Positions 1 through 64,000 of a DNA stretch of 64,000 nucleotides are shown here, in pieces. Below the pieces are notes generated by a model. That model ran no database searches. It was given only the letters and a program-made list of their open reading frames with translations, and was not told the DNA's origin. The translations under genes were made by a program, and so were the position numbers. Numbering within the stretch: position 1 is the stretch's first letter; each line of letters starts with the position of its first letter. This DNA is from Hymenobacter negativus (GTDB lineage: Bacteria; Bacteroidota; Bacteroidia; Cytophagales; Hymenobacteraceae), in contig NZ_JAEDAE010000008.1 in the NCBI RefSeq assembly GCF_016056375.1, positions 186,001-250,000 of the forward strand, read 5' to 3'.

Positions 1-537
1 AGTGTAGCAGGCGGTCCGCTAGGCATGGCTTTAGGCGACGTGGACAGCGACGGCGACCTAGACCTGCTTGTGCCTATTGCCACTACCACTCCTTACTCCC
101 CCAATAATCCGGTGAGCTTACGCCTTAACAACGGCAGCGGCATCTTTGGCGGCAGCCAGGAGATGGCCGTAAGGGGTATACACTCTTTTATAACAATTGG
201 CGATGTAGACAGCGACGGCGACCTGGATTTCATTACCGATAACGGCACCAATACGGTGAGTGTGTATCTAAACGGTGCTACGGCCTTGGCGACTAGTAAT
301 GGCCTGCCCACGCTGCAGCTACTAACCCTCTACCCCAACCCCGCCTATGGCGCAGTAGCCCTCACCGGCGCCGCCCCCAACGCCCCGCTCACGGTGCTCG
401 ATGCGCTGGGCCGGGTATTGCTCACGGCCACGGCTGATGCGGCTGGCGCGGCGCGGCTGGTGCTGCCCGAGGGTCTGCCGGCTGGCGTGTACTTAGTGCG
501 CAGCGGCGGGAAGGTACGCCGCCTAACCGTGGAGTAA
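1..537 (+). CDS. C-terminal part of an FG-GAP/VCBS-repeat T9SS cargo protein (5' partial)
   Basis: The frame is open from the first base, so the gene starts upstream of the window; 178 residues are visible. Two copies of a [11 protein letters not shown]-type motif (about residues 11-22 and 66-77) are the calcium-binding-like core of FG-GAP/VCBS beta-propeller blades. After a short linker comes a C-terminal domain of about 75 residues starting near LYPNPAYG and ending [17 protein letters not shown], a type A sorting signal of the type IX secretion system. The protein is therefore probably exported and attached to, or released from, the cell surface. The blade and tail assignments are read directly from the sequence; substrate and function are unknown because the N-terminal part is missing. 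Confidence 0.85.
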
Positions 538-603
538 GCCCAGGCGGAATCCTGACGCTGCGTAAGTTGCGGGGGCATTCATTTCCTCCTCCCCTCCCTT
601 TTT

Positions 604-972
604 ATGAAAAAATTCCTTCTCCTGGCTTCTTTGTCGCTGGCCGTGGCTGGCTCGTGGGCGTTTTATCCCAACGCAGCGCCCGCCCCTACGGGCTACCTGA
701 TGGTGGTGGGCAGCGGCCGCCCGGGCAATGAGTCCTATGTGCCCGAAATCATTACCATTCAGCCCGATGGCAAGCAGCAGGTGCAGCGCCTGACCAACGT
801 GAAGCCCGGCACCGACCGCACCAGTACCGACGTGGCCGTGGCCCTGCATCATGCCGAGGTATTACAGGTGAATGCCTTGGCCGCCAAAGGCTGGCGGTTG
901 GTGAGCGTGGCCCAGAGCACCGTGGGCGTGGGGGCTACCACCGAAACCGTGTACATGATGGAGCGGCGCTAA
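604..972 (+). CDS. Small secreted protein of unknown function
   Basis: A 122-residue protein with a clear Sec signal peptide: MKK, then a hydrophobic stretch to about residue 20, with likely cleavage near SWA. The mature part has no Cys and no motif I recognise. A segment near the C-terminus (AAKGWRLVSVAQST followed by TETVYMMER) resembles the 'DUF4177-like' pattern of small proteins in which a strand is followed by a Gly-Trp turn, but I do not assign it. It lies 66 bp after the T9SS cargo gene and is followed by a strong hairpin terminator, so it may be transcribed with that gene or alone. Confidence 0.7.
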   Translation: MKKFLLLASLSLAVAGSWAFYPNAAPAPTGYLMVVGSGRPGNESYVPEIITIQPDGKQQVQRLTNVKPGTDRTSTDVAVALHHAEVLQVNALAAKGWRLVSVAQSTVGVGATTETVYMMERR

Positions 973-990
973 CACGTTCTGCTAAAACAA

Positions 991-1024
991 GAACCGGCCG
1001 CCTCAGCAATGAGGCGGCCGGTTC
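991..1024. terminator. Bidirectional hairpin between convergent genes
   Basis: A perfect 14-bp GC-rich stem (991-1004 with 1011-1024) and a 6-base loop lie between the stop codons of the small secreted protein (+) and glutaryl-CoA dehydrogenase (-). There is no long T tract on the + side. Confidence 0.75.
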
Positions 1025-1052
1025 TATTACCGCTGTTCGGCTAAAACGGGCC

Positions 1053-2288
1053 CTATTTAAATGCCTGAATACCCGTAATATCCGCACCCGTAATGAGCAG
1101 GTGAATGTCGTGCGTGCCCTCGTAGGTAATCACCGATTCGAGGTTCATCATGTGGCGCATGATGGAGTACTCGCCGGTGATGCCCATGCCGCCGTGAATC
1201 TGACGGGCTTCGCGGGCCACGTGCAGGGCCATGTCGACGCTGTTGCGCTTGGCCATCGAAATCTGGGCGCTGGTGGCTTTGCCTTCGTTTTTGAGCACGC
1301 CCAGGCGCCAGGCCATGAGTTGGGCTTTGGTGATTTCGGTGAGCATCTCGGCCAGCTTCTTCTGCTGGAGCTGGAAGGCACCGATGGGCCGGCCGAACTG
1401 CTCGCGCTGCAAGGAGTATTTCAGGGCCGACTCATAGCAATCAATGGCTGCGCCGATGGCGCCCCAGGCAATGCCGAAACGGGCCGAATCGAGGCAGGAC
1501 AGCGGGCCTTTCAGTCCATCTACGTTGGGCAGGATGTTCTCTTTGGGGATTTTCACGTCCTCAAACACCAGCTCGCCGGTGCAGGAGGCGCGCAGGCTCC
1601 ACTTGTTGTGGATTTCGGGCGTGCTGAAGCCTTCCATGCCGCGCTCCACAATCACACCTTTGATGCGGCCCTGCTCGTTTTTGGCCCACACCACGGCCAC
1701 TTGGCACTCGGGCGAGTTCGAAATCCAGAGCTTAGCGCCGTTCAGCAGGTAATGGTCGCCCATGTCCTTGATGTTGGTAGTCATGCCGCCGGGGTTCGAA
1801 CCGTGGTCGGGCTCGGTGAGGCCGAAGCAGCCCAGCCACTCGCCGGAAGCCAGTTTGGGCAGGTACTTCTTGCGCTGCTCTTCGGAACCGTAGGCGTAGA
1901 TGGGGAACATTACCAATGAGCCCTGCACCGAGGCCGTGGAGCGCATGCCGGAGTCGCCGCGCTCAATTTCCTGCATGATGAGGCCGTAGCTGATGTAGTC
2001 GAGCCCGCCGCCGCCGTATTCCTGCGGAATGGTGGGGCCGAAGGCGCCCACGTCGCCAAACTTGCGCACGATTTCGCTCGGAAAGTGCGCGTCCTGCGCC
2101 CACTTTTCGATGTTGGGGCTGATTTCCTTCTTCACGAAGTCGCGGATGGACTGGCGGATGAGGAGGTGCTCCTCGGTCAGCAGGCCGTCGAGGTCGAAAT
2201 AATCAGTGAAGCCGTTGGCATTGGTGCTGCCTTTCTGGGCAGTGTGGGCCTTGGCCTGGGGGGAGAGAACGTCAGCTTCGGATGACAT
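1053..2288 (-). CDS. gcdH: Glutaryl-CoA dehydrogenase (acyl-CoA dehydrogenase family)
   Basis: A 411-residue FAD flavoprotein that would oxidise and decarboxylate glutaryl-CoA to crotonyl-CoA in lysine/tryptophan breakdown, passing electrons to ETF. The order is acyl-CoA dehydrogenase N-domain, middle domain (CFGLTEPDHGSNPGG, the FAD/substrate loop) and C-terminal helical domain. MRSTASVQGSLVM matches the glutaryl-CoA dehydrogenase substrate-site region, and the end EGTHDIH...ITGIQAF carries the catalytic Glu at about residue 390 in the context specific to this subfamily. An in-frame extension to 2510 exists but overlaps the divergent permease; the ATG at 2288, 30-40 bp downstream of a TAnnTTTG box, fits the family length. 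The lysine-degradation role agrees with the saccharopine-dehydrogenase-like gene at 50573-51796. Confidence 0.88.
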   Translation of the reverse strand: MSSEADVLSPQAKAHTAQKGSTNANGFTDYFDLDGLLTEEHLLIRQSIRDFVKKEISPNIEKWAQDAHFPSEIVRKFGDVGAFGPTIPQEYGGGGLDYISYGLIMQEIERGDSGMRSTASVQGSLVMFPIYAYGSEEQRKKYLPKLASGEWLGCFGLTEPDHGSNPGGMTTNIKDMGDHYLLNGAKLWISNSPECQVAVVWAKNEQGRIKGVIVERGMEGFSTPEIHNKWSLRASCTGELVFEDVKIPKENILPNVDGLKGPLSCLDSARFGIAWGAIGAAIDCYESALKYSLQREQFGRPIGAFQLQQKKLAEMLTEITKAQLMAWRLGVLKNEGKATSAQISMAKRNSVDMALHVAREARQIHGGMGITGEYSIMRHMMNLESVITYEGTHDIHLLITGADITGIQAFK

Positions 2289-2324
2289 GGGGCGGGGATT
2301 GGGGTGGTGAGGTGGGAATTTGGG

Positions 2325-2332
2325 CAAAGATA
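2325..2332 (-). promoter_or_regulatory. Bacteroidota -7 box upstream of gcdH
   Basis: TATCTTTG on the minus strand, matching TAnnTTTG. It predicts a start near 2320 and a leader of about 32 nt before the chosen gcdH start at 2288. I found no clear -33 TTG at ideal spacing. Confidence 0.55.
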
Positions 2333-2483
2333 ACAGGCTGACCGGAGCCGCCGGAGGTTGGCAGGGCCGGGCGGCAGACGAGGTAGCCGGCTTACATTTC
2401 GGCACTTTTACCAGGCTGGCAGACGGCTGCTCGCTTGCCGGCTTCGTTAAAAGCCTACTGCCCTTCTTTCTGCTCGCCGCGCC

Positions 2484-4241
2484 ATGCCCAACCCAATGCC
2501 CACCCATCATCCCGAAAAGCTCAACGAGCTGGAAGCTACCGCTATTTGCGGCAACGACATATCATCGTCGTGCCTGTATGTGTCGGCGCTGGCCATTTCC
2601 TACGCCGGGCAATATGCCTGGCTGGCGCTGCTGATAGTGGGCATCGTGTTGTTTCTGTTTCGCAAAATCTATGGCGAAGTGGTGGGGGCCCTGCCCCTGA
2701 ACGGCGGGGCCTACAACGTGCTGCTGAATACCACTAGCAAGCGCAACGCCGCGCTGGCGGCATGTCTCACCATCCTGTCGTACATGGCCACGGCCGTGCT
2801 ATCGGCCAACGAGGCCATGCAGTACCTGCACACGCTGTGGCATGGGCTGCCCATTATCGGAGCTACCATGGGGCTGCTGGGGCTGTTTTTGCTGCTCACC
2901 ATTTTGGGCATGTCCGAGTCGGCCATCGTGGCGGTCATCATTTTCATTACGCACCTTACTTCTCTCACGCTGCTGGTGGGGGTGGCGGGGTGGTACCTGG
3001 CCACCCACGACCTGCACACCCTGGTGCTCAACTTCCAGGTGCCGGTGAAGGGCGGCAGCATTCTGAATGCGCTGTTTTTCGGGTTTAGTGCGGCCATGCT
3101 GGGCATTTCGGGGTTCGAGAGCTCGGCCAACTTCGTGGAAGAACAAGCCCGGGGCGTGTTCCAGAAAACGCTGCGCAACATGTGGGTGGTGGTCACGGTG
3201 TTCAACCCGCTCATTGCGTTTCTGGCGGTAGCGGTGCTGCCGCTGGCGTCCGTGGGCCAGCACACCGAAACGCTGCTCTCGTACCTGGGCACCGTCACGG
3301 GCGGGCCGTGGCTGGGCACGCTGATTTCGGTGAATGCCGTGGCCGTGCTGAGCGGGGCCGTGCTCACGTCCTTCGTGGGCGTGAGCGGCCTGATGAAGCG
3401 CATGACCCTGGACCGCATCCTCCCGCAATTTTTTCTGAAGGAAAACGGCCGGGGCAGCAACTACTTCATCCTGCTGGCCTTTTTCCTGCTCTGCATTTCG
3501 GTGCTGCTCATCACCAACGGGCAATTGGGGCCGCTGGCGGGCGTGTACACCATTTCGTTTTTGTCGGTGATGGCCTTCTTCGCCCTCGGCAATTTCCTGC
3601 TGAAGGGCAAGCGGCCCAACCTGCCGCGCCCGGTGGTGGCGGGCATCGTCACAGTGACGCTGGCTCTGGCCGGTGTGCTGCTGGCTCTGTTCGGCAATGT
3701 CAAGATTCACCCCGAGTACCTGATTGTGTTCCTCGAATACTTCCTGCCGGCCCTGGCAATAGTTTCCATCATGCTCAACCGCATTGCCATTCTGCGGCTG
3801 CTGCTGCTGGCGGCCGAGTGGCTGGTGCAACACCTGCCGCGGGTGGCGCGCCTGGCCCGTCTCAAAATTCAGCGGCACCTGCGCGAGCTGGCCCGGCAGG
3901 AATTCGTGTTTTTTACGAAAGGCGACAACGTGGCCAACCTCAACAAGGTGATGACTTACGTGGTCGAAAACGAATTTACCAACCGCCTCAAAATCGTCAC
4001 CCTGCTCCAGCCCGGCGAGAAATACCCCGAGGAGCTGCTAAACGACATCAAAGTGCTGGACCGTGCCTACGAACAGATTGAAGTCGACTTCGTGACGATG
4101 GAAGGCCACTTCGGCCCGACGCTGATTGAGGAGTTGTCGAAGCGCTGGAACATCCCCAAAAACTTCATGTTCATCGGCTCGCCCGGCGACCGGTTCCCCT
4201 ACCAGATTTCGGAACTGGGCGGCGTGCGGCTCATCATCTGA
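2484..4241 (+). CDS. APC-superfamily amino acid permease
   Basis: A 585-residue integral membrane protein with about 12 hydrophobic segments, beginning with the APC-type segment ATAICGNDISSSCLY and the loop GGAYNVLLN that lines the substrate site of LeuT-fold permeases. Transport of an amino acid or related cation across the inner membrane is inferred; the substrate is not readable. After the last membrane segment (about residue 445) there is a soluble tail of about 140 residues with alternating strands and helices (for example NRLKIVTLLQPGEKYP and NIPKNFMFIGSPGD), longer than in minimal permeases and possibly regulatory. The gene is divergent from gcdH and its stop codon directly abuts an inverted repeat. 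Confidence 0.87.
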   Translation: MPNPMPTHHPEKLNELEATAICGNDISSSCLYVSALAISYAGQYAWLALLIVGIVLFLFRKIYGEVVGALPLNGGAYNVLLNTTSKRNAALAACLTILSYMATAVLSANEAMQYLHTLWHGLPIIGATMGLLGLFLLLTILGMSESAIVAVIIFITHLTSLTLLVGVAGWYLATHDLHTLVLNFQVPVKGGSILNALFFGFSAAMLGISGFESSANFVEEQARGVFQKTLRNMWVVVTVFNPLIAFLAVAVLPLASVGQHTETLLSYLGTVTGGPWLGTLISVNAVAVLSGAVLTSFVGVSGLMKRMTLDRILPQFFLKENGRGSNYFILLAFFLLCISVLLITNGQLGPLAGVYTISFLSVMAFFALGNFLLKGKRPNLPRPVVAGIVTVTLALAGVLLALFGNVKIHPEYLIVFLEYFLPALAIVSIMLNRIAILRLLLLAAEWLVQHLPRVARLARLKIQRHLRELARQEFVFFTKGDNVANLNKVMTYVVENEFTNRLKIVTLLQPGEKYPEELLNDIKVLDRAYEQIEVDFVTMEGHFGPTLIEELSKRWNIPKNFMFIGSPGDRFPYQISELGGVRLII

Positions 4242-4409
4242 ACCACGGATTCATTCGGATTTCACGGATTTTGTGGACAGCAATATAGAGCTTATAGTAA
4301 ATCTGCACAGAATCAACAAAAAAGGCCACTCATTGAGCGGCCTTTTTTGTTGGAATACTACGTTGATAAATCGTCCACGAAATCCGAAAAATCCGAATGA
4401 ATCCGTGGT
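4242..4409. repeat. Inverted repeat IR1: 37-bp arms around a terminator hairpin, filling the gap between two stop codons
   Basis: Arms 4242-4278 and 4373-4409 are inverted copies differing at only a few positions. Within an arm the word CGGATT recurs every 9-10 bases. The left arm begins on the base after the permease stop codon, and the right arm ends on the base before the stop codon of the convergent TonB receptor. A separate T-tailed hairpin lies in the centre. Confidence 0.9.
4318..4348. terminator. Bidirectional intrinsic terminator inside IR1
   Basis: The stem AAAAAAGGCC (4318-4327) pairs with GGCCTTTTTT (4339-4348). The A and T runs make it a terminator in both directions, for the permease and the TonB receptor. 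Confidence 0.85.
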
Positions 4410-6665
4410 CTAGAAACGCAGATTCAGCGAAGCCAGGAAATTGGTCTTGGCTTGTGGATAAACGTAGTTGAAATACTGTGTCTGGCCGCCGTACACGTAG
4501 CCGTAGGTGTAGCCGTTATTCACGTACTCGGTGGCGAAAACGTTGTTGACCAGCAGGGCCATTTCTACTTCGCGCAGGCCAGCGAAGGCCGCCGGGTGCC
4601 AGAGGTAGCGCAGGCGCACATCCTGCACGTAGTAGGGCGCGATGCTGCGGCTCGCGGTGCTGGTGTTGTCGAGGTACTGGCGGCCGGCGTAGCGGGCCAG
4701 CGCGGCCAGTTTCAGGCCGGCCACGGGCTCCACCTCGGCGGTGTACGCGGCGGTGAGGTCGGGCGAGAAGGCAATGTTGGTTTGCTTGAAATACGTGGCC
4801 TTCTCGCCACCCTGGTCGTAGTCGGCCAGGTAATCGGTGTAGTTGTTGATTTTATTGCGGCTGGCCGTGGCCGTGGCCGTGAGCGTGAACTTAGACACCG
4901 GCTGCCAGGCAAGCTGGCCCTCCACCCCGGCGCGGTACGAGTCGGCCACGTTGGTATGAATGGGGTTGCCCACATCATCGAGGTGGCCCGACAGCACGAG
5001 TTGGTTGCGGTAGCGCATGTAGTAGCCGTTCAGGCTGGCCTGCACCTTGCCGGCGGTGCGGCGCAGGCCGGCTTCGTAGTTGAACAGCGTTTCGGCGGTG
5101 GGGCGGCGCTCGGCGGGCGTGTCGGTGTAGTCGGTGCGGGTGGGCTCGCGCTGCGCCACGGCAAACGAGGCGTAAAGCTGCGTGCTACCCGTGAGTTGAT
5201 AGGTGAGGCCGGCTTTCGGATTCAGAAAGCGAAAGTTGATGGCTTGCTGGCTCTTGGCACCGTCGGGGCGGCCATCGGGCGCAAACAGCTCGTAGCGCAC
5301 GGTGCGGTACTGCAAGTCGCCGAAGATGCCCAGCGCGTCGGTCAGGCTCACGTTGGCGCGGGCATAGACGTTGAAATCCGTCTTGTGGGCGTTGGGCTCG
5401 TCGTAGTAGCGGGTGCCGGTTTCGGGGATGTTGAGGCCGCGCTGGGCCCAGGTCAGCTCATCAAAATGCTGCCCCCGGTAGCCCACGAATGCGCCGCCCA
5501 ACGTGGCCTCGGTCAGGCGGCCGGTGGTGGGGCGCAATTGCAGGGCGTAGGTAGCGCCGTATAAATCGGTCTTGAGCCAGCGCCGGCGAATAACGTCGGT
5601 ACTCGTGAGCGTATCGAGGCTGCCACTGGCATTGGGCTGGAAAGCAGGCCCGCCGATGCCGTACTTGGCGAAGCCCTGGTTGGCTTTGTATTCCTCGTAA
5701 TAGCCGCCGCCCCGCGTCCAGAACGGCGTTACGCTCAGGTTGAGGGTGCTGGTAAGCTGGCGCGAAATCAGGAACTGGTAGTAGTCCTGCTGGTAATTGT
5801 CGGTCTGGTTTTTATAGCCCGGCTGGTGCTGGCCGGCGTCGGTGCCGGCTTCGTTGTAGCGGCGGTTTTTGTGCAGCAGCGAATCGGCCAAGCCGTACCA
5901 GCTTTGGTAAGTGGTTTCGTAGCCGGTGAGGACGAGGGCGCGCAGCAGGGTCTTTTCGTCGGAATACGTACCGGCCAGGTACAGGCTTTTCAGCCGGCTC
6001 CAGCCCCGGTCAATATACCCCTCACTCTGCACCCGCGAAGCGCGGGCATCCACTGTGAAGTGACCGTTTATCAGCCCGGTGCCAGCCATAATGGTCGATT
6101 TCCAGGTGCCAAACGAGCCCGCCGAGTTGTTCACCTCGGCGTAAGCTTTGGAGCGCAGGCCCAAGGTTTCCACATTCAGGCTGGCCCCGAAGGCACCCGC
6201 GCCGTTAGTGCTGGGCCCGGCCCCGCGCTGCACCTGAATGCTCTGGGTGGATGAGGCCAAATCCGGCAAATCGACGAAAAACACGCCGTGGCTTTCGGCT
6301 TCGTTCACCGGCACGCCGTTCAGCGTCACGTTGATGCGGGTGCCGTCGGTGCCCCGAATGCGGATGCCGGTGTAACCTACGCCAGTGCCCGCGTCGGAGG
6401 TCGTGACCACGCTCGGCGTCTGGTCGAGCAGGTAGGGAATGTCCTGGCCGAAGTTGCGGGCCTGCAGCTGGTCGCGGCTCACGTTCTGGTAGGTAGTGCC
6501 GGTTTTGTCGGTGGCGCGGGTGGCCGTCACAATGGCCCCGGGCGTGAGGATGCGACGGGCAATGGCCGTATCAGTGGGCACGGTGCCGGACGCGGGGACT
6601 TGCGCCCACGCCGGCGCGGCGGCCAGCGCGCACAGCGCCACCCCCGCAAGGAGTACAGTTTTCAA
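4410..6665 (-). CDS. TonB-dependent outer-membrane receptor, probably for thiamine
   Basis: A 751-residue outer-membrane transporter: signal peptide (about 1-21, ending AWAQ), plug domain (about 55-165, with IRIRGTDGTRINVTLNGVPVNEAE and the QRGAGPSTNG strand) and a 22-strand-type barrel ending in the terminal aromatic strand NFLASLNLRF. It would use TonB-ExbBD energy to import its ligand. The ligand is inferred from the TPP riboswitch in its leader: riboswitch-controlled thiamine receptors of this kind are known in Bacteroidota. The N-terminus MKTVLLAG is a typical signal start, but the codon is TTG; no ATG lies in frame before it. No carboxypeptidase-like domain of the SusC type precedes the plug. 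Confidence 0.88.
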   Translation of the reverse strand: MKTVLLAGVALCALAAAPAWAQVPASGTVPTDTAIARRILTPGAIVTATRATDKTGTTYQNVSRDQLQARNFGQDIPYLLDQTPSVVTTSDAGTGVGYTGIRIRGTDGTRINVTLNGVPVNEAESHGVFFVDLPDLASSTQSIQVQRGAGPSTNGAGAFGASLNVETLGLRSKAYAEVNNSAGSFGTWKSTIMAGTGLINGHFTVDARASRVQSEGYIDRGWSRLKSLYLAGTYSDEKTLLRALVLTGYETTYQSWYGLADSLLHKNRRYNEAGTDAGQHQPGYKNQTDNYQQDYYQFLISRQLTSTLNLSVTPFWTRGGGYYEEYKANQGFAKYGIGGPAFQPNASGSLDTLTSTDVIRRRWLKTDLYGATYALQLRPTTGRLTEATLGGAFVGYRGQHFDELTWAQRGLNIPETGTRYYDEPNAHKTDFNVYARANVSLTDALGIFGDLQYRTVRYELFAPDGRPDGAKSQQAINFRFLNPKAGLTYQLTGSTQLYASFAVAQREPTRTDYTDTPAERRPTAETLFNYEAGLRRTAGKVQASLNGYYMRYRNQLVLSGHLDDVGNPIHTNVADSYRAGVEGQLAWQPVSKFTLTATATASRNKINNYTDYLADYDQGGEKATYFKQTNIAFSPDLTAAYTAEVEPVAGLKLAALARYAGRQYLDNTSTASRSIAPYYVQDVRLRYLWHPAAFAGLREVEMALLVNNVFATEYVNNGYTYGYVYGGQTQYFNYVYPQAKTNFLASLNLRF

Positions 6666-6739
6666 AAAAGAGTTGGGTAAAAAGTGGAACGCGCCGTCGC
6701 CCCAGGGGTCGGAGCGGCCGCGGAATCGTCCGTGGATTG

Positions 6740-6824
6740 TTTATTCCCTTCGCCGGCATTACCCGGTTCAGGTTCGATGGGTATCATCTCAGCCGATGTC
6801 GTGCACAACATCAGCACCCCTAAA
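6740..6824 (-). promoter_or_regulatory. TPP riboswitch (THI box)
   Basis: Read on the minus strand, the region carries the conserved thiamine pyrophosphate aptamer landmarks in order: GGGGTGC, then GGCTGAGATGATACCC, then GAACCTGAACCGGGTAATG, then CGAAGGGAA. Flanking TTTA and TAAA can close the P1 stem. It lies between a TATCTTTG promoter and the TonB receptor, with about 75 nt between aptamer and start codon. By family knowledge TPP binding represses the downstream gene. I could not decide between transcriptional and translational control: no convincing T-tailed terminator is visible. Confidence 0.95.
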
Positions 6825-6831
6825 CATGGCG

Positions 6832-6839
6832 CAAAGATA
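6832..6839 (-). promoter_or_regulatory. -7 box driving the TPP riboswitch and TonB receptor
   Basis: TATCTTTG on the minus strand. The predicted transcription start (about 6826) falls right at the 5' edge of the aptamer, as expected if the RNA begins with the P1 stem. Confidence 0.6.
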
Positions 6840-6992
6840 TAACCTGCCGCTTTGGGGCGCATCTTTTTTATTTTTCAGGACGGGCGCAGGCGGCGGTTTG
6901 CTGACTGTCAGTTAATTTAGGGACGTCGGCCGGCAGAACGCCGGGCCGGGGGCCTACGTTATAGACTCCGCACCGCTTTAGCCGCTTTCGCC

Positions 6993-7217
6993 ATGTTCAG
7001 CTTAGTCTACGCCGTCGCCTTTTGCGCCTTCTTCCTGTTTGTGCTGGTGCTGCCGCGCCGCCGCCGCGTAGTGCCCCCGCCCCCGCCCAGCGACGGCGAC
7101 GACGATGGCGGCGAGCCCCACGACCCCGGTCTGCCCGACCTCGACCTGCCCCCCGGCATCTCGCGCCCCATCAATGACTGGGAACCAGACTACAACCGCC
7201 GTAGGGTAGAGATTTAG
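6993..7217 (+). CDS. Small membrane-anchored, proline-rich acidic protein
   Basis: A 74-residue protein: one N-terminal membrane segment (about residues 3-22), a basic stop-transfer run (RRRRR), then a soluble tail rich in Pro, Asp and Gly (PPPPPSDGDDDGGEP) ending NDWEPDYNRRRVEI. The positive-inside rule places the tail in the cytoplasm. No family is recognised. It lies alone between the riboswitch region and a convergent GNAT gene and ends before a hairpin. A clean hydrophobic/basic/acidic arrangement and the isolated position suggest a real gene, but this is less certain than its neighbours. Confidence 0.55.
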   Translation: MFSLVYAVAFCAFFLFVLVLPRRRRVVPPPPPSDGDDDGGEPHDPGLPDLDLPPGISRPINDWEPDYNRRRVEI

Positions 7218-7234
7218 GATGCGATTTCAGAACA

Positions 7235-7288
7235 GCGGAGTTAAAAGGCTAAAGCCCCGTCGAACGCGGATTTAGCCTTTTACTCCGC
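7235..7288. terminator. Long bidirectional hairpin between convergent genes
   Basis: An 18-19 bp stem (7235-7253 with 7271-7288, one bulged base) lies between the small membrane protein (+) and the GNAT gene (-). It resembles the window's other inverted repeats but has no internal word repeats. Confidence 0.75.
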
Positions 7289-7304
7289 TTTGTTTATGGC
7301 TTGC

Positions 7305-7721
7305 TCATAGCGCCACGGCCATGCGCACATAGGCCACGGGGCCTTTGTAAAACGTTTCGCCCTCGGGCCGCAGTCCGAACCGGGCGTAGAAACCGGCGCT
7401 GTTCTGCCGGGCATCGCACCAGATGCGGGCAGCGCCCAACCGCAGGGCCTCGCCAAAAACATGCCGGAGCAGCGCGCTGCCGATACCCTGCCCCTGGCAG
7501 TCGGGCCGGGTGGCAAACTTGCGAAAACGGGCCGTCTCATTCTCCACGAACAGGGAGATTACCGCCACCAACTCCTCTTGTCGAAAAGCGCCGAAGTGGT
7601 GGCCCGTGCTGTCATCTTCAATTTTGACGTAGGCCAGGGGCTTATCGGGCCACAGCACCTGGTGGCGCAAGGCATACGTGTCCTCCGGCCGGATGAGGCA
7701 GATATCAAAAGAGTCGTGCAT
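7305..7721 (-). CDS. GNAT-family N-acetyltransferase
   Basis: A 138-residue single-domain GNAT. The acetyl-CoA pyrophosphate loop is RPDCQGQGIGSALL (motif A, about residues 70-85) and motif B follows as WCDARQNSAGFYARFG. The N-terminal part (IRPEDTYALRHQVLWPDKPL) is of the YjcF/ElaA-like type often annotated as acting on small amines or peptides; the acceptor is unknown. It is the last gene of a minus-strand group: the kinase-epimerase gene ends 18 bp upstream of its start, so co-transcription with that gene and pnuC is likely. Confidence 0.85.
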   Translation of the reverse strand: MHDSFDICLIRPEDTYALRHQVLWPDKPLAYVKIEDDSTGHHFGAFRQEELVAVISLFVENETARFRKFATRPDCQGQGIGSALLRHVFGEALRLGAARIWCDARQNSAGFYARFGLRPEGETFYKGPVAYVRMAVAL

Positions 7722-7739
7722 TGGCTAACGGCACTGAAA

Positions 7740-9218
7740 TCAGCCGACGGTGATGGTGTAGGCGGCGGTGAACGTCTGGCCGGGCTCCAGGGTCAGGATG
7801 CCTTCTTTCTGGCTTAGCTCGCCGGGCTTGCCGGCGGCGCTGGCAATGCCGTGCCAGGGCTCGACGCACACAAAATTGGCGCCCGGACCTTTGGTCCAGA
7901 GGCCGAGGTAGGGAAAGCCATCGAACTGGAAGCGCACGAAGTGGGCCGACTTATGCGAGCGCAGCGTGAGGCCGCTGAAATCGTAGTGCTTGAACACCAG
8001 CGCGTCATCGGCAAACAGGTTGTAGCTCAGGGGCAACTCCCGTTCTTCGGTGAGCACGGGAGCAGTTTGGCCCGTGAGCAGGCCGCCCTGCAGCAGGTGG
8101 CGCTCCAGGGTCACGGGGTGGTCGAATTCGAAGTAGTAATCCTCGAATTTTTCATCCGGCAGCAGCGGGCAGCGCACGGCCGGGTGCGCCCCAATGCTGA
8201 AAAGCAGCGGTGCATCGGTGGCCGGGTTGCGCACGTCCCAGCGCACGGTGAGCTCGGTGTCGCGCAGGGTGTAGGTGATGGTGAGCTCGAAGGCGAAGGG
8301 GAATACGACGCGGGTGGTTTCGTCGTGGTGCAGGCGGAACACCAGCTCGGTGGCCGTGTGGCGCACCACGGCAAACTCCTGGTCGCGGGCGAAGCCGTGC
8401 TGCGGCAGCTTGTAGTGGCGGCCTTCGTAGGAGTAGGCGTCATCGGGCAGGCGGCCCACCAGCGGGAACAGCACGGGCGCGTGCCGGGCCCACACGGCGG
8501 GGTCGGCGGGCCAAATGTATTCGAGGGCGTTGACGGTGGTGCGCAGGCTGGTGAGCTCGGCTCCGTGGGCGGCAAACGTGGCCTGGCAGGCGGGCGTGCT
8601 GAGGGTGTAGTGGGCGGGACGGTAGGCCATGCGGGGTTCTTCTAAAATAGGAGCAGAATCAGCGGCAGAATATTGGGCGGCCGTGCGCAGCAGCTCATCT
8701 ACCAGAAAGCGGGCCTGGGCAAAGCGGCGCTCGCCGGAGCCGGAAATTTCGGCAAAGTTGGACATGCGCTCGCTCAGCTCGCGGCGGTAGAGGTCGTAGA
8801 AATGTTGGCGCAGGTGCGGGTGCTCGCGCAACGGGTCGGGCTCCCAGGGCAGGTCCACGCCCATTAGCAGGGCCAAGTCGTACTGCTGCTGGTCGATGGT
8901 GCGCAGAATCCACTCGGGGCAGGAGCCGAAAGAATGCTCGGACCAGATTTTTATCACCAGCAGGTCGCTGTCGCAGAAAAACAGGCCGTTGCGGGCGCGG
9001 GTTGCGGCTTCGGCTTCGGCGGCGAGCTGGCCGCGGGCTATTTCCTCCAGGTCCTCGGGGGTATAGTGCGGGCCGGACAGGGCCAGGTATTCGCGGGCAA
9101 ACTCGGGGGCAAAGGAGGTGCCGTAGTGCGCCGCCAGCTGGGCGGCCAGCGTCGATTTGCCCGTGGACTCGGGGCCGGTGAGAGAAACGCGCAGCAACGT
9201 ATTGGGTGGGTGGGGCAA
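7740..9218 (-). CDS. NadR-like nucleoside kinase fused to a LacX-like aldose 1-epimerase
   Basis: A 492-residue two-domain protein. Residues 1-185 are an AAA_28/NadR-type P-loop kinase: Walker A GPESTGKST (about 15-23), FFCDSDLLVIKIWSEHSFG in place of the NadR substrate/Walker B region, then a helical lid. Residues 197-492 start at an internal Met (MAYRPAHY, codon at 8628-8630) and form a LacX-type galactose mutarotase-like domain (ARHAPVLFPLVGRLPDD, LPQHGFARDQEF, SIGAHPAVRCPL). The link between them has no stop codon. The kinase would phosphorylate and trap a nucleoside-like substrate imported by the PnuC-type protein 116 bp upstream; the sugar-epimerase role in that setting is unclear. The start is TTG (no in-frame ATG before the P-loop). 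The domains may also be separate genes if the sequence has a local error. Confidence 0.85.
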   Translation of the reverse strand: MPHPPNTLLRVSLTGPESTGKSTLAAQLAAHYGTSFAPEFAREYLALSGPHYTPEDLEEIARGQLAAEAEAATRARNGLFFCDSDLLVIKIWSEHSFGSCPEWILRTIDQQQYDLALLMGVDLPWEPDPLREHPHLRQHFYDLYRRELSERMSNFAEISGSGERRFAQARFLVDELLRTAAQYSAADSAPILEEPRMAYRPAHYTLSTPACQATFAAHGAELTSLRTTVNALEYIWPADPAVWARHAPVLFPLVGRLPDDAYSYEGRHYKLPQHGFARDQEFAVVRHTATELVFRLHHDETTRVVFPFAFELTITYTLRDTELTVRWDVRNPATDAPLLFSIGAHPAVRCPLLPDEKFEDYYFEFDHPVTLERHLLQGGLLTGQTAPVLTEERELPLSYNLFADDALVFKHYDFSGLTLRSHKSAHFVRFQFDGFPYLGLWTKGPGANFVCVEPWHGIASAAGKPGELSQKEGILTLEPGQTFTAAYTITVG

Positions 9219-9334
9219 CGGACGCGGTGAAAGAGGAAACAGCGGGCAGGCAAGCGTCGGGAGTCATCATCTGGGTGGGATGACGCGGGTGTCCCCCGGC
9301 GCAATTAATCAATTTATCAGCGGGCCGAAACCGC

Positions 9335-9982
9335 TCATACGGCAGCCGGTGTGGATGGTACGGCAGTGGGGTGCACTAATTCGCGCCGCCACTGCCAATA
9401 GCCGTAGGCGGCCAGCCCCAGGTAGAGCGCATAGAGCAGGCTGGTAGGGTAAAGGTCTTTGTACCAAAGCACGGGCACGTAAATCAGGTCGACCAATATC
9501 CAGATGAGCCAGTTTTCGAGGCGCTTGCGGGTGAGCAGATACTGGGCCACGATGCTGCCGGCGGTGGTGAAGCTGTCGAGGTGTGGCAGCGAGGCATCGG
9601 TGTTATAGTGCAGGTAGTAGCCGAAGCCCAGGGTGAAGGCCACGGCGAAGGCCAGGCCCGCCAGCCACTCGCGGCGGGTGGCGTGCGTCACGCCCAGCTC
9701 CGTGGCGTTGCGGCCGCCGTACAGCCACTCGTACCAACCGTAAATGCTGAGGGCGATGAACAGAACCTGGAGGTAGCAGTCGGAATAGAGCCGCGCCCGG
9801 TAGTAGACAAAAACGTAGAGCAGGCAGCTGATGATGGCCACCGGGAAGTTCCAGATGGACTCGCGCGCGGCCAGCCACACGCAGGCAAACCCCGTGGCCA
9901 CGGCCACCAGTTCCAGCGCAGTGGTGGCGTGCCAGTACTGCACAAACGAAGTCGGAATATTGAGCAATAAAGGAGCAAACAC
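9335..9982 (-). CDS. PnuC/PnuT-family transporter (nicotinamide riboside- or thiamine-type)
   Basis: A 215-residue inner-membrane protein with about seven membrane segments and the PnuC hallmarks: ELVAVATGFACVWLAARESIWNFPVAIISCLLY near the N-terminus, DCYLQVLFIALSIYGWYEW in the middle and LENWLIWILVDLIYVPVLWYKDLY near the end. PnuC proteins take up nicotinamide riboside by facilitated diffusion; the PnuT subgroup in Bacteroidota takes up thiamine. The nearby TPP riboswitch and TonB receptor favour thiamine, while the adjacent NadR-like kinase would fit either a riboside or a thiamine-trapping role. It starts with GTG (cac at 9980-9982). No second riboswitch is visible upstream. Confidence 0.87.
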   Translation of the reverse strand: MFAPLLLNIPTSFVQYWHATTALELVAVATGFACVWLAARESIWNFPVAIISCLLYVFVYYRARLYSDCYLQVLFIALSIYGWYEWLYGGRNATELGVTHATRREWLAGLAFAVAFTLGFGYYLHYNTDASLPHLDSFTTAGSIVAQYLLTRKRLENWLIWILVDLIYVPVLWYKDLYPTSLLYALYLGLAAYGYWQWRRELVHPTAVPSTPAAV

Positions 9983-10055
9983 GCGGGCACGGCCTGGTAT
10001 GAAGCCGCAAGGTAGAACGCGACGGGCCTATTTTTACGGCTTCAATCCCCGCTCC

Positions 10056-10388
10056 ATGTCCAGCTCCGCCCTAGAAATCAGCCCCGAAGACCTGCACCGC
10101 CGCCTGCAAGCCGGCGACGACATTCAGCTCATCGACGTGCGCGAGGAAATGGAATTCGAATATTGCCACCTGCCCGGCAGCCTGCTGCTGCCCCTGGACG
10201 AGCTGCCGCGCCGCGCCGCCGAAGTCCGCACCGAGGGTCCGGTGGTGGTTATTTGCCACCACGGGGTGCGCTCGGCCCACGCCCTGGGCTACCTGCGCCA
10301 GCGCCTGGGCCGCACCAACGTCATCAACCTGCGCGGCGGCGTGGCCGCCTGGGCCGAGCGAGTCGACCCGGCGTTTCCCACGTATTAG
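10056..10388 (+). CDS. Single-domain rhodanese
   Basis: A 110-residue rhodanese-like protein. IQLIDVREEMEFEYCHLPGS is the first conserved block, and the active-site loop is CHHGVRS with the persulfide Cys at about residue 67, followed by the C-terminal INLRGGVAAWAERVDP block. It would carry a sulfane sulfur for transfer to a protein or small-molecule acceptor in the cytoplasm; the partner is not indicated. An upstream in-frame extension to 9831 runs into the divergent pnuC gene and is rejected; the ATG at 10056 gives the normal single-domain length. Confidence 0.9.
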   Translation: MSSSALEISPEDLHRRLQAGDDIQLIDVREEMEFEYCHLPGSLLLPLDELPRRAAEVRTEGPVVVICHHGVRSAHALGYLRQRLGRTNVINLRGGVAAWAERVDPAFPTY

Positions 10389-10451
10389 GGCCAGCCGCGG
10401 CCGCCACTTGCCGGGGTTCGTTGTTATCCCTGCTAACCGCTGCCGCTCTTC

Positions 10452-11240
10452 ATGCCCGCCTTCCCGCTGCCCACCAGTCCCCTCCCTGCCCCCAACGCCC
10501 CTACCCTTTCGGACCGGTTGGCCCTGCGCGAGCGGCCCGAAGGCCTGCCCCTGCTGCGCCAGCAGTGGAGCGAGCTGCTTTTTCTGCACTGGGCCGTGCC
10601 GGCCGAACTACTGCAGCCGCACCTGCCGCCCCGCCTCAAAATTGACCTGCACGAAGGCATGGCGTGGCTGGCCGTGGTGCCGTTTCAGATGAGCAAGGTG
10701 CGGACCCGCCTCACGCCCGAGGTTCCGGGCACCAACGCCTTCCTGGAGCTGAATGTGCGGACTTACGTGCATCTGGACGGCGTGCCGGGCGTGTGGTTTT
10801 TCTCGCTCGATGCCACCAGCGCGCTGGCCGTGTGGGTGGCACGCACGTTTTTCCGGCTGCCCTACCTGCGGGCCGATATGCGCATGGAACGGCCCAGCGC
10901 CGATTTGCGGCAGTTTACGGCCACGCGCACCCACGGTGGAGCGCCGGCCGCCAGCTTCCGCGCCACCTGGAAAATCGGCGCGCCGCTGCCGCCCGCGGAG
11001 CCGGGCTCACTGGCGTTCTTTCTCACCGAGCGGTACGCCCTCTACACCAGCAACAAGGCCCGCACCAAGCTCTACCGGGGCCGGGTGGCGCACACGCCGT
11101 GGCCGCTCAGCACCGCCCAGGTGCTGCACCTGGAGTCGAACCTGATTGAGGGGCATGGCCTGCCCACGCCGGCCGGCAAGCCTGTGGTGCACGCCGGTGG
11201 CCCCGTGAGCGTGGAGCTGTGGCCCATGCAGCAGGTGTAG
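10452..11240 (+). CDS. DUF2071 (YqjF-like) family protein
   Basis: A 262-residue protein matching the DUF2071/YqjF family: WSELLFLHWAVPAELLQPHLPP near the N-terminus, MAWLAVVPFQMSKVR, NVRTYVHLDGVPGVWFFSLDA and FLTERYALYT. The family has an acetoacetate-decarboxylase-like beta fold and no firmly known reaction. It starts 63 bp after the rhodanese gene on the same strand and may be co-transcribed. It ends six bases from the stop of the convergent HEAGH protein with no terminator between them. Confidence 0.87.
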   Translation: MPAFPLPTSPLPAPNAPTLSDRLALRERPEGLPLLRQQWSELLFLHWAVPAELLQPHLPPRLKIDLHEGMAWLAVVPFQMSKVRTRLTPEVPGTNAFLELNVRTYVHLDGVPGVWFFSLDATSALAVWVARTFFRLPYLRADMRMERPSADLRQFTATRTHGGAPAASFRATWKIGAPLPPAEPGSLAFFLTERYALYTSNKARTKLYRGRVAHTPWPLSTAQVLHLESNLIEGHGLPTPAGKPVVHAGGPVSVELWPMQQV

Positions 11241-11245
11241 CACGG

Positions 11246-11764
11246 CTACTCCCGCAGCCAACGGGTCATTTTTGGGAAGCCTTCCGTCGTCGTTAGTCCC
11301 ATCCAGACCAGCAAGGGCAGGCCGGGATAGATGCCCTGGCGAAAATTGTTCAAAATCCAGTTGCTGGCGTTGCGGTAGCCGTCGGGGTGAAACACGATTT
11401 CGGGTGGCATTCCGATGACCTCGCTGGCAGCATAAGACCAGAGCATGGCCACGATTTCCTCGCCATCGATGCCGTTTTGGTCGGGTTTGCCGGCCATCAC
11501 ATTGCCTGCCAGCTGGGCGCGCTCGGCGGCGGGCGTCACGGCCAGGTGGCCGGCCTCGTGGAGGATGTCGCCGGGGTAAAGCAGCTTGGCCGGGTCAATC
11601 AACAGGCCGCCGTTTTCGATGAGGATGCCGGGCAGGAAGGTCTCGACGCTCAGCTCAACTTCCTGGGTTGGGATGCCGATTTCGGCCAAAAACTGCCGCA
11701 TGGCGGGCAGGTGGGCGAGGGCGGCCGCATCAGCGGGCAGAGAGGCGGCGGGATGATTAGACAT
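11246..11764 (-). CDS. Conserved hypothetical protein with an HEAGH metalloprotease-like motif
   Basis: A 172-residue protein I do not recognise as a named family. The segment LLYPGDILHEAGHLAVTP (about residues 60-77) contains HExxH in a helix, the zinc-binding signature of zincin peptidases; a downstream acidic stretch IDGEEIVAMLWSYAASEVIG could provide a third ligand (gluzincin-like), but I cannot confirm it. No signal peptide and no membrane segment are seen. The ATG at 11764 is preferred over an in-frame TTG at 11773. It is convergent with the DUF2071 gene and divergent from the AraC regulator. A metal-bound but non-peptidase role is also possible. Confidence 0.7.
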   Translation of the reverse strand: MSNHPAASLPADAAALAHLPAMRQFLAEIGIPTQEVELSVETFLPGILIENGGLLIDPAKLLYPGDILHEAGHLAVTPAAERAQLAGNVMAGKPDQNGIDGEEIVAMLWSYAASEVIGMPPEIVFHPDGYRNASNWILNNFRQGIYPGLPLLVWMGLTTTEGFPKMTRWLRE

Positions 11765-11904
11765 GACGAGCAATATGGCGTTGGGCCAAACTTACGGCGA
11801 CGGCCGCTTCGGCAGTGGCGCAGGCTTCCTGAAGCAGCCCCAAAGCCGGTGCTGCTATTTGGCTAATGGCAGCCATTGCAACCGCCACTGCGCCCGGGCA
11901 CACC

Positions 11905-11935
11905 TTGCCCGCCGGGCAGTTTCCGGCTATCTTTC
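11905..11935 (+). promoter_or_regulatory. Complete Bacteroidota promoter for the AraC gene
   Basis: TTG at 11905-11907 and TATCTTTC at 11928-11935, with 20 bp between them, matching TTG-N19-21-TAnnTTTG with one change. The ATG is at 11939, so the transcript would have almost no leader. Confidence 0.6.
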
Positions 11936-11938
11936 AGC

Positions 11939-12757
11939 ATGCAGCACCAGGAATTTGCGCCTCCCGAAGAACTTCGAAATACCATCAAGTGCTTCTGGCA
12001 CAACCGCCGGGATTTCGGCGACCTTCCATCGACGTTCGAGGTACAACCGGATGGCTACGCGGAAATTATTTTTCAATTCGGCAGTGCCTTGAGCATTGCG
12101 ACCCCGGCCGGCTGGCAGCCTCTGGCTTCCCCGTTTCTGATGGGGCTGCTCAACCAGCCGGCGCTTTTGCGCACAGCAGGCCCGCTCGAAATTATCGGTG
12201 TTCGGTGCTTTCCCTGGACGGTGTTCGATGTGCTGGGCCTGCCGCCCAACAAGGCCGGCGGGCGCCTCGTGGAACACCCCATCGCCCAGCTGCAAGCCCC
12301 GCTGGCTGAACTGATGCAGGCGGGCCGGCTGGCCGAGGCACTGGCGCAGCTAACCGGGTATTTCCTACAGGCCGGATTGCCGGGCACCGACGACCCGCTG
12401 CTGCTAAAAGCGGGCGCGGCAATGCGCGAAGCCAACGGCACCCTGCCGGTAAGCCAGGTAGCGGCCGCAGCCCACGCCACGGTCCGCACCCTGGAGCGGA
12501 AGTTCAAGCAGGCGGTGGGCCACACGGTGAAGGACGTGGCCGGCCTGATGCGCTTCGAGCAGGTGCGCAACCAATTGTGGCGGCACCCGGCGGCCAGCCT
12601 GGCCGGCCTGGCGCAGGAGCTGGGCTACGCCGACCAGGCCCACCTCAGCCGGGAATTCAAGCGCTACAGCGGCACGACGCCCGCCGCCTTCGCCCGCCAA
12701 GCCCGGCACGGGCAGCAGGCCATCAGCCACGATTTTGTCGCGTTTGTACAAGCCTAA
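11939..12757 (+). CDS. AraC-family transcriptional regulator
   Basis: A 272-residue regulator. The N-terminal 150 residues (FAPPEELRNTIKCFWHNRRD, FEVQPDGYAEIIFQFG) are the DUF6597-type sensor domain common in Bacteroidota AraC proteins. The C-terminal 100 residues hold two helix-turn-helix units: VSQVAAAAHATVRTLERKFK and SLAGLAQELGYADQAHLSREF, followed by GTTPAAFARQ. The ATG at 11939 follows a good promoter almost directly. The FAD monooxygenase starts 62 bp downstream on the same strand, so this regulator probably controls it, perhaps as a sensor of an aromatic or xenobiotic compound (inference). Confidence 0.88.
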   Translation: MQHQEFAPPEELRNTIKCFWHNRRDFGDLPSTFEVQPDGYAEIIFQFGSALSIATPAGWQPLASPFLMGLLNQPALLRTAGPLEIIGVRCFPWTVFDVLGLPPNKAGGRLVEHPIAQLQAPLAELMQAGRLAEALAQLTGYFLQAGLPGTDDPLLLKAGAAMREANGTLPVSQVAAAAHATVRTLERKFKQAVGHTVKDVAGLMRFEQVRNQLWRHPAASLAGLAQELGYADQAHLSREFKRYSGTTPAAFARQARHGQQAISHDFVAFVQA

Positions 12758-12819
12758 CGCCGGGGCCTTCCGGAATTTTGTGCGGCAAATTATTCACCCC
12801 GAAAGCCGCCCTCAACCGC

Positions 12820-14367
12820 ATGGAATCCGCCCAAAATCAATTGGTTTACGATGTTATCATTTCCGGGGCCGGGCCGGTCGGGCTGCTGCTGGCCTGCGAG
12901 CTGGCCCTGGCCGGCTGCTCCGTGTTGCTCCTGGAAAGAGCCGAAAACCCGCACTCGCCCCTCAAGCAGCTACCGTTTGGAATACGCGGGCTCTCGGCCC
13001 CCACCATTGAAGCGCTTGACCGCCGGGGGCTGCTGCCGGAGCTGGAACTGCACAAGCGCCTGAAGAGCCCCCACCAGCACGCCGGGGAAGGGGCTCGCCG
13101 GCAGGTAGGGCACTTCGCCGGCATTCCTTTTCACGAAGGCGATATCGACTTCACGCAGTGGAAAAATCGCCTGCCCGGCTCGACGCCAACCAGCCTGATT
13201 TCCGAAATGCAGGAGCTGGAAACGGTGCTGGCCCGCCGCGCCGAAACCCTGGGCGTGGTCATCAGACGCGGCCTGGCCCTGACGGGCTTTCAGCAAACCG
13301 CAGATGCGGTGACTGTTCAAGCCGGCGACCATTCCTTTACCGGCCACTGGCTGGTGGGGTGCGATGGCAGCCGCAGTGCGGTGCGCAAGCTGGGCGGGTT
13401 TGATTTTGCCGGCACGGAGCCGGAATTCACCGGTTACACCGTGAAAGCGGACCTCGCCGACCCTGAGAAACTCCGGCCCGGCCGCAACCTGACGCCCAGC
13501 GGCATGTACCTGCAATCGCAGCCCGGCTACCTGATGATGCAGGACTTCGACGGCGGCGCGTTTCACGATGCCGGCCAGCCCATCACGCCCGAACACGTGC
13601 AGGAAGTGCTGCGCCGCATCTCGGGCACCGATGTGACCGTCAGCGCCCTGCACACCGCCACCACCTGGACCGACCGGGCCCGGCAAGCCACCGCCTACCG
13701 CCACGGCCGGGTGCTGCTGGCCGGCGATGCTGCGCACATTCATTCGCCCCTTGGCGGCCAGGGCCTGAACCTGGGGCTGGGCGATGCCATGAACCTGGGC
13801 TGGAAGCTCGCCGCCACCATTCGGGGGCAGGCCCCTGCCGGCCTGTTGGACAGTTACTGCGCCGAACGGCACCCCATTGGGGCGCAGGTGCTGGATTGGT
13901 CGCGCGCCCAGGTGGCTCTCATGAACCCCACCCCGCAGGCCCGCGCCCTGCAGGCCATCGTGCGCGACCTGCTGAATACGCGCGACGGGGCCACCTACTT
14001 CGCCGGCCGGGTGTGGGGCATTGCCACGCAGTACGACTTCGGAGCCGGCCACCCGCTGGCAGGCCGTAGCGCGCCCAACGTTGAGCTCGAAGACGGAACG
14101 ACAATGGGCGAGCTCCTGCACGACGGCCAAGGAGTCCTGCTTGATTTCGATAGAACGGCATCTCTCAAGGCATTGGCCGGCGCCTATAGCAAACAGCTGA
14201 AGTATGTTTCGGGCCGGGCAAAAGACCAGCTAGGCTTACGCGCCGTTTTGGTACGCCCCGACGGTATTGTTGCCTGGGCTTCAGCCGCCGATGAGGCCCT
14301 GGATGGCAACGACTGGCAGCAGGCAGCCGCGCGCTGGTTTGGGGGCCGCGCCGGAGCGGAGCAGTAG
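12820..14367 (+). CDS. FAD-dependent aromatic monooxygenase (PHBH type)
   Basis: A 515-residue class A flavoprotein hydroxylase. The FAD/NADPH motifs are GAGPVGLLLACELALAG (GxGxxG, about 15-31), LVGCDGSRSAVRK (DG motif) and VLLAGDAAHIHSPLGGQGLN (GD motif). The last 90 residues form a thioredoxin-like domain (GVLLDFD..., LVRPDGIVAWAS) found in polyketide-type and rifampicin-type monooxygenases. It would use NAD(P)H and O2 to hydroxylate an aromatic or polyketide compound. Detoxification, in view of the AraC partner, and catabolism are both possible; the substrate cannot be read from sequence. The ATG at 12820 sits just before the first beta strand, as usual for the family. Confidence 0.87.
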   Translation: MESAQNQLVYDVIISGAGPVGLLLACELALAGCSVLLLERAENPHSPLKQLPFGIRGLSAPTIEALDRRGLLPELELHKRLKSPHQHAGEGARRQVGHFAGIPFHEGDIDFTQWKNRLPGSTPTSLISEMQELETVLARRAETLGVVIRRGLALTGFQQTADAVTVQAGDHSFTGHWLVGCDGSRSAVRKLGGFDFAGTEPEFTGYTVKADLADPEKLRPGRNLTPSGMYLQSQPGYLMMQDFDGGAFHDAGQPITPEHVQEVLRRISGTDVTVSALHTATTWTDRARQATAYRHGRVLLAGDAAHIHSPLGGQGLNLGLGDAMNLGWKLAATIRGQAPAGLLDSYCAERHPIGAQVLDWSRAQVALMNPTPQARALQAIVRDLLNTRDGATYFAGRVWGIATQYDFGAGHPLAGRSAPNVELEDGTTMGELLHDGQGVLLDFDRTASLKALAGAYSKQLKYVSGRAKDQLGLRAVLVRPDGIVAWASAADEALDGNDWQQAAARWFGGRAGAEQ

Positions 14368-14439
14368 GCCGCAAGGGCACTGCTTCAGCAAACGGCAGGC
14401 TTGCGGCTGTTAGCACCCAAGGCCTCGCACAACAGGCCG

Positions 14440-14447
14440 TAATTTTG
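14440..14447 (+). promoter_or_regulatory. -7 box immediately upstream of hrpB
   Basis: TAATTTTG, exact match to TAnnTTTG, five bases before the hrpB ATG at 14453. It predicts a leaderless or nearly leaderless mRNA. No good -33 TTG is visible. Confidence 0.5.
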
Positions 14448-14452
14448 GGACG

Positions 14453-17137
14453 ATGCCCAACGCCTTCGTCCTGCCGCCCCTCCCCGACCTGCCCATCATC
14501 GCGGCGCTGCCCAAACTGCGGGCTGCGCTGGCCGCCCACTCCCGCGTGGTGCTGGAAGCGCCGCCCGGCGCGGGCAAAACCACTGTGGTGCCGCTGGAGC
14601 TGCTGGCCGCCGAGTGGCGCAATCCCGACGATAAAATCCTGGTGCTGGAGCCGCGCCAGCTGGCCGTGCGTGGCGCCGCCGCCCGCCTGGCCCAGCTGCT
14701 GGGCGAGCCCGTGGGCCGCACCATCGGCTACCGCGTGCGGCTCGATAGCAATGTGAGCCAGGAAACCCGCGTGGAAGTCATCACCGAAGGCATTCTCACG
14801 CGCATGATTCAGGACGACCCGGCGCTGGAAGGTGTGGCGGCGGTGGTATTTGATGAATTTCATGAGCGGAGCTTGAACGCCGATTTAGGTTTGGCGCTGG
14901 CGCTGGATGCCCAAGCCGTGCTGCGGCCCGAGCTGCGCATCCTGCTAATGAGCGCCACGCTGGAGGCCCGGCGGCTGGGCCAGTGGCTGCCCGCGCCGGT
15001 GGTGTCGTCGGCCGGGTTTCTGTTTCCGATTGAAACGCATTACCTCGACCCGCGCCGAGCTTCCGCCTTGCCCAACAAGCCCGCCGAGCGGCTGGCCGAG
15101 CTGGTGCCCGCACAAGTACGAGCAGCTTTGAACGCCCACCCGCAAGGCGACATCCTGGTTTTCCTGCCCGGCGTGGGCGACTTGCAACGCAGTGCCCGCA
15201 AGCTTCAGGATGCCTTGCCCGACCACGTCGTCCTGCACTTGCTGCACGGCGAATTGCCGCTCGAAGCGCAGGACGCGGCCCTGCGTCCGGTAAGCGGCGG
15301 CCGGCGCAAGGTCATCCTGGCCACCAGCATTGCCGAAACCAGCCTCACCATCGAGGGCGTACGGGTAGTAATTGACGGCGGCTTTGCGCGGGTGCCGCGC
15401 TTTGTGCCGCGCACCGGCTTCACCACCCTCGAAACCGTGCCCGTGGCCCGCGCCGCCGCCGACCAGCGCCGGGGCCGCGCCGGCCGCCTTGCCCCCGGCA
15501 CCTGCTACCGCCTCTGGACCGAAGCCGAGCATCACAACCTGCCGGCCCACCGCCCGCCCGAAATCCACACCGCCGACCTCAGCAGCCTCGCCCTGGAGCT
15601 GGCCCTCTGGGGCGCGGCCGAGCCCACCAGCCTGCGCTGGCTGGACGTGCCGCCAACGGCGGCGTTTGCGCAAGCCACTGAGCTGCTGCTGCGACTGGGA
15701 GCTTTATCAGGGCAGGAGGGTAAGGGAGTAGGAGGGTATGAGGCTTCGAAAGCAGAACCATCACAAATAACTCCTGCCCTCCTACCCTCCCACCCTTCTA
15801 CCCTAATAAAACCCACCCCCCACGGCCGGCAGCTAGCCGTGCTGGGCCTGCCGCCACGCCTGGGCCACCTCGTGGTGCGCGGGCAAGAGTTGGGCCACGG
15901 CTCTGCTGCCGCCTCCTTGGCCGCGCTGCTGGCCGAGCGCGACCTGTTGCGCTGGGCCGCCCCCTCCGACACCCGCCCCGCCCCGCCCGACCTGCGCCTG
16001 CGCCTCGAAGCCCTGGCCAGCGGCCGCCCGCCCTTGCCCGGCCTGGCCCTGCACCACGCCACCCTGCAACGCGTGCGCGACGTGGCCCGCAACCTCACCG
16101 GCCGCCTGGGCAAAACCGCCAAGCCACCAACCCACCAATCCGCTCACCCGCCTGTGGGCCTGCTCACCGCGCTGGCCTACCCCGACCGGTTGGCCCAGCG
16201 CGAAACCCACGACCGCCTGCGCCTTGTGACCGGCCAGCGGGTGAGCCTGAACACCATCGATGTAGACCCACAAGCCACCTTTTTCGCTGTGGCGCACCTG
16301 GCAGGCACAGCCTCGGCCCCGCGTGCTACGCTGGCCGCTCCGCTCGGGCAGGATGAGCTGGAATTAGCCTTCGCCGACCAAATTACGACCACCGACGAGG
16401 TGCGCTACGATGCCACCACCCAACGCGTGACCGGCCGCCGGGTGCGCCGCCTGGGGGCCTTGCTGCTCGAAGAAAAAATTATTGGCCAGCCCGATGCGGT
16501 ACTGGTGGCACGGGCCCTGCTGAATTATTTGCAGGAAGCCGGCGTGAGCAAGCTGAATTGGACGCCCGCCGCCCGCCAGCTGCAGCAGCGGCTGGAGTTT
16601 CTGCGGCAGCACTTCCCAGGTTCTGATGCTGCGGAACCCTGGCCGGCTTTTGACGATGCCACGCTGGCACTGGAGCTGGCCGACTGGCTCGGGCCGCACC
16701 TCGACGGTCTCAAAACCCTCGACCAGGTGCAGCGCCTCGACCTGTATGAACCGCTGCTGGCCCGCCTGCCCGGCGGCTGGAACCAGCGCCAGGAGTTGGA
16801 CCGCCTTGCTCCGGCCGCGCTGGAAGTGCCCAGCGGCTCGCACATCACCTTGGACTACAGCGACCCTGCCGCCCCCGTGCTGGCCGTGAAGCTGCAGGAA
16901 TTATTTGGCTTGACGGAAACGCCCACCGTGGCCGCCGGCCGCGTGCCGCTGCTACTGCACCTGCTCTCGCCGGGCGGCCGCCCGGCGCAGGTAACGCGCG
17001 ATTTGCGCAGCTTCTGGGAGAAGGGCTATTTCGAAGTCCGCAAGGACTTAAAGGGCCGCTACCCCAAGCATCCCTGGCCCGACAAGCCGATGGAGCACAT
17101 TCCGACGCGGCTCACGAAAAAGCGGCTGGGGCAGTAG
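14453..17137 (+). CDS. hrpB: ATP-dependent RNA helicase HrpB
   Basis: An 894-residue DEAH-type helicase. Motif I is EAPPGAGKTT (about residues 35-44), motif II is DEFH in VVFDEFHERS, motif III is MSATLE and motif VI is DQRRGRAGR, followed by HA2/ratchet regions and the HrpB C-terminal domain (FWEKGYFEVRKDLKGRYPKHPWP). HrpB homologues run about 800-850 residues; the extra length here comes partly from a low-complexity insertion at about residues 420-452, encoded by an inverted repeat, and a smaller Pro/His-rich one at about 555-568. The frame is kept through both. Its physiological RNA target is not established for this family. Confidence 0.93.
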   Translation: MPNAFVLPPLPDLPIIAALPKLRAALAAHSRVVLEAPPGAGKTTVVPLELLAAEWRNPDDKILVLEPRQLAVRGAAARLAQLLGEPVGRTIGYRVRLDSNVSQETRVEVITEGILTRMIQDDPALEGVAAVVFDEFHERSLNADLGLALALDAQAVLRPELRILLMSATLEARRLGQWLPAPVVSSAGFLFPIETHYLDPRRASALPNKPAERLAELVPAQVRAALNAHPQGDILVFLPGVGDLQRSARKLQDALPDHVVLHLLHGELPLEAQDAALRPVSGGRRKVILATSIAETSLTIEGVRVVIDGGFARVPRFVPRTGFTTLETVPVARAAADQRRGRAGRLAPGTCYRLWTEAEHHNLPAHRPPEIHTADLSSLALELALWGAAEPTSLRWLDVPPTAAFAQATELLLRLGALSGQEGKGVGGYEASKAEPSQITPALLPSHPSTLIKPTPHGRQLAVLGLPPRLGHLVVRGQELGHGSAAASLAALLAERDLLRWAAPSDTRPAPPDLRLRLEALASGRPPLPGLALHHATLQRVRDVARNLTGRLGKTAKPPTHQSAHPPVGLLTALAYPDRLAQRETHDRLRLVTGQRVSLNTIDVDPQATFFAVAHLAGTASAPRATLAAPLGQDELELAFADQITTTDEVRYDATTQRVTGRRVRRLGALLLEEKIIGQPDAVLVARALLNYLQEAGVSKLNWTPAARQLQQRLEFLRQHFPGSDAAEPWPAFDDATLALELADWLGPHLDGLKTLDQVQRLDLYEPLLARLPGGWNQRQELDRLAPAALEVPSGSHITLDYSDPAAPVLAVKLQELFGLTETPTVAAGRVPLLLHLLSPGGRPAQVTRDLRSFWEKGYFEVRKDLKGRYPKHPWPDKPMEHIPTRLTKKRLGQ
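15710..15803 (+). repeat. IR2: word-repeat inverted repeat inside hrpB
   Basis: Arms 15710-15742 and 15771-15803 pair at 25 of 33 positions, more if G-U pairs are allowed. Each arm is four in-phase copies of an 8-base word close to GGGTAGGA, plus one base. The 28-base loop is AT-richer than the surrounding gene. It encodes a Gly/Lys/Ser/Pro-rich loop between helicase domains and keeps the frame. Confidence 0.8.
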
Positions 17138-17250
17138 CGCAGGGCTGAGTCAACGGCTTTTACCCAGTTGAAGAATTGGCTAAAAAACCATTTCGCCGCC
17201 AAAAAACCGTCACGTAACTTCGTAGAAAATCAAGCTTTTTCCACAGTTAC

Positions 17251-18165
17251 ATGGCTTCTACTGCTACTCCCGAAGCGCCGGTTATTGCCGGCGACCAACT
17301 CACGCCGGGCTGGCTCAAAATTGTTTGGCTTTACCTGATGCTGGTGCCCGCATTGGTGTGGGGCTTTTCCAGTTTATCCGGGCCGCGCAGCCTGGCCTCG
17401 GCCCTGATTACGGTGGTAACGGTAGGCTTCGGGCATTCCATCGGCCTGCACCGCGGCATTATCCACCGCTCGTACCGCTGCGCGCGGTTCACGCGCGGCA
17501 TGCTGGCCTACTTATTTGTGCATACCGGGCTGGGCGGGCCGCTGTCGTGGGTGCGGGTGCACTATTTCCGCGACTACTGGCAGAACCGGCTCGACTGCCC
17601 GGCCTACTTCCGCTACGACCACTCCATCGCGAAGGACTACTACTGGAATCTGCACTTCGCCCTGAAATCGGGCGACATCGGCCGCTACGAAATACCCGAC
17701 GAAGACTTGTACGACCCCTGGCTGGCCTTCCTCGAAAAAACCTGGTATCTGCACGTATTGGCCGCGGCGGGCCTTATCTGGGCCTTTTTCGGATTTGAGG
17801 CGATGATAGTGTGCGTGCCGCTGCGCATCAGCATCACCATTCTGGGGCACTGGTTTGTGGGCTTCATCTCGCACAAGTACGGCTACGCCCGCTACGACAT
17901 CGACGACGCCACCGAGCACGGCTACAACAACTGGGTGCTGGGCGCGCTGTCGTTCGGCGAGGGCTTCCACAACAACCACCACGCCCACCCCAGCTCGGCC
18001 AAAATGAGCACCGAATGGTACGAGCTGGACCTGGGCTGGTACCTGGTGGCCGGCCTGCGTGCCGTGGGCTTGGTGTGGGACGTGCAGGTGGTGGGCCGCG
18101 ACCACACCCAGAAAGCCCGCGCCAAAGAGCGCAGTTTCCGCTGGCGCTGGCCCTGGCAGGACTAG
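17251..18165 (+). CDS. Membrane fatty-acid desaturase
   Basis: A 304-residue integral membrane di-iron enzyme. The His boxes are GHSIGLHRGIIHRSY (about residues 62-76) and FHNNHHAHP (about 236-244), with further His residues near WFVGFISHKYGY. Four membrane segments lie in two pairs, as in acyl-CoA/acyl-lipid delta-9 desaturases. It would place a double bond in a fatty acyl chain with O2 and electrons from a ferredoxin or cytochrome. The spacing of the first box (LHRGIIHRSY) is slightly unlike the classic HRLWAHRSY, so the precise position or acyl carrier is uncertain. The stop codon lies inside the first word of inverted repeat IR3. Confidence 0.87.
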   Translation: MASTATPEAPVIAGDQLTPGWLKIVWLYLMLVPALVWGFSSLSGPRSLASALITVVTVGFGHSIGLHRGIIHRSYRCARFTRGMLAYLFVHTGLGGPLSWVRVHYFRDYWQNRLDCPAYFRYDHSIAKDYYWNLHFALKSGDIGRYEIPDEDLYDPWLAFLEKTWYLHVLAAAGLIWAFFGFEAMIVCVPLRISITILGHWFVGFISHKYGYARYDIDDATEHGYNNWVLGALSFGEGFHNNHHAHPSSAKMSTEWYELDLGWYLVAGLRAVGLVWDVQVVGRDHTQKARAKERSFRWRWPWQD

Positions 18166-18244
18166 CGGACTAGTGGGATAGCGGGTTGGCGAATGGAATC
18201 AGGTGTGCGGATATAGCCTAACCCACCAATCCACTAACCCACCA
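18161..18244. repeat. IR3: word-repeat inverted repeat filling a convergent gap
   Basis: Left arm 18161-18192 is made of 8-base words (ACTAGCGG, ACTAGTGG, GATAGCGG). The right arm 18218-18244, read on the minus strand, has words such as GTTAGTGG and ATTGGTGG. Pairing is imperfect but phased. The first word contains the desaturase TAG, and the right arm ends two bases before the stop codon of the convergent FRG gene. Confidence 0.75.
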
Positions 18245-18245
18245 T

Positions 18246-19088
18246 TTATCGCATCTCATTGTCATCCAAAAAGTTCTTGCCGTCGGCGCGGGGCGAATAG
18301 TGGCGGTGCAGCCAGCGGCTAAGGCCGCCCAAGCCCGGCAGCAGCACCCGCTCGGTGATGTTGGCCTGGTCGAGCTTGTCGCGCACTTCCCACTTGAGGC
18401 GAGCCGGAATGATGATGCGGAAGTACAGCTCCGGGCGGTCGGCCAGCCAGTCGTGCAGCACGCTCTGGGCCGTGCTCATCAAGGAAAACAAGGCGTACTG
18501 GTGCACAATACGCGCGTCGAGGCTGGGCGGCTCCAGAAACAGCACGTAAGGCTCGGCCTGCAGCTCTTCGAGCTCGCGCAGGCTGCTGCTCACGGGTTGC
18601 AGCAGCTCAGAAGTAAACACGTTGGACCCCTCCCCCTGCAGGGCCTGGCGCAGGCGCTGGGGCAGGTGCTCGGCCGCTTTCACGTAGTTCAGCGCCCAAA
18701 TGATGCCGTCTTCGTGGTAGGCGGCCAGGTCGTCGGTGGCGAAATGCAGGGCCACATAAGGTGAGTACGTCCAATCGAGCAGGCGGGTGGGCAGGCCGTG
18801 GTGCTGCGCCAGCGCCAGCCAATCCCAGGTGCTGGTGGTGGCGGTGGGCAGGCTGTTTTCGCGGGCGTACTTGCGGAAGTTGCGCAGCAGGTGGTGCTCC
18901 AGGTTCTGATATTCACCGCCCAGCCGCTGCAAGCTGGTTTCGAGTTGAAAATGGCGCGAGCGGCCGCCCCGGTACACAAACGGCGACCGAAACCGCCCAA
19001 TGCGCGCATCCCAGGTGTTCTGGAACAGCAACCGCTGCAGGTCTTCCCAGGAAGTGGCTTCGTAGTCGTTGTTGGCAGAAAGTGGCAT
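18246..19088 (-). CDS. FRG-domain protein
   Basis: A 280-residue protein with an FRG domain, named for its Phe/Tyr-Arg-Gly motif: FVYRGG (about residues 38-43), TSLQRLG, HHLLRNFRKYA, WDWLALAQHHGLPTRLLDWTYSPYVALHFA (about 100-130) and a downstream EPPSLDARIVHQYALFS block. The HHGLPTRLLDWT segment is the most conserved FRG core. The biochemical role of FRG proteins is not settled; they often occur as sporadic accessory genes. No signal peptide is present. It is bracketed by two unrelated inverted repeats, IR3 at its 3' side and IR4 at its 5' side, and has no obvious operon partner. Confidence 0.85.
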   Translation of the reverse strand: MPLSANNDYEATSWEDLQRLLFQNTWDARIGRFRSPFVYRGGRSRHFQLETSLQRLGGEYQNLEHHLLRNFRKYARENSLPTATTSTWDWLALAQHHGLPTRLLDWTYSPYVALHFATDDLAAYHEDGIIWALNYVKAAEHLPQRLRQALQGEGSNVFTSELLQPVSSSLRELEELQAEPYVLFLEPPSLDARIVHQYALFSLMSTAQSVLHDWLADRPELYFRIIIPARLKWEVRDKLDQANITERVLLPGLGGLSRWLHRHYSPRADGKNFLDDNEMR

Positions 19089-19118
19089 GGGGCGAAGATA
19101 CGCGGGGCTGGAAAGCTT

Positions 19119-19220
19119 GTATGCAGTAGGGGCAGGGCTTGCCCCCGCCCAGTCGTCAGAACCGACCCAACGATTCCCTTCAACGACCGGGCGGGGGCAC
19201 GCCCCGCCCCTACCTCATAC
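19119..19220. repeat. IR4: GC-rich inverted repeat with self-complementary arms
   Basis: Arms 19119-19156 and 19183-19220 are inverted copies with 33 of 38 positions matching. Each arm is itself palindromic (GGGGC...GCCCC), so the element can fold as one long hairpin or as two hairpins. It lies between the start of the FRG gene and the stop of the SDR gene, both on the minus strand. Confidence 0.9.
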
Positions 19221-19225
19221 GTTGC

Positions 19226-20077
19226 TTACTCCCCCGCCGGAAAATCGGCCGCGTCGCCCACCTCAGCGTACTGCTCCAGCTCCTTCGCAATGCTTGCGAA
19301 CTTCTCGCGGGCACCCTTCACGGCTGCTTTGCCAAGGGGCAGGTGCAGCGGCGGATTCTCCAGCTGTACCACGTCGTACATGGCCTTGGCAGCGCGCACC
19401 GGGTCGCCGGGCTGCTTGCCGCTGTAGCCCTGAATGCCGCGCAGGTTTTCGCCTACGGTGGCCTGGTAATCATCGATTTTGGTATCGGCAATGGTGGCCG
19501 ACTCGCCGGCCCACTTTGTGCGGAAGCCGCTGGGCTCGATGTTCGTCACCTTGATGCCCAGCGGCCCCACCTGCTGGCTCAGGCTCTCGCCAATGGCCTC
19601 CAGGGCAAATTTCGAGGCGTTGTAGATGCCCACGCCGGGGAAAGTTTTCAGCCCGCCAATGCTGGTGATGTTGAGCACGTGGCCGCTGCGCTGCTTGCGC
19701 AATTGCGGTAGCACGGCGCGCAGCACGTGCAGGGCACCGAACACGTTCACATCGAACTGCCGCTGTACTTCCTCGGCCGGCACTTCTTCGATGCTGCCCA
19801 TCGAGCCGTAGCCGGCGTTGTTCACGATGACATCGAGCTGATTGAATTTGGCGATGGCATCGGCAATGGCGGTTTTGACGGTGGCCTCATCGGTCACGTC
19901 GCACACCAGGCCGAGGGTGCGGCCTTCGGCTTTCTTGGTGAATTCGTCGGCTTGCTCGGGCTTGCGGAAGGTGGCGGCCACGCGGTCGCCTTTTTCGAGC
20001 ACGTAATCGGCCAGGGCTTCGCCGAAACCGGACGAGGCCCCGGTAATAAACCAGGTTTTGGCAGTGGAATCAGACAT
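19226..20077 (-). CDS. Short-chain dehydrogenase/reductase
   Basis: A 283-residue classical SDR. The cofactor motif is TGASSGFGEALA (TGxxxGxG, about residues 11-18), the core has NNAGYGS, and the active site is Ser followed by YNASK (Tyr and Lys). The substrate loop SGFRTKWAG follows PLGIKVTNIEPSG. It would reduce or oxidise a carbonyl/alcohol with NAD(P)(H); the substrate is unknown. The ATG at 20077 gives the standard N-terminus; an in-frame extension to 20161 runs into IR5. Typical annotation would be 'SDR family oxidoreductase'. Confidence 0.9.
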   Translation of the reverse strand: MSDSTAKTWFITGASSGFGEALADYVLEKGDRVAATFRKPEQADEFTKKAEGRTLGLVCDVTDEATVKTAIADAIAKFNQLDVIVNNAGYGSMGSIEEVPAEEVQRQFDVNVFGALHVLRAVLPQLRKQRSGHVLNITSIGGLKTFPGVGIYNASKFALEAIGESLSQQVGPLGIKVTNIEPSGFRTKWAGESATIADTKIDDYQATVGENLRGIQGYSGKQPGDPVRAAKAMYDVVQLENPPLHLPLGKAAVKGAREKFASIAKELEQYAEVGDAADFPAGE

Positions 20078-20144
20078 AATTGGTTTGAATAAAATGGTAG
20101 CTGCTAAGACGGGTTGGAGCCGTGAATTGTTTGCCGGCATTTTG

Positions 20145-20241
20145 GTGTAGAGACGCGACACTTCGCGTCTCGTCGTTGAGCGAGACCGAACGACACCCGC
20201 GCGGCGCAGACAACAAGACGCGAAGTGTCGCGTCTCTACAC
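20145..20241. repeat. IR5: GTAGAGACGC-family inverted repeat
   Basis: Arms 20145-20173 and 20213-20241 match at 28 of 29 positions. Each arm is a hairpin by itself (AGACGCGA, four bases, TCGCGTCT). It lies between the divergent SDR and esterase genes, just upstream of the esterase promoter. It belongs to the same family as IR11. Confidence 0.92.
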
Positions 20242-20260
20242 AGCTCCCTACCCCCTACCG

Positions 20261-20268
20261 TACCTTTG
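20261..20268 (+). promoter_or_regulatory. -7 box for the secreted esterase gene
   Basis: TACCTTTG, exact match to TAnnTTTG, about 43 bp before the ATG at 20311. Confidence 0.6.
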
Positions 20269-20310
20269 CGGCCCAGATTCGCTCAGCCTTCCCAATCCCA
20301 CCCACTCCCT

Positions 20311-23291
<2,981 letters not shown>

Positions 23292-23335
23292 CCCGATTGG
23301 TACTCCGCCATAGCTGGATTAGTGCTTTGAATTAC

Positions 23336-23376
23336 AATGGGCAATACTGGCTACGGCCGGTATTGCCCATTTTTTA
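23336..23376 (+). terminator. Intrinsic terminator after guaB
   Basis: A 12-bp stem (23336-23347 with 23360-23371) is followed by a run of T. Confidence 0.85.
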
Positions 23377-23423
23377 TGCTTTCCAATGGATGGAGCCTTT
23401 TCAGGCAGCCGATTGTATCTTGC

Positions 23424-24989
23424 ATGCCGGTTGAGCGTCGGCGACGGCGCGGCGGGCTGGTGTGCTTGTGTTATTCCTGGTTTCTGTCTGTGCGTCATCC
23501 GTTACTGTACATTGGTTTTCTCTTAGCGCTGCTGAGCGGAGCGCTGGCCGTCGGCAATCTGTTGGCTGACGGCGGCCCCGGAGCCGCGCCGTGGACCACT
23601 TGGCTGCTACTGCTGGCGGACCTGGGCACGCTTGCGGTACTGCTTAAGCTGTTTTTCCGGGCCCCGGCAGCCTCTGCGACCTCGAGCGTTGCCACCCCGG
23701 CTGCCCTCCGCGAAAGCGAGGTACTAAGCCTGCAGCGCTTGGCCCAGATTGTGCAGCGGGGCCAGACCTCTACCGAGGTGTACACTGTCTTGCTGGAATC
23801 GGCAGTGCAAACCGTGCGGGCCGACGCCGCCTGGCTCGACCTCGACGCCAACCATACCGGCACCGACGACACCAACGCCACACAGTATTACAACATCGTG
23901 CCCGCGCAGGCCGAGGCCCTGCGCGCCGGCCTGCGTGCTCACCCCTTGGTGGAGGGTGAGCACGTGGTCAACGACCTGAACCGCCGCCCCGGCTTTCTGG
24001 GCACCTCGCAGGCCTACCGCTCGCTCATTCAGCTACCGTTGCGTGGCCTGCATTTCAACTACGGCACATTGTATTTGCTGAAAGTGGAGCCCGGCACCTT
24101 CAACCGCGAAGATGTCAGCATCCTCCAGACTTTCACCGGCCAGGCCGTGCTCAGCATCGAAAACCTCGAGCTGATGCGCGCCTCGCTGGCCAATCAGCGC
24201 ACTCAGGAAGAGCTAAAAATTGCTTCCCAGGTTCAGGACAGCCTTATTCCTAAAAACCTGCCCACCGATAACTGGTTCGAAATCAGCTCGCACTCGCTGG
24301 CGGCTAAGGAAGTGGGCGGCGACTTCTACGATTTCCTGCACCTGCCGGGCCGGCGACTGGCCGTCATCATCGGCGACGTGAGCGGCAAGGGCGTGACCGC
24401 CGCCTTCCACATGGCCCAGATGAAGGGGATTTTCCACTCGCTGATGCAGGAAAACCCGCTGGCCAAGAACGAGCGCGACAAATTCCCGGTGCCCAGCAAG
24501 TTCATGGCCCAGGCCAACACCGCCCTCATTCACTGCCTGGAAAAATCATCTTTCATTACATCTTCGCTCTATATTATTGACTATGAGCAGGGTGGATTTG
24601 TATTTGCCCGCGCCGGTCATTGCCACACGCTTTACTACCACGCCCTGCGCGAGGAAGTTTTTTACTTCGACTCGGCCGGCCTTGGCCTCGGCATCATCCG
24701 CAACGAGAGCTACGAGAAGCACATCAAAAACCAGTTTTACGACTACAGCCCCGGCGATGTGATGGTGATTTACACCGATGGCATTGTGGAGGCGCGCGGC
24801 GGCTCCGGCACCGACGAGTACGGCGAAGACCGCCTCAAGCTGCGCCTGGAGGAAAGCTATTTCCAAGAGGCCGAAGACATTAAAAACTTCATCCTCGACG
24901 ACCTCAACGCCTTCACCCACGGCTTCCCCATCCACGACGACCAGACCCTGCTCGTGATTAAATTCAAGTCGGCCCAACCCCTACCGTAG
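23424..24989 (+). CDS. PP2C/SpoIIE-family phosphatase with membrane and GAF-like domains (RsbU-like)
   Basis: About 521 residues from this start. Two membrane segments (LLYIGFLLALLSGALAVG and TTWLLLLADLGTLAVLLKLFF) are followed by a GAF-like sensor (about 100-255) and a SpoIIE/PP2C phosphatase domain (about 265-515). The metal-binding motifs are KEVGGDFYDF, VIIGDVSGKG, YTDGIVEARG and DDQTLLVIK. It would dephosphorylate a STAS-domain anti-sigma antagonist, here the next gene, 21 bp downstream. The start is uncertain: 23376 lies directly on the guaB terminator, while 23424 follows a TATCTTGC sequence; GTG at 23460 is another option. It is the signal-input part of a partner-switching module. Confidence 0.9.
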   Translation: MPVERRRRRGGLVCLCYSWFLSVRHPLLYIGFLLALLSGALAVGNLLADGGPGAAPWTTWLLLLADLGTLAVLLKLFFRAPAASATSSVATPAALRESEVLSLQRLAQIVQRGQTSTEVYTVLLESAVQTVRADAAWLDLDANHTGTDDTNATQYYNIVPAQAEALRAGLRAHPLVEGEHVVNDLNRRPGFLGTSQAYRSLIQLPLRGLHFNYGTLYLLKVEPGTFNREDVSILQTFTGQAVLSIENLELMRASLANQRTQEELKIASQVQDSLIPKNLPTDNWFEISSHSLAAKEVGGDFYDFLHLPGRRLAVIIGDVSGKGVTAAFHMAQMKGIFHSLMQENPLAKNERDKFPVPSKFMAQANTALIHCLEKSSFITSSLYIIDYEQGGFVFARAGHCHTLYYHALREEVFYFDSAGLGLGIIRNESYEKHIKNQFYDYSPGDVMVIYTDGIVEARGGSGTDEYGEDRLKLRLEESYFQEAEDIKNFILDDLNAFTHGFPIHDDQTLLVIKFKSAQPLP

Positions 24990-25010
24990 GCCTGACGTAT
25001 CGCCCTCATT

Positions 25011-25340
25011 ATGAAAGTTACTGCCCAACCCTCCGCCGATACCCTCACCCTGCTGCTTGATGGCGAGCTGGATGCCAGCTCCGCCATTGTGCTTGACACC
25101 GAGCTGGCCAAGCCCGACATTCTCAACTATCGCAAGGTCCTGATTGACTGTGCCAAACTCAGCTATATTTCCTCGGCTGGCCTGGGGGTTTTCATCTCGC
25201 ACCTCCAGCGCTTTCAGGATGCCAACGTGAAGCTGGTGTTCTTCAACATGCAGGAAAAAGTATTCAACGTGTTTGAAATCCTGGGCTTGGATGCGCTGAT
25301 GACCATCGTACCCAGCCTCACCGAAGCCGAAGCCGCTTAA
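25011..25340 (+). CDS. STAS-domain anti-sigma factor antagonist (RsbV/SpoIIAA-like)
   Basis: A 109-residue single STAS domain. The conserved phosphorylation region is KLSYISSAGLGVF (about residues 46-58), with the Ser-Ser pair where RsbV/SpoIIAA proteins are phosphorylated by their partner kinase. LDGELDASS is the usual first strand/helix block. When dephosphorylated by the upstream PP2C it would bind the HATPase protein encoded downstream and release that kinase's target. It follows the phosphatase by 21 bp, but a 100-bp gap with IR6 separates it from the kinase gene. Confidence 0.92.
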   Translation: MKVTAQPSADTLTLLLDGELDASSAIVLDTELAKPDILNYRKVLIDCAKLSYISSAGLGVFISHLQRFQDANVKLVFFNMQEKVFNVFEILGLDALMTIVPSLTEAEAA

Positions 25341-25344
25341 TTCA

Positions 25345-25437
25345 GTTAAGGGTTAAGAGTTAAAAGTTATACGGTTGAATTCGTCGTCTTTGTCATTTCA
25401 ACTGCCAACTCTTAACTCCTAACTTCTAACTCTTAAC
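25345..25437. repeat. IR6: 7-base word inverted repeat between STAS and HATPase genes
   Basis: The right arm (25397-25437, read on the minus strand) has six 7-base words (GTTAAGA, GTTAGAA, GTTAGGA and so on). The left arm (25345-25379) has five of the same type. The family word GTTAAGA recurs in IR16. It begins four bases after the STAS stop codon and ends five bases before the next ATG. Confidence 0.88.
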
Positions 25438-25442
25438 TTCCC

Positions 25443-25856
25443 ATGAAGTCAGCTCTCCGCATTGCCTGCTCGCGTGCCCACCTGCAACAGGTGCGCGATT
25501 TCGTGCGGAATTATCTCAACACCCGGCCGCTTTCCGAGGTGATGGTGAACCAGGTAGTGCTGGCCGTGGATGAGGTGGTGGCCAACTTCATCATCCACGC
25601 CAATGGCGAGGATGAAACCCAGTTTCTGGACCTTACCCTGGCGTTTGATAAACAGGACCTTAACGTGGAAATTGCCGACAATGGCGACACCATTTTCCTG
25701 CCCGGTCCCACGGCCAGTCCCGATTTCCACGCCTACATTCAGCAGGGCCGCAAAGGCGGCATGGGCATGACGCTGGTGAACCGGCTCATGGACCGCGTGG
25801 AGTTTTTCACGCGTGGCAACCACACCGTGTGCCACCTCAGCAAGCACCTGGCCTGA
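25443..25856 (+). CDS. Anti-sigma regulatory factor kinase (RsbW/SpoIIAB-like HATPase)
   Basis: A 137-residue GHKL ATPase of the HATPase_c_2 type. The N box is VVLAVDEVVANFIIHAN, the G1 box is VEIADNG and the G2 region is RKGGMGMTLVNRLMD. Such proteins phosphorylate the STAS antagonist and bind a sigma factor or other output partner. No sigma factor gene is next to it, so the output lies elsewhere. A T-tailed terminator follows, ending the three-gene unit. Confidence 0.92.
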   Translation: MKSALRIACSRAHLQQVRDFVRNYLNTRPLSEVMVNQVVLAVDEVVANFIIHANGEDETQFLDLTLAFDKQDLNVEIADNGDTIFLPGPTASPDFHAYIQQGRKGGMGMTLVNRLMDRVEFFTRGNHTVCHLSKHLA

Positions 25857-25881
25857 GCCCTGCTTTTGCCTCTTATTTTTG

Positions 25882-25915
25882 AGACCGTTGTGCCCGGCAC
25901 GACGGTCTTTTTTTT
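25882..25915 (+). terminator. Intrinsic terminator after the partner-switching genes
   Basis: Stem AGACCGT...ACGGTCT with an inner GTGCC/GGCAC stem, followed by eight or more T. Confidence 0.9.
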
Positions 25916-26040
25916 ATCCCGCCTCTCCGGCCGAGAACATGCGTCATTCCGCCCGGATTTTAGTTAATTTCGCACCGGTAATTTTATGCCCGCGCCGCTA
26001 CTTACTACTGGCTTAGCGCTTTTGTCTTCTAAACTTTCCT

Positions 26041-28356
26041 ATGCATAAACGCATTCTGTACGCCGGCGCGGCCGTCGCTACGCTGCTGGCTGGCTGCCAA
26101 ACCACCAAACCGGCCGCTTCGGCCACCACGGGTTCTACTGCGGTCGGTCCGGCCGTTGAAACGCTGGGCAACTACCCGGTACCGGCCAACGAGTTTGCCT
26201 ACGTCTACCGGAAAAACAACAGCTCGGCCCCCGACTACGGCACCCGCCAGAGCGTGAATGACTATCTGGACCTCTACACCAACTTCCGCCTGAAAGTGCT
26301 GGAAGCCGAGCAGAAGGGCCTCGATACCACGCAAGCCTTCAAGCGCGAGCTGGAGGGCTACCGCCAGCAACTGGCCCAGCCCTACCTTACCGAAAAAAGC
26401 GTGACCGACCAGTTGGTGCGCGAGGCTTACGACCGCATGGGCCAGGAGGTAAACGCCTCGCACATCCTTGTGCGCGTATCGCCCGATGCCACGCCGCAGG
26501 ATACCCTGATTGCCTACCAGAAGATTGTAAAACTGCGCGAGCAGGCTCTGTCCGGCGCCGATTTTGGCCAGCTGGCCCGCGCCAACAGCGAAGACCCTTC
26601 GGCGCGGGAAAACGGTGGCAAGCTGGGTTACTTCACGGCCATGCAGATGGTGTATCCGTTTGAGTCGGCGGCCTACAAAACGCCCGTGGGGCAGGTGTCG
26701 CAGCCCATCCGCACGCGCTTCGGCTACCACATCATTAAGGTGAACGACAAGCGCACGGCGCAGGGCGAAATCAAGGTGGCCCACCTCATGATTCGCATGA
26801 ACGCCAATGCCGCCAAAAACGACTCGCTCACGGCCAAAAAGAAAATCGACGAGCTGTACAGCCGCCTGAAAAAGGGCGAGAACTGGGACAAGCTTGTGGC
26901 TCAGTTCTCGGAAGACGCCGGCTCGGCGGCCAACGGTGGCGAGCTGCCGCCCTTCGGCACCGGCCGCATGATTCCCTCGTTCGAGGATGCCGCCTTCAAG
27001 CTGCAAAAGCCCGGCGACATCGCGCCCCCAGTCCAGACGCCCTACGGCTGGCACATCATCAAGCTGATTGAGCGCCAGCCCTTGGCCAAGTTCGCCGACA
27101 TGGAGCCCAGCCTGAAAAGCAAGGTGGCCAAGGATTCGCGTTCGGAGCTCAACAAAGCCGCTTTCCTGAAGCGTGTGCGCCAGGAAGACCAGTTCTCGGA
27201 AATAGCCGCCGCCAAAACCTATGCATTCAGCAAAGCTGATACGGCACTGGTAGCTGGCCGCTTCAAATACACGGCCCCCGCAGCTACAATGAAGGCTGCG
27301 AAAGGTGCATCCAACGACAATTCAACCCTTTTCACCATCAAGGGCAAGCCCTATCTGGTGAAGGATTTCCTGGCTTATGCGCAGCAAAACCAGCGGCCCC
27401 GCACGGGCGCACAGCCGGCTTTCGCCATGCAGCAGCTCTACGACCAGTACGTAGAGCAAAGCCTGACCGACTTCGAGAAAAACAGCCTCGACACCAAGTA
27501 TGAGGACTATCGCATGCTGGTGAAAGAGTACCGCGACGGCATCCTGCTGTTCCAGTTGATGGACGAAAAAGTGTGGAGCAAGGCTATTGAGGACACTGTG
27601 GGCCTGAAAAAATACTTCGCTGACAATCAGGCCAAGTACCAGTGGGACCAGCGCGTGCAGGGCACCGTGGTGAGCGCCGCCACACCCGCCTTGCTGGCCC
27701 GCGTGCAGCAGGCCATGAAAGCCGGGCGCTTCCCGCTCACCCGGAGCGTGCCTCCCCGCATCACCTTCACCAACGGCACGGCGCTGGCGAAAACCGGCGT
27801 ATTAGCGCTGGATGATATCAGCAAGCGCATGAACCAGGATACCAGCATGCTGGTAACCATCACCGGCCGGGTGAAGAAGGGCGAAAAAGCCAGCCTGGCC
27901 AACGCCCGCGCCGACTCAGCGGTGCGCCAGCTGCGCCGCCGGGGCGTGGCCGCCGGCCGCATTCGCAAAGTGGTGCAGGCCAAGCCGGGCACCGATAATT
28001 CGGCGCAGGTGGCCCTGTTCAGCGGCAGCCCCGTCGCCATCGAATCGGAGCTGAACGAGTTGAACCCGTTGTCGGTGCAAATCAGCCAGAAAGTGTTCCA
28101 GAAAGGCGATAACAAGGTGATGGATGAGCTGATGAGCAAAGGCCCCGGCACCTACAACGTGCAAAAGGACGGCCGCTATTACGCCGTCACCATTGACCGC
28201 ACGCTGCCCGCCGGCCCCAAAACCCTGGCCGAAGCCCGGGGCCAGGCCACGTCGGACTACCAGACCTACCTGGAAAAAGAATGGATTGCCCAGATGCGCG
28301 CCGCCCGCCCCGTGAAAGTGAACGAGGCCGAAGTAAGCAAGCTGGTAACCAAGTAA
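26041..28356 (+). CDS. Peptidyl-prolyl isomerase lipoprotein with two parvulin domains
   Basis: A 771-residue exported protein with a lipobox signal (ATLLAGC, Cys at residue 19). Two parvulin/PpiC rotamase domains follow one another (about 140-235 and 245-345): NASHILVRVSPDA...FAYLARANSEDPSARENGGKLGYF-like blocks and KVAHLMIRMN...QFSEDAGSAANGGELPPFGTG. The long C-terminal part (about 400-771) is helical and shows SurA-like chaperone character without a clear family. It should act as a periplasmic folding factor for outer-membrane proteins, anchored to a membrane. The next gene is also a SurA-type isomerase, which supports a shared role. The ATG at 26041 gives the only sensible lipoprotein signal. 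Confidence 0.88.
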   Translation: MHKRILYAGAAVATLLAGCQTTKPAASATTGSTAVGPAVETLGNYPVPANEFAYVYRKNNSSAPDYGTRQSVNDYLDLYTNFRLKVLEAEQKGLDTTQAFKRELEGYRQQLAQPYLTEKSVTDQLVREAYDRMGQEVNASHILVRVSPDATPQDTLIAYQKIVKLREQALSGADFGQLARANSEDPSARENGGKLGYFTAMQMVYPFESAAYKTPVGQVSQPIRTRFGYHIIKVNDKRTAQGEIKVAHLMIRMNANAAKNDSLTAKKKIDELYSRLKKGENWDKLVAQFSEDAGSAANGGELPPFGTGRMIPSFEDAAFKLQKPGDIAPPVQTPYGWHIIKLIERQPLAKFADMEPSLKSKVAKDSRSELNKAAFLKRVRQEDQFSEIAAAKTYAFSKADTALVAGRFKYTAPAATMKAAKGASNDNSTLFTIKGKPYLVKDFLAYAQQNQRPRTGAQPAFAMQQLYDQYVEQSLTDFEKNSLDTKYEDYRMLVKEYRDGILLFQLMDEKVWSKAIEDTVGLKKYFADNQAKYQWDQRVQGTVVSAATPALLARVQQAMKAGRFPLTRSVPPRITFTNGTALAKTGVLALDDISKRMNQDTSMLVTITGRVKKGEKASLANARADSAVRQLRRRGVAAGRIRKVVQAKPGTDNSAQVALFSGSPVAIESELNELNPLSVQISQKVFQKGDNKVMDELMSKGPGTYNVQKDGRYYAVTIDRTLPAGPKTLAEARGQATSDYQTYLEKEWIAQMRAARPVKVNEAEVSKLVTK

Positions 28357-28362
28357 TCATTG

Positions 28363-28435
28363 GGTGAATGAGCGAATGGCTGAATGGGTGAATGACCAAT
28401 AAACATTCACCCATTCAGCCATTCGCTCATTCACC
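28363..28435. repeat. IR7: perfect 32-bp inverted repeat of an 8-base word
   Basis: Arms 28363-28394 and 28404-28435 are exact reverse complements. Each arm is exactly four 8-base words of the form NNNGAATG (GGTGAATG twice, AGCGAATG, GCTGAATG). The loop is 9 bases. It starts seven bases after the stop codon of the isomerase gene. Confidence 0.95.
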
Positions 28436-28583
28436 TAGGCTTATCTGCAACCTTCCCGGCGGGCTTGGGCTCCTTGTTTTTGCCTGCCAACGGATTTATG
28501 GTGAAATTTGTGGGGCCGTTTGGGTGTTAGCCCCGCACGGACCAGGCCGGGACATCTGTCCACTGGCTTTTCAATACGACTTT

Positions 28584-29975
28584 ATGCTTGTTAATGTGAA
28601 TCGCGCTGTAGCGTCGGCCCTGCTTACTCTATTGCTGTTACTGGGCTTTGCGCCCGCTTCCCAAGCCCAGTTGGGTATCAGCCGGCCGAAGGGCCAGCAG
28701 TTGCTCGACGGCATTATTGTGAAGGTAGACAACCAAATTGTGCTGCGTTCCGAAGTGGAGCTCATCTACGCGCAGGAAGTGGCCCGGGCCGAAGGCAAGC
28801 CGCTGCCGCCGGATTTGAAATGTAAAATTCTGCAAAGCCTGGTGCTGAACAAGCTGATGCTGGCCCGTGCCGACGTGGACTCCGTGACGGTGGAGGACAA
28901 GCAGGTGAACGGGGAAGTAGACCGCCGCATGGCCTATTTCGCGCAGCAGATTGGCTCCGAAAAGCGCCTCGAAGAGCAATACGGCAAGTCCATCAAGGCA
29001 CTAAAAGACGACTTAAGGCCCCAGATTAAGGACCAGCTCACGCAGCAGAAAATGCAGGAAACCATCACCGGCAAGGTGGCGGTGACGCCGCGCGAGGTGG
29101 CCGCTTACTTCACCCGCATTCCGAAGGACAGCCTGCCCTACTTCAGCACCGAGGTGGAAGTGGGTCAGATTGTGGTGCCGGCGCAGGTGAACGACAAGGC
29201 CAAGCAGGCCGCCATTGCCAAGCTCAATGATATCCGGGCGCAAGTGCTGGCCGGGGCTGATTTTGCGACCCTTGCCAAAGCCAATTCGGAAGACCCGGGC
29301 TCGGCGAAGGAAGGTGGTTACCTGGGCTTTTTCAAACGCGGCGAGCTAGTGCCGGAATACGAAGCGGCATCGATGAAGCTGGAGCCCGGCCAAATGTCGC
29401 CGGTGGTGCAGTCGCAATTCGGCTTTCACCTCATTCAGTTCATCGAGCGCAAAGGCAACACGTATTCGACGCGCCACATCCTGCTGAAGCCCGAAACCGG
29501 CTCGGCCGACGTGAGCGCCTCGGCCAAGCTGCTGACGCGCCTGCGCCGCCAGATTCTGTCCGACAGCATCACCTTCGCCAAAGCTGCCAAGGACAACTCC
29601 TCCGATAAAACCAGCAGCAGCAACGGCGGCCTGCTCGCCAACCGCCAGGACGGCGGCTCGCGCCTGCCCCTTGACAAGCTCGACCCCGCCATCTTCTTTA
29701 CAATCGACACCATGAAGGTGGGCCACATCACCCCGCCCATGCCCTACCGCACCGACGACGGCAAGGACGCCATGCGCATCCTGTGGCTGAAATCGAACAC
29801 GCCGCCCCACCAGGCCAACCTGCAGGACGACTACCAGAAAATTGCTGCCGCCGCCCTCAACGAGAAAAAAACGAAGGCGCTAGACGAGTGGTTTGCCAAA
29901 AACCGCGGCACGGTGTACCTCGAAGTGGAGCCGGAATACGCCCAGTGCAAGGTGCTGGACGTGGCGGAAAAATAA
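28584..29975 (+). CDS. SurA-like periplasmic peptidyl-prolyl isomerase
   Basis: A 463-residue protein: signal peptide (about 1-28, ending ASQAQ), SurA N-terminal chaperone domain (DGIIVKVDNQIVLRSEVELIYAQEVAR, LLVLNKLMLARADVDSV-type helices) and two parvulin domains (about 175-275 and 285-390; AKANSEDPGSAKEGGYLGFFKRGELVPEYE is the diagnostic rotamase segment). By family it escorts beta-barrel proteins through the periplasm. The start at 28584 gives a proper signal peptide; the longer in-frame start at 28392 runs through IR7 and is rejected. It probably works with the preceding lipoprotein isomerase. Confidence 0.9.
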   Translation: MLVNVNRAVASALLTLLLLLGFAPASQAQLGISRPKGQQLLDGIIVKVDNQIVLRSEVELIYAQEVARAEGKPLPPDLKCKILQSLVLNKLMLARADVDSVTVEDKQVNGEVDRRMAYFAQQIGSEKRLEEQYGKSIKALKDDLRPQIKDQLTQQKMQETITGKVAVTPREVAAYFTRIPKDSLPYFSTEVEVGQIVVPAQVNDKAKQAAIAKLNDIRAQVLAGADFATLAKANSEDPGSAKEGGYLGFFKRGELVPEYEAASMKLEPGQMSPVVQSQFGFHLIQFIERKGNTYSTRHILLKPETGSADVSASAKLLTRLRRQILSDSITFAKAAKDNSSDKTSSSNGGLLANRQDGGSRLPLDKLDPAIFFTIDTMKVGHITPPMPYRTDDGKDAMRILWLKSNTPPHQANLQDDYQKIAAAALNEKKTKALDEWFAKNRGTVYLEVEPEYAQCKVLDVAEK

Positions 29976-29993
29976 CTTTCTGGCGCTTCGAAA

Positions 29994-30083
29994 CGTCATG
30001 CAGAGCGCAGCGAAGCATCTTGCCGCCATCAGTAATTGATTTTACTACTGCGGTAAAGATGCTTCGCTGCGCTCGGTATGACG
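29994..30083. repeat. IR8: GAGCGCAGCGAAG-family inverted repeat
   Basis: Arms 29994-30024 and 30052-30083 are inverted copies with a few differences around the shared core GAGCGCAGCGAAGCATCTT. It lies between the SurA-like gene and the MoxR gene on the same strand. The core links it to IR10 and IR15. Confidence 0.88.
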
Positions 30084-30111
30084 GGCTTTCTCCTTCCTCC
30101 TAAAAATCTCA

Positions 30112-31077
<966 letters not shown>

Positions 31078-31153
31078 GGGACTTGGGGTCTTGGTTTCTT
31101 CGCCAGACTGTAAGCCAACCAAGTACCCAAGCCCCTAAGTACCCAAGACCCTA
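31078..31153. repeat. IR9: 8-base word inverted repeat
   Basis: The right arm (31117-31153, minus strand) is a run of 8-base words such as GGGTCTTG and GGTACTTA, five if followed inward. The left arm (31078-31098) has two and a half (GGGACTTG, GGGTCTTG). The element begins on the base after the moxR stop codon and ends two bases before the next ATG. Confidence 0.85.
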
Positions 31154-31155
31154 AT

Positions 31156-31581
31156 ATGGAAGCCCAAGCCTACTATCAGCAATTTGAGCGCAACGTGCGC
31201 ATCATCCTCGACGCCCTGGCCGCTGGCCTCGACCTGCGCACCACGGCCCTCGAAACCAGCCTACCCATCGAAGTGTACGTGCTGTGCGAAGTGCTGAATC
31301 AAGGTGCCGGCGAGGACTTCGCCCTGAGCGCGAGCGGCGTGGCCCGGCTGGCCGAGTTCCAGCAGCAGTTCATGAAGCACGAGGGCCAGACGCTGGCCGC
31401 CATGCAGCGCGTGCTGGCCGACAAGCGCGGCACCATGCGCACTCCTGAAGGCCGCGTGCTGGTGAAGGAAATGCTCATCCGCCGCCTCGAATTCTTCAAC
31501 GAAGCCGCCCGGCAGGTGAACGTAATGCGCACCCAGCAGTCGCTGGGCAGCCCCAGCCAGTACGTGGGCGTAAACAAATAG
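31156..31581 (+). CDS. Helical protein of unknown function downstream of moxR
   Basis: A 141-residue soluble, almost wholly helical protein without signal peptide or Cys-based motif. No family is recognised. It has amphipathic stretches such as QQFERNVRIILDALAAGLDLR and LVKEMLIRRLEFFNEAARQVNVMR. Its position after moxR, separated only by IR9, and before a strong terminator suggests it could belong to the MoxR unit as a small cofactor, but this is inference from context only. Confidence 0.7.
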   Translation: MEAQAYYQQFERNVRIILDALAAGLDLRTTALETSLPIEVYVLCEVLNQGAGEDFALSASGVARLAEFQQQFMKHEGQTLAAMQRVLADKRGTMRTPEGRVLVKEMLIRRLEFFNEAARQVNVMRTQQSLGSPSQYVGVNK

Positions 31582-31600
31582 CCCGCTTATTTCTTGTAAA

Positions 31601-31637
31601 AGGGCCGCATCCGGGCACGGATGCGGCCCTTTTTTTC
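31601..31637 (+). terminator. Intrinsic terminator
   Basis: A 13-bp stem (31601-31613 with 31618-31630) with a 4-base loop is followed by seven T. Confidence 0.9.
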
Positions 31638-31651
31638 GTAGTTCGCTGCCT

Positions 31652-32197
31652 ATGCTGTCACGTGCCCCGCTTTACACCGAACGCCTCTGTCTGCGCCCCT
31701 ACGAGCCAGCCGACGCCGACGCGTTTTTCGCGCTGCTGCACGCCGACCGCCCCCGCTTCCAGCCCTCCTTCCCCGACCGCCTGCAGGCCGTGCGCTCTGT
31801 GTCCGATGCCGTGGTTTCGCTCCGCGCCTTTGCCGAGGACTGGCGCACGGGTCGCTTCTATGTGTTCGGCATCTGGCACCGCGCCACGGCCGAGTACGTG
31901 GGCGATATCTGCCTGATGCCGCAGCACAAGGGCCAGGCCGAAATTGGCTACTATCTCTCGGCCCGGGCCGAGGGCCACGGCTATGCCCGCGAGGCCCTGG
32001 CGGCCATCATTGCCTTTGGATTTGAGGCCGTGGGCAGCCAGCGGCTGCTGGTGCGCTGCTTCTTAGGCAATGCGCGCGGGCAGGCCGTGGCCCGCGCCGT
32101 GGGTTTCCAGCCCGAGCCGCCGCCTAAGCGCCCCATGTGGTTCCGTAATTCCGATGCACTGAGCGAAATCCGGCGCTTCTGGCTAGCAAAACCTTAG
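31652..32197 (+). CDS. RimJ/RimL-type GNAT acetyltransferase
   Basis: A 181-residue GNAT of the RimJ/RimL group: TERLCLRPYEPADADAFFALL at the N-terminus, IGYYLSARAEGHGYAREALAAII (motif A, acetyl-CoA binding, about residues 100-122) and LVRCFLGNARGQAVARAVGF (motif B). It may acetylate a protein N-terminus or a small amine. The start is 15 bp after a terminator, so it has a short leader. Its stop codon lies six bases from that of the convergent beta-barrel-like gene, without a terminator. Confidence 0.85.
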   Translation: MLSRAPLYTERLCLRPYEPADADAFFALLHADRPRFQPSFPDRLQAVRSVSDAVVSLRAFAEDWRTGRFYVFGIWHRATAEYVGDICLMPQHKGQAEIGYYLSARAEGHGYAREALAAIIAFGFEAVGSQRLLVRCFLGNARGQAVARAVGFQPEPPPKRPMWFRNSDALSEIRRFWLAKP

Positions 32198-32203
32198 CTC
32201 AAG

Positions 32204-33436
32204 CTACTGGCCCACCCGTACGCGCCGGCCCACGTTGCCCAGCAGCCAGTCTTGCCGGAAGTTGAAGTACATCCCGAAAGAATAATCGAGCAGTTTGGCA
32301 TTGAGGTCAAAGACCGGCTCGACCCGCGCCGTGAGCGCCGCACCGTCGGAAATGCGGAAATCGCGCAGCAGCCGCACCATGATAATCTTGCGCTTGGGGT
32401 CCAAAAAATCCGGGTTCGACACCGTGCGCGAGGCGCTTTGGTACAAATCGCCCCCCAGCGGTGCCATGAAGCGCGAGCCCTGCCAGTAGCTTACCATCAC
32501 GTCAGCGTAGCGGGTTTCCAGGGTGCCGTTCAAATACAGGCCCCGGCCGTACTGAAACGGAAACTGGCCCTTGGTGAAGGAATAATCCTGGTAGCCGAGC
32601 ACGTAGCCGTTGAACCGAAAGGCCCGCACCGTGGGCCCGCTCAGGGCGCGGCGCGCTTCCAGGCCGAAGGCTTCGTTGAACACCGTTTGCAGGGGCTTGT
32701 CGAGCGTATCAATCTGCCCGCCGTGGTGAATGGCCGTGAACTGAAACGGCAGGGCCACCGTCCACTGGCTGCCGTCGGGGCTGATGCGGTAGCTCGTGCT
32801 CAGGCCACCGGCCACTTCCTCCTGGTAGTTGCTGTAGCGGTACTGTTGGCGCTGCCAGTCCACCCACTGGTCCACAAACAGCCGCTTGCCCTGGTAGCGC
32901 ATCTGAATACCTTCTTCCAGCGGATTCAGCATCACCCGCTCAAAGTTGAACATCGGCTCGATGTAGTTGTGGTGCAGATTTGCCCGGATATTGCCCAGAA
33001 TAATCTGCTGCTTGCCCGTGGTCCAGGTGGCCCGGAATGTGGGGCGCACTGCCTTCAGCACGGGGTTGCCGAAATCTTTCCAAAGGAAGATGCCACCTTC
33101 CAGCCGCAGGTCTTTGGTAGGATAATACACGAGTTGCGGGTTCAGCTGCGTGCCGTACAGCGTGTAGCCGTCCACAATCTTGTTGAAGTATTCGTTGTCC
33201 TTGAAGAAGGTGAAGGCATTCATAGAAACCCGTAGCTCACCTGAATTACCCATTCCGGAAATAGAATCATCAAATTGCTTAGACGTTTGGAAAAGCGGAG
33301 TTAAGCAAACGAATTCGTCTCTGGGAGCGCCAGGGCGAGCAGATGTAAATGCCCGATTGTCCAGTTGCGCCTGTACCGTTTCTACTCTAATTAGCACAGC
33401 CACAAGGGCAACTAATATTTTTAGATAATTCCTCAT
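32204..33436 (-). CDS. Outer-membrane beta-barrel-like hypothetical protein
   Basis: A 410-residue protein with a signal peptide (about 1-24, MRNYLKILVALVAV...VQAQ). The body is rich in aromatic residues and alternating strands (LYGTQLNPQLVYYPTKDLRLEGGIFLWKDFG, MRYQGKRLFVDQWVDWQRQQYRYSNY, YADVMVSYWQGSRFMAP), and it ends with an amphipathic strand region ahead of NVGRRVRVGQ. The pattern fits a porin-like barrel; no family name is recognised. The ATG at 33436 is chosen over an upstream in-frame start at 33496 because it begins the signal peptide. It is divergent from recA. Confidence 0.7.
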   Translation of the reverse strand: MRNYLKILVALVAVLIRVETVQAQLDNRAFTSARPGAPRDEFVCLTPLFQTSKQFDDSISGMGNSGELRVSMNAFTFFKDNEYFNKIVDGYTLYGTQLNPQLVYYPTKDLRLEGGIFLWKDFGNPVLKAVRPTFRATWTTGKQQIILGNIRANLHHNYIEPMFNFERVMLNPLEEGIQMRYQGKRLFVDQWVDWQRQQYRYSNYQEEVAGGLSTSYRISPDGSQWTVALPFQFTAIHHGGQIDTLDKPLQTVFNEAFGLEARRALSGPTVRAFRFNGYVLGYQDYSFTKGQFPFQYGRGLYLNGTLETRYADVMVSYWQGSRFMAPLGGDLYQSASRTVSNPDFLDPKRKIIMVRLLRDFRISDGAALTARVEPVFDLNAKLLDYSFGMYFNFRQDWLLGNVGRRVRVGQ

Positions 33437-33539
33437 ATATTTCCGCTTTCTGCGGCACGATTCCGGGAGTCGTTGTGTTAGAAAAAGCCGCCGCAAAACA
33501 GCCCGTTTGGGGCTTTTAACAAAGAATAGATTTATTCGA

Positions 33540-33568
33540 TTGCGGCCCGGCCAAAACCGTTAACTTTA
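33540..33568 (+). promoter_or_regulatory. Likely recA promoter
   Basis: TTG at 33540-33542 and TAACTTTA at 33561-33568, 18 bp apart, close to the Bacteroidota consensus. The leader to the ATG at 33602 is about 28 nt. I see no LexA-type palindrome that I would call. Confidence 0.5.
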
Positions 33569-33601
33569 CCAAACCTAACCCGTTTTTTTTAAACACCCCA
33601 C

Positions 33602-34717
33602 ATGGCACTAGCTACCAAAGCGGCTCCGAAAGCCGACAAAGCTGAAAAAGCAGAACGCGGCGACATGAGCATCGCGGCCGAAAAGATGAAAGCCCTCCAG
33701 CTCACGCTCGATAAGCTGGACAAAGCTTACGGCAAAGGCACGGTGATGAAGCTCAGCGACCAGAAGGTAGGCGACATTCCGGCCAACAGCACGGGTTCGC
33801 TGTCGCTCGACATTGCCCTCGGCATCGGCGGCCTGCCCAAGGGCCGCATCGTGGAGATTTACGGGCCGGAATCGAGCGGTAAAACCACGCTCACGCTGCA
33901 CGCCATTGCCGAAGCCCAGAAAGCCGGCGGCATGGCTGCCTTCATCGACGCCGAACACGCCTTCGACCCCATCTACGCTCAGAAGCTGGGCATCGACACT
34001 GCCAACCTGCTCATCGCCCAGCCCGACAACGGCGAGCAAGCCCTCGAAATCGCCGACCAGCTGATTTCGTCGGGTGCCGTGGACATCTGTGTGATTGACT
34101 CCGTGGCCGCCCTCGTGCCGAAAGGCGAACTCGAAGGCGACATGGGCGACTCGAAAGTGGGCCTGCACGCCCGCCTCATGAGCCAGGCCCTGCGCAAGCT
34201 CACCGGCACCATCAATAAGACGGGCTGCCTGTGCATCTTCATCAACCAGCTGCGCGAGAAAATCGGTGTGATGTTCGGCTCGCCCGAAACCACCACTGGT
34301 GGTAACGCCCTGAAATTCTACGCTTCCGTGCGCCTCGATATTCGCCGCATCGGCCAGATTAAGGAGGACAAGGACAACGTGACCGGCAACCGCACCAAGG
34401 TGAAGGTGGTGAAGAACAAAGTGGCGCCGCCCTTCAAGGTGGTCGAGTTCGACATCATTTACGGCCAGGGCATCTCGAAAGTCGGTGAGATTGTGGACCT
34501 CGGCGTCGACATGGGCATCATTGCCAAGTCGGGCTCGTGGTTCAGCTACGGCGACCAGAAAATTGGCCAGGGCCGCGAAGCTGTGAAGACCCTGCTGCTT
34601 GATAACCCCGAACTGGCCGACGAAATCGAAGCCAAAATCCGCCAGATGGCCAAGGGCGACGAAGACGTCATCCCCGTGGACATGAGCGGCCCCGAAGATG
34701 GCGACGACACGCTGTAA
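33602..34717 (+). CDS. recA: Recombinase RecA
   Basis: A 371-residue RecA: Walker [11 protein letters not shown] (about residues 89-98), DAEHAFDP, the Walker B region [23 protein letters not shown]-binding loops L1 ([20 protein letters not shown]) and L2 ([18 protein letters not shown]), and the acidic C-terminal tail. It catalyses strand exchange and activates LexA-type self-cleavage. The N-terminus has an extra Ala/Lys-rich stretch of about 20 residues before [11 protein letters not shown], common in Bacteroidota. It is monocistronic with a strong terminator. Confidence 0.98.
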
Positions 34718-34745
34718 GCACCATCGCGTCTTCCGCGAATAATCC

Positions 34746-34779
34746 AAAGCCCGTTGCAAATCGCAACGGGCTTTTTTTA
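34746..34779 (+). terminator. Intrinsic terminator after recA
   Basis: Stem 34746-34757 with 34763-34774, 5-base loop, then seven T. Confidence 0.92.
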
Positions 34780-34785
34780 TGTTCG

Positions 34786-34793
34786 TACCTTTA
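34786..34793 (+). promoter_or_regulatory. -7 box upstream of the DUF3108 gene
   Basis: TACCTTTA (one change from TAnnTTTG), directly after the recA terminator and about 70 bp before the ATG at 34865. Confidence 0.45.
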
Positions 34794-34864
34794 CCTTAGC
34801 TCCGGGGCTGGCATTACGTTTGTCTAGGGCCAGGCTGCCCCTTCTTTTTATTATAGTTATTGTT

Positions 34865-35683
34865 ATGACGCGCCGCTGGTTATTTCTTACTCCTGCCCTC
34901 CTGGTACTACTGGCTTCGGCCCAGCTCGCAATGGGGCCTGGCGATGCTGTGCGCAGCGTTCCGCAGAACAGTTTTGGCCGCGGGGAAAACATCAAGTACA
35001 CGGTGCACTACGGCCTCATCAACGGCGGCGAAGCCACCGTGGAAACGGCCGGCAGCCTGGAGCGCGTGAACGACCGGCCCTGCTACAAGGCCACCGTGAG
35101 CGGCAAAACCACCGGTTCGTTCGATTTTTTCCTGCGCATCCGCGACCAGTGGCGCGCCTACATCGATACTACCAGCATTCTGCCCATCCGCGCCCAGCGC
35201 GACATTGCCGAGAAAAACTACCGCAAGAAGGAAACCGTGGATTTCGACCACCTGCACGATGTAGCCGAGGTGCAGGACCACAACAAGGATAACCCCAAGC
35301 GCACCACCGTGAAGGTGGCCAACAATACCCTGGAGCTCGTGAGCGGCTTTTATTACCTGCGCACCCTCAACTTCGACCGCATGAAGGTGGGCGACGTGGT
35401 GCGGATGCCTGGCTATTTCGACGGTGATAATTTCATTCTGGACGTGGTGTACAAGGGCCGCGAAGTAGTGGAAACCAAAGCCGGCGACGTGCGTGCCTTC
35501 AAACTGGTGCCCAAAATGCCCAACAACAAGCTGTTTCGGGGCGAAAACGCCATTTCGGTGTATCTCTCCGACGACCGTAACAAGATTCCGGTGCTGTTTC
35601 AGGCGGAAATGTTTGTGGGCACGGTGAAGGTAGATATGGTGCGCTACCAGGGCCTGAAATGGAAACTGAACCTGGCCAACTAG
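34865..35683 (+). CDS. DUF3108 domain protein (exported)
   Basis: A 272-residue protein with a signal peptide (about 1-22). The DUF3108 core starts at GENIKYTVHYGLINGGEATVE, followed by DFFLRIRDQWRAYIDTTSILPIRAQRDI and the end block NAISVYLSDDRNKIPVLFQAEMFVGTVKVDMV. The family is a periplasmic beta-rich domain of unknown function, sometimes linked to outer-membrane lipoprotein transport. The start at 34865 gives a normal signal peptide; the longer frame back to 34754 overlaps the recA terminator. Confidence 0.82.
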   Translation: MTRRWLFLTPALLVLLASAQLAMGPGDAVRSVPQNSFGRGENIKYTVHYGLINGGEATVETAGSLERVNDRPCYKATVSGKTTGSFDFFLRIRDQWRAYIDTTSILPIRAQRDIAEKNYRKKETVDFDHLHDVAEVQDHNKDNPKRTTVKVANNTLELVSGFYYLRTLNFDRMKVGDVVRMPGYFDGDNFILDVVYKGREVVETKAGDVRAFKLVPKMPNNKLFRGENAISVYLSDDRNKIPVLFQAEMFVGTVKVDMVRYQGLKWKLNLAN

Positions 35684-35745
35684 CCCGGGCCGGGCAGTCC
35701 ACTCAGTCATTCTTCATAATTCATTGCCGGCTTGGCCTCATGGGT

Positions 35746-35753
35746 TACTTTCG
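35746..35753 (+). promoter_or_regulatory. -7 box for the 7-TM membrane protein
   Basis: TACTTTCG (one change from consensus), with TTG at 35724-35726 and a 19-bp spacer. The ATG at 35762 follows within nine bases, so the leader would be very short. Confidence 0.55.
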
Positions 35754-35761
35754 TAGTAGCC

Positions 35762-36430
35762 ATGAGTTCCATCCCGCTGCTTATCGTCAATTTATCCCCG
35801 GTTCCGCTGGTGGTGGCGTGTATGGTGGGGCTGGTGCGGTACCGCCGGTACGAGGCCGTGCGGCGCTATTTAGTGTGGCTGTCTTGGCTGGCCCTACTGG
35901 TCACGGCGGTGGCCATGTGGCTTCAGCGCCAGCACCGGCCCAATCTATTTTTGGCCCCCATCGATACCGCCATTGAATTCACGCTGCTAGGGCTGATATA
36001 CCGACGGGTGCTGTGGCCGCATCCCGTGGCCCGGTATCTGCCGGTTGGCATTGGGCTGTTTGTGGTGGGCACGGCGCTCACCAGCTGGCCCCAGCCTGGC
36101 ACGGTCGAGTTCAGCCCCATCCAGCATTTCATCGAAAGTGTGGCCATGCTGCTGCTGGTGGTGCTGTATTATCGGCGCGTTCTTAAAGCCCTTCCGGTGT
36201 CATTGGCACCACTGGAACGCGAGCCCGTGTTCTGGATTTCGGCGGGCGTGTTTCTGTATTTTTCGGCCAACAGCCTAATTTTTCTTACCAGCAACCTGGT
36301 CCTGTTCCATTCCAAAGAGCTCAGCCTGAACATCTGGGCCATTCATGCCCTGCTGTATGCTTTTCTGAATGGCTTTTTCATTGTGGCGCTGTGCCTCCCC
36401 TCTCAGCTGCCGGACGTCACACAATCGTAA
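35762..36430 (+). CDS. Polytopic membrane protein of unknown function (about 7 TM)
   Basis: A 222-residue protein with about seven membrane segments and short loops. I recognise no catalytic motif. The layout resembles the N-terminal seven-helix sensor regions of some Bacteroidota histidine kinases, but no kinase domain follows; the next gene is a response regulator 69 bp downstream with its own promoter. It could be a stand-alone sensor that works with the two-component pair downstream, but this is inference from position only. Confidence 0.7.
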   Translation: MSSIPLLIVNLSPVPLVVACMVGLVRYRRYEAVRRYLVWLSWLALLVTAVAMWLQRQHRPNLFLAPIDTAIEFTLLGLIYRRVLWPHPVARYLPVGIGLFVVGTALTSWPQPGTVEFSPIQHFIESVAMLLLVVLYYRRVLKALPVSLAPLEREPVFWISAGVFLYFSANSLIFLTSNLVLFHSKELSLNIWAIHALLYAFLNGFFIVALCLPSQLPDVTQS

Positions 36431-36454
36431 CATGACGCCGGCCGCCGCAGGCGG

Positions 36455-36462
36455 TACTTTTG
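36455..36462 (+). promoter_or_regulatory. -7 box for the PhoB-like regulator gene
   Basis: TACTTTTG, exact match to TAnnTTTG, about 38 bp before the GTG at 36500. Confidence 0.55.
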
Positions 36463-36499
36463 CGGAAACATTGCCTTGCTTCACCTAAGCCCCAACGCC

Positions 36500-37195
36500 G
36501 TGACTGCTGCCAAAACGCCCGTGTACAAGATTCTCGTGGTTGATGACGACCCGGACATTGTCGAGCTGCTGGAGTTCAATCTGAAAAAAGAGGGCTACCA
36601 AACCGCCTCCGCTTCCGACGGTCGCAAAGCTCTGGACGTAGCCGCCGAGTTTCACCCCGACATCATCCTGCTAGACGTGATGATGCCCAACCTCGACGGC
36701 ATTGCCGCCTGCCGCCTGCTACGCGAAAACCCGAGGTTCAAGGACACTTACATCCTGTTCCTCACCGCTCGCGCCGAGGAGTTTTCCGAAGTGGCCGCTT
36801 TCGAGGCCGGGGCCGACGACTTCATCGCCAAGCCCATCAAGCCGCGCGCCCTGCTCGGCCGCTTGGCCGCCGTGAAGCGCCGCGACCAGGACCCCCACGC
36901 CGCCGTCGATGCCATCGATATCAATGGCCTGCGCATCGACCGCACCGCCTTCGCCGTGTACCAGGACGGCAAGAAAATCACCCTGCCCAAGAAGGAGTTT
37001 GAGCTGTTGTCCTTCCTGGCTGCCTCGCCCCACAAGGTCTTCAACCGCGAAGAGCTGCTCCAGAATATCTGGGGCAACGACGTGTTTGTGCTGGCCCGCA
37101 CCGTGGACGTGCACGTGCGCAAAGTGCGCGAAAAAGTGGGCGACCACCACATCCAGACCATCAAGGGCGTGGGCTACAAGTTCAACGCGGACTAA
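36500..37195 (+). CDS. OmpR/PhoB-family response regulator
   Basis: About 231 residues. The receiver domain (about 9-125) has ILVVDDDPDIVELL with the acidic pocket, the phospho-acceptor Asp in IILLDVMMPNLDG and the Lys in DDFIAKPIKP. The C-terminal winged helix (about 140-230) carries LPKKEFELLSFLA and RTVDVHVRKVREKVG, with the final IKGVGYKFN typical of PhoB/OmpR. GTG at 36500 is preferred; a TTG at 36476 is in frame upstream. The kinase gene follows after 137 bp containing IR10, an unusual gap for a two-component pair. Target genes are not visible. Confidence 0.92.
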   Translation: MTAAKTPVYKILVVDDDPDIVELLEFNLKKEGYQTASASDGRKALDVAAEFHPDIILLDVMMPNLDGIAACRLLRENPRFKDTYILFLTARAEEFSEVAAFEAGADDFIAKPIKPRALLGRLAAVKRRDQDPHAAVDAIDINGLRIDRTAFAVYQDGKKITLPKKEFELLSFLAASPHKVFNREELLQNIWGNDVFVLARTVDVHVRKVREKVGDHHIQTIKGVGYKFNAD

Positions 37196-37216
37196 ATCAG
37201 TCACCTATATTGTTCT

Positions 37217-37303
37217 GTCATCCTGAGCGTAGCGAAGGACTTTCTCACGGTTGAACCATCGTTGTTCGGGCGTGAAAAGGTCCTTCGCTGCGCTCAGGAT
37301 GAC
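37217..37303. repeat. IR10: GAGCGCAGCGAAG-family inverted repeat inside a two-component operon
   Basis: Arms 37217-37249 and 37271-37303 match at 30 of 33 positions; the shared part is GTCATCCTGAGCGCAGCGAAG. It separates the response regulator from its kinase. Confidence 0.9.
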
Positions 37304-37332
37304 TTATTTTTACCCGAACAGTTCAAAATGAT

Positions 37333-38403
37333 ATGAACCTCTCCTCTCGCACCATTGCCATCCTTATTGCGCTGCTGGTGGCGTGCGTGCTCACCACCTA
37401 TGCTCGCATTGGCCCCACGCTGCCGTTTCGGGAGGCTTTTCTGGCAGCGGGCATCACGGTGGCAGCGTGCTTTTTGTTGATATACTTGTCGTTTGAAGCC
37501 CTGATTTTCAAGGAAATCAACGGCATCTACGCTGGCTTGGAGCACATCAAGCGCAAGGAATTCAAGAAGCTGAGTAACAAGTTCCTGTTTCGGCCCGAGC
37601 CCGTGAAGCGCGTGCGCGATGAAATCCTGCAAATGGCCGAGCGACGCCAGCAGGAGCTGGACGAACTGGTGCGCCTGCAGGCCCTGCGCCGCGAGTTCCT
37701 GGCCGACGTGTCGCACGAGCTCAAAACGCCGCTTTTTGCCGCCCAGGGCTTCGTGCACACCATTCTCGATGACGAGGACGACGAAATCGACCTGGCCACC
37801 CGCCGCAAGTTCCTCGCCAAGGCTGCTGCCAGCCTCGACACGCTCGATGCGCTGGTGCAGGACCTGGTCACCATCGCGCAGCTCGAAAAAGGCGTGGTGC
37901 GCATGCGCCGCCAACGCTTCGATTTGATTGTGCTGGTGCGTGAAATCTTCGAGCTATTGGAGCAGCAGGCCGCCCGCCGCGGCACCCACCTGGAACTATT
38001 TCCACCAAGCTTGCCTGAGACCGGCCTGCTGGTAGTGGCCGACCGCAACCGCATCCGCCAAGTCCTCATCAATCTGATTGACAACGCTATCAAATATGGC
38101 CGCGACAAAGGCCGCGTCGTAGTTTCATTGGTCGAAAGCGGCCGGTCCGTTCGCATTGCCGTGCGCGACGACGGCGCGGGCATTGCCCCCGAGCATCAGG
38201 GGCGCATCTTCGAGCGTTTTTACCGCATCGACAAAAGCCGCTCACGCGAGTCGGGTGGTTCCGGGCTGGGGCTCGCCATCAGCAAGCACATTGTGGAGGC
38301 GCACAAGTCCACCATCAAGGTGAAAAGCACGGTGGGCGAAGGCACCACGCTGGAATTCAAGCTGAATAAGCCCAAAAGCGGCGCGGTGGGAAGCGCGGCC
38401 TGA
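37333..38403 (+). CDS. Sensor histidine kinase (PhoR-like)
   Basis: A 356-residue kinase with two N-terminal membrane segments (about 8-28 and 38-58), a short coiled region, HisKA (FLADVSHELKTPLFAAQGFV, with the phosphorylated His at about 129) and a HATPase_c domain (N box LINLIDNAIKYG, G1 RDDGAGI, F box RFYRID, G2 GGSGLGLAISKHIVEAH). There is no extended periplasmic sensor or PAS domain, so the signal is sensed in or near the membrane. It pairs with the response regulator upstream. Confidence 0.93.
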   Translation: MNLSSRTIAILIALLVACVLTTYARIGPTLPFREAFLAAGITVAACFLLIYLSFEALIFKEINGIYAGLEHIKRKEFKKLSNKFLFRPEPVKRVRDEILQMAERRQQELDELVRLQALRREFLADVSHELKTPLFAAQGFVHTILDDEDDEIDLATRRKFLAKAAASLDTLDALVQDLVTIAQLEKGVVRMRRQRFDLIVLVREIFELLEQQAARRGTHLELFPPSLPETGLLVVADRNRIRQVLINLIDNAIKYGRDKGRVVVSLVESGRSVRIAVRDDGAGIAPEHQGRIFERFYRIDKSRSRESGGSGLGLAISKHIVEAHKSTIKVKSTVGEGTTLEFKLNKPKSGAVGSAA

Positions 38404-38411
38404 GGCCGTCG

Positions 38412-38419
38412 TACCTTTG
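38412..38419 (+). promoter_or_regulatory. -7 box immediately upstream of the RluA-family gene
   Basis: TACCTTTG, exact match, ending nine bases before the ATG at 38429. It lies just after the kinase stop codon and predicts a nearly leaderless transcript. Confidence 0.55.
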
Positions 38420-38428
38420 CGGTCTCTT

Positions 38429-39142
38429 ATGAAGCTCCCGAATTTCTCCGACCTCGTTATTTTCGAAAACGACGACTACCTCGTTGTCAATAAGCCGCCG
38501 TTTCTGGCCACGCTCGACGAGCGGGTGGGCGGCGCGCCCAACATGCTGCGCCTGGCCCGCCAGCACCACGACGACATTCAGGCGGCTCACCGGCTCGACC
38601 GCGAAACCAGCGGTGCGCTGGCCTTCGCCAAAACCCCGGCGGCTTACCGCCACCTGGCCATGCAGTTCGAGAACCGCGAGGTGAAAAAGCAGTACCACGC
38701 CGTGGTGTGGGGCACCCCGCAGCTCGACCACCAGTTAGTGGAACGCAGCATCGAAACCACCAGCCGCGGCAAAGCGCGCCTCGCCTACAAGGGTAAACCC
38801 GCCGAAACTTACTTCACCACCCTCGAAAACTTCACCCGCCACTCGCTCATTCTTTGCGAGCCCGTCACCGGCCGCATGCACCAGATTCGCCTGCACCTGA
38901 TGTACCTGCAGGCCCCGATTATTGGCGACAAGGACTACGGCGGGGAGGACTTCTACCTGTCTTCGCTGAAGAAAAAATTCAACATGAAAGAGGGCGAGGA
39001 AGAGCAGCCGTTCATCAAGCGCTTTGCCCTCCACGCCCTCAAGCTGCAATTCACCGGCCTGGACGGCGAAGAAATATCAGTAGAAGCGCCGTATCCGAAA
39101 GATTTCCGGGTGCTGATAGATACGCTGCGGCAGCTGGCGTAG
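38429..39142 (+). CDS. RluA-family RNA pseudouridine synthase
   Basis: A 237-residue pseudouridine synthase without an S4 domain. The catalytic motif is HRLDRETSGALAFAK (Asp in HRLDRxTSG, about residue 56), preceded by DDYLVVNKPPFLATLDE and followed by the RluA block GRMHQIRLHLMYLQAPIIGDKDYGG. It would convert uridine to pseudouridine in rRNA or tRNA; which site cannot be told. It may be transcribed from its own near-leaderless promoter rather than with the kinase. Confidence 0.92.
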   Translation: MKLPNFSDLVIFENDDYLVVNKPPFLATLDERVGGAPNMLRLARQHHDDIQAAHRLDRETSGALAFAKTPAAYRHLAMQFENREVKKQYHAVVWGTPQLDHQLVERSIETTSRGKARLAYKGKPAETYFTTLENFTRHSLILCEPVTGRMHQIRLHLMYLQAPIIGDKDYGGEDFYLSSLKKKFNMKEGEEEQPFIKRFALHALKLQFTGLDGEEISVEAPYPKDFRVLIDTLRQLA

Positions 39143-39177
39143 CCCCAGTGGCCGATGCAACGGCCTAAACAGCGCGC

Positions 39178-40644
39178 CTATTTAATCCGCTCAAAAACCG
39201 CTAGTTGGCAAGTTCCCCGGTCAGGATGACTGGCATCCCGAATGATGGCATCATGCCAACGCAGGCGGAACGCAGAGTCCTGTTGAAGCATTTCCAGCGG
39301 AATGTGGGCTTCGGTCTGCGCGTACACATCGTCCCAGACCACCAGGGAATTTACCGGCAACGTCTCCAGAATAGGGTGCCAGTCCTTGGTTAAAGGCGGG
39401 CAGCGGGCGGCATCGAAAGGGTCGACGCCGAGTGCGGGGGCCACGTAGGGAGCCTCAAATGCGATGGGCGGCAGCGGTTGCCCCGCATACGCCTGGTGCA
39501 GCCAGGCGGCCGCGCGTTGGGCCAGTTCCTGGTCGGGCGCGCGGCTGAAATCGCGCGCGGGCCGAATGGCGTTGCGGGCCCCGGTAAATAGCCAGCCCAC
39601 TACCGCCACGGTGGCCACCAGCCGGATGCGCTGGCGGGCCGTTTCGGTGCGGGCCCACTCCGTGAGCAGCGCCAAGCCATTGAGGGCTACCACGGCGGCC
39701 AGGGGCGCAATGCCGGCCAGCACCCGCGCCAGCCCCGCGGAGTTGAACAAGCCCATGGCCCAGAAGATGGTATGCGCGGCCACGAAGACTGTGATACTAC
39801 CGTATATCAGCAGCAGCTCGGCGGAAAATAATGGCGACTGCCGCCGGGCCGGCTGGCCCAGGTCGCGCACCATACGGGCACCTCCCAGCCCAAACAAAAC
39901 CGTGAGCACCCAGCCCAGCAGGTTAGGGATGTTGCGCAGAAAGTGGCTCCACTCGCCATGCCCGTAGGCTGATATTGTGCCGTAGGGATTATGACCAAAC
40001 ACCCAACCCAGCTCGCCAAATGCCACCGCCCCAATGGCTGTATATAGTACATAGCCCAGCAGTACCAGCGGCAAGCTGCGCCATTGCCGCTGCCACGCCA
40101 GGTACACCACCCACAGGCCAATCAGAATAAAGCCCTCGGAGCGCGCAAATGGCAGAAACGACACCGCCGCCGCCGACCAACCCGGCCGGCCGGCCACGGC
40201 CAGCCACACCGCCCCCACCAGCACCAATCCAAACAATGGTTCGGTGAGACCGGAAAACTGAATCAGGAAATAGTCGGGGGCCGCGTAAGCAAACAAAATG
40301 GCCAACTCCGGCACGGGCAGGCGCAAGGCCTGTGCGATGCGAAAAGCGCACCAAGCCGAAGCGGCTACCACCACGCACTGAAACGCTTTCATTCCCATGA
40401 ACCCGGCCTGCGCCGGGCCCGCCGCCAGCAACGTAAGCAGCGGCTTCGCCCACGAATCCAGAAAATTGAGTGGGTGTGCGAATGCGTAGCGGGCAAACAG
40501 GTAATGATTGATGCTATCGCCGGAATCATGCGTGCCTTTAGTGAAAAAGGCAACGACGAGGGACAAGGCGAATAGTCCGGCCAACAACAGCCGGGCCCGG
40601 CGGGTAGCAACAGCGAAAACCGGCACAGCGACAGTGAAAAGCAT
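39178..40644 (-). CDS. GT-C-like polytopic membrane protein (possible glycosyltransferase)
   Basis: A 488-residue protein with about 11 membrane segments and a C-terminal soluble part of about 110 residues. The first long extracytoplasmic loop has the acidic motif FTKGTHDSGDSINHYLFARYAF, the place where GT-C enzymes (ArnT, PMT, PIG-type) hold their catalytic acidic pair, here Asp-x-Gly-Asp. FARSEGFILIGL resembles another GT-C signature. A polyprenyl-linked sugar transferase in the inner membrane is a fair inference, but no family name is certain. The ATG at 40644 is preferred over an in-frame TTG at 40656. Confidence 0.65.
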   Translation of the reverse strand: MLFTVAVPVFAVATRRARLLLAGLFALSLVVAFFTKGTHDSGDSINHYLFARYAFAHPLNFLDSWAKPLLTLLAAGPAQAGFMGMKAFQCVVVAASAWCAFRIAQALRLPVPELAILFAYAAPDYFLIQFSGLTEPLFGLVLVGAVWLAVAGRPGWSAAAVSFLPFARSEGFILIGLWVVYLAWQRQWRSLPLVLLGYVLYTAIGAVAFGELGWVFGHNPYGTISAYGHGEWSHFLRNIPNLLGWVLTVLFGLGGARMVRDLGQPARRQSPLFSAELLLIYGSITVFVAAHTIFWAMGLFNSAGLARVLAGIAPLAAVVALNGLALLTEWARTETARQRIRLVATVAVVGWLFTGARNAIRPARDFSRAPDQELAQRAAAWLHQAYAGQPLPPIAFEAPYVAPALGVDPFDAARCPPLTKDWHPILETLPVNSLVVWDDVYAQTEAHIPLEMLQQDSAFRLRWHDAIIRDASHPDRGTCQLAVFERIK

Positions 40645-40806
40645 AGGTAATGGCAAACCGTAAAAGTACGTCTGCGCGCAATGAGCCCCTGCTTACTCCA
40701 TTACATACTCCCCAGCTGGCCGCGGGCCTGGCAGCGATAAATATAAATTCCAACTCCCGTGGAACGGCTTGCCACAAGGTTTCCTAGAAAAACTACTGCG
40801 CCACGT

Positions 40807-40837
40807 TTGCCTATTTCCCGATAAATCAGTACCTTTG
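40807..40837 (+). promoter_or_regulatory. Complete promoter of the rplM-rpsI-rpsB operon
   Basis: TTG at 40807-40809 and TACCTTTG at 40830-40837, 20 bp apart. This is the best consensus promoter in the window. The leader to rplM is about 67 nt and includes a small hairpin-forming stretch (AGCC...GGCT). Confidence 0.75.
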
Positions 40838-40909
40838 TGTCCGTTTTTCCCGAAGCCCTAGCGGCTCCGTACTCTTATTCAATAGTTTAGCATACCTTTT
40901 TTTCGACTC

Positions 40910-41362
40910 ATGGACCACCTGAGCTTCAAGACGACCCACGTCAATAAGGCCAACGCCCAGAAGAGCTGGGTTATCGTAGACGCCAGCGTGGCCCCGCTGG
41001 GCCGCGTTGCCAGCCAGATTGCCAACATCCTGCGTGGCAAGCACAAGCCTTCGTTCACCCCCAACTCCGACTGCGGCGACAACGTCATCGTTCTCAACGC
41101 CGACAAGCTGCGCGTGACCGGCAAGAAAATGACCGAGAAGGTCTACATCACGCACTCGGGCTACCCCGGCGGCCAGAAGCGTCGCACCGTGCGCGAGCAG
41201 ATGAACCGCGACTCGCGTCGTGTAATTGAGCACGCTGTGAAAGGCATGCTGCAAGACAACCGCCTCGGCGCCGCTCAGTACCGCAACCTGTACGTGTACG
41301 CCGGTACCGAGCACCCCCACGAAGCTCAGCAGCCCGTGGCCATCGAACTGACCAACCTGTAA
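40910..41362 (+). CDS. rplM: 50S ribosomal protein L13
   Basis: A 150-residue uL13. Conserved blocks are WVIVDASVAPLGRVASQIANILRGKHKPSFTPN and KVYITHSGYPGGQKRRTVREQM, followed by HAVKGML and the C-terminal YVYAGTEHPHEAQQP. It binds 23S rRNA early in large-subunit assembly. It is first in the L13-S9-S2 operon, the common Bacteroidota order, with the consensus promoter and a 67-nt leader upstream. No Shine-Dalgarno sequence precedes it. Confidence 0.98.
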   Translation: MDHLSFKTTHVNKANAQKSWVIVDASVAPLGRVASQIANILRGKHKPSFTPNSDCGDNVIVLNADKLRVTGKKMTEKVYITHSGYPGGQKRRTVREQMNRDSRRVIEHAVKGMLQDNRLGAAQYRNLYVYAGTEHPHEAQQPVAIELTNL

Positions 41363-41398
41363 GCCACAACGGCTCACGCTTTTTTAATTTTTCCACTA

Positions 41399-41785
41399 AT
41401 GGCAATTACCAACACCTCTGGTAGAAGAAAAACCTCGGTGGCCCGCATCTACATGCAGGCCGGGCAAGGGAATATCACTATCAATGACCGGGACATGAAA
41501 TCGTACTTCAGCAACGAGTTGCTGGAGAACGTAGTGAACCAACCCCTGGCAATCCTCGAGCAAGTCGGCCAGTACGACATCAAGGTGAACGTGCGCGGCG
41601 GCGGCATTTCGGCTCAGGCCGAGGCTATCCGTCTGGCTATCACCAAGGCTCTGGTTAGCGACAACGAAGAAGTTCGTCCTGCTCTCAAGAAGGAAGGCTT
41701 CATGACCCGCGACCCGCGCATGGTGGAACGCAAGAAATTCGGCAAGCGCAAGGCTCGTCGTTCGTTCCAGTTCTCGAAACGCTAA
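41399..41785 (+). CDS. rpsI: 30S ribosomal protein S9
   Basis: A 128-residue uS9. TSGRRKTSVARIYMQAGQGNITINDRD at the N-terminus, VNVRGGGISAQAEAIRLAITKAL in the middle, and the basic tail RKKFGKRKARRSFQFSKR that reaches the P-site tRNA; the terminal Lys-Arg is intact. It starts 36 bp after rplM, with no Shine-Dalgarno sequence, and ends 18 bp before rpsB, in which gap the strong ribosome binding site of rpsB lies. Confidence 0.98.
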   Translation: MAITNTSGRRKTSVARIYMQAGQGNITINDRDMKSYFSNELLENVVNQPLAILEQVGQYDIKVNVRGGGISAQAEAIRLAITKALVSDNEEVRPALKKEGFMTRDPRMVERKKFGKRKARRSFQFSKR

Positions 41786-41788
41786 TCC

Positions 41789-41795
41789 AGGAGGA
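41789..41795 (+). promoter_or_regulatory. Consensus Shine-Dalgarno sequence of rpsB
   Basis: AGGAGGA, eight bases before the rpsB ATG at 41804. Nearly all other genes here lack such a site; rplM, rpsI, tsf and recA have none. Confidence 0.85.
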
Positions 41796-41803
41796 AATAT
41801 ATC

Positions 41804-42571
41804 ATGGCCCAGACTACCTATAAGGACCTGCTCGACGCAGGTGCCCACTTTGGTCACCTCACCCGCAAGTGGGACCCCAAAATGGCGCCGTACATCTTCA
41901 TGGAGAAGAACGGCATCCACATCATTGACCTCAACAAGACGCTGGTTTCGCTTGACTACGCAGCCCAGGCTATTCGCAACATCGCGAAGAGTGGCCGCAA
42001 AATCATGTTCGTAGCCACGAAAAAGCAGGCGCAGGAAATCGTTACGACGGAAGCCGAGCGTTTGAAAATGCCTTTCGTAACCGACCGGTGGTTGGGTGGT
42101 ATGCTCACCAACTTCGCCACGGTTCGCAAGAGCCTGAAGAAGATGGCCACCATCGACAAGATGGTAAAAGAGAACACCGCTTACGCCGCACTGGCTAAGC
42201 GCGAGAAGCTGATGATGCAGCGCGAGCGCGAGAAGCTCGACCGCGTGCTCGGTGGTATCGCCGACCTCGGCCGTCTGCCCGCTGCTCTGTTTGTAGTGGA
42301 CGTGAAGCGCGAGCACATCGCCGTGAAAGAGGCGCAGAAACTGGGCATCCCGGTTTTCGCTATCTGCGACACGAACTCGAACCCCGAATTGGTACAGTTC
42401 CCGATTCCCGCCAACGACGATGCCTCGAAGTCGATTCAGCTCATCGTGAGCGTGATTGGCAAGGCCATCGAAGACGGCCTGTCGGAACGTAAAGTTGACA
42501 AAGAAGATGCCGACCGCAAGGAAGCCGACGAGGCTGCCATTGCCGAAAAAACGGCTGCTGACGAAGAATAG
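41804..42571 (+). CDS. rpsB: 30S ribosomal protein S2
   Basis: A 255-residue uS2. Conserved blocks are DLLDAGAHFGHLTRKWDPKMAPYIF, NGIHIIDLNKTL, IMFVATKKQAQEIV, RWLGGMLTNFATVRKS, and the C-terminal IPVFAICDTNSNPELVQFPIPANDDASKSI. The tail is rich in Lys/Asp/Glu/Ala. It is translated from a strong Shine-Dalgarno site. A terminator and IR11 follow, cutting it off from tsf, with which it forms an operon in many bacteria. Confidence 0.98.
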   Translation: MAQTTYKDLLDAGAHFGHLTRKWDPKMAPYIFMEKNGIHIIDLNKTLVSLDYAAQAIRNIAKSGRKIMFVATKKQAQEIVTTEAERLKMPFVTDRWLGGMLTNFATVRKSLKKMATIDKMVKENTAYAALAKREKLMMQREREKLDRVLGGIADLGRLPAALFVVDVKREHIAVKEAQKLGIPVFAICDTNSNPELVQFPIPANDDASKSIQLIVSVIGKAIEDGLSERKVDKEDADRKEADEAAIAEKTAADEE

Positions 42572-42590
42572 TCCCTTCTTAGCTCTTTGA

Positions 42591-42636
42591 AAAAAGGGAA
42601 CCTTCGAGTAGTCTAGGCTCCGGAGGTTCCCTTTTT
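42591..42636 (+). terminator. Intrinsic terminator after rpsB
   Basis: A 13-bp stem (42591-42603 with 42624-42636), its 3' side ending in five T. Confidence 0.85.
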
Positions 42637-42649
42637 GATTTCAGGCCGA

Positions 42650-42745
42650 TGTAGAGACGCATACTTGCGTCTCGCGCCAGAACGGAATCGGCCGCTTGTT
42701 GCAAATTAATTGTTCAAACGGGAGACGCAAATATGCGTCTCTACA
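42650..42745. repeat. IR11: GTAGAGACGC-family inverted repeat between rpsB and tsf
   Basis: Arms 42650-42673 and 42722-42745 match at 23 of 24 positions. Each arm is itself a hairpin (GAGACGCA...TGCGTCTC). Same family as IR5. The right arm ends 18 bp before the tsf ATG. Confidence 0.92.
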
Positions 42746-42763
42746 ACCCCTCCCCTACTTCCA

Positions 42764-43600
42764 ATGGCCGCTATTACCGCCGCAGACGTAAACAAGCTCC
42801 GCACCATGACCGGTGCCGGCATGATGGATTGTAAAAAAGCCCTGACCGAAGCCGATGGCGACTTCGAAGCTGCGCGCGACATTCTGCGCAAGGCCGGTCA
42901 GAAAATCGCGGACAAGCGCGCCGAGAACGAAACCTCGGAAGGCTTCGTGACCGTGGCCGTGAGCGAGGATGGCACTAACGGCAAGCTGGTGGCCCTGGCC
43001 TGCGAAACCGAGTCGGTAGCCAAAGTGGCTAACTTCCGCGAACTGGTGCAGCGCATCCTGGATGCTGCTGTGCGCACCAACGCTACTACCAAAGAAGAGC
43101 TGCTGGCTGTGAAAGAAGATGATGGCCTGACCATTCAGGAGCACATCACCGACCTGACCGGCAAAATCGGCGAGAAGCTGGACCTGACCTACGTAACCCT
43201 GACCGGCGAGAAAGTAGCTTCGTACATACACTCGGACAGCAAAAAAGGCGTGCTCGTAGCCCTGAAGAACGTGGGCTCGGCCGACGCTGCTGCCGTGGGC
43301 CGCGACGTGGCCATGCAAATCGTGGCCATGAAGCCTGTTGCCGTTGACAAAGACGGTGTGGACTCGGCTACGGTGGAGCGCGAAATCGAAATCGGCAAAG
43401 AGCAGGCGCGTGCCGAAGGCAAGCCCGAGGCAATGCTGGAGAAAATTGCCCAGGGCAAGCTGAACAAGTTCTACAAAGAGCAGACCCTGCTGAACCAGGA
43501 GTTCGTAAAGGACGGCTCGATGACCATCGCTCAGCTGCTCGACAGCAAGTCGAAAGGCATGACCGTAACGGACTTCAAGCGCGTGGCTATCGGCGCTTAA
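42764..43600 (+). CDS. tsf: Translation elongation factor Ts
   Basis: A 278-residue EF-Ts, the guanine-nucleotide exchange factor of EF-Tu. The N-terminal UBA-like domain has the diagnostic TAADVNKLRTMTGAGMMDCKKALTEADGDFEAARDILRKAG; the core has the TDF-like exchange region with CETESVAKVANF; the C-terminus is complete. The ATG at 42764 is chosen because an upstream in-frame Met (42710) lies within IR11. Separation from rpsB by a terminator and IR11 implies its own promoter, which I could not locate with confidence. Confidence 0.97.
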   Translation: MAAITAADVNKLRTMTGAGMMDCKKALTEADGDFEAARDILRKAGQKIADKRAENETSEGFVTVAVSEDGTNGKLVALACETESVAKVANFRELVQRILDAAVRTNATTKEELLAVKEDDGLTIQEHITDLTGKIGEKLDLTYVTLTGEKVASYIHSDSKKGVLVALKNVGSADAAAVGRDVAMQIVAMKPVAVDKDGVDSATVEREIEIGKEQARAEGKPEAMLEKIAQGKLNKFYKEQTLLNQEFVKDGSMTIAQLLDSKSKGMTVTDFKRVAIGA

Positions 43601-43623
43601 TTGCCGTTTTTAGTTGAAAAGGG

Positions 43624-43659
43624 AAAGCCCCGCTGGCATTGTGCCGGCGGGGCTTTTTA
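43624..43659. terminator. Intrinsic terminator after tsf
   Basis: Stem AAAGCCCCGC (43624-43633) with GCGGGGCTTT (43647-43656), then T. The 3' end overlaps the stop codon of the convergent gene, so it can serve both. Confidence 0.88.
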
Positions 43660-43965
43660 TATATCCGCTGAATTGCGCCCAGGCAGTAAACTCAGTACAA
43701 TTTCAGGAATGTCGTCATCTATGACCATACCGTCTATATATATACTGGTTTCATCAGCTCGCATTAGTTGCCACTTCTGAAGCACTTCTTCGGCTTCTTC
43801 ACCAGCACTCATGAACATATGAGTCCAGGGTGGCGGGCAGTATTGATTCCACATACTTGATAACGCACTTAAAGCCTCATAAAGGTCTTTATTGCGCTCT
43901 ATCAGCTGATTTCGCAACTTCTCATTTTCTGCCTTCAAACTAGCAACTGCCTCTTCATTATCCAT
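43657..43965 (-). CDS. Orphan coiled-coil protein, low GC
   Basis: A 102-residue protein with an N-terminal coiled coil (EEAVASLKAENEKLRNQLIERNKDLYEALSALS-type heptads, about residues 3-38) and a C-terminal acidic part (IYIDGMVIDDDIPEIVLSLLPG). No family is recognised. Its codons are visibly AT-richer than all neighbours, which suggests recent acquisition. It begins 12 bp from the DUF3089 gene stop on the same strand. Both the coiled coil and a sensible start support a real gene. Confidence 0.65.
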   Translation of the reverse strand: MDNEEAVASLKAENEKLRNQLIERNKDLYEALSALSSMWNQYCPPPWTHMFMSAGEEAEEVLQKWQLMRADETSIYIDGMVIDDDIPEIVLSLLPGRNSADI

Positions 43966-43977
43966 TTCGCAAACTAC

Positions 43978-45030
43978 TCAATCCTTTGACTTCTGCCACG
44001 CCCGCACTCGCGCCTTAGAATTCTCGCGGATGTTCATGTAGAACAGCGCATAGTCGGCGATGTGGCGGGAGTAACGCAGCTTCTTCTTACCGGAGGGCGG
44101 GAAGTGGGGAAATCCCTTGAAGCGCGGCGCATGTACCCAAAGCTGGCCGTGATGAATCTGGGCGTCGGTGAAATTGGGGTGGACGTGCTTGAAGCGGATG
44201 CTAACAGCGCCGCGGTTGAGGCTGGCCGGGGCGAGGGTAGAATCGAGCGTCCAGGTGAGGGGGTTGACGGCGATGCTGGGCTGGAACATGGATGACTCGT
44301 GGCCGGCATCGGAGGTGTTGTAGGCGACGTAGCAGTCGGTGGCCAGCGAGTCGGCGCAGGGCTTGAGGGTGGTGAATTCGTTGGGCTTTACCTGGAAACC
44401 GATGAGGTAGGCGGCCACGAGCTGGCGGCGCAGCGGGGTAGGCTTATCGAAGAATTCGTGAAGCAGGCGCGTGGCGTGGTCGGTGCCCTGGCTGTGACTG
44501 GCGATGATGAACGCGCGGCCCTGGTTGAAGTGCGCGAGGTAGTACTGGAAGGCGGAGCGCACGTCAGAGTAAGCCAATTCCAAGGCTTTCTCACCGTTCG
44601 GCTCCTTATCGAGGAAGGAGAAGAGCGTGGCCTGGCGATAGCGCGGCGCGTAGATGCGGCCGGTGGCATTGAACACGCTGGCCTGCTGCTTGATGGTGGT
44701 GCGGTCAGTGTACTTGTTCAGCCACTTTTTGCGCACGTCGCCGTTCCAGTGCCGGGGCGAGTAGTAGGTGGTAGGGTGGATGAAAAATACATCAACGGCG
44801 GCCGTGGCCTGCTCGTCGCGCAGGGTGGAATGGCGCGGCACGGCATCGGCCGAGTCTTTTTTGGTAGGCAGGGCGGCCCAACTGCTGGCCTGGGCGTAAT
44901 CGGGGGCCGGCGGGGGGGTGTATTTCTCAAAATCCCGGCCCGGCTTGAGCAGCAGCCGGATGCAGCCGTTCAACGGCAGGAGTAACAGCAGAATCAGCGC
45001 GGTGCGGAGGCAAGGGGGTAACCGGAGCAT
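43978..45030 (-). CDS. DUF3089 alpha/beta-hydrolase-like lipoprotein
   Basis: A 350-residue protein with a lipobox signal (LLPLNGC). The DUF3089 domain has VDVFFIHPTTYYSPRHWN, the nucleophile-elbow-like AFIIASHSQGTDHATRLL (Ser in SHSQG), VAAYLIGFQV and a late HVHPNFTDAQIHHG. The family has an alpha/beta-hydrolase fold and unknown substrate. It would sit on the outer side of a membrane. The downstream coiled-coil gene follows closely on the same strand. Confidence 0.85.
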   Translation of the reverse strand: MLRLPPCLRTALILLLLLPLNGCIRLLLKPGRDFEKYTPPPAPDYAQASSWAALPTKKDSADAVPRHSTLRDEQATAAVDVFFIHPTTYYSPRHWNGDVRKKWLNKYTDRTTIKQQASVFNATGRIYAPRYRQATLFSFLDKEPNGEKALELAYSDVRSAFQYYLAHFNQGRAFIIASHSQGTDHATRLLHEFFDKPTPLRRQLVAAYLIGFQVKPNEFTTLKPCADSLATDCYVAYNTSDAGHESSMFQPSIAVNPLTWTLDSTLAPASLNRGAVSIRFKHVHPNFTDAQIHHGQLWVHAPRFKGFPHFPPSGKKKLRYSRHIADYALFYMNIRENSKARVRAWQKSKD

Positions 45031-45076
45031 ATTTCAACTTCATACAAGGCGCCGCCTGACGCCGGAACCTCACCCC

Positions 45077-45105
45077 CGTCCCCTCTCCACAGGAGAGGGG
45101 AGCCG
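45077..45105. repeat. IR12: short CCCCTCTCC palindrome
   Basis: A 9-bp perfect stem (45080-45088 with 45092-45100, loop 3) sits in the sequence CCTCACCCCCGTCCCCTCTCC, a type of dispersed repeat I have seen in other high-GC genomes. It lies in the 115-bp gap between two minus-strand genes. Confidence 0.65.
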
Positions 45106-45145
45106 GACGATGGCATGGAGACTCAGCGGGACGTTCCTTAATTTT

Positions 45146-46156
45146 TTACTGAACAGCCACCGGCCAATGCTTCAACTCGCGCGGGGTGCCGTCGGCGTTA
45201 TAGAGCAGCGTCAGCGGCTCAGCAGGCTTGGCTACTACATCGGCCAGGGTGATGTTCCAGCGCAGCCACATTTCGGCCAGGGTTTGGGTGTAGGCGCTGT
45301 TTTCCCAGGGGTTGAAGATGGCACCGGTCACGTCGTCGATGAGGGCGTCGAACACAAGTTGGGTGTCGCCGGGGCGCGGGTGGCGCGGGTAGATGTCGGG
45401 CACGACGTGCAGCAGGTGCGCGGCGTAGTACACGCGGGCTTTGAACTCGGCAATCTGAACCGGATGCAAGGGGCGCTGGGCGTCGGCGTAGACTTTGCGC
45501 ATGGCTTGGCCCACGAGGCCAATATCGACCAGGCAGGCAACCAGCACCGTTTTATCGAGCTTGATGCTGAATACGAGCGTATTCAGGTCGTCGTCATACT
45601 CAAAAGGCGTTACATCTTCGGTGGGGTCGGCTTCTAATACGAAGACTGAGCCGGGCACGAAATCGGCGTATTCAGTAGGCACGCGCAGGCCTTGTAGCAA
45701 CTGGAAAAACGCTTGAAAGCGACGCACCAGCGCGGCGTTTTCGGCCAGCGGGTATTTAGGCTTTATCAGGGGTTCGAACTCGTTCAGCAGCTCAGTGATG
45801 AAGATGCCGTAGAACATTTTGCCCATCCACAGAAACAGTGTGTCGTCGCCGAGGGCGCGCAGAGCGGCGGTACCCTGCGCGGCGGCAGCTTCTACCCTAC
45901 TCTCCAGCTCGGCGATGCGCTGGCGGGCGGCGGGGGCGGCAGGCAGGCGCAGGTCTTTGATGAGAGCGGTGCGCTGGTCTAGGAGTTGAATGGGGCGCTC
46001 GGCGAGGTTATAGCGGGCCTGTAGCCATTCGGCGAAGACGGGCACGGTATCGTCGGGCCCGACGGGCTGGCCGCTGAGGAAGCAGGTTTCGGGGCCGAAG
46101 CGCATGCCATCGAACGGGTCGTAGGGCAGCAGGTCGGAGGGAGATAATAGAGCCAT
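45146..46156 (-). CDS. Conserved hypothetical protein
   Basis: A 336-residue soluble protein, mainly helical, without signal peptide or recognised domain. The N-terminus (DLLPYDPFDGMRFGPETCFLSGQPV) and a middle region FEYDDDLNTLVFSIKLDKTVLVACLVDIGLVGQAMRKVYADAQRPLHPVQ look conserved in style. An ATG at 46156 is chosen: the longer in-frame start (46255) lies in IR13. It may be co-transcribed with the DUF3089 gene. Confidence 0.65.
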   Translation of the reverse strand: MALLSPSDLLPYDPFDGMRFGPETCFLSGQPVGPDDTVPVFAEWLQARYNLAERPIQLLDQRTALIKDLRLPAAPAARQRIAELESRVEAAAAQGTAALRALGDDTLFLWMGKMFYGIFITELLNEFEPLIKPKYPLAENAALVRRFQAFFQLLQGLRVPTEYADFVPGSVFVLEADPTEDVTPFEYDDDLNTLVFSIKLDKTVLVACLVDIGLVGQAMRKVYADAQRPLHPVQIAEFKARVYYAAHLLHVVPDIYPRHPRPGDTQLVFDALIDDVTGAIFNPWENSAYTQTLAEMWLRWNITLADVVAKPAEPLTLLYNADGTPRELKHWPVAVQ

Positions 46157-46167
46157 AAAAAGCAGTA

Positions 46168-46250
46168 GCGCGAACTTGGTGTTTCGCGTCGCCACGCGGC
46201 CAGCCGGAAGTTTCCGGGCAGCGCGGGGACGCGAACTACAAAGTTCGCGC
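46168..46250. repeat. IR13: GCGCGAACTT-family inverted repeat
   Basis: Arms 46168-46198 and 46222-46250 are inverted copies with a few differences. Each arm is self-complementary (GCGAACT...AGTTCGC on the right arm), and the loop holds another small palindrome (CCGGAAGTTTCCGG). It lies 12 bp upstream of the chosen start of the minus-strand gene at 45146-46156. Confidence 0.85.
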
Positions 46251-46279
46251 AACAATGGTTACGGCGGAATGCCGCCTGT

Positions 46280-46681
46280 TTACTTCGAGAGAGTGTTGCC
46301 CGCTTTGATGAGCTGCTTGCTCAGGTTGGTGAGCGGCGCAGCATAGTCGCCGCCGGCCTCGTCGGCTACTTTGGCGGTTTCGGCGCCCAGGCTGGCGAGG
46401 ATTTCGGCGATGTCGTGGGCGGGCGTTTTGCTGTCCGACAGCATGTCGCTGAGCTGGCTGAGCTCCTGCTTGATTTTGGCCAGACCGGGGCGGTCGGAAG
46501 CAGCCAGTACGGCAGCCCAGCGCTCCACTTCGGTGAGGCCCTGTGGGCCGGAGTTAATGGGTGTGCTGGCCGTTAGGAACGTGAGGGTGTCGTCGAGCAG
46601 AGCAGTATTTTGCTGGTCGCTCACGGCCATGGGCACGGCGGGCGTGGCGGGCGTTTGCGGAGTGGCGGCGGTGGAATCCAT
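46280..46681 (-). CDS. Hypothetical helical protein
   Basis: A 133-residue protein with a low-complexity N-terminus (Ala/Thr/Pro-rich, about 1-20) and a helical remainder (VERWAAVLAASDRPGLAKIKQELSQLSDMLSD, HDIAEILASLGAETAKVADEAGG). No signal peptide or known family. It ends 25 bp before IR13 and starts beside a TATTTTCG (46689-46696 on the minus strand) that could be its promoter with almost no leader. Confidence 0.6.
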   Translation of the reverse strand: MDSTAATPQTPATPAVPMAVSDQQNTALLDDTLTFLTASTPINSGPQGLTEVERWAAVLAASDRPGLAKIKQELSQLSDMLSDSKTPAHDIAEILASLGAETAKVADEAGGDYAAPLTNLSKQLIKAGNTLSK

Positions 46682-46804
46682 GGGAATGCGAAAATAAAAA
46701 GATGCGTGAGGGCTATACTGTTGCGGGCCGATAAAAGTTAGCTGGGCGATTTACGCAGGCTTGGGCGGCGGTTAGGCCGTGCCACGCGCGGCCGGCGCAT
46801 GGGT

Positions 46805-46812
46805 TACCTTTT
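46805..46812 (+). promoter_or_regulatory. -7 box upstream of the KMDAAGA-repeat lipoprotein
   Basis: TACCTTTT, one change from TAnnTTTG, about 49 bp before the ATG at 46861. Confidence 0.45.
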
Positions 46813-46860
46813 TCCTCCCCGTTGATTAACCGTCAAATCTCACTCTCAAATTCAACGACC

Positions 46861-47259
46861 ATGAAAATCTCCGTTAAAGCCCTCTTCGTAGCCGCCGCCG
46901 TTGCCTTCACCGCCACCGCTTGCGAGCAAACCAAAACCACCGAAACCACGACCACCACGCCCGAAGGCACCACCGCTACCGTAGTTACCGATAGCACCGC
47001 CACCACGGCTACCGAAGCTGGTGCCGCCGCTGGCGCTGCTGTGGACAACGCTTCGGCCAACATGAAAGAAGGCATGCAGGAAGCTGGTGCCAAAATGGAT
47101 GCCGCTGCCGACAAAGCCGGCGCTAAAATGGACGCCGCCGGTGCCAAGATGGACGCCAAAATGGATGCCGCCGGTGCCAAAATGGACGCCATGGGCGACG
47201 CTGCCGCCAAATCGGCCCAGCAGACCAAAGAGAACATGAAAGAAGCCGCCAAGAAGTAA
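46861..47259 (+). CDS. Repeat-containing lipoprotein (KMDAAGA repeats)
   Basis: A 132-residue putative lipoprotein (signal ending FTATAC, Cys near residue 21). It has a Thr-rich linker, then a helical region built from near-repeats of GAKMDAA (about residues 75-115), and a final stretch of KENMKEAAKK. Such Ala/Lys/Asp amphipathic repeats resemble LEA-like or apolipoprotein-like stress proteins, but no family is certain. The DNA repeats as well (gccggtgccaaaatggacg-type units), a possible site of copy-number change. A terminator follows. Confidence 0.75.
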   Translation: MKISVKALFVAAAVAFTATACEQTKTTETTTTTPEGTTATVVTDSTATTATEAGAAAGAAVDNASANMKEGMQEAGAKMDAAADKAGAKMDAAGAKMDAKMDAAGAKMDAMGDAAAKSAQQTKENMKEAAKK

Positions 47260-47281
47260 TTCCAGCCGGTTTTAATTTCCT

Positions 47282-47319
47282 AAAAAGCCCCGCACAAGAG
47301 ATTGTACGGGGCTTTTTTA
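47282..47319. terminator. Intrinsic terminator between convergent genes
   Basis: Outer stem AAAAAGCCCCG with CGGGGCTTTTTT and an inner CAA/TTG pairing. It serves the lipoprotein gene (+) and can serve the TPR-like gene (-). Confidence 0.88.
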
Positions 47320-47329
47320 TGCATTTCGC

Positions 47330-48889
47330 TCAGGCATTGGCTATTTCCAGGAGCACGTCGTAGTACGGACGGCCCAGGGTGCGGGCGCGCAGCCAGGAGT
47401 AAAAACTAATAACCTGAAGGTCTTCGCGCTCCTCGGAAATGAACGGGGGCAAGTGGGTCACGCGGTTGCCGAAATCGTGGTCGTGCGCGGCGTTGGGGTT
47501 TTCGATGAGCTCGCGCACTAGGCCGAGGTAGGTAAGCACGGGGCGATAGGGGCCGCCGGCGGGTGCGGCCTCGGTGGCGGCGGCCGCATCGGCGGGCACG
47601 GCGGGAAACAGGTCGCGGATGGTGCGCTCGATGGCGCGCAAGCGGGTCAGGGCCTGCTCGGCGTTGTCGAGCTCAACTTGGATGAGTACTTCGCCGATGT
47701 TGCGGTTTAGCAGCCATTCCAGGCCCAGGTGCTGTTCCAGCCAATGGTCGGTGCGGGCCAGGCTGAGCAGGGCCTGGTTGGCTTTGGCAAACTTGCCTTC
47801 GGCGAAGTAGTGGAACGTGAGCTGGAAGCGGGCCGTGAGGTCGTCGGCGGTAGTGAGGGTTTTGGGGCCGCGCAAAGTGGCTTCGAGCAGGCCAATGCTT
47901 TCGGCATTGCGGCGCAGAAAGGCGTAGTTGGCGGCCAGCAGGAAGGTGAAGCGCGGCGCAAACTCGCTGAACTGCCGGCCCGTTCCGGCGCTCATCAGGG
48001 CGGTGCCTTTTTCCAGATACGCCACCGACTCGGCAAAGCGGCGCGAGCGGTACAGGGCGTGGGCCAGCATGTAGAGTAGCTTGAGCTGGTGTCCCCGCTG
48101 GGCCGGCGCAAAGCCGTGGCGCCGCTCCATGAGGTTATAGCAGCGCTCGATGAATATGGCAAACGACGTGAAATCGCGCCGCACCAGCATGGCACTGCGT
48201 GTGATGGACATGAGCCGGCTCAGCAGCGAGGGCGAGCGGGCAAAGGCTTCCTGCAAGTCGTACTCAGCCAGAATCTGCTGCAAAATGGCATCAACGGCCA
48301 CCGCGGCCCGGCCGCGCACCCGCGACTCGCGCAGGCGCTGGCGCAGCAGGCTGTCGGCAATGTTGGCGCGCTCTTCCTCGTCGGCGGCTTTTTTGTTGGC
48401 CCGGTAGCGGGGCAGAACGTCGTCGAGCGGCGCGGCGTGGGGCGACCCGGCGTGCTGAATTTGCAGATTATACACGGCGTTCAGCTGCTCGTACTGCTCG
48501 GTTTCGCGGCCCAGCTTCTCGGCTTTGCGCAGGGTGGCCCAGGCCAGGCGCGGAATACCGGCCTCGAAGAGGTATTGGGCCAGGGTGAGGTGGCCGCGCA
48601 CGGTGGCGGCGGCCGTGGTATCGAGTTGGCGCTGGCGCAGCAGCAGGTAGTCGGTGAGGTGGCGCATGAGGCGCTTGCGCAGCGCGTAGTAGGCCACGGG
48701 GTTGGGCTCGTTGGGGTAGAGCTGGGCAATGAGCTGCTCGGTCTTCAGCTCCCTGGCCCGCACCAGCAGTTCGTATAGGCGCGAATCGAGGCGGCCGACG
48801 GTTTTGCGGCGCTGCCGCTGAATGAAGCGGCCGAAATCGCGGCGGTCGTCAGGGCTGAGGGTGAGCAGGGTAGTGCGCAGGTCGTCCAT
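47330..48889 (-). CDS. Large helical-repeat protein of unknown function
   Basis: A 519-residue soluble protein, almost wholly helical, with TPR-like pairs of helices (LYMLAHALYRSRRFAESVAYLEKGTAL, FHYFAEGKFAKANQALLSLARTD, LIQVELDNAEQALTRLRAIERTI). There is no signal peptide or catalytic motif. I recognise no named family. A scaffold role is suggested by the repeats only. It ends beside a shared terminator and is divergent from the next secreted protein. Confidence 0.7.
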   Translation of the reverse strand: MDDLRTTLLTLSPDDRRDFGRFIQRQRRKTVGRLDSRLYELLVRARELKTEQLIAQLYPNEPNPVAYYALRKRLMRHLTDYLLLRQRQLDTTAAATVRGHLTLAQYLFEAGIPRLAWATLRKAEKLGRETEQYEQLNAVYNLQIQHAGSPHAAPLDDVLPRYRANKKAADEEERANIADSLLRQRLRESRVRGRAAVAVDAILQQILAEYDLQEAFARSPSLLSRLMSITRSAMLVRRDFTSFAIFIERCYNLMERRHGFAPAQRGHQLKLLYMLAHALYRSRRFAESVAYLEKGTALMSAGTGRQFSEFAPRFTFLLAANYAFLRRNAESIGLLEATLRGPKTLTTADDLTARFQLTFHYFAEGKFAKANQALLSLARTDHWLEQHLGLEWLLNRNIGEVLIQVELDNAEQALTRLRAIERTIRDLFPAVPADAAAATEAAPAGGPYRPVLTYLGLVRELIENPNAAHDHDFGNRVTHLPPFISEEREDLQVISFYSWLRARTLGRPYYDVLLEIANA

Positions 48890-49087
48890 GGATGCGGCAG
48901 GCAGGCTTTTTCGATTATTCAGCGCTCGGGCTAATATCCTTTTTCAATAATACTAAAACCTAATGTTCAGCATTTTGAATCCAATTAACCCAATTATACA
49001 AGGTCTAACAATGTGCAAAATACGGTTGAAAACCGGCTGGCAAATGCGCCACCTTTAGCCATGTTTTCACCCTTAGCCCCTCGCGCC

Positions 49088-49873
49088 ATGTTTGCACGCC
49101 TACTCTTCTTGTTTTCCCTGCTGGTGCTGCTGGCCGGCCCGGCCCACGCCCAGGACTTTCTCACCAAGCGCAACGGCGACGAAGTTGCGGTGAAGGTGGT
49201 TGAAATAACCCCGGCCGAAGTCAAATACCGTCGCGCCGACAACCCCGACGGCCCGCTCATCAGCATCTGGCGCACCGACGTGTTCATGATTCGCTACGCC
49301 AACGGCACCAAGGAAGTGCTCAACGCGGCCCCGGCAGCGGCTGCCGGAGTCGGCGTGCCCGTATCGGCCGCGGCGGCGCGCGCGGCTTTTCCGGCCGAAG
49401 TGCCCACGCTCAGCAATGCATCGCCTGACGATGCTATTTTGGACGAGCCCATTCGGCTCGATGGCCCGCGCATTGGCTTTACCGTGCTCTCGGCCAGCGT
49501 GCTGGACAAAGCCCGCGAAAGCGTGCCCGACCTCAACCCTTTTCTGACGCAGTTTGGCTGGCAGTTCGAGAGCCGCCTGTTTCGGATGCCCAACGGGGTG
49601 AGTGGGCTGGCCGAATTTGTGCCGCTGGTGGGCGGGCTGGAGCAGGGCAAATTCCTCCCCAGCATCAGCGGGCTGCTGGGCATCCGCGGGGCCAAGGGCC
49701 TGGAGTTCGGCGTGGGGCCGAACCTGACGCCACTGGGCACCAATCTGGTGCTGGCCATGGGTACTTCGTTTCACTCCAATGGCATCAACTTTCCGGTGAA
49801 CGTGGCCGTGGTGCCGGGGAACGGCGGCGCCCGCATCAGCCTAATGCTGGGGTTCAATGCCCGGCATCGGTAG
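49088..49873 (+). CDS. Secreted hypothetical protein
   Basis: About 261 residues. The start at 49088 gives a proper signal peptide (MFARLLFLFSLLVLLAGPAHAQ); in-frame Met codons at 49061 and 49013 are rejected on that ground, and a CACCTTTA sequence near 49050 may be the -7 box. The mature N-terminus (DFLTKRNGDEVAVKVVEITPAEVKYRRADNPDGPLISIW) resembles a short beta domain seen in many Bacteroidota secreted proteins. The rest has no recognised family but has amphipathic strands (GLEFGVGPNLTPLGTNLVLAMGTSF) like a small outer-membrane barrel. Confidence 0.7.
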   Translation: MFARLLFLFSLLVLLAGPAHAQDFLTKRNGDEVAVKVVEITPAEVKYRRADNPDGPLISIWRTDVFMIRYANGTKEVLNAAPAAAAGVGVPVSAAAARAAFPAEVPTLSNASPDDAILDEPIRLDGPRIGFTVLSASVLDKARESVPDLNPFLTQFGWQFESRLFRMPNGVSGLAEFVPLVGGLEQGKFLPSISGLLGIRGAKGLEFGVGPNLTPLGTNLVLAMGTSFHSNGINFPVNVAVVPGNGGARISLMLGFNARHR

Positions 49874-50030
49874 TTCATGCGTTCTGCTTGCACGCTCATA
49901 GTTGTGGGCAAAGTATAAAATTCCGGCATTCGGCCCGCCGCCTCAACGCGCCTAAACGCCTTGCGTACAAGCTCAACACTTTCACCACAGCCCACCCTTA
50001 TTTCCTCCTAACCAATTTCCCTTTTCACTC

Positions 50031-50459
50031 ATGGACCTCAACAGCAATAACGTTAACGACAACACCGAGCTGCAAGCTCGCGGCAACTGGAACCAACTGA
50101 AAGGCGAAGCCAAACAGAAGTGGTCCAACCTGACTGACGACGACCTGACTTATAACGAAGGCAAACAGGACGAGTGGTTCGGCCGCCTGCAGGAGAAAAC
50201 CGGTGAAACCATCGACAACATCAAGAACTGGTTCAACGAAAAGACCGACAACGCCACGGCTTCGACCACCGGCACCGAATACCGGGCTCGTGGCGACTGG
50301 AACCAGATTAAAGGCCAGGCCAAGCAGAAGTGGGGCAATCTCACCGACGACGACCTGACCTACAACGAAGGCCAGCAGGATGAGTGGTTCGGCCGCCTGC
50401 AGGAGAAAACAGGCCACGCCATTGATGACATCAAAGGCTGGTTCCAGCGCACGTTCTAA
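50031..50459 (+). CDS. Double CsbD-domain stress protein
   Basis: A 142-residue protein made of two CsbD domains (about residues 14-75 and 83-142). Each has GNWNQLKGEAKQKW/GDWNQIKGQAKQKW, then LTDDDLTYNEGxQDEWFGRLQEKTG and a final helix. CsbD proteins are small hydrophilic general-stress proteins; one domain is usual. The two copies are alike at DNA level, with an identical 29-base run at the end of each, so the duplication looks recent. A terminator follows. Confidence 0.93.
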   Translation: MDLNSNNVNDNTELQARGNWNQLKGEAKQKWSNLTDDDLTYNEGKQDEWFGRLQEKTGETIDNIKNWFNEKTDNATASTTGTEYRARGDWNQIKGQAKQKWGNLTDDDLTYNEGQQDEWFGRLQEKTGHAIDDIKGWFQRTF

Positions 50460-50520
50460 GGCATTCTTTCCCCAACGCAGTAGCGCGGCTTCCAAACAAT
50501 CCAGCGCTACTGCATGACTC

Positions 50521-50557
50521 AAAAAGCCCTTTCTGGAGACAGAAAGGGCTTTTTATT
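50521..50557. terminator. Intrinsic terminator between convergent genes
   Basis: A 14-bp stem (50521-50534 with 50541-50554) with A and T ends, acting in both directions. Confidence 0.9.
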
Positions 50558-50572
50558 TGAATCACAGCCGAA

Positions 50573-51796
50573 CTACACGTTGGCCGTTTCGGCCACGTAG
50601 TCACTCAAATACTGGTACCGCTCTGTGAGCTGGCCGGCTTTGGCGATGGTGGCGCGGGCAATAACGCCCTCGGCGTCGGGGCCCAGCAGGTGGGGCAGCA
50701 CTTTATCGATGAGCTGGCGGCCGAAATCGCGGCTGGCGTTGCGGGGCAGTTCACAGGGCAGGTTATCTACGGCCATCTCGGTGATGTTTTCCGGGCGCGA
50801 ATAGGCCGGCTCCAGCTCGCCGGTAATGGGGTTGTAGTCGAAAGCCGGCTCGGCGATGGTGCTGCTGCGCTTGGTGGTGGGCACCGAGCCGTTCACGTCG
50901 CAGGTCACGTCGGCGATGGTGTTGATGCGGAAATCGGGTTGGCGCGTGTCGGCTTCGGTGAACAGCAGCGGCGCGGCTGGGTGCCAGTAGGCGCAGGCAA
51001 TGAGCAGGTCGGTCACGGGCAGGAAATTGCCGAACGTGGACTCGTACTCTTCCGGGTGTTGGTGGAAATTCTGGGTATCCCACACGCGGCCGTCGCGGCG
51101 GCGGTTGTAGTCGGAGCTGCGCAGCTGCGTGTACACCGGCTCGTTGAAATCGAGGTAGAGGTAGTCGTACACACTCACGCGGCGGATGCCCATCCGGTCG
51201 AGCACTTCGAGCGCGCCCTGGGCCACGCGGCCCGAGCCCGTCACGGCCATTTTGATGGGCGGCAGCTTCTTCACCTTGAAAAATTCCTCCTGCATGTCGT
51301 CCATGTCCACGCACTGCCAAGCGGGTTTCAGGTCGTAGAGGTTGTGCTTGCGGCCGTAGGTCAGCAGGCCATTGTAGGCCCCTACAATGCCGGCGTAGCG
51401 CCCGAACGCCACGATGCGCTCGCCGTGCTCGTTGGTCAGCAGCTCGTAGTCAATCAGGGTAATGTTCTTTTTGAGCACAGCTTGCAGCAGCTTGCGGTTG
51501 GCGGGCTGCTTCTTCACGGTGTGCGAGAAGAAGAGGTAGGTTTTGTTGGGAATGAGCTGGTCGACGGGCACTTCCTTAACGCCCATCAGCACGTCGCAGG
51601 CGCTCACGTCGTCGCGCACTTCCAGGCCCAGGTCGCGGTATTCCTGGTCGGCGTAGCTGCGAATGGGGCTGCTTTGCACCACGATTTGCAGGCCGGGAAA
51701 GCTGGTCTGCGCCTCCACACACTTCTTGGGGGTGAGGGGCACGCGCTTATCGGGCGGGGTTTTGCCTTCGCGAATGAGGCCGATGGTGAGGGACAT
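50573..51796 (-). CDS. Saccharopine-dehydrogenase-like NAD(P) oxidoreductase (AlaDh/PNT fold)
   Basis: A 407-residue enzyme. The N-terminal AlaDh_PNT domain starts IGLIREGKTPPDKRVPLTPKKC; KTYLFFSHTVKKQ and NITLIDYELLTNEHGERIVAFGRYAGIVGAY are like the lysine-ketoglutarate reductase half of AASS and yeast Lys1. The nucleotide site is AVTGSGRVAQGALEVLDRMG, and the end has VDNLPCELPRNASRDFG, also AASS-like. It would form or split saccharopine, or a related opine, in lysine metabolism, which fits gcdH. The exact substrate is not proven. The ATG at 51796 is used: the longer frame to 51979 passes through IR15. Confidence 0.83.
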   Translation of the reverse strand: MSLTIGLIREGKTPPDKRVPLTPKKCVEAQTSFPGLQIVVQSSPIRSYADQEYRDLGLEVRDDVSACDVLMGVKEVPVDQLIPNKTYLFFSHTVKKQPANRKLLQAVLKKNITLIDYELLTNEHGERIVAFGRYAGIVGAYNGLLTYGRKHNLYDLKPAWQCVDMDDMQEEFFKVKKLPPIKMAVTGSGRVAQGALEVLDRMGIRRVSVYDYLYLDFNEPVYTQLRSSDYNRRRDGRVWDTQNFHQHPEEYESTFGNFLPVTDLLIACAYWHPAAPLLFTEADTRQPDFRINTIADVTCDVNGSVPTTKRSSTIAEPAFDYNPITGELEPAYSRPENITEMAVDNLPCELPRNASRDFGRQLIDKVLPHLLGPDAEGVIARATIAKAGQLTERYQYLSDYVAETANV

Positions 51797-51834
51797 GGAA
51801 TGGGGTGGGAATTGGAAGAGGAAATGGAAAACGC

Positions 51835-51938
51835 CTGTCATCCTGAGCGCAGCGAAGGACCTTCTCACGTCTGCATAGCTTGCCGCACTCAAGATTAAGC
51901 AGGCGTAACAAGGTCCTTCGCGGCGCTCAGGATGATAG
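51835..51938. repeat. IR15: GAGCGCAGCGAAG-family inverted repeat in a 5' leader
   Basis: Arms 51835-51874 and 51899-51938 are inverted copies, strongest over CATCCTGAGCGCAGCGAAGG. It lies between the likely promoter (51985-51992) and the start (51796) of the saccharopine-dehydrogenase-like gene, so the whole hairpin would be in that mRNA's leader. Confidence 0.9.
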
Positions 51939-51984
51939 ACGGATTCGGTGAAGCTACAAGGCACCATCGAACCAGACAATCGGC

Positions 51985-51992
51985 CAAAATTA
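51985..51992 (-). promoter_or_regulatory. -7 box for the saccharopine-dehydrogenase-like gene
   Basis: TAATTTTG on the minus strand, exact match. It would give a leader of about 185 nt that contains IR15. It is back-to-back with the gcvP -7 box. Confidence 0.5.
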
Positions 51993-52028
51993 CGGCTTTG
52001 CCCGCAGTTCGCCGGGACGTTTCGGGCG

Positions 52029-52036
52029 TACCTTTG
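52029..52036 (+). promoter_or_regulatory. -7 box for gcvP
   Basis: TACCTTTG, exact match to TAnnTTTG, with about 60 nt of leader before the ATG at 52102. I see no glycine riboswitch in that leader. Confidence 0.6.
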
Positions 52037-52101
52037 TTAAGGAATCTGAATCCGTAACCCCACCCGCCTAACCGGCTTCCCACCAACCCATTCCCGTCTT
52101 T

Positions 52102-55020
52102 ATGTCGTTGAAATTCTCGCCAGTCGACGTTTTTGAAGCCCGCCACAACGCGCCCGGCACCGATGCCCGGGCGGCGATGCTCCGCACCATCGGCGTGGAC
52201 AGCATCGAGCAGCTCATCGCCGAAACCGTGCCGCCCGCCATTCGCCTGAAACGTGCCCTCGACCTGCCCGCCGCCCTCAGCGAACGGGCTTTTTTGGCGA
52301 AATTTAAGCAGATTGCCGGCCAGAATCAGGTATTCAAATCCTACATCGGCCTCGGCTACCACGACACCACCCTGCCCCCCGTTATCCAGCGCAACATTCT
52401 GGAAAATCCGGGCTGGTACACCGCCTACACGCCTTACCAGGCCGAAATTGCCCAGGGCCGCCTCGAAGCCCTCATCAACTACCAGACGGTAGTAATTGAC
52501 CTCACCGGCCTCGAAATTGCCAACGCCAGCCTGCTGGATGAAGGCACCGCTGCCGCCGAGGCCATGCACATGCTGCACTCGCAGACCAAGAAAAAAGGCG
52601 CCAACCAGTACTTCGTGTCGGAGCAGGTGCTGCCCCAGACCATCGACCTGCTGCGCACCCGCGCCACCCCGGTTGGCATTGAGCTGGTGATTGGCAACCA
52701 CCGCCAGATTGACCTCAGCAACGAAGGCTTCTTCGGCGCGATGGTGCAGTACCCCGCCGCTGATGGCGAGGTGTTCGACTACAAAGACTTCATCGCCCAG
52801 GCACAGAAAAATAACGTGTTTGTGGTGATGGCCGCCGATTTGTTGGCTCTCACGCTGCTCACCTCCCCTGGCGAGTTGGGCGCCGATGTCTGCGTGGGTA
52901 ACTCGCAGCGCTTCGGCGTGCCGATGGGCTACGGCGGCCCACACGCCGGCTTCTTCGCCTGCAAAGACCAGTTCAAGCGCGTGATTCCCGGCCGCCTCAT
53001 CGGCCAGAGCGTGGATGCGGCTGGCAACAAGGCCTACCGTATGGCCCTGCAAACCCGCGAGCAGCACATCCGCCGCGAAAAGGCTACCAGCAACATCTGC
53101 ACCGCGCAGGTGCTGCTGAGCGTGCTGGCCGGCATGTACGCCGTGTACCACGGCCCGCAGCGCCTCCAGCAGTTCGCCACCAACACCCACCTGCTGGCCC
53201 AGACCCTGGAAGCCGGCCTGAAAAAGCTGGGCGTGGAGCAAACCAACGCACACTATTTCGACACGCTGAACCTGCGCCTGGAAAGCGCCGAACTGCAGCA
53301 GGCGTTGAAAAAAGAAGCCGAAGCCGCCCGCCTCAACTTCCGCTATTTCGACGAGGTGCGCGTGGGTATTTCGCTGAACCAGAACACCGAGCTGCACGAT
53401 GTGGCCGACATTCTGGACGTGTTTGCCAAAGTGCTGGGCAAGGAAGCCGACCAGCTGGCCGAAGCCGTAGCAGCCGACGAGCTGCGCGTGCCCGCCAGCC
53501 TCATCCGCAGCAGTGAGTACCTCACGCACCCGGTGTTCAACACGCACCATGCCGAGCACGAGATGCTGCGCTACATGAAGCAGCTCGAAAACAAGGACTT
53601 GAGCTTGGCCCATAGCATGATTGCGCTGGGCTCGTGCACCATGAAGCTGAACGCCACCGCCGAGATGATTCCGGTGACCTGGCCCGAAATCGGCGGCCTC
53701 CACCCCTTCGCTCCCATCGACCAGGCCAAAGGCTACGAGCAGATTTTCAGCGACCTGCAAGCCTGGCTGTGTGAGGTAACCGGCTTCGCGGCCGTGAGCC
53801 TGCAGCCCAACTCCGGCGCGCAGGGTGAGTACGCCGGCCTGCTGGCCATCAAAGGCTACCACGAGGCGCGAGGCGACCACCACCGCAACGTGTCGCTGAT
53901 TCCGGCCTCGGCCCACGGCACCAACCCCGCTTCGGCCGTGATGGCCGGCATGCAGGTAGTGGTGGTAAAAAGCACCGAAGACGGCAACATCGACGTGGCC
54001 GACCTCAAAGCCAAGGCTGCGCAATACGCTGACAACCTGAGCTGCCTGATGGTGACCTACCCCAGCACGCACGGTGTGTACGAGGAAACTATCATCGACA
54101 TCTGCGAAACCATCCACCAGCACGGCGGCCGCGTGTACATGGACGGCGCCAACATGAATGCCCAGGTAGGCCTCACCTCCCCCGCCACCATTGGGGCCGA
54201 TGTGTGCCACCTCAACCTGCACAAAACCTTCTGCATTCCGCACGGCGGCGGCGGCCCCGGCGTTGGCCCCATCGGCGTGGTGGCCGACCTCGTTCCCTAC
54301 CTTCCTGGCCACGCCGTGGTGCCAGTAGAAGGCCGCACCAGCGGCTCGGTTTCGGCTGCGCCGTGGGGCTCGGCCAGCATCCTGCCCATCAGCTACGCCT
54401 ACATTTCGATGATGGGCGGCGATGGCCTGAAGCGCGCCACCGAAACTGCCATCCTCAACGCCAACTACATCAAAGCCCGCCTTGAGCCGCACTACCCGGT
54501 GCTTTACACCGGCAGCCACGGCCGCTGCGCCCACGAAATGATTCTGGAATGCCGCCACTTCAAAAAGGCCGGCATCGAAGTAGAAGACATTGCCAAGCGC
54601 CTGATGGACTACGGTTTCCACGCCCCTACGGTATCATTCCCCGTAGCCGGCACGCTTATGATTGAGCCCACCGAAAGCGAAAGCAAAGCCGAGCTCGACC
54701 GCTTCTGCGACGCCATGATTTCCATCCGCAAGGAAATTGCCGAAGTGGAGGCCGGCCGCGCCGATGCCAAGGAGAACGTGCTCAAGCACGCCCCGCACAC
54801 TGCTGCCACGGTGCTGGTGCACGAGTGGACGCGCCCATACACCCGCGAGCAGGCCGTGTACCCCATGGAGTACGTGCGCGCCAACAAGTTCTGGCCCGCC
54901 GTGGCTCGCATCGACTCAGCCTACGGCGACCGCAACCTGATTTGCAGCTGCACCCCGATGGAGGAATATGCCGACCAACAGGAAGAGCTGGTGCAGGCCG
55001 ATAAAGGCCCGTCTTATTAG
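52102..55020 (+). CDS. gcvP: Glycine dehydrogenase (aminomethyl-transferring), P-protein
   Basis: A 972-residue PLP enzyme of the glycine cleavage system, which decarboxylates glycine and passes the aminomethyl group to lipoylated H protein. It is the fused (single-chain) form: an N-terminal half (about 1-440, [36 protein letters not shown]) and a catalytic C-terminal half. The PLP-binding Lys is in [22 protein letters not shown] (about residue 707). [15 protein letters not shown] and the final [13 protein letters not shown] block are intact. gcvT and gcvH are not in the window. Its stop codon is followed directly by IR16. Confidence 0.98.
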
Positions 55021-55108
55021 GTTAAGAGTTAGCAGTTAAGAGTTAAAAAAAAGCCCGTCTGACAATTCAGACGGGCTTTTTTTTAACTCTTAACTGCTAA
55101 CTCTTAAC
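55021..55108. repeat. IR16: perfect 42-bp palindrome combining GTTAAGA words and a terminator
   Basis: Arms 55021-55062 and 55067-55108 are exact reverse complements with a 4-base loop. The outer part is a run of 7-base words (GTTAAGA, GTTAGCA, GTTAAGA); the inner part is a normal A/T-flanked terminator hairpin around AGCCCGTCTGA. The element starts on the base after the gcvP stop codon and ends on the base before the stop codon of the convergent lipoprotein gene. Confidence 0.96.
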
Positions 55109-55432
55109 TTACTTGCGGTTGCCCCGCTCGTTGCCGCGCTCGCCGAAGCAGCGGCGGTCCATGTAGCCTACTTTAGTTTGACCGTCTTTATCGAGCCGGA
55201 CGCGCACGAAATAGGCGTTGATGGTATCGGTTACCTGCACCTCGTTGCCGGTGGTGGTTTGGGCCAGGATGGCAGACGTTTTTTTCATGCCATCGTACAC
55301 CGGGCAGTCCACGATGGTATTGTGCGCTACGGGGGTACGGTCGGCGGCCGCTTTACCCATTTCGTCGCGCGTGGAGGTGCAGGCGGCAAACAGACTGGAA
55401 ACAGCCAAAAAGAGTAGGGCAGTTCTTTTCAT
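55109..55432 (-). CDS. Small lipoprotein with an SH3-like domain
   Basis: A 107-residue lipoprotein (lipobox SLFAAC, Cys at about residue 18). The mature part resembles a bacterial SH3 domain: TIVDCPVYDGMKKTSAILAQTTTGNEVQVTD, then YFVRVRLDKDGQTKVGYMDRRCF, with the strand spacing of SH3b folds. Two Cys (in DCPVY and DRRCF) could pair. Ligand unknown, possibly cell wall. The ATG at 55432 gives the lipobox; the longer frame to 55480 does not. It is convergent with gcvP. Confidence 0.78.
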   Translation of the reverse strand: MKRTALLFLAVSSLFAACTSTRDEMGKAAADRTPVAHNTIVDCPVYDGMKKTSAILAQTTTGNEVQVTDTINAYFVRVRLDKDGQTKVGYMDRRCFGERGNERGNRK

Positions 55433-55663
55433 CAACGAGGAAAAAGCAAGGGTGGGGATTTTGGAGGTAAGGTAGGACAAATTCCCGTGATGGCAATATT
55501 TTGTCTTCTTATTTGAATTCGCTTACCCACGGCCCAAACCCATAAAAATGGAACGCCAAAACCCTCTTTTCCGTTAATATCACAGCCTCCGGAAACACCC
55601 CGTTTATCCTCATAAACGGCTTTTTAGGGGCATTACTCCACCCCGTCTTCCTTTCTTATTTTT

Positions 55664-56263
55664 ATGAATCGCATCACCCGTTTTCTGGCCCACCCAGTGG
55701 CCTTGGTTGCCGCCAGCTTAGTGCTGTTGCTGGGTCCCAGCGGCTGCACCACGGCCTCCCGCGTAGGCGTAACCAATGACTTCGACCATGCTGTAAACTT
55801 CCGGGCTTTCAAAACCTGGGCCTGGTACCCGCAGCAGCCCCGCGACGCTGAGGGCGGCCCGGCCAAGGGCTACGAGTCGTTTCTCGACAAGCGCATGCGC
55901 GCTTCGGTAGCTTCGGAGATGGCAGCTAAGGGCCTTACCGAGGTAACGACCGCACCCGATATCTACGTGGCTTACAGTGCCCGCGTGGAGGACAAACAGC
56001 AGGTTTCGCCCTACTACAATGGCCTCGGCTACCCATACGGCTACGGCTATGGGTACTACGGCCGAGGATACTCGCCTGTAACGCAGTACAAGGCTGGCAC
56101 TGTGGTGATTGATATCATCGATGCCCGCCGCAAGGAGCTTGCGTGGCGTGGCACCGGCCAAGCCCAGGTCAACCAGAACACCATCGACGAAGCCGAAACC
56201 CACCGCATCGTAAACGGCATTCTGAGTACCTACCCGCCGCAGGATAATAACGCCCGCCGCTAA
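55664..56263 (+). CDS. DUF4136 lipoprotein
   Basis: A 199-residue lipoprotein (lipobox LGPSGC, Cys at about 28). The DUF4136 domain starts with TNDFDHAVNFRAFKTWAWYP and ends VVIDIIDARRKELAWRGTGQAQV...NGILSTYPP. The middle has a Gly/Tyr-rich loop (NGLGYPYGYGYGYYGRGY). The family is common in Gram-negative bacteria and has no known function; it is thought to sit in the periplasm or outer membrane. A terminator follows. Confidence 0.88.
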   Translation: MNRITRFLAHPVALVAASLVLLLGPSGCTTASRVGVTNDFDHAVNFRAFKTWAWYPQQPRDAEGGPAKGYESFLDKRMRASVASEMAAKGLTEVTTAPDIYVAYSARVEDKQQVSPYYNGLGYPYGYGYGYYGRGYSPVTQYKAGTVVIDIIDARRKELAWRGTGQAQVNQNTIDEAETHRIVNGILSTYPPQDNNARR

Positions 56264-56285
56264 GAAGCGCCAGCCGTTCGACAGC

Positions 56286-56317
56286 AAAAAGCCCGCTCAA
56301 ATTGAGCGGGCTTTTTG
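56286..56317. terminator. Intrinsic terminator between convergent genes
   Basis: Stem AAAAAGCCCGCTC with GAGCGGGCTTTTT, between the DUF4136 gene (+) and lipA (-). Confidence 0.9.
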
Positions 56318-56340
56318 TTTATAAATGGTAAAGGAAGTCG

Positions 56341-57234
56341 TTAAACCGGCACGTTTACGTGGCGCTCGGCGTGGTAGGAGCTGCGCACCAGCGGGCCGCT
56401 CTCCACGTACTTCAGGCCACGACGCAGGCCTTCTTCCTTGTAATGAGCAAATTGGTCGGGGGTGATGAACTCGGCTACTTCGAGGTGGCGCTTGGTGGGC
56501 TGCAGGTACTGGCCGAGAGTGAGGATATCGAGGCCGTTGGCCACAAGGTCGTCCATGGCCTGGTACAGCTCGTCGGGCTTCTCGCCCAGGCCCAGCATGA
56601 TGCCGGACTTGGTGCGGTGGCCGGCCAGCTTGGTGCGGCGGATTTGCTCCAGGCTGCGGTCGTAGCGGGCCTGGGGGCGCACGAGGCGGTAGAGGCTGCC
56701 CACGGTTTCGACGTTGTGCGAAATCACTTCCTGGCCGCCCGAAATCATTACCTCCAGCGCGTCCCAGTTGGCTTTCACGTCCGGAATCAGGGTTTCGATG
56801 GTGGTTTCGGGCGAGAGCTGCTTGGTGAGCACCACGGTGTCGCGCCACACGCTGGCGCCGCGGTCCTTCAGCTCGTCACGGTTCACGGAGGTGATGACAG
56901 CGTGCTTCACCTTCATGAGCTTGATGGCCTCGGCCACGCGACGGGGCTCGTCGAGGTCGTACTCGGTGGGGCGGCCGGTGGCTACGGCGCAAAACGAGCA
57001 CGAACGGGTACAGATGTTGCCCAGAATCATGAACGTGGCCGTGCCCGCGCCCCAGCACTCGCCCATGTTGGGGCAGTTGCCGCTCTCGCAGATGGTGTGC
57101 AGCTTGTGCTCGTCGACGAGGCGGCGCACGGCGGCGTATTCTTCGCCCACGGGCAGCTTCACGCGCAGCCAGTCGGGCTTGCGGGGGCGGGCAGGGGCAG
57201 CCGTTTCGGGCTGGATAACGGGCAAATCAATCAT
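56341..57234 (-). CDS. lipA: Lipoyl synthase
   Basis: A 297-residue radical SAM enzyme that inserts two sulfurs into protein-bound octanoyl groups to make lipoyl groups. The auxiliary-cluster cysteines are in [13 protein letters not shown], and the radical SAM motif is CTRSCSFC (CxxxCxxC). The C-terminal [11 protein letters not shown] carries the conserved Ser ligand RSSYHA. Its products are needed by the glycine cleavage system (gcvP nearby) and by 2-oxoacid dehydrogenases (E1 fusion nearby). One arm of IR17 lies in its leader. Confidence 0.97.
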
Positions 57235-57240
57235 AAAACG

Positions 57241-57379
57241 AATTATGAGTTATAAATTATGAATTATGAGTTGGCAGCAGGGAAGAAGCGGATGCCCAAG
57301 CACAACAAAATTACGAACGAAGTGCTTCGACGCCGGCTCCGGGCGCAAACTCATCATTCATAATTTATAACTCATAGTT
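57241..57379. repeat. IR17: AT-rich 7-base word inverted repeat
   Basis: Arms 57241-57272 and 57348-57379 match at 30 of 32 positions. The word is ATTATGA or GTTATAA, repeated every 7 bases. The left arm begins six bases upstream of the lipA start; the right arm ends two bases before the stop codon of the next gene. Confidence 0.92.
57306..57313 (-). promoter_or_regulatory. -7 box for lipA, inside the IR17 loop
   Basis: TAATTTTG on the minus strand, exact match. It gives a leader of about 70 nt that carries only one arm of IR17. Confidence 0.5.
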
Positions 57380-57381
57380 AT

Positions 57382-58278
57382 TTAGGACCGGTGCCCGAAA
57401 TACAGCGTCAGGTACACGGAAGGGAAGAACTTGCGGTTCAGCGCGTCGGTGTCGGACAGGGTGCTGGGGCTGAGGATGAGCAGGCGCTTGGTGAAGCCTT
57501 CGACCAGGAAGCCTACTTCCAGCCCCGTTACGGCGTCGCGGTAGCGGCCATACTCGAAGCTGAGGCCGCCGCGCAGGTGGAAGCCGGGCACCACCTGCGT
57601 CTGGCCAATGCCGCTAAATAAGGGGCCGTGGTCGAGAATGGCGCCCGTGATGGTGTGTTTGTACGGGTCATACTGCTCGTTCACGATTTCATCGGTCGAG
57701 AGGTTGATGACGTTCGTGCGCGTGGCGGTGCGGTCGTAGCTAATGTAATAAGGCATCAGCAAGCCGAAGGACGGGCCCACGCTGAGCAGGCCGTTTACCT
57801 GCACGCCAGCATCGGCAGCTTTGCGAAACAGGATGCGCTGGAGGCCCACCGAAGGCCGCAGCACAAATGCGTAGTTGGTTTTGCGGTTGATGTAGGTGCC
57901 GCCAATGAGGGAGTTGATGCGCTCTTCCTTGGCGTTTTTCAGCATCACGCCCTCCAGGCTCCAGAAGCGCAGCAGGCGGTCGTCCAGTACCCGCGTGGAG
58001 CGAATGGACGCGCCGCCCAGCAGCCCGCCCTGGGTGTTAAAGTTCACCCCGAAAACAAACTCCTTCTGGTACGACTGCTCATCGGAAGGCGCGTCGGAAA
58101 TCATATCGGAACGCAACGGGGCCGATGAGGGGCGGGAAGGCTCGGCCGATGCGGGCGCGGTTGGCGCGGGAGTAGCTGCCGGCGCAGGGCGGCGCTCCTG
58201 AGCTTTTGCCCCGCCGGCCATGAGCAGGCCGGCAGCCAGCAGGCCCCAGCGGTAGGTAGGTGCAGAAAAAAAACGCAT
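57382..58278 (-). CDS. Outer-membrane beta-barrel-like hypothetical protein
   Basis: A 298-residue protein with a signal peptide (about 1-26, ending GGAKAQ) and a Pro/Ala-rich linker (PAPAATPAPTAPASAEP). The rest shows paired amphipathic strands (EFVFGVNFNTQGGLLGGASIR, FHLRGGLSFEYGRYRDAVTGLEVGFLVEGF) and ends FFPSVYLTLYFGHRS, close to a barrel-closing strand. No family recognised. The ATG at 58278 starts the signal peptide; the longer frame to 58401 does not and overlaps the divergent OsmC gene. Confidence 0.75.
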   Translation of the reverse strand: MRFFSAPTYRWGLLAAGLLMAGGAKAQERRPAPAATPAPTAPASAEPSRPSSAPLRSDMISDAPSDEQSYQKEFVFGVNFNTQGGLLGGASIRSTRVLDDRLLRFWSLEGVMLKNAKEERINSLIGGTYINRKTNYAFVLRPSVGLQRILFRKAADAGVQVNGLLSVGPSFGLLMPYYISYDRTATRTNVINLSTDEIVNEQYDPYKHTITGAILDHGPLFSGIGQTQVVPGFHLRGGLSFEYGRYRDAVTGLEVGFLVEGFTKRLLILSPSTLSDTDALNRKFFPSVYLTLYFGHRS

Positions 58279-58387
58279 AATCTTCAACCGAAAAAGAACC
58301 CGAACCGACGCCGAAAACGCGGCGCACCAAGTAATACGTAAATTAGCGAAAGAACAAACAACTCTGTAAAGGTAACTTCCTGATTTG

Positions 58388-58795
58388 ATGAGCACCGCCA
58401 CTGCCCGCTACGCCGGCAACCTCCGCACCGAAGCCACGCACGTTGCCTCGGGCAATGTTATTCAGACCGATGCCCCCGTGGACAACCACGGCCGGGGCGA
58501 AGCCTTTTCCCCCACCGACCTCGTGAGCACGGCCCTGGGCTCGTGCATGATGACGGTGATGGGCATTGTGGCCGAGCGCCACCAGTGGGATTTGGTGGGC
58601 AGCACCTTTGCCGTGCAGAAGCACATGAGCACCGAAGCCCCGCGCCGCATTGCCCAAATCGATGTGACGTTTACGCTGCCCGCCAGCCTCACGCCCACCG
58701 AGCGCGCCCTGCTGGAGCGCTCGGCCCACACCTGCCCGGTGGGGCTGAGCCTGCACCCGGACGTGCGGCAAAACATTGTGTTTGAGTACAAATAG
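58388..58795 (+). CDS. OsmC-family peroxiredoxin-like protein
   Basis: A 135-residue OsmC/Ohr-fold protein. The two redox Cys are in LGSCMMTVMGIVAER and HTCPVGLSLHPD, and the family block GRGEAFSPTDLVSTALGSC is complete. Members reduce organic or inorganic peroxides with a thiol partner. It is the short, general OsmC type rather than Ohr. The ATG at 58388 follows a TTG that is also in frame; ATG is chosen. It is convergent with ytxJ, with a strong hairpin between them. Confidence 0.92.
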   Translation: MSTATARYAGNLRTEATHVASGNVIQTDAPVDNHGRGEAFSPTDLVSTALGSCMMTVMGIVAERHQWDLVGSTFAVQKHMSTEAPRRIAQIDVTFTLPASLTPTERALLERSAHTCPVGLSLHPDVRQNIVFEYK

Positions 58796-58812
58796 CACGG
58801 GGTCGGAAGAAA

Positions 58813-58857
58813 GGAACGGCTGCCTGGTTTCAACGCATGAAACCGGGCAGCCGTTCC
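58813..58857. terminator. Bidirectional hairpin between osmC-like and ytxJ-like genes
   Basis: A stem of about 19 bp (58813-58832 with 58838-58857, one mismatch), loop about 5. Confidence 0.8.
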
Positions 58858-58875
58858 CTCATTTGGCGCTGGCTA

Positions 58876-59220
58876 CTAGCCGTTCACGGCCTGCTTCACA
58901 TCGGCGAGGCGGATGCCCATGTGCGAGGCGTCGTAGGCACACTCGCCGTCCTTTATGAGCAGGAGCTGCGGCGACTCGTGGCGAATGCCGAACTGCTCGG
59001 CTACCTGGGCCGATAGGGGCCGGAAGCGCAGCAAGTCAAGGTAATAGATGGGCAGGTCGAGGCCACTGTCGGCCCACTGGCGCTCAATTTTGCTCTTGGC
59101 TGCCGCGCTAATGGAGCAGGTGGTGCTGTGCTTGAAAATGAGCACCGGCTGCTCGTGCGAGGCTTGGGCGAGCTGGATAATTTCGTCGGGTTGGGTGAGG
59201 GGAAGCCAGGGAGTGGACAT
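58876..59220 (-). CDS. ytxJ: Bacilliredoxin YtxJ-like protein
   Basis: A 114-residue thioredoxin-fold protein of the YtxJ (DUF2847) family: PVLIFKHSTTCSISAAAKSKIE has the active Cys in the TCxIS site (here TCSIS, where TCPIS is more usual), and YYLDLLRFRPLSAQVAEQFGIRHESPQLLLIKDGE is the second block with the cis-Pro. The family removes bacillithiol from mixed disulfides, so the organism may use bacillithiol. It sits opposite the OsmC gene; both would serve thiol redox defence. Confidence 0.88.
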   Translation of the reverse strand: MSTPWLPLTQPDEIIQLAQASHEQPVLIFKHSTTCSISAAAKSKIERQWADSGLDLPIYYLDLLRFRPLSAQVAEQFGIRHESPQLLLIKDGECAYDASHMGIRLADVKQAVNG

Positions 59221-59335
59221 TGTGATGCGATGAATTGGATGAAGGACTGGGGCCGGATGAATGGCGCAGGTTTGGTGCGCGGGTACATTACAACAACTTA
59301 CGGCCAGTAGATTCCCGCCGGGCGGCTCATTCTTT

Positions 59336-59764
59336 TTAGTTGGCCTTTTCCTTCCGGTTACCGGATTGGGCGGGCGGGCGTTGCAGGTTGTTCTTTTTGC
59401 GGCGCAGGCCCAGAAAGCCGGGCGGCTTCACGTTGGGCGCGGTGCCGGATTTGTAGTTGAGGTCTTTGCGGATTTCGGGCACGGGCTGGGTGCTTTCGCC
59501 GCGCTTGAGCTGCCCGCGGGTTACGTCGAGGTGGCTGTCTTTGTAGGGCGAGTCGGTGCTGCGGTCTTCGCGCAGGGCGCGGCGGTTGGCGGCTTTTATT
59601 TTGCCGGGCTTCACGCGCTCAATCTGGGCCTGGGCCGGCGCGGCATTCAGCAGAAGTACGGCCACGGCCAGCAGCCCCAGCAGCCGGCTAAGGCTTGCCC
59701 CCAGGCGCAGGGCTTGGCGCGGGCTCCGCAGCCGGCTCCGGCTTGGGAGCGGGCATGGCTTCAT
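59336..59764 (-). CDS. Small exported basic protein of unknown function
   Basis: A 142-residue protein from the Met at 59764, with a basic N-terminus, a hydrophobic segment (LLGLLAVAVLLLNAAPAQAQ) that looks like a signal peptide, and a basic mature part (GKIKAANRRALREDR, FLGLRRKKNNLQRPP). No family recognised. The first 77 bases overlap, in another frame, the 3' end of the upstream lipoprotein gene. If the real start is nearer the hydrophobic segment, the overlap is smaller. Confidence 0.55.
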   Translation of the reverse strand: MKPCPLPSRSRLRSPRQALRLGASLSRLLGLLAVAVLLLNAAPAQAQIERVKPGKIKAANRRALREDRSTDSPYKDSHLDVTRGQLKRGESTQPVPEIRKDLNYKSGTAPNVKPPGFLGLRRKKNNLQRPPAQSGNRKEKAN

Positions 59765-60299
59765 CGGGCAGTTCCTGTTCGGGCGTCGTGCTGGGCTGCT
59801 TGGGCGCCGGCCGGTGGTCGGGGCTGTAGTTGGGTTTTGCATGGAAGCCGTATTTGAAGAAGTTGCGGATAGACTCGATGGGGTGGAAGCCTTTGCTCAC
59901 CTTGTGGCGCTTGCGGCGGTTCAGCTTGGGCTTTTTCATGAGCCCGTGCTTGTCGTATCGCACCGTGGAGCGCTCGGGATACACGCTGCTCTTGGCGGCG
60001 GCGGTGCTGGCGCTGGCCGTGGCCCCATCGTTGCTGGGCGTCGAGACATCGGTGGCGGCTTCCGGTGCGTCGGCACCCGCTTTCTTCTTGGCCGAGGCGG
60101 CCGATTTGGCCAGGTCGTTTTGCAGCTTTTCGTGCTCCTTCTTCTCTTTCTGCTGCGCAATGAACTCCGGCGAGGGCTTGGGCGTGGGCAGCCGGTACGG
60201 GTGAAACACCTTGTGGTAAAGCGTGCAGCTACCCAGCGCACTCAGCAGCAGCACGCCCAGCAAGGACCGGAATACGACGGAGGGTAAACAGTATTTCAC
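59688..60299 (-). CDS. Lysine/alanine/proline-rich lipoprotein
   Basis: A 203-residue lipoprotein (lipobox LSALGSC, Cys at about 25). It has a charged helical stretch (EFIAQQKEKKEHEKLQNDLAKS, about 45-70), an Ala/Ser/Thr-rich stretch, a basic segment (KKPKLNRRKRHKVSK) and a Pro-rich tail (PAPKPEPAAEPAPSPAPGG). It looks like a disordered linker protein between membrane and cell wall; no family recognised. TATCTTTC at 60334-60341 (minus strand) is a fair -7 box for it. Confidence 0.65.
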   Translation of the reverse strand: MKYCLPSVVFRSLLGVLLLSALGSCTLYHKVFHPYRLPTPKPSPEFIAQQKEKKEHEKLQNDLAKSAASAKKKAGADAPEAATDVSTPSNDGATASASTAAAKSSVYPERSTVRYDKHGLMKKPKLNRRKRHKVSKGFHPIESIRNFFKYGFHAKPNYSPDHRPAPKQPSTTPEQELPDEAMPAPKPEPAAEPAPSPAPGGKP

Positions 60300-60341
60300 C
60301 GCAAAGCAGACAGAACCAATTAAATCAGAAACAGAAAGATA

Positions 60342-60376
60342 CGCCGGGCCCGCGCGAAAACCGCGCCAACCCGGCG
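60342..60376 (-). terminator. Possible hairpin after the E1 gene
   Basis: CGCCGGG with CCCGGCG around an inner GCGCG/CGCGC pairing, just after the E1 stop codon. It lacks a T tract, so its role is uncertain. Confidence 0.35.
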
Positions 60377-60377
60377 G

Positions 60378-62357
60378 CTAGTAGTTGCGCAGGGCCTGCA
60401 CCTGCTCGCGCAGGCGCTGCTGGGGCAGAAAGGCGGCCTCCAGCGGCGGCGCAAACGGAATGGCCGTATCCAGCGAGGCCACGCGGCGCACCGGCGCGTC
60501 GAGGTGCTCAAAGCAATTCTCGCCAATCCAGGCCGCAATTTCGCCGCCGATGCCGCCGGTCAGCGTGTCTTCGTGCAGGATGAGGACGCGGCCGTTTTTC
60601 TCCACGGTTTTGCGCACGGCTTCCTGGTCCCAGGGCAGCAGGGTACGCAGGTCCAGAATGTCGGCCGACACGCCCAAATCCTGGCAAGTTTGCAGGGCCC
60701 AGCGCACGCCCATGCCGTAGGTAATGATGCTCAGCTCGTTGCCCTCCTGGGCCAGCGCGGCCTGGCCGATGGGCGTGGTATAGTACGCCTCCGGCACGGG
60801 GCCGGACAGGCTGCGGTACAGCATCTTGTGCTCGAAGTACAGCACCGGGTTGGGGTCTTCGAAGGCGGCGCAGAGCAGGCCTTTGGCGTCGTGCGGGTTG
60901 CTGGGATACACCACTTTCAGGCCGGGCACGTGCGTGAACCACGCCTCGTTGCTTTGCGAGTGGAACGGACCGGCGGCCGAGCCCGCGCCGGTGGGCATGC
61001 GCACCACCACGTCGGCATTCTGGCCCCAGCGGTAGTGGCTCTTAGCCAAGTTGTTCACAATCTGGTTGAAGCCGCAAGTCACGAAATCTGCAAACTGCAT
61101 CTCGACCATGCTTTTCTTGCGCTTGATGCTCAGGCCCAGTCCGATGCCCACGATGGCCGACTCGCACAAGGGCGTATTCCGCACCCGCGCTTTGCCGAAT
61201 TCGGCCACGAAACCTTCCGTGATTTTGAACACGCCGCCGTAATCGGCAATGTCCTGGCCCATGAGCACGAGCTCGGGGTAGCGCGTCATGCTCTGCTTCA
61301 TGCCCTCAGAAATAGCATCGATGAAGCGGATTTCGCGGGCCGTGCCGTCTTTCGGCGCATCCGTGGCGGGCGCGTCGAAGGGCTGGTACATGTCGGCAAT
61401 TTCCTCCTGAATGTCGGCCGTGGGCATCGGCTCGGCGTCGGCTTCCTGCAGGCCGGCCTCGATAGCGGCCTTGATTTTTTCGCGGATGCCGTGCTTGGCC
61501 GTTTCGGTGAGAATGCCTTCGTCGAGCAGCCACTTCTCGAAGTTTTCGACCGGGTCTTTGGCGGCCCATTCTTCCATCAGGCTCTGGGGCACGTACTTGG
61601 TGCCGCTGGCTTCCTCGTGGCCGCGCATCCGGAACGTGAGGGCTTCCACCAGCACGGGGCGCGGGTTTTGGCGGAGGTCTTCGGCTAGGCGCTTCACGGT
61701 GGTGTACACTTCGAGCACGTTGTTGCCATCGACCTGCACGGCTTCCATACCGTAGGCGGGGCCTTTGTCTACGAAGGACTTGAAGCGGAACTGCTCGTTG
61801 CTGGGCGTGCTCAGGCCGTAGCCGTTGTTCTCAATCATGAAAATGACCGGCAGCTGCCACACGGCGGCCACGTTCAGGGCCTCGTGGAAGTCGCCCTCCG
61901 AAGCGCCGCCGTCGCCGCTGTATGTCAGGGTCACTTTCGGTTTTTTGTCGAGCAAATCGGCCAAAGCAATGCCGCCGGCCACGGCCAGCTGCGGGCCGAG
62001 GTGCGAAATCATGCCTACGATGTGGTGCTCGTTGGTGCCGAAGTGGAAGCTGCGGTCGCGGCCCTTGGTGTAGCCGGTGCGCTTGCCCTGCCACTGCGCA
62101 AACAAGCGGCCCAGCGGCACCTCGCGCCCCGTGAACACGCCCAGGTTGCGGTGCAGCGGCAAAATGTACTCATCGGCCTCGAGCGCCAGCGTGCTGCCCA
62201 CCGAAATGGCCTCCTGCCCGATGCCCGAAAACCATTTGCTCACCTTGCCCTGGCGCAGCAGAATCAGCATTTTTTCCTCAATCAGCCGGGGCCGCAGCAG
62301 GTGCTGGTAGAGGTGCAGGAGGGTTTCGTTGGAGTGGTCGTGGCGGTCAAAAGTCAT
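60378..62357 (-). CDS. 2-oxoacid dehydrogenase E1, fused alpha and beta subunits
   Basis: A 659-residue fusion. The alpha half (about 1-330) has the TDP-binding motif GDGGASEGDFHEALNVAAVWQLPVIFMIENNGYGLST and the RMRGHEEASGTKYVP loop. The beta half (about 350-659) has FIDAISEGMKQSM, ELVLMGQDIADYGGVFKITEGF and QFADFVTCGFNQIVNNLAKSHYRWGQ. It would decarboxylate a branched-chain or related 2-oxoacid and load the acyl group on the lipoyl E2. Fused alpha/beta E1 is known in Bacteroidota. E2 and E3 genes are not nearby. The ATG at 62357 follows a TACCTTTG box. Confidence 0.93.
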   Translation of the reverse strand: MTFDRHDHSNETLLHLYQHLLRPRLIEEKMLILLRQGKVSKWFSGIGQEAISVGSTLALEADEYILPLHRNLGVFTGREVPLGRLFAQWQGKRTGYTKGRDRSFHFGTNEHHIVGMISHLGPQLAVAGGIALADLLDKKPKVTLTYSGDGGASEGDFHEALNVAAVWQLPVIFMIENNGYGLSTPSNEQFRFKSFVDKGPAYGMEAVQVDGNNVLEVYTTVKRLAEDLRQNPRPVLVEALTFRMRGHEEASGTKYVPQSLMEEWAAKDPVENFEKWLLDEGILTETAKHGIREKIKAAIEAGLQEADAEPMPTADIQEEIADMYQPFDAPATDAPKDGTAREIRFIDAISEGMKQSMTRYPELVLMGQDIADYGGVFKITEGFVAEFGKARVRNTPLCESAIVGIGLGLSIKRKKSMVEMQFADFVTCGFNQIVNNLAKSHYRWGQNADVVVRMPTGAGSAAGPFHSQSNEAWFTHVPGLKVVYPSNPHDAKGLLCAAFEDPNPVLYFEHKMLYRSLSGPVPEAYYTTPIGQAALAQEGNELSIITYGMGVRWALQTCQDLGVSADILDLRTLLPWDQEAVRKTVEKNGRVLILHEDTLTGGIGGEIAAWIGENCFEHLDAPVRRVASLDTAIPFAPPLEAAFLPQQRLREQVQALRNY

Positions 62358-62382
62358 GACGAGGTGGGTGGGTTTGGGTGGG

Positions 62383-62390
62383 CAAAGGTA
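62383..62390 (-). promoter_or_regulatory. -7 box for the E1 fusion gene
   Basis: TACCTTTG on the minus strand, exact match, with a leader of about 20 nt before the ATG at 62357. Confidence 0.6.
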
Positions 62391-62777
62391 GGAAAGCAGG
62401 GCGCGCACCGGGCTACTTTCCGCACCGGCCTCTGCGCAGTTCATTTCCGCCCTCATCTTTTGCTCAGAACTCCGTCCGAATTTTACCCGGCAGGTCCGGC
62501 ACAGCTTTCCCGCTTTTCTTATTAAAAAAGACCGGCGGGCCGGCAGCTATGGAGAATTGCGTGCCGATGGATGAAAATGGGTAAGAGAGCAAAAAGCATA
62601 GGAATCCTAAGAGAAAATCAGCACCTTGAGCCCCAACTGTCATTCATCTCGTTTCCAATCTTCTACAGTTGTGCTTATTAAACACTTTTTACACTGATAA
62701 TCAGGTAACTACTGTTCATCTACTTGCCATTAGTGGCGCACCTGTTACCCTGGCAGTTCTTTCCCTGCCCGTATTTT
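62391..62777. other. Intergenic region between divergent genes, no gene seen
   Basis: This is the longest gene-free stretch in the window, AT-richer than average towards the LytTR gene. I see no coding frame, no long inverted repeat and no known RNA motif. TATTTTAT directly before the LytTR ATG could be a weak -7 box. Confidence 0.6.
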
Positions 62778-63494
62778 ATGGCCGACCTGCTTCCGCTTAC
62801 TTGCGTCATCGTCGACGACAACGAGATGAGCCGCCTGGCTCTGGAGCATTTTGTGGCCCTTACGCCCGGCCTGGAACTGGCCGCGACGCTCCCCGACGGC
62901 CTCACCGCCCTGCAATTCCTGCAAACGCACCCGCCGATTGACTTGCTGCTGCTCGACATCGAAATGCCCCACCTTACCGGCCTGGAGCTGATTCGGATAT
63001 TGTCGCAGCCGCTACCGGCCATTGTGCTGGTCACCTCGCACCACAGCTTTGCCGCCGAGGCCTTTGAGCTGCCCGTGGCCGACTACCTTGTGAAGCCCGT
63101 GGACTACGCCCGCTTTCTCCGGGCAGTGAAGCAGGTGCGAGCCTTGCGGCCGGCCCTTGCGCCTCCCCTCCCCGCGCCGGAAAACTCCAATGTGTTTGTC
63201 AAAGTCAATGGCCGGCTGGTCCGCATCAATTTCGATGAGGTGTATTACATCGAAGCCCTGTCCACGTACTCGGTGCTGGTCACGGCTACGCACAAGCACA
63301 TTGTGCACCTCACGCTCAAAAGCCTGGAGGAGCGGCTGCCGTTCAGCCACTTCGTGCGGGTGCACCGCTCATACATCGTGAACACCCGCCTCATCGATGC
63401 CATTGATGACCACCAACTCACGCTCGGCCCCTATACCGTGCCCGTGGGCAAGCTGCACAAAGCCGAGCTGATGCGGCGGCTGGCCCCGCTTTAG
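62778..63494 (+). CDS. LytTR-family response regulator
   Basis: A 238-residue regulator. The receiver domain (about 5-120) has TCVIVDDNEMSRLALEHF, phospho-acceptor Asp in DLLLLDIEMPHLTGLEL and Lys in DYLVKPVDY. The LytTR DNA-binding domain (about 140-235) has VFVKVNGRLVRINFDEVYYIEALSTYSVL, KSLEERLPFSHFVRVHRSYIVN and TVPVGKLHKAELMRRL. Such pairs often work with LytS-type or hybrid kinases. The ATG at 62778 is used; an upstream in-frame start would add a stretch unlike the family. Its stop codon overlaps that of the convergent hybrid kinase. Confidence 0.93.
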   Translation: MADLLPLTCVIVDDNEMSRLALEHFVALTPGLELAATLPDGLTALQFLQTHPPIDLLLLDIEMPHLTGLELIRILSQPLPAIVLVTSHHSFAAEAFELPVADYLVKPVDYARFLRAVKQVRALRPALAPPLPAPENSNVFVKVNGRLVRINFDEVYYIEALSTYSVLVTATHKHIVHLTLKSLEERLPFSHFVRVHRSYIVNTRLIDAIDDHQLTLGPYTVPVGKLHKAELMRRLAPL

Positions 63495-64000
63495 GCGGCG
63501 GCTTCCAGCGCGGCCAGCTCGGCCGGCATGGCGGCCAGCACCCGGCCCACCACGGCGGCCAACTGCTCGACGGCTTCCGCCAGTACCTCCGGCGCGGGCA
63601 GCGTGGCCGGCGTGGCCTTGGGGTGGGCCCGGCCGAGGGTTTCCAGCGGCGCGGCTGCGGCCACCACGCCCAGAGCCAGCAAATTGGGCTTGATGTGGTG
63701 CGCGATTTCGGCTACCTGAGCCCAGTGCCGGGCGGCAGCGGCGGCGCGCAACTGCGCCAGGCTCAGCGGCATGTTGGTCTGGAAGGAGCGCAGTATCTGC
63801 CCCACAAAAGCGGCGTGGCCCTGCGACTGCTGGCGCAGGCGTGCCAGGTCGTAGAGTGGCTCCGCGGGGGCAGCGAGCAAGGCCTCCATCTTGTGGTACA
63901 GCACTTCTTCATCGAAGGGCTTGGCCAGGTAATCGTTCATGCCAGCGGCCAGGTACTGCTCTACATCAGAACGAAAAGCATTGGCGGTAAGCGCAATAAC
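63491..64000 (-). CDS. C-terminal part of a hybrid sensor kinase: receiver end plus HPt domain (partial)
   Basis: The frame is open to the window end, so the N-terminus lies beyond 64000; 169 residues are visible. The end of a receiver domain (VIALTANAFRSDVEQYLAAGMNDYLAKPFD, with the conserved Lys in AKPF) is followed by an HPt four-helix domain with the phospho-His in AEIAHHIKPNLLALG (in place of the usual HxLKGSA). It would relay phosphate from a kinase core to a regulator, possibly the adjacent LytTR protein. The two convergent genes share bases at their stop codons (63491-63493 and 63492-63494). Confidence 0.85.
   Translation of the reverse strand, partial: VIALTANAFRSDVEQYLAAGMNDYLAKPFDEEVLYHKMEALLAAPAEPLYDLARLRQQSQGHAAFVGQILRSFQTNMPLSLAQLRAAAAARHWAQVAEIAHHIKPNLLALGVVAAAAPLETLGRAHPKATPATLPAPEVLAEAVEQLAAVVGRVLAAMPAELAALEAAA

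Follow-up and report, generated by a model that had tools for sequence, protein, structure and literature searches.

How small bacterial palindromes spread without an obvious transposase is an open question, and the hrpB gene of Hymenobacter negativus raises it in an unusual place. This gene, located in the stretch of 64,000 nt analysed here (the window), carries an inverted repeat in frame within a conserved helicase. A sequence-only reading of the window had taken the repeat for an insertion domesticated by HrpB. Does the site hold one such insertion, or has it been occupied in turn by different palindromes, and where do these come from? The gene and the parts of the element are as follows.

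14453..17137, + strand: hrpB, ATP-dependent helicase HrpB, 894 aa (open reading frame and profile matches; present in 61 of 61 genomes of one search, own genome included)
15713..15808, + strand: in-frame insert, about residues 421-452, absent from empty relatives (site read in 80 genomes)
15703..15742, + strand: left palindrome arm, degenerate 8-mers of GAGGGTAA type (inverted-repeat search and unit analysis)
15743..15770, no strand: palindrome loop, 28 nt (inverted-repeat search)
15771..15810, + strand: right palindrome arm (inverted-repeat search and RNA fold)

The protein matches the HrpB model TIGR01970 with 906 bits (curated cut-off, 546) and contains the HrpB_C domain (PF08482). The arms of the repeat, 40 nt each and separated by the 28-nt loop, are 78% complementary, and its inverted-repeat score (17.5) exceeds those of all 60 dinucleotide shuffles. 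The position in frame inside HrpB, as originally proposed, was borne out, and so was the expectation of an RNA hairpin: the region 15690-15830 folds at -56.6 kcal/mol (z = -3.9), a value matched by none of 200 shuffles. The site region measures 156 nt versus 66 nt in relatives with an empty site, so that H. negativus has 30 extra residues (about residues 421-452), close to the 31 at residues 420-452 suggested earlier. The insert is in frame and lies in a short turn after the LGAL motif. This turn, which we take to belong to the winged-helix domain, follows the two RecA domains rather than lying between helicase domains, where the sequence-only reading had placed the insert. The site was mapped by sequence onto E. 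coli HrpB (6eud/6heg), where the equivalent place is the short stretch LGAL-EGERL-SAQG. With respect to the features of MITEs, inverted arms are present and no target-site duplication was seen by eye beside the inserts. An Rfam scan of positions 14000-19000 returned nine matches at E<=1, all under the gathering scores; a known Rfam family was thus rejected for the hairpin, the sub-threshold matches being only of the microRNA type that a generic hairpin attracts.

HrpB was located in 118 of 120 genomes, and the site was read in 80 congeneric genomes, namely those most similar to the query and a sample of others (the fetched loci L065, L063 and L093 were left out of the reading). An insert was found in 55 genomes and an empty site in 25. 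The site region is 66-75 nt long when empty and 105-210 nt when occupied, and the inserts accordingly add about 13-48 residues. All lie between LGAL-type and (K)PTPHGR-type motifs and start and stop at about the same codons across species. The retention of the frame is partly built into the reading, in which every insert was taken from a single open frame; in G098, two frames overlap near residue 400. Outside the occupied clade (see below), all 19 congeneric genomes examined at the site are empty. For 77 genomes from other genera of the family, both match pieces were listed in 11; they lie 6-15 nt apart, with no sign of insertion. Elsewhere in the phylum, 26 of the sampled genomes matched at the threshold, and 22 of the 23 pairs with both pieces listed were <=15 nt apart, again with no sign of insertion; in the remaining pair (G377), the second piece begins only at residue 555. 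Thus, relatives lack the insertion or have a different one, as the sequence-only reading had anticipated (25 of 80 sites empty, 55 occupied by differing inserts), and conservation of the same insertion in distant HrpB proteins, the outcome that would have spoken against it, was not seen in the family and phylum pairs listed.

The inserts themselves are diverse. Nine classes, assigned by eye, cover 41 of them, and 14 are unclassified.

8-mers GAGGGTAA: 6 inserts
7-mers GAGTTAA: 8 inserts
7-mers CAGTTAG: 3 inserts
7-mers GAATTAA, mixed and including AAATTAA forms: 13 inserts
GGTGATG: 4 inserts
TAATGGGAG: 3 inserts
CCAACCCA-like: 2 inserts
GGGGCTTG: 1 insert
GC-rich palindrome: 1 insert

The GC-rich palindrome, that of L021, has no period of 7 or 8. 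As an inverted repeat, 38 of the 55 inserts are better than all 60 of their shuffles; the remaining 17 have no such repeat, and we read them as decayed. Decay by sequence loss is illustrated by two sister pairs, L047/L073 and L037/L046, between which 21 and 24 nt of the right arm have been deleted in frame. A single fixed unit order per class was not upheld, with unit orders varying among the copies of genome G051.

Would the peptide or the hairpin be kept for what it does? A peptide that benefits HrpB, or a hairpin in the mRNA that sets the pace of ribosomes, would be consistent with the retention of an in-frame insert in 55 of the 61 clade members and with the 38 of 55 inserts that surpass all shuffles as inverted repeats. 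However, the other 17 inserts lack such a repeat, six members of the clade have no insert, and the peptide, which differs in sequence between species, is nearly unconstrained: pN/pS is 0.67 in the inserts versus 0.04 in the flanking codons, as estimated from small numbers in eight insert pairs (one row used twice) under a protein-guided alignment uncorrected for multiple hits. The insert peptide thus looks nearly neutral, and we consider a functional role very unlikely.

To follow the history of the site, we placed the inserts on trees of hrpB. In the DNA tree, built by a quick method with the two variable stretches removed and with 4 outgroup rows, all 55 occupied genomes fall, together with six empty ones, in a single clade with support of 100, and the same genomes again form one group in a protein tree that includes all 19 outside genomes. 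Presence and absence need 6 changes on the tree, which would be one gain and five losses if the ancestor was occupied; parsimony points to an occupied ancestor of the clade. Occupied L022 and empty L048 are sisters with support of 99. Several supported sisters carry inserts of differing class: L020/L068 (99), L021/L024 (95), L064/L078 (100) and L069/L025+L070 (100). Overall, the class changed at least 22 times among the 41 labelled rows, compared with a shuffled mean of 25.5, and 2% of the shuffles were as low. With the 7-mer classes lumped, 12 changes compare with 16.4 in the shuffles, a number reached by 0 of 5000. Since there are fewer changes than after shuffling, part of the insert diversity is inherited. 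Thus, the class of an insert is partly inherited, more so at the level of 7-mers versus other classes, yet it switches often. A single domesticated insertion was accordingly rejected, given the class differences between sister species and the near lack of constraint on the peptide. The word 'domesticated' is also not supported by the 17 of 55 inserts without a hairpin clearly better than shuffles, or by the many losses and changes of class.

We then looked for the palindromes elsewhere in the genome. The hrpB element belongs to a kind of palindromic repeat that is found across the genome and has arms made of degenerate tandem 7- or 8-mers. Searching its own genome with the element gave 17 matches, itself included; most represent a single arm, with several belonging, as arms, to the same palindrome. 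Three further palindromes of the window serve as examples.

28363..28435, no strand: intergenic palindrome with 8-mer arms, the same kind of element as in hrpB (inverted-repeat and unit analysis)
55018..55111, no strand: palindrome with 7-mer arms that continue a terminator-like hairpin (inverted-repeat analysis)
57241..57379, no strand: intergenic palindrome with 7-mer arms (inverted-repeat and unit analysis)

Two 400-kb stretches and the window (864 kb of the 5.14-Mb genome), in which 87-91% of the sequence of the stretches is coding, were surveyed with a simple codon-usage gene caller and with score and period thresholds of our choice. They contain 178 inverted repeats above the threshold, only 4 of them in called genes, and the sole period-7/8 palindrome in a called gene is that of hrpB, in agreement with the initial impression that it is the only element of its class within a gene. 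The remaining periodic palindromes mostly have called genes within tens of bases on both sides; a few have a distant neighbour gene, which genes missed by the caller may explain. When 20 kb starting at hrpB were surveyed in each of 20 relatives, 11 of 117 palindromes fell in called genes, 10 of these being in hrpB and one near the start of an open reading frame. Palindromes of these genomes otherwise avoid genes.

At places similar in distance from hrpB to window 28363-28435 (L102:13075, L103:12106, L112:13608, L117:13637, L118:13313 and L119:11857), palindromes of differing classes are found, namely 8-mer, CAGTTAG 7-mer and GTCATGC types, with orthology judged by offset only. At another intergenic place (window 25352-25437; L101:10699, L103:8989, L107:11100, L116:9122), 7-mer palindromes of the TTGAGTG/TTGAATG type occur in many relatives, orthology again being judged by offset only. 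Since this place kept its 7-mer class in many of the relatives examined, replacement is not equally frequent everywhere.

Other palindromes are also common. REP-like palindromes GTCATGCTGAGCG / GTCATCCTGAGCG are abundant in the window (29994, 37217 and 51832) and in relatives, with 54 intergenic cases of the GTCAT class in the 864 kb. The Y1 transposase (PF01797) gave 0 matches in the H. negativus genome, which carries these palindromes, while the control matched in 5 of 14. A RAYT-driven REPIN was therefore rejected, no Y1_Tnp domain having been found in this genome, to which the search for the transposase was confined. Palindromes of the GTAGAGACGC type lie at window positions 20145-20241 and 42650-42745, and 17 intergenic cases of the GAGACG class occur in the 864 kb. 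A perfect 21-bp inverted repeat lies within a gene of the AcrB/AcrD/AcrF family (L130:13869-17081; G000 C11, 195460-195538).

The tandem build of the arms could point to an origin on the spot, in which 7- or 8-mers expand by slippage and fold-back copying makes the second arm, with no dispersal at all. In line with this, a survey cited in PMC4679880 found 7-mers to be the most frequent repeats in the majority of genomes, and slippage was put forward. The two arms also agree best in the true register, at 0.92 versus 0.73-0.74 when shifted by one unit in 20 elements of the H. negativus genome and at 0.89 versus 0.70-0.71 in 25 hrpB inserts, although selection of the elements by complementarity itself favours the true register. 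However, the same units turn up again at many loci elsewhere in the genome and in further species, which purely local slippage would not produce, and L021 carries a GC-rich palindrome with a period of neither 7 nor 8. We consider such local generation very unlikely.

If inserts come from the repeats of the genome, their class might follow the abundance of these repeats. Units of four classes were counted in 120 genomes, with matches within hrpB subtracted. The hrpB class is the relatively most abundant of the four in 16 of 30 genomes (permutation mean 6.5, p = 1.5e-4), or in 15 of 29 without a near-duplicate, and differs from the most abundant one in the other 14 of 30. One-sided rank tests for the four classes gave p values of 0.0001, 0.007, 0.009 and 0.050. 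In phylogenetically independent pairs, the direction was the same in three of the four classes and mixed for GAATTAA; none was significant, several classes having too few pairs. Furthermore, the CAGTTAG-rich genomes G107 (57 units), G065 (56) and G112 (30) are empty at hrpB. The hrpB class is thus tied to genome abundance, but the association is not robust to phylogeny.

We favour, with a probability of roughly 0.6, the reading that the turn is a tolerated landing site, at which palindromes have been replaced in place after an ancestral gain, with decay and losses. The ancestor of the subclade would have gained an in-frame palindrome at the HrpB turn, which would then have become a landing pad where the palindrome was swapped in place many times by other classes from the same genome. 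In some species the palindrome would have decayed, and about five deletions would have brought the site back to near-empty length. The peptide would be a nearly neutral spacer, presumably harmless to the helicase, with the frame and the absence of stops as the main constraints, and an existing palindrome may attract or template the next one. Recombination or template switching from hairpin to hairpin would be possible routes, as would the entry of one palindrome into another with later loss of the old arms.

Two inserts, the only ones of this appearance, bear on the replacement step. L079 has outer 5' and 3' ends in common with L080/L039 and GAGTTAA-type units inside, and L100 has, outside its new hairpin, a 5' stretch like the old arm of L080/L039; judging from these letters, both seem to combine parts of an older palindrome with a newer one, as hybrids would. 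At GAGTTAA loci of genome G051, another palindrome lies between the arms in 4 of the 20 loci listed out of 63 matches (L168, L169, L170 and L177), and in or next to an arm in a fifth (L180). The inner palindromes of these five loci are of the GTCAT type and other classes, and in several the pairing is continuous across both. At 55018-55111, the 7-mer arms run unbroken into a terminator-like hairpin (GCCCGTCTGA ... TCAGACGGGC, with A/T runs), resembling an outward extension of the terminator. The hybrids, the nested G051 loci and the 55018 arms fit replacement within an existing palindrome, and they fit recombination, template switching and insertion alike.

The same occupancy could arise without any step from palindrome to palindrome, if the turn simply tolerates 13-48 extra residues and palindromes that insert at random survive there repeatedly after earlier ones have been deleted. 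The place is short in E. coli HrpB too, six sites inside the clade are empty, the insert boundaries fall at about the same codons, and palindromes elsewhere avoid genes, all of which such independent insertions would accommodate. They sit less well with the 19 of 19 congeneric genomes read outside the clade that are empty and with the listed pairs of other genera, which lack an insert, although empty outsiders also carry repeats (for example, G055 with 7 GAGGGTA and 6 GAATKAR matches); L079 and L100, moreover, seem to retain old ends. We regard independent insertions as unlikely, and serial replacement at a tolerated site as the better account. In a bolder version of replacement, palindromes would serve as templates for each other: a hairpin already in place would be recognised, and another palindrome from that genome would be copied over its interior, with no need of a dedicated transposase. 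This version is speculative and less likely than not. If it holds, the hrpB turn would be a recorder of the palindrome class active in each lineage, and the whole class would be a transposase-free mobile system moving by hairpin-to-hairpin replacement.

To place the hrpB element among known repeats, we compared it with several systems. Palindromic repeats in frame in protein genes are known as the RPE of Rickettsia and the WPE of Wolbachia, and the hrpB palindrome resembles them in lying in frame inside an open reading frame; RPEs are reported to be about 150 bp long and to code for a conserved peptide, with 44 of them counted across unrelated genes in a single species (PMC10969869, PMC4224334). 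Unlike that conserved peptide, the peptides of hrpB inserts of different classes differ. Whereas RPEs occupy many genes in these accounts, here differing palindromes, with arms mostly of tandem 7/8-mers, occupy one site in one gene according to the species, and hrpB held the only period-7/8 palindrome in a called gene in the 864 kb of 5.14 Mb surveyed. REP doublets form mobile hairpins that are described as short, dispersed and mostly intergenic (PMC3116915). The hrpB element belongs to similarly short, dispersed hairpins found mostly between genes, but its arms are periodic, it lies inside a coding gene, and Y1_Tnp was not found in its own genome. The TAACTGA heptamers of Beggiatoaceae, Cyanobacteria and Bacteroidetes are mainly direct repeats upstream of start codons (PMC4679880). 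They share tandem 7-mers with our elements, and the CAGTTAG/CAGTTAA hrpB units of some species are near TCAGTTA, the reverse complement of TAACTGA; the hrpB units, however, form a palindrome within a gene. The H. negativus insert consists of 8-mers of GAGGGTAA type, not TAACTGA 7-mers, and the related CAGTTAG is found in hrpB of three other species. The STRR heptamers and small dispersed repeats of cyanobacteria are similar in that the small repeats sit within arrays of tandem heptamers and within one another. To our knowledge, accounts of them are limited to cyanobacteria and do not include a serial in-frame exchange at a single codon site. Long inverted repeats are also tolerated in coding genes of Nematomorpha mitochondria, where both arms encode conserved protein regions (PMC6649704), whereas the hrpB repeat adds unconserved residues.

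In the literature that we searched on palindromic repeats and on coding insertions in Hymenobacter, the hrpB case is not described, a statement confined to that search. In-frame palindromes are already known from Rickettsia and Wolbachia; the recurrent exchange of palindromes at one codon site looks new. A conserved helicase gene tolerates varied stretches of 13-48 residues at one turn, and because the inserts are of different palindrome kinds, often common in the same genome, they may give a rare view of how repeats spread. One orthologous codon site in dozens of related species provides a record that can be aligned, in which palindromes are gained, replaced, worn down and lost, and on which rival mechanisms are testable.

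The sequence-only reading had also proposed a second repeat-derived insertion in hrpB, from its likeness to the right arm of an intergenic repeat (IR3). The two regions are as follows.

16115..16156, + strand: second stretch (residues 555-568), coding DNA derived from tandem 8-mers, nearly constant in length and without a hairpin (lag-8 identity, lengths in relatives, inverted-partner search)
18171..18236, no strand, intergenic: weak palindrome of 8-mer units, part of IR3, with a unit type like that of the second stretch (17-nt arms, 76% complementary)

The likeness is present: the second stretch contains CCAACCCACCAATCC, which has most letters in common with the right arm of the 18171-18236 repeat, although that repeat is itself weak. 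Two clean insertions in hrpB, however, were rejected. The second stretch varies little in length (residues 546-572 mostly span 27-28 residues in the clade, range 25-32), close relatives that lack the motif, such as L048, have a stretch of about equal length, and no inverted partner was found within 16090-16170. Its 8-mer derivation is nonetheless apparent, with 13 of 60 rows reaching an identity of 0.55 at lag 8 compared with a mean of 0.03 and a maximum of 1 in codon shuffles. This stretch may be an old octamer segment that has been vertically inherited.
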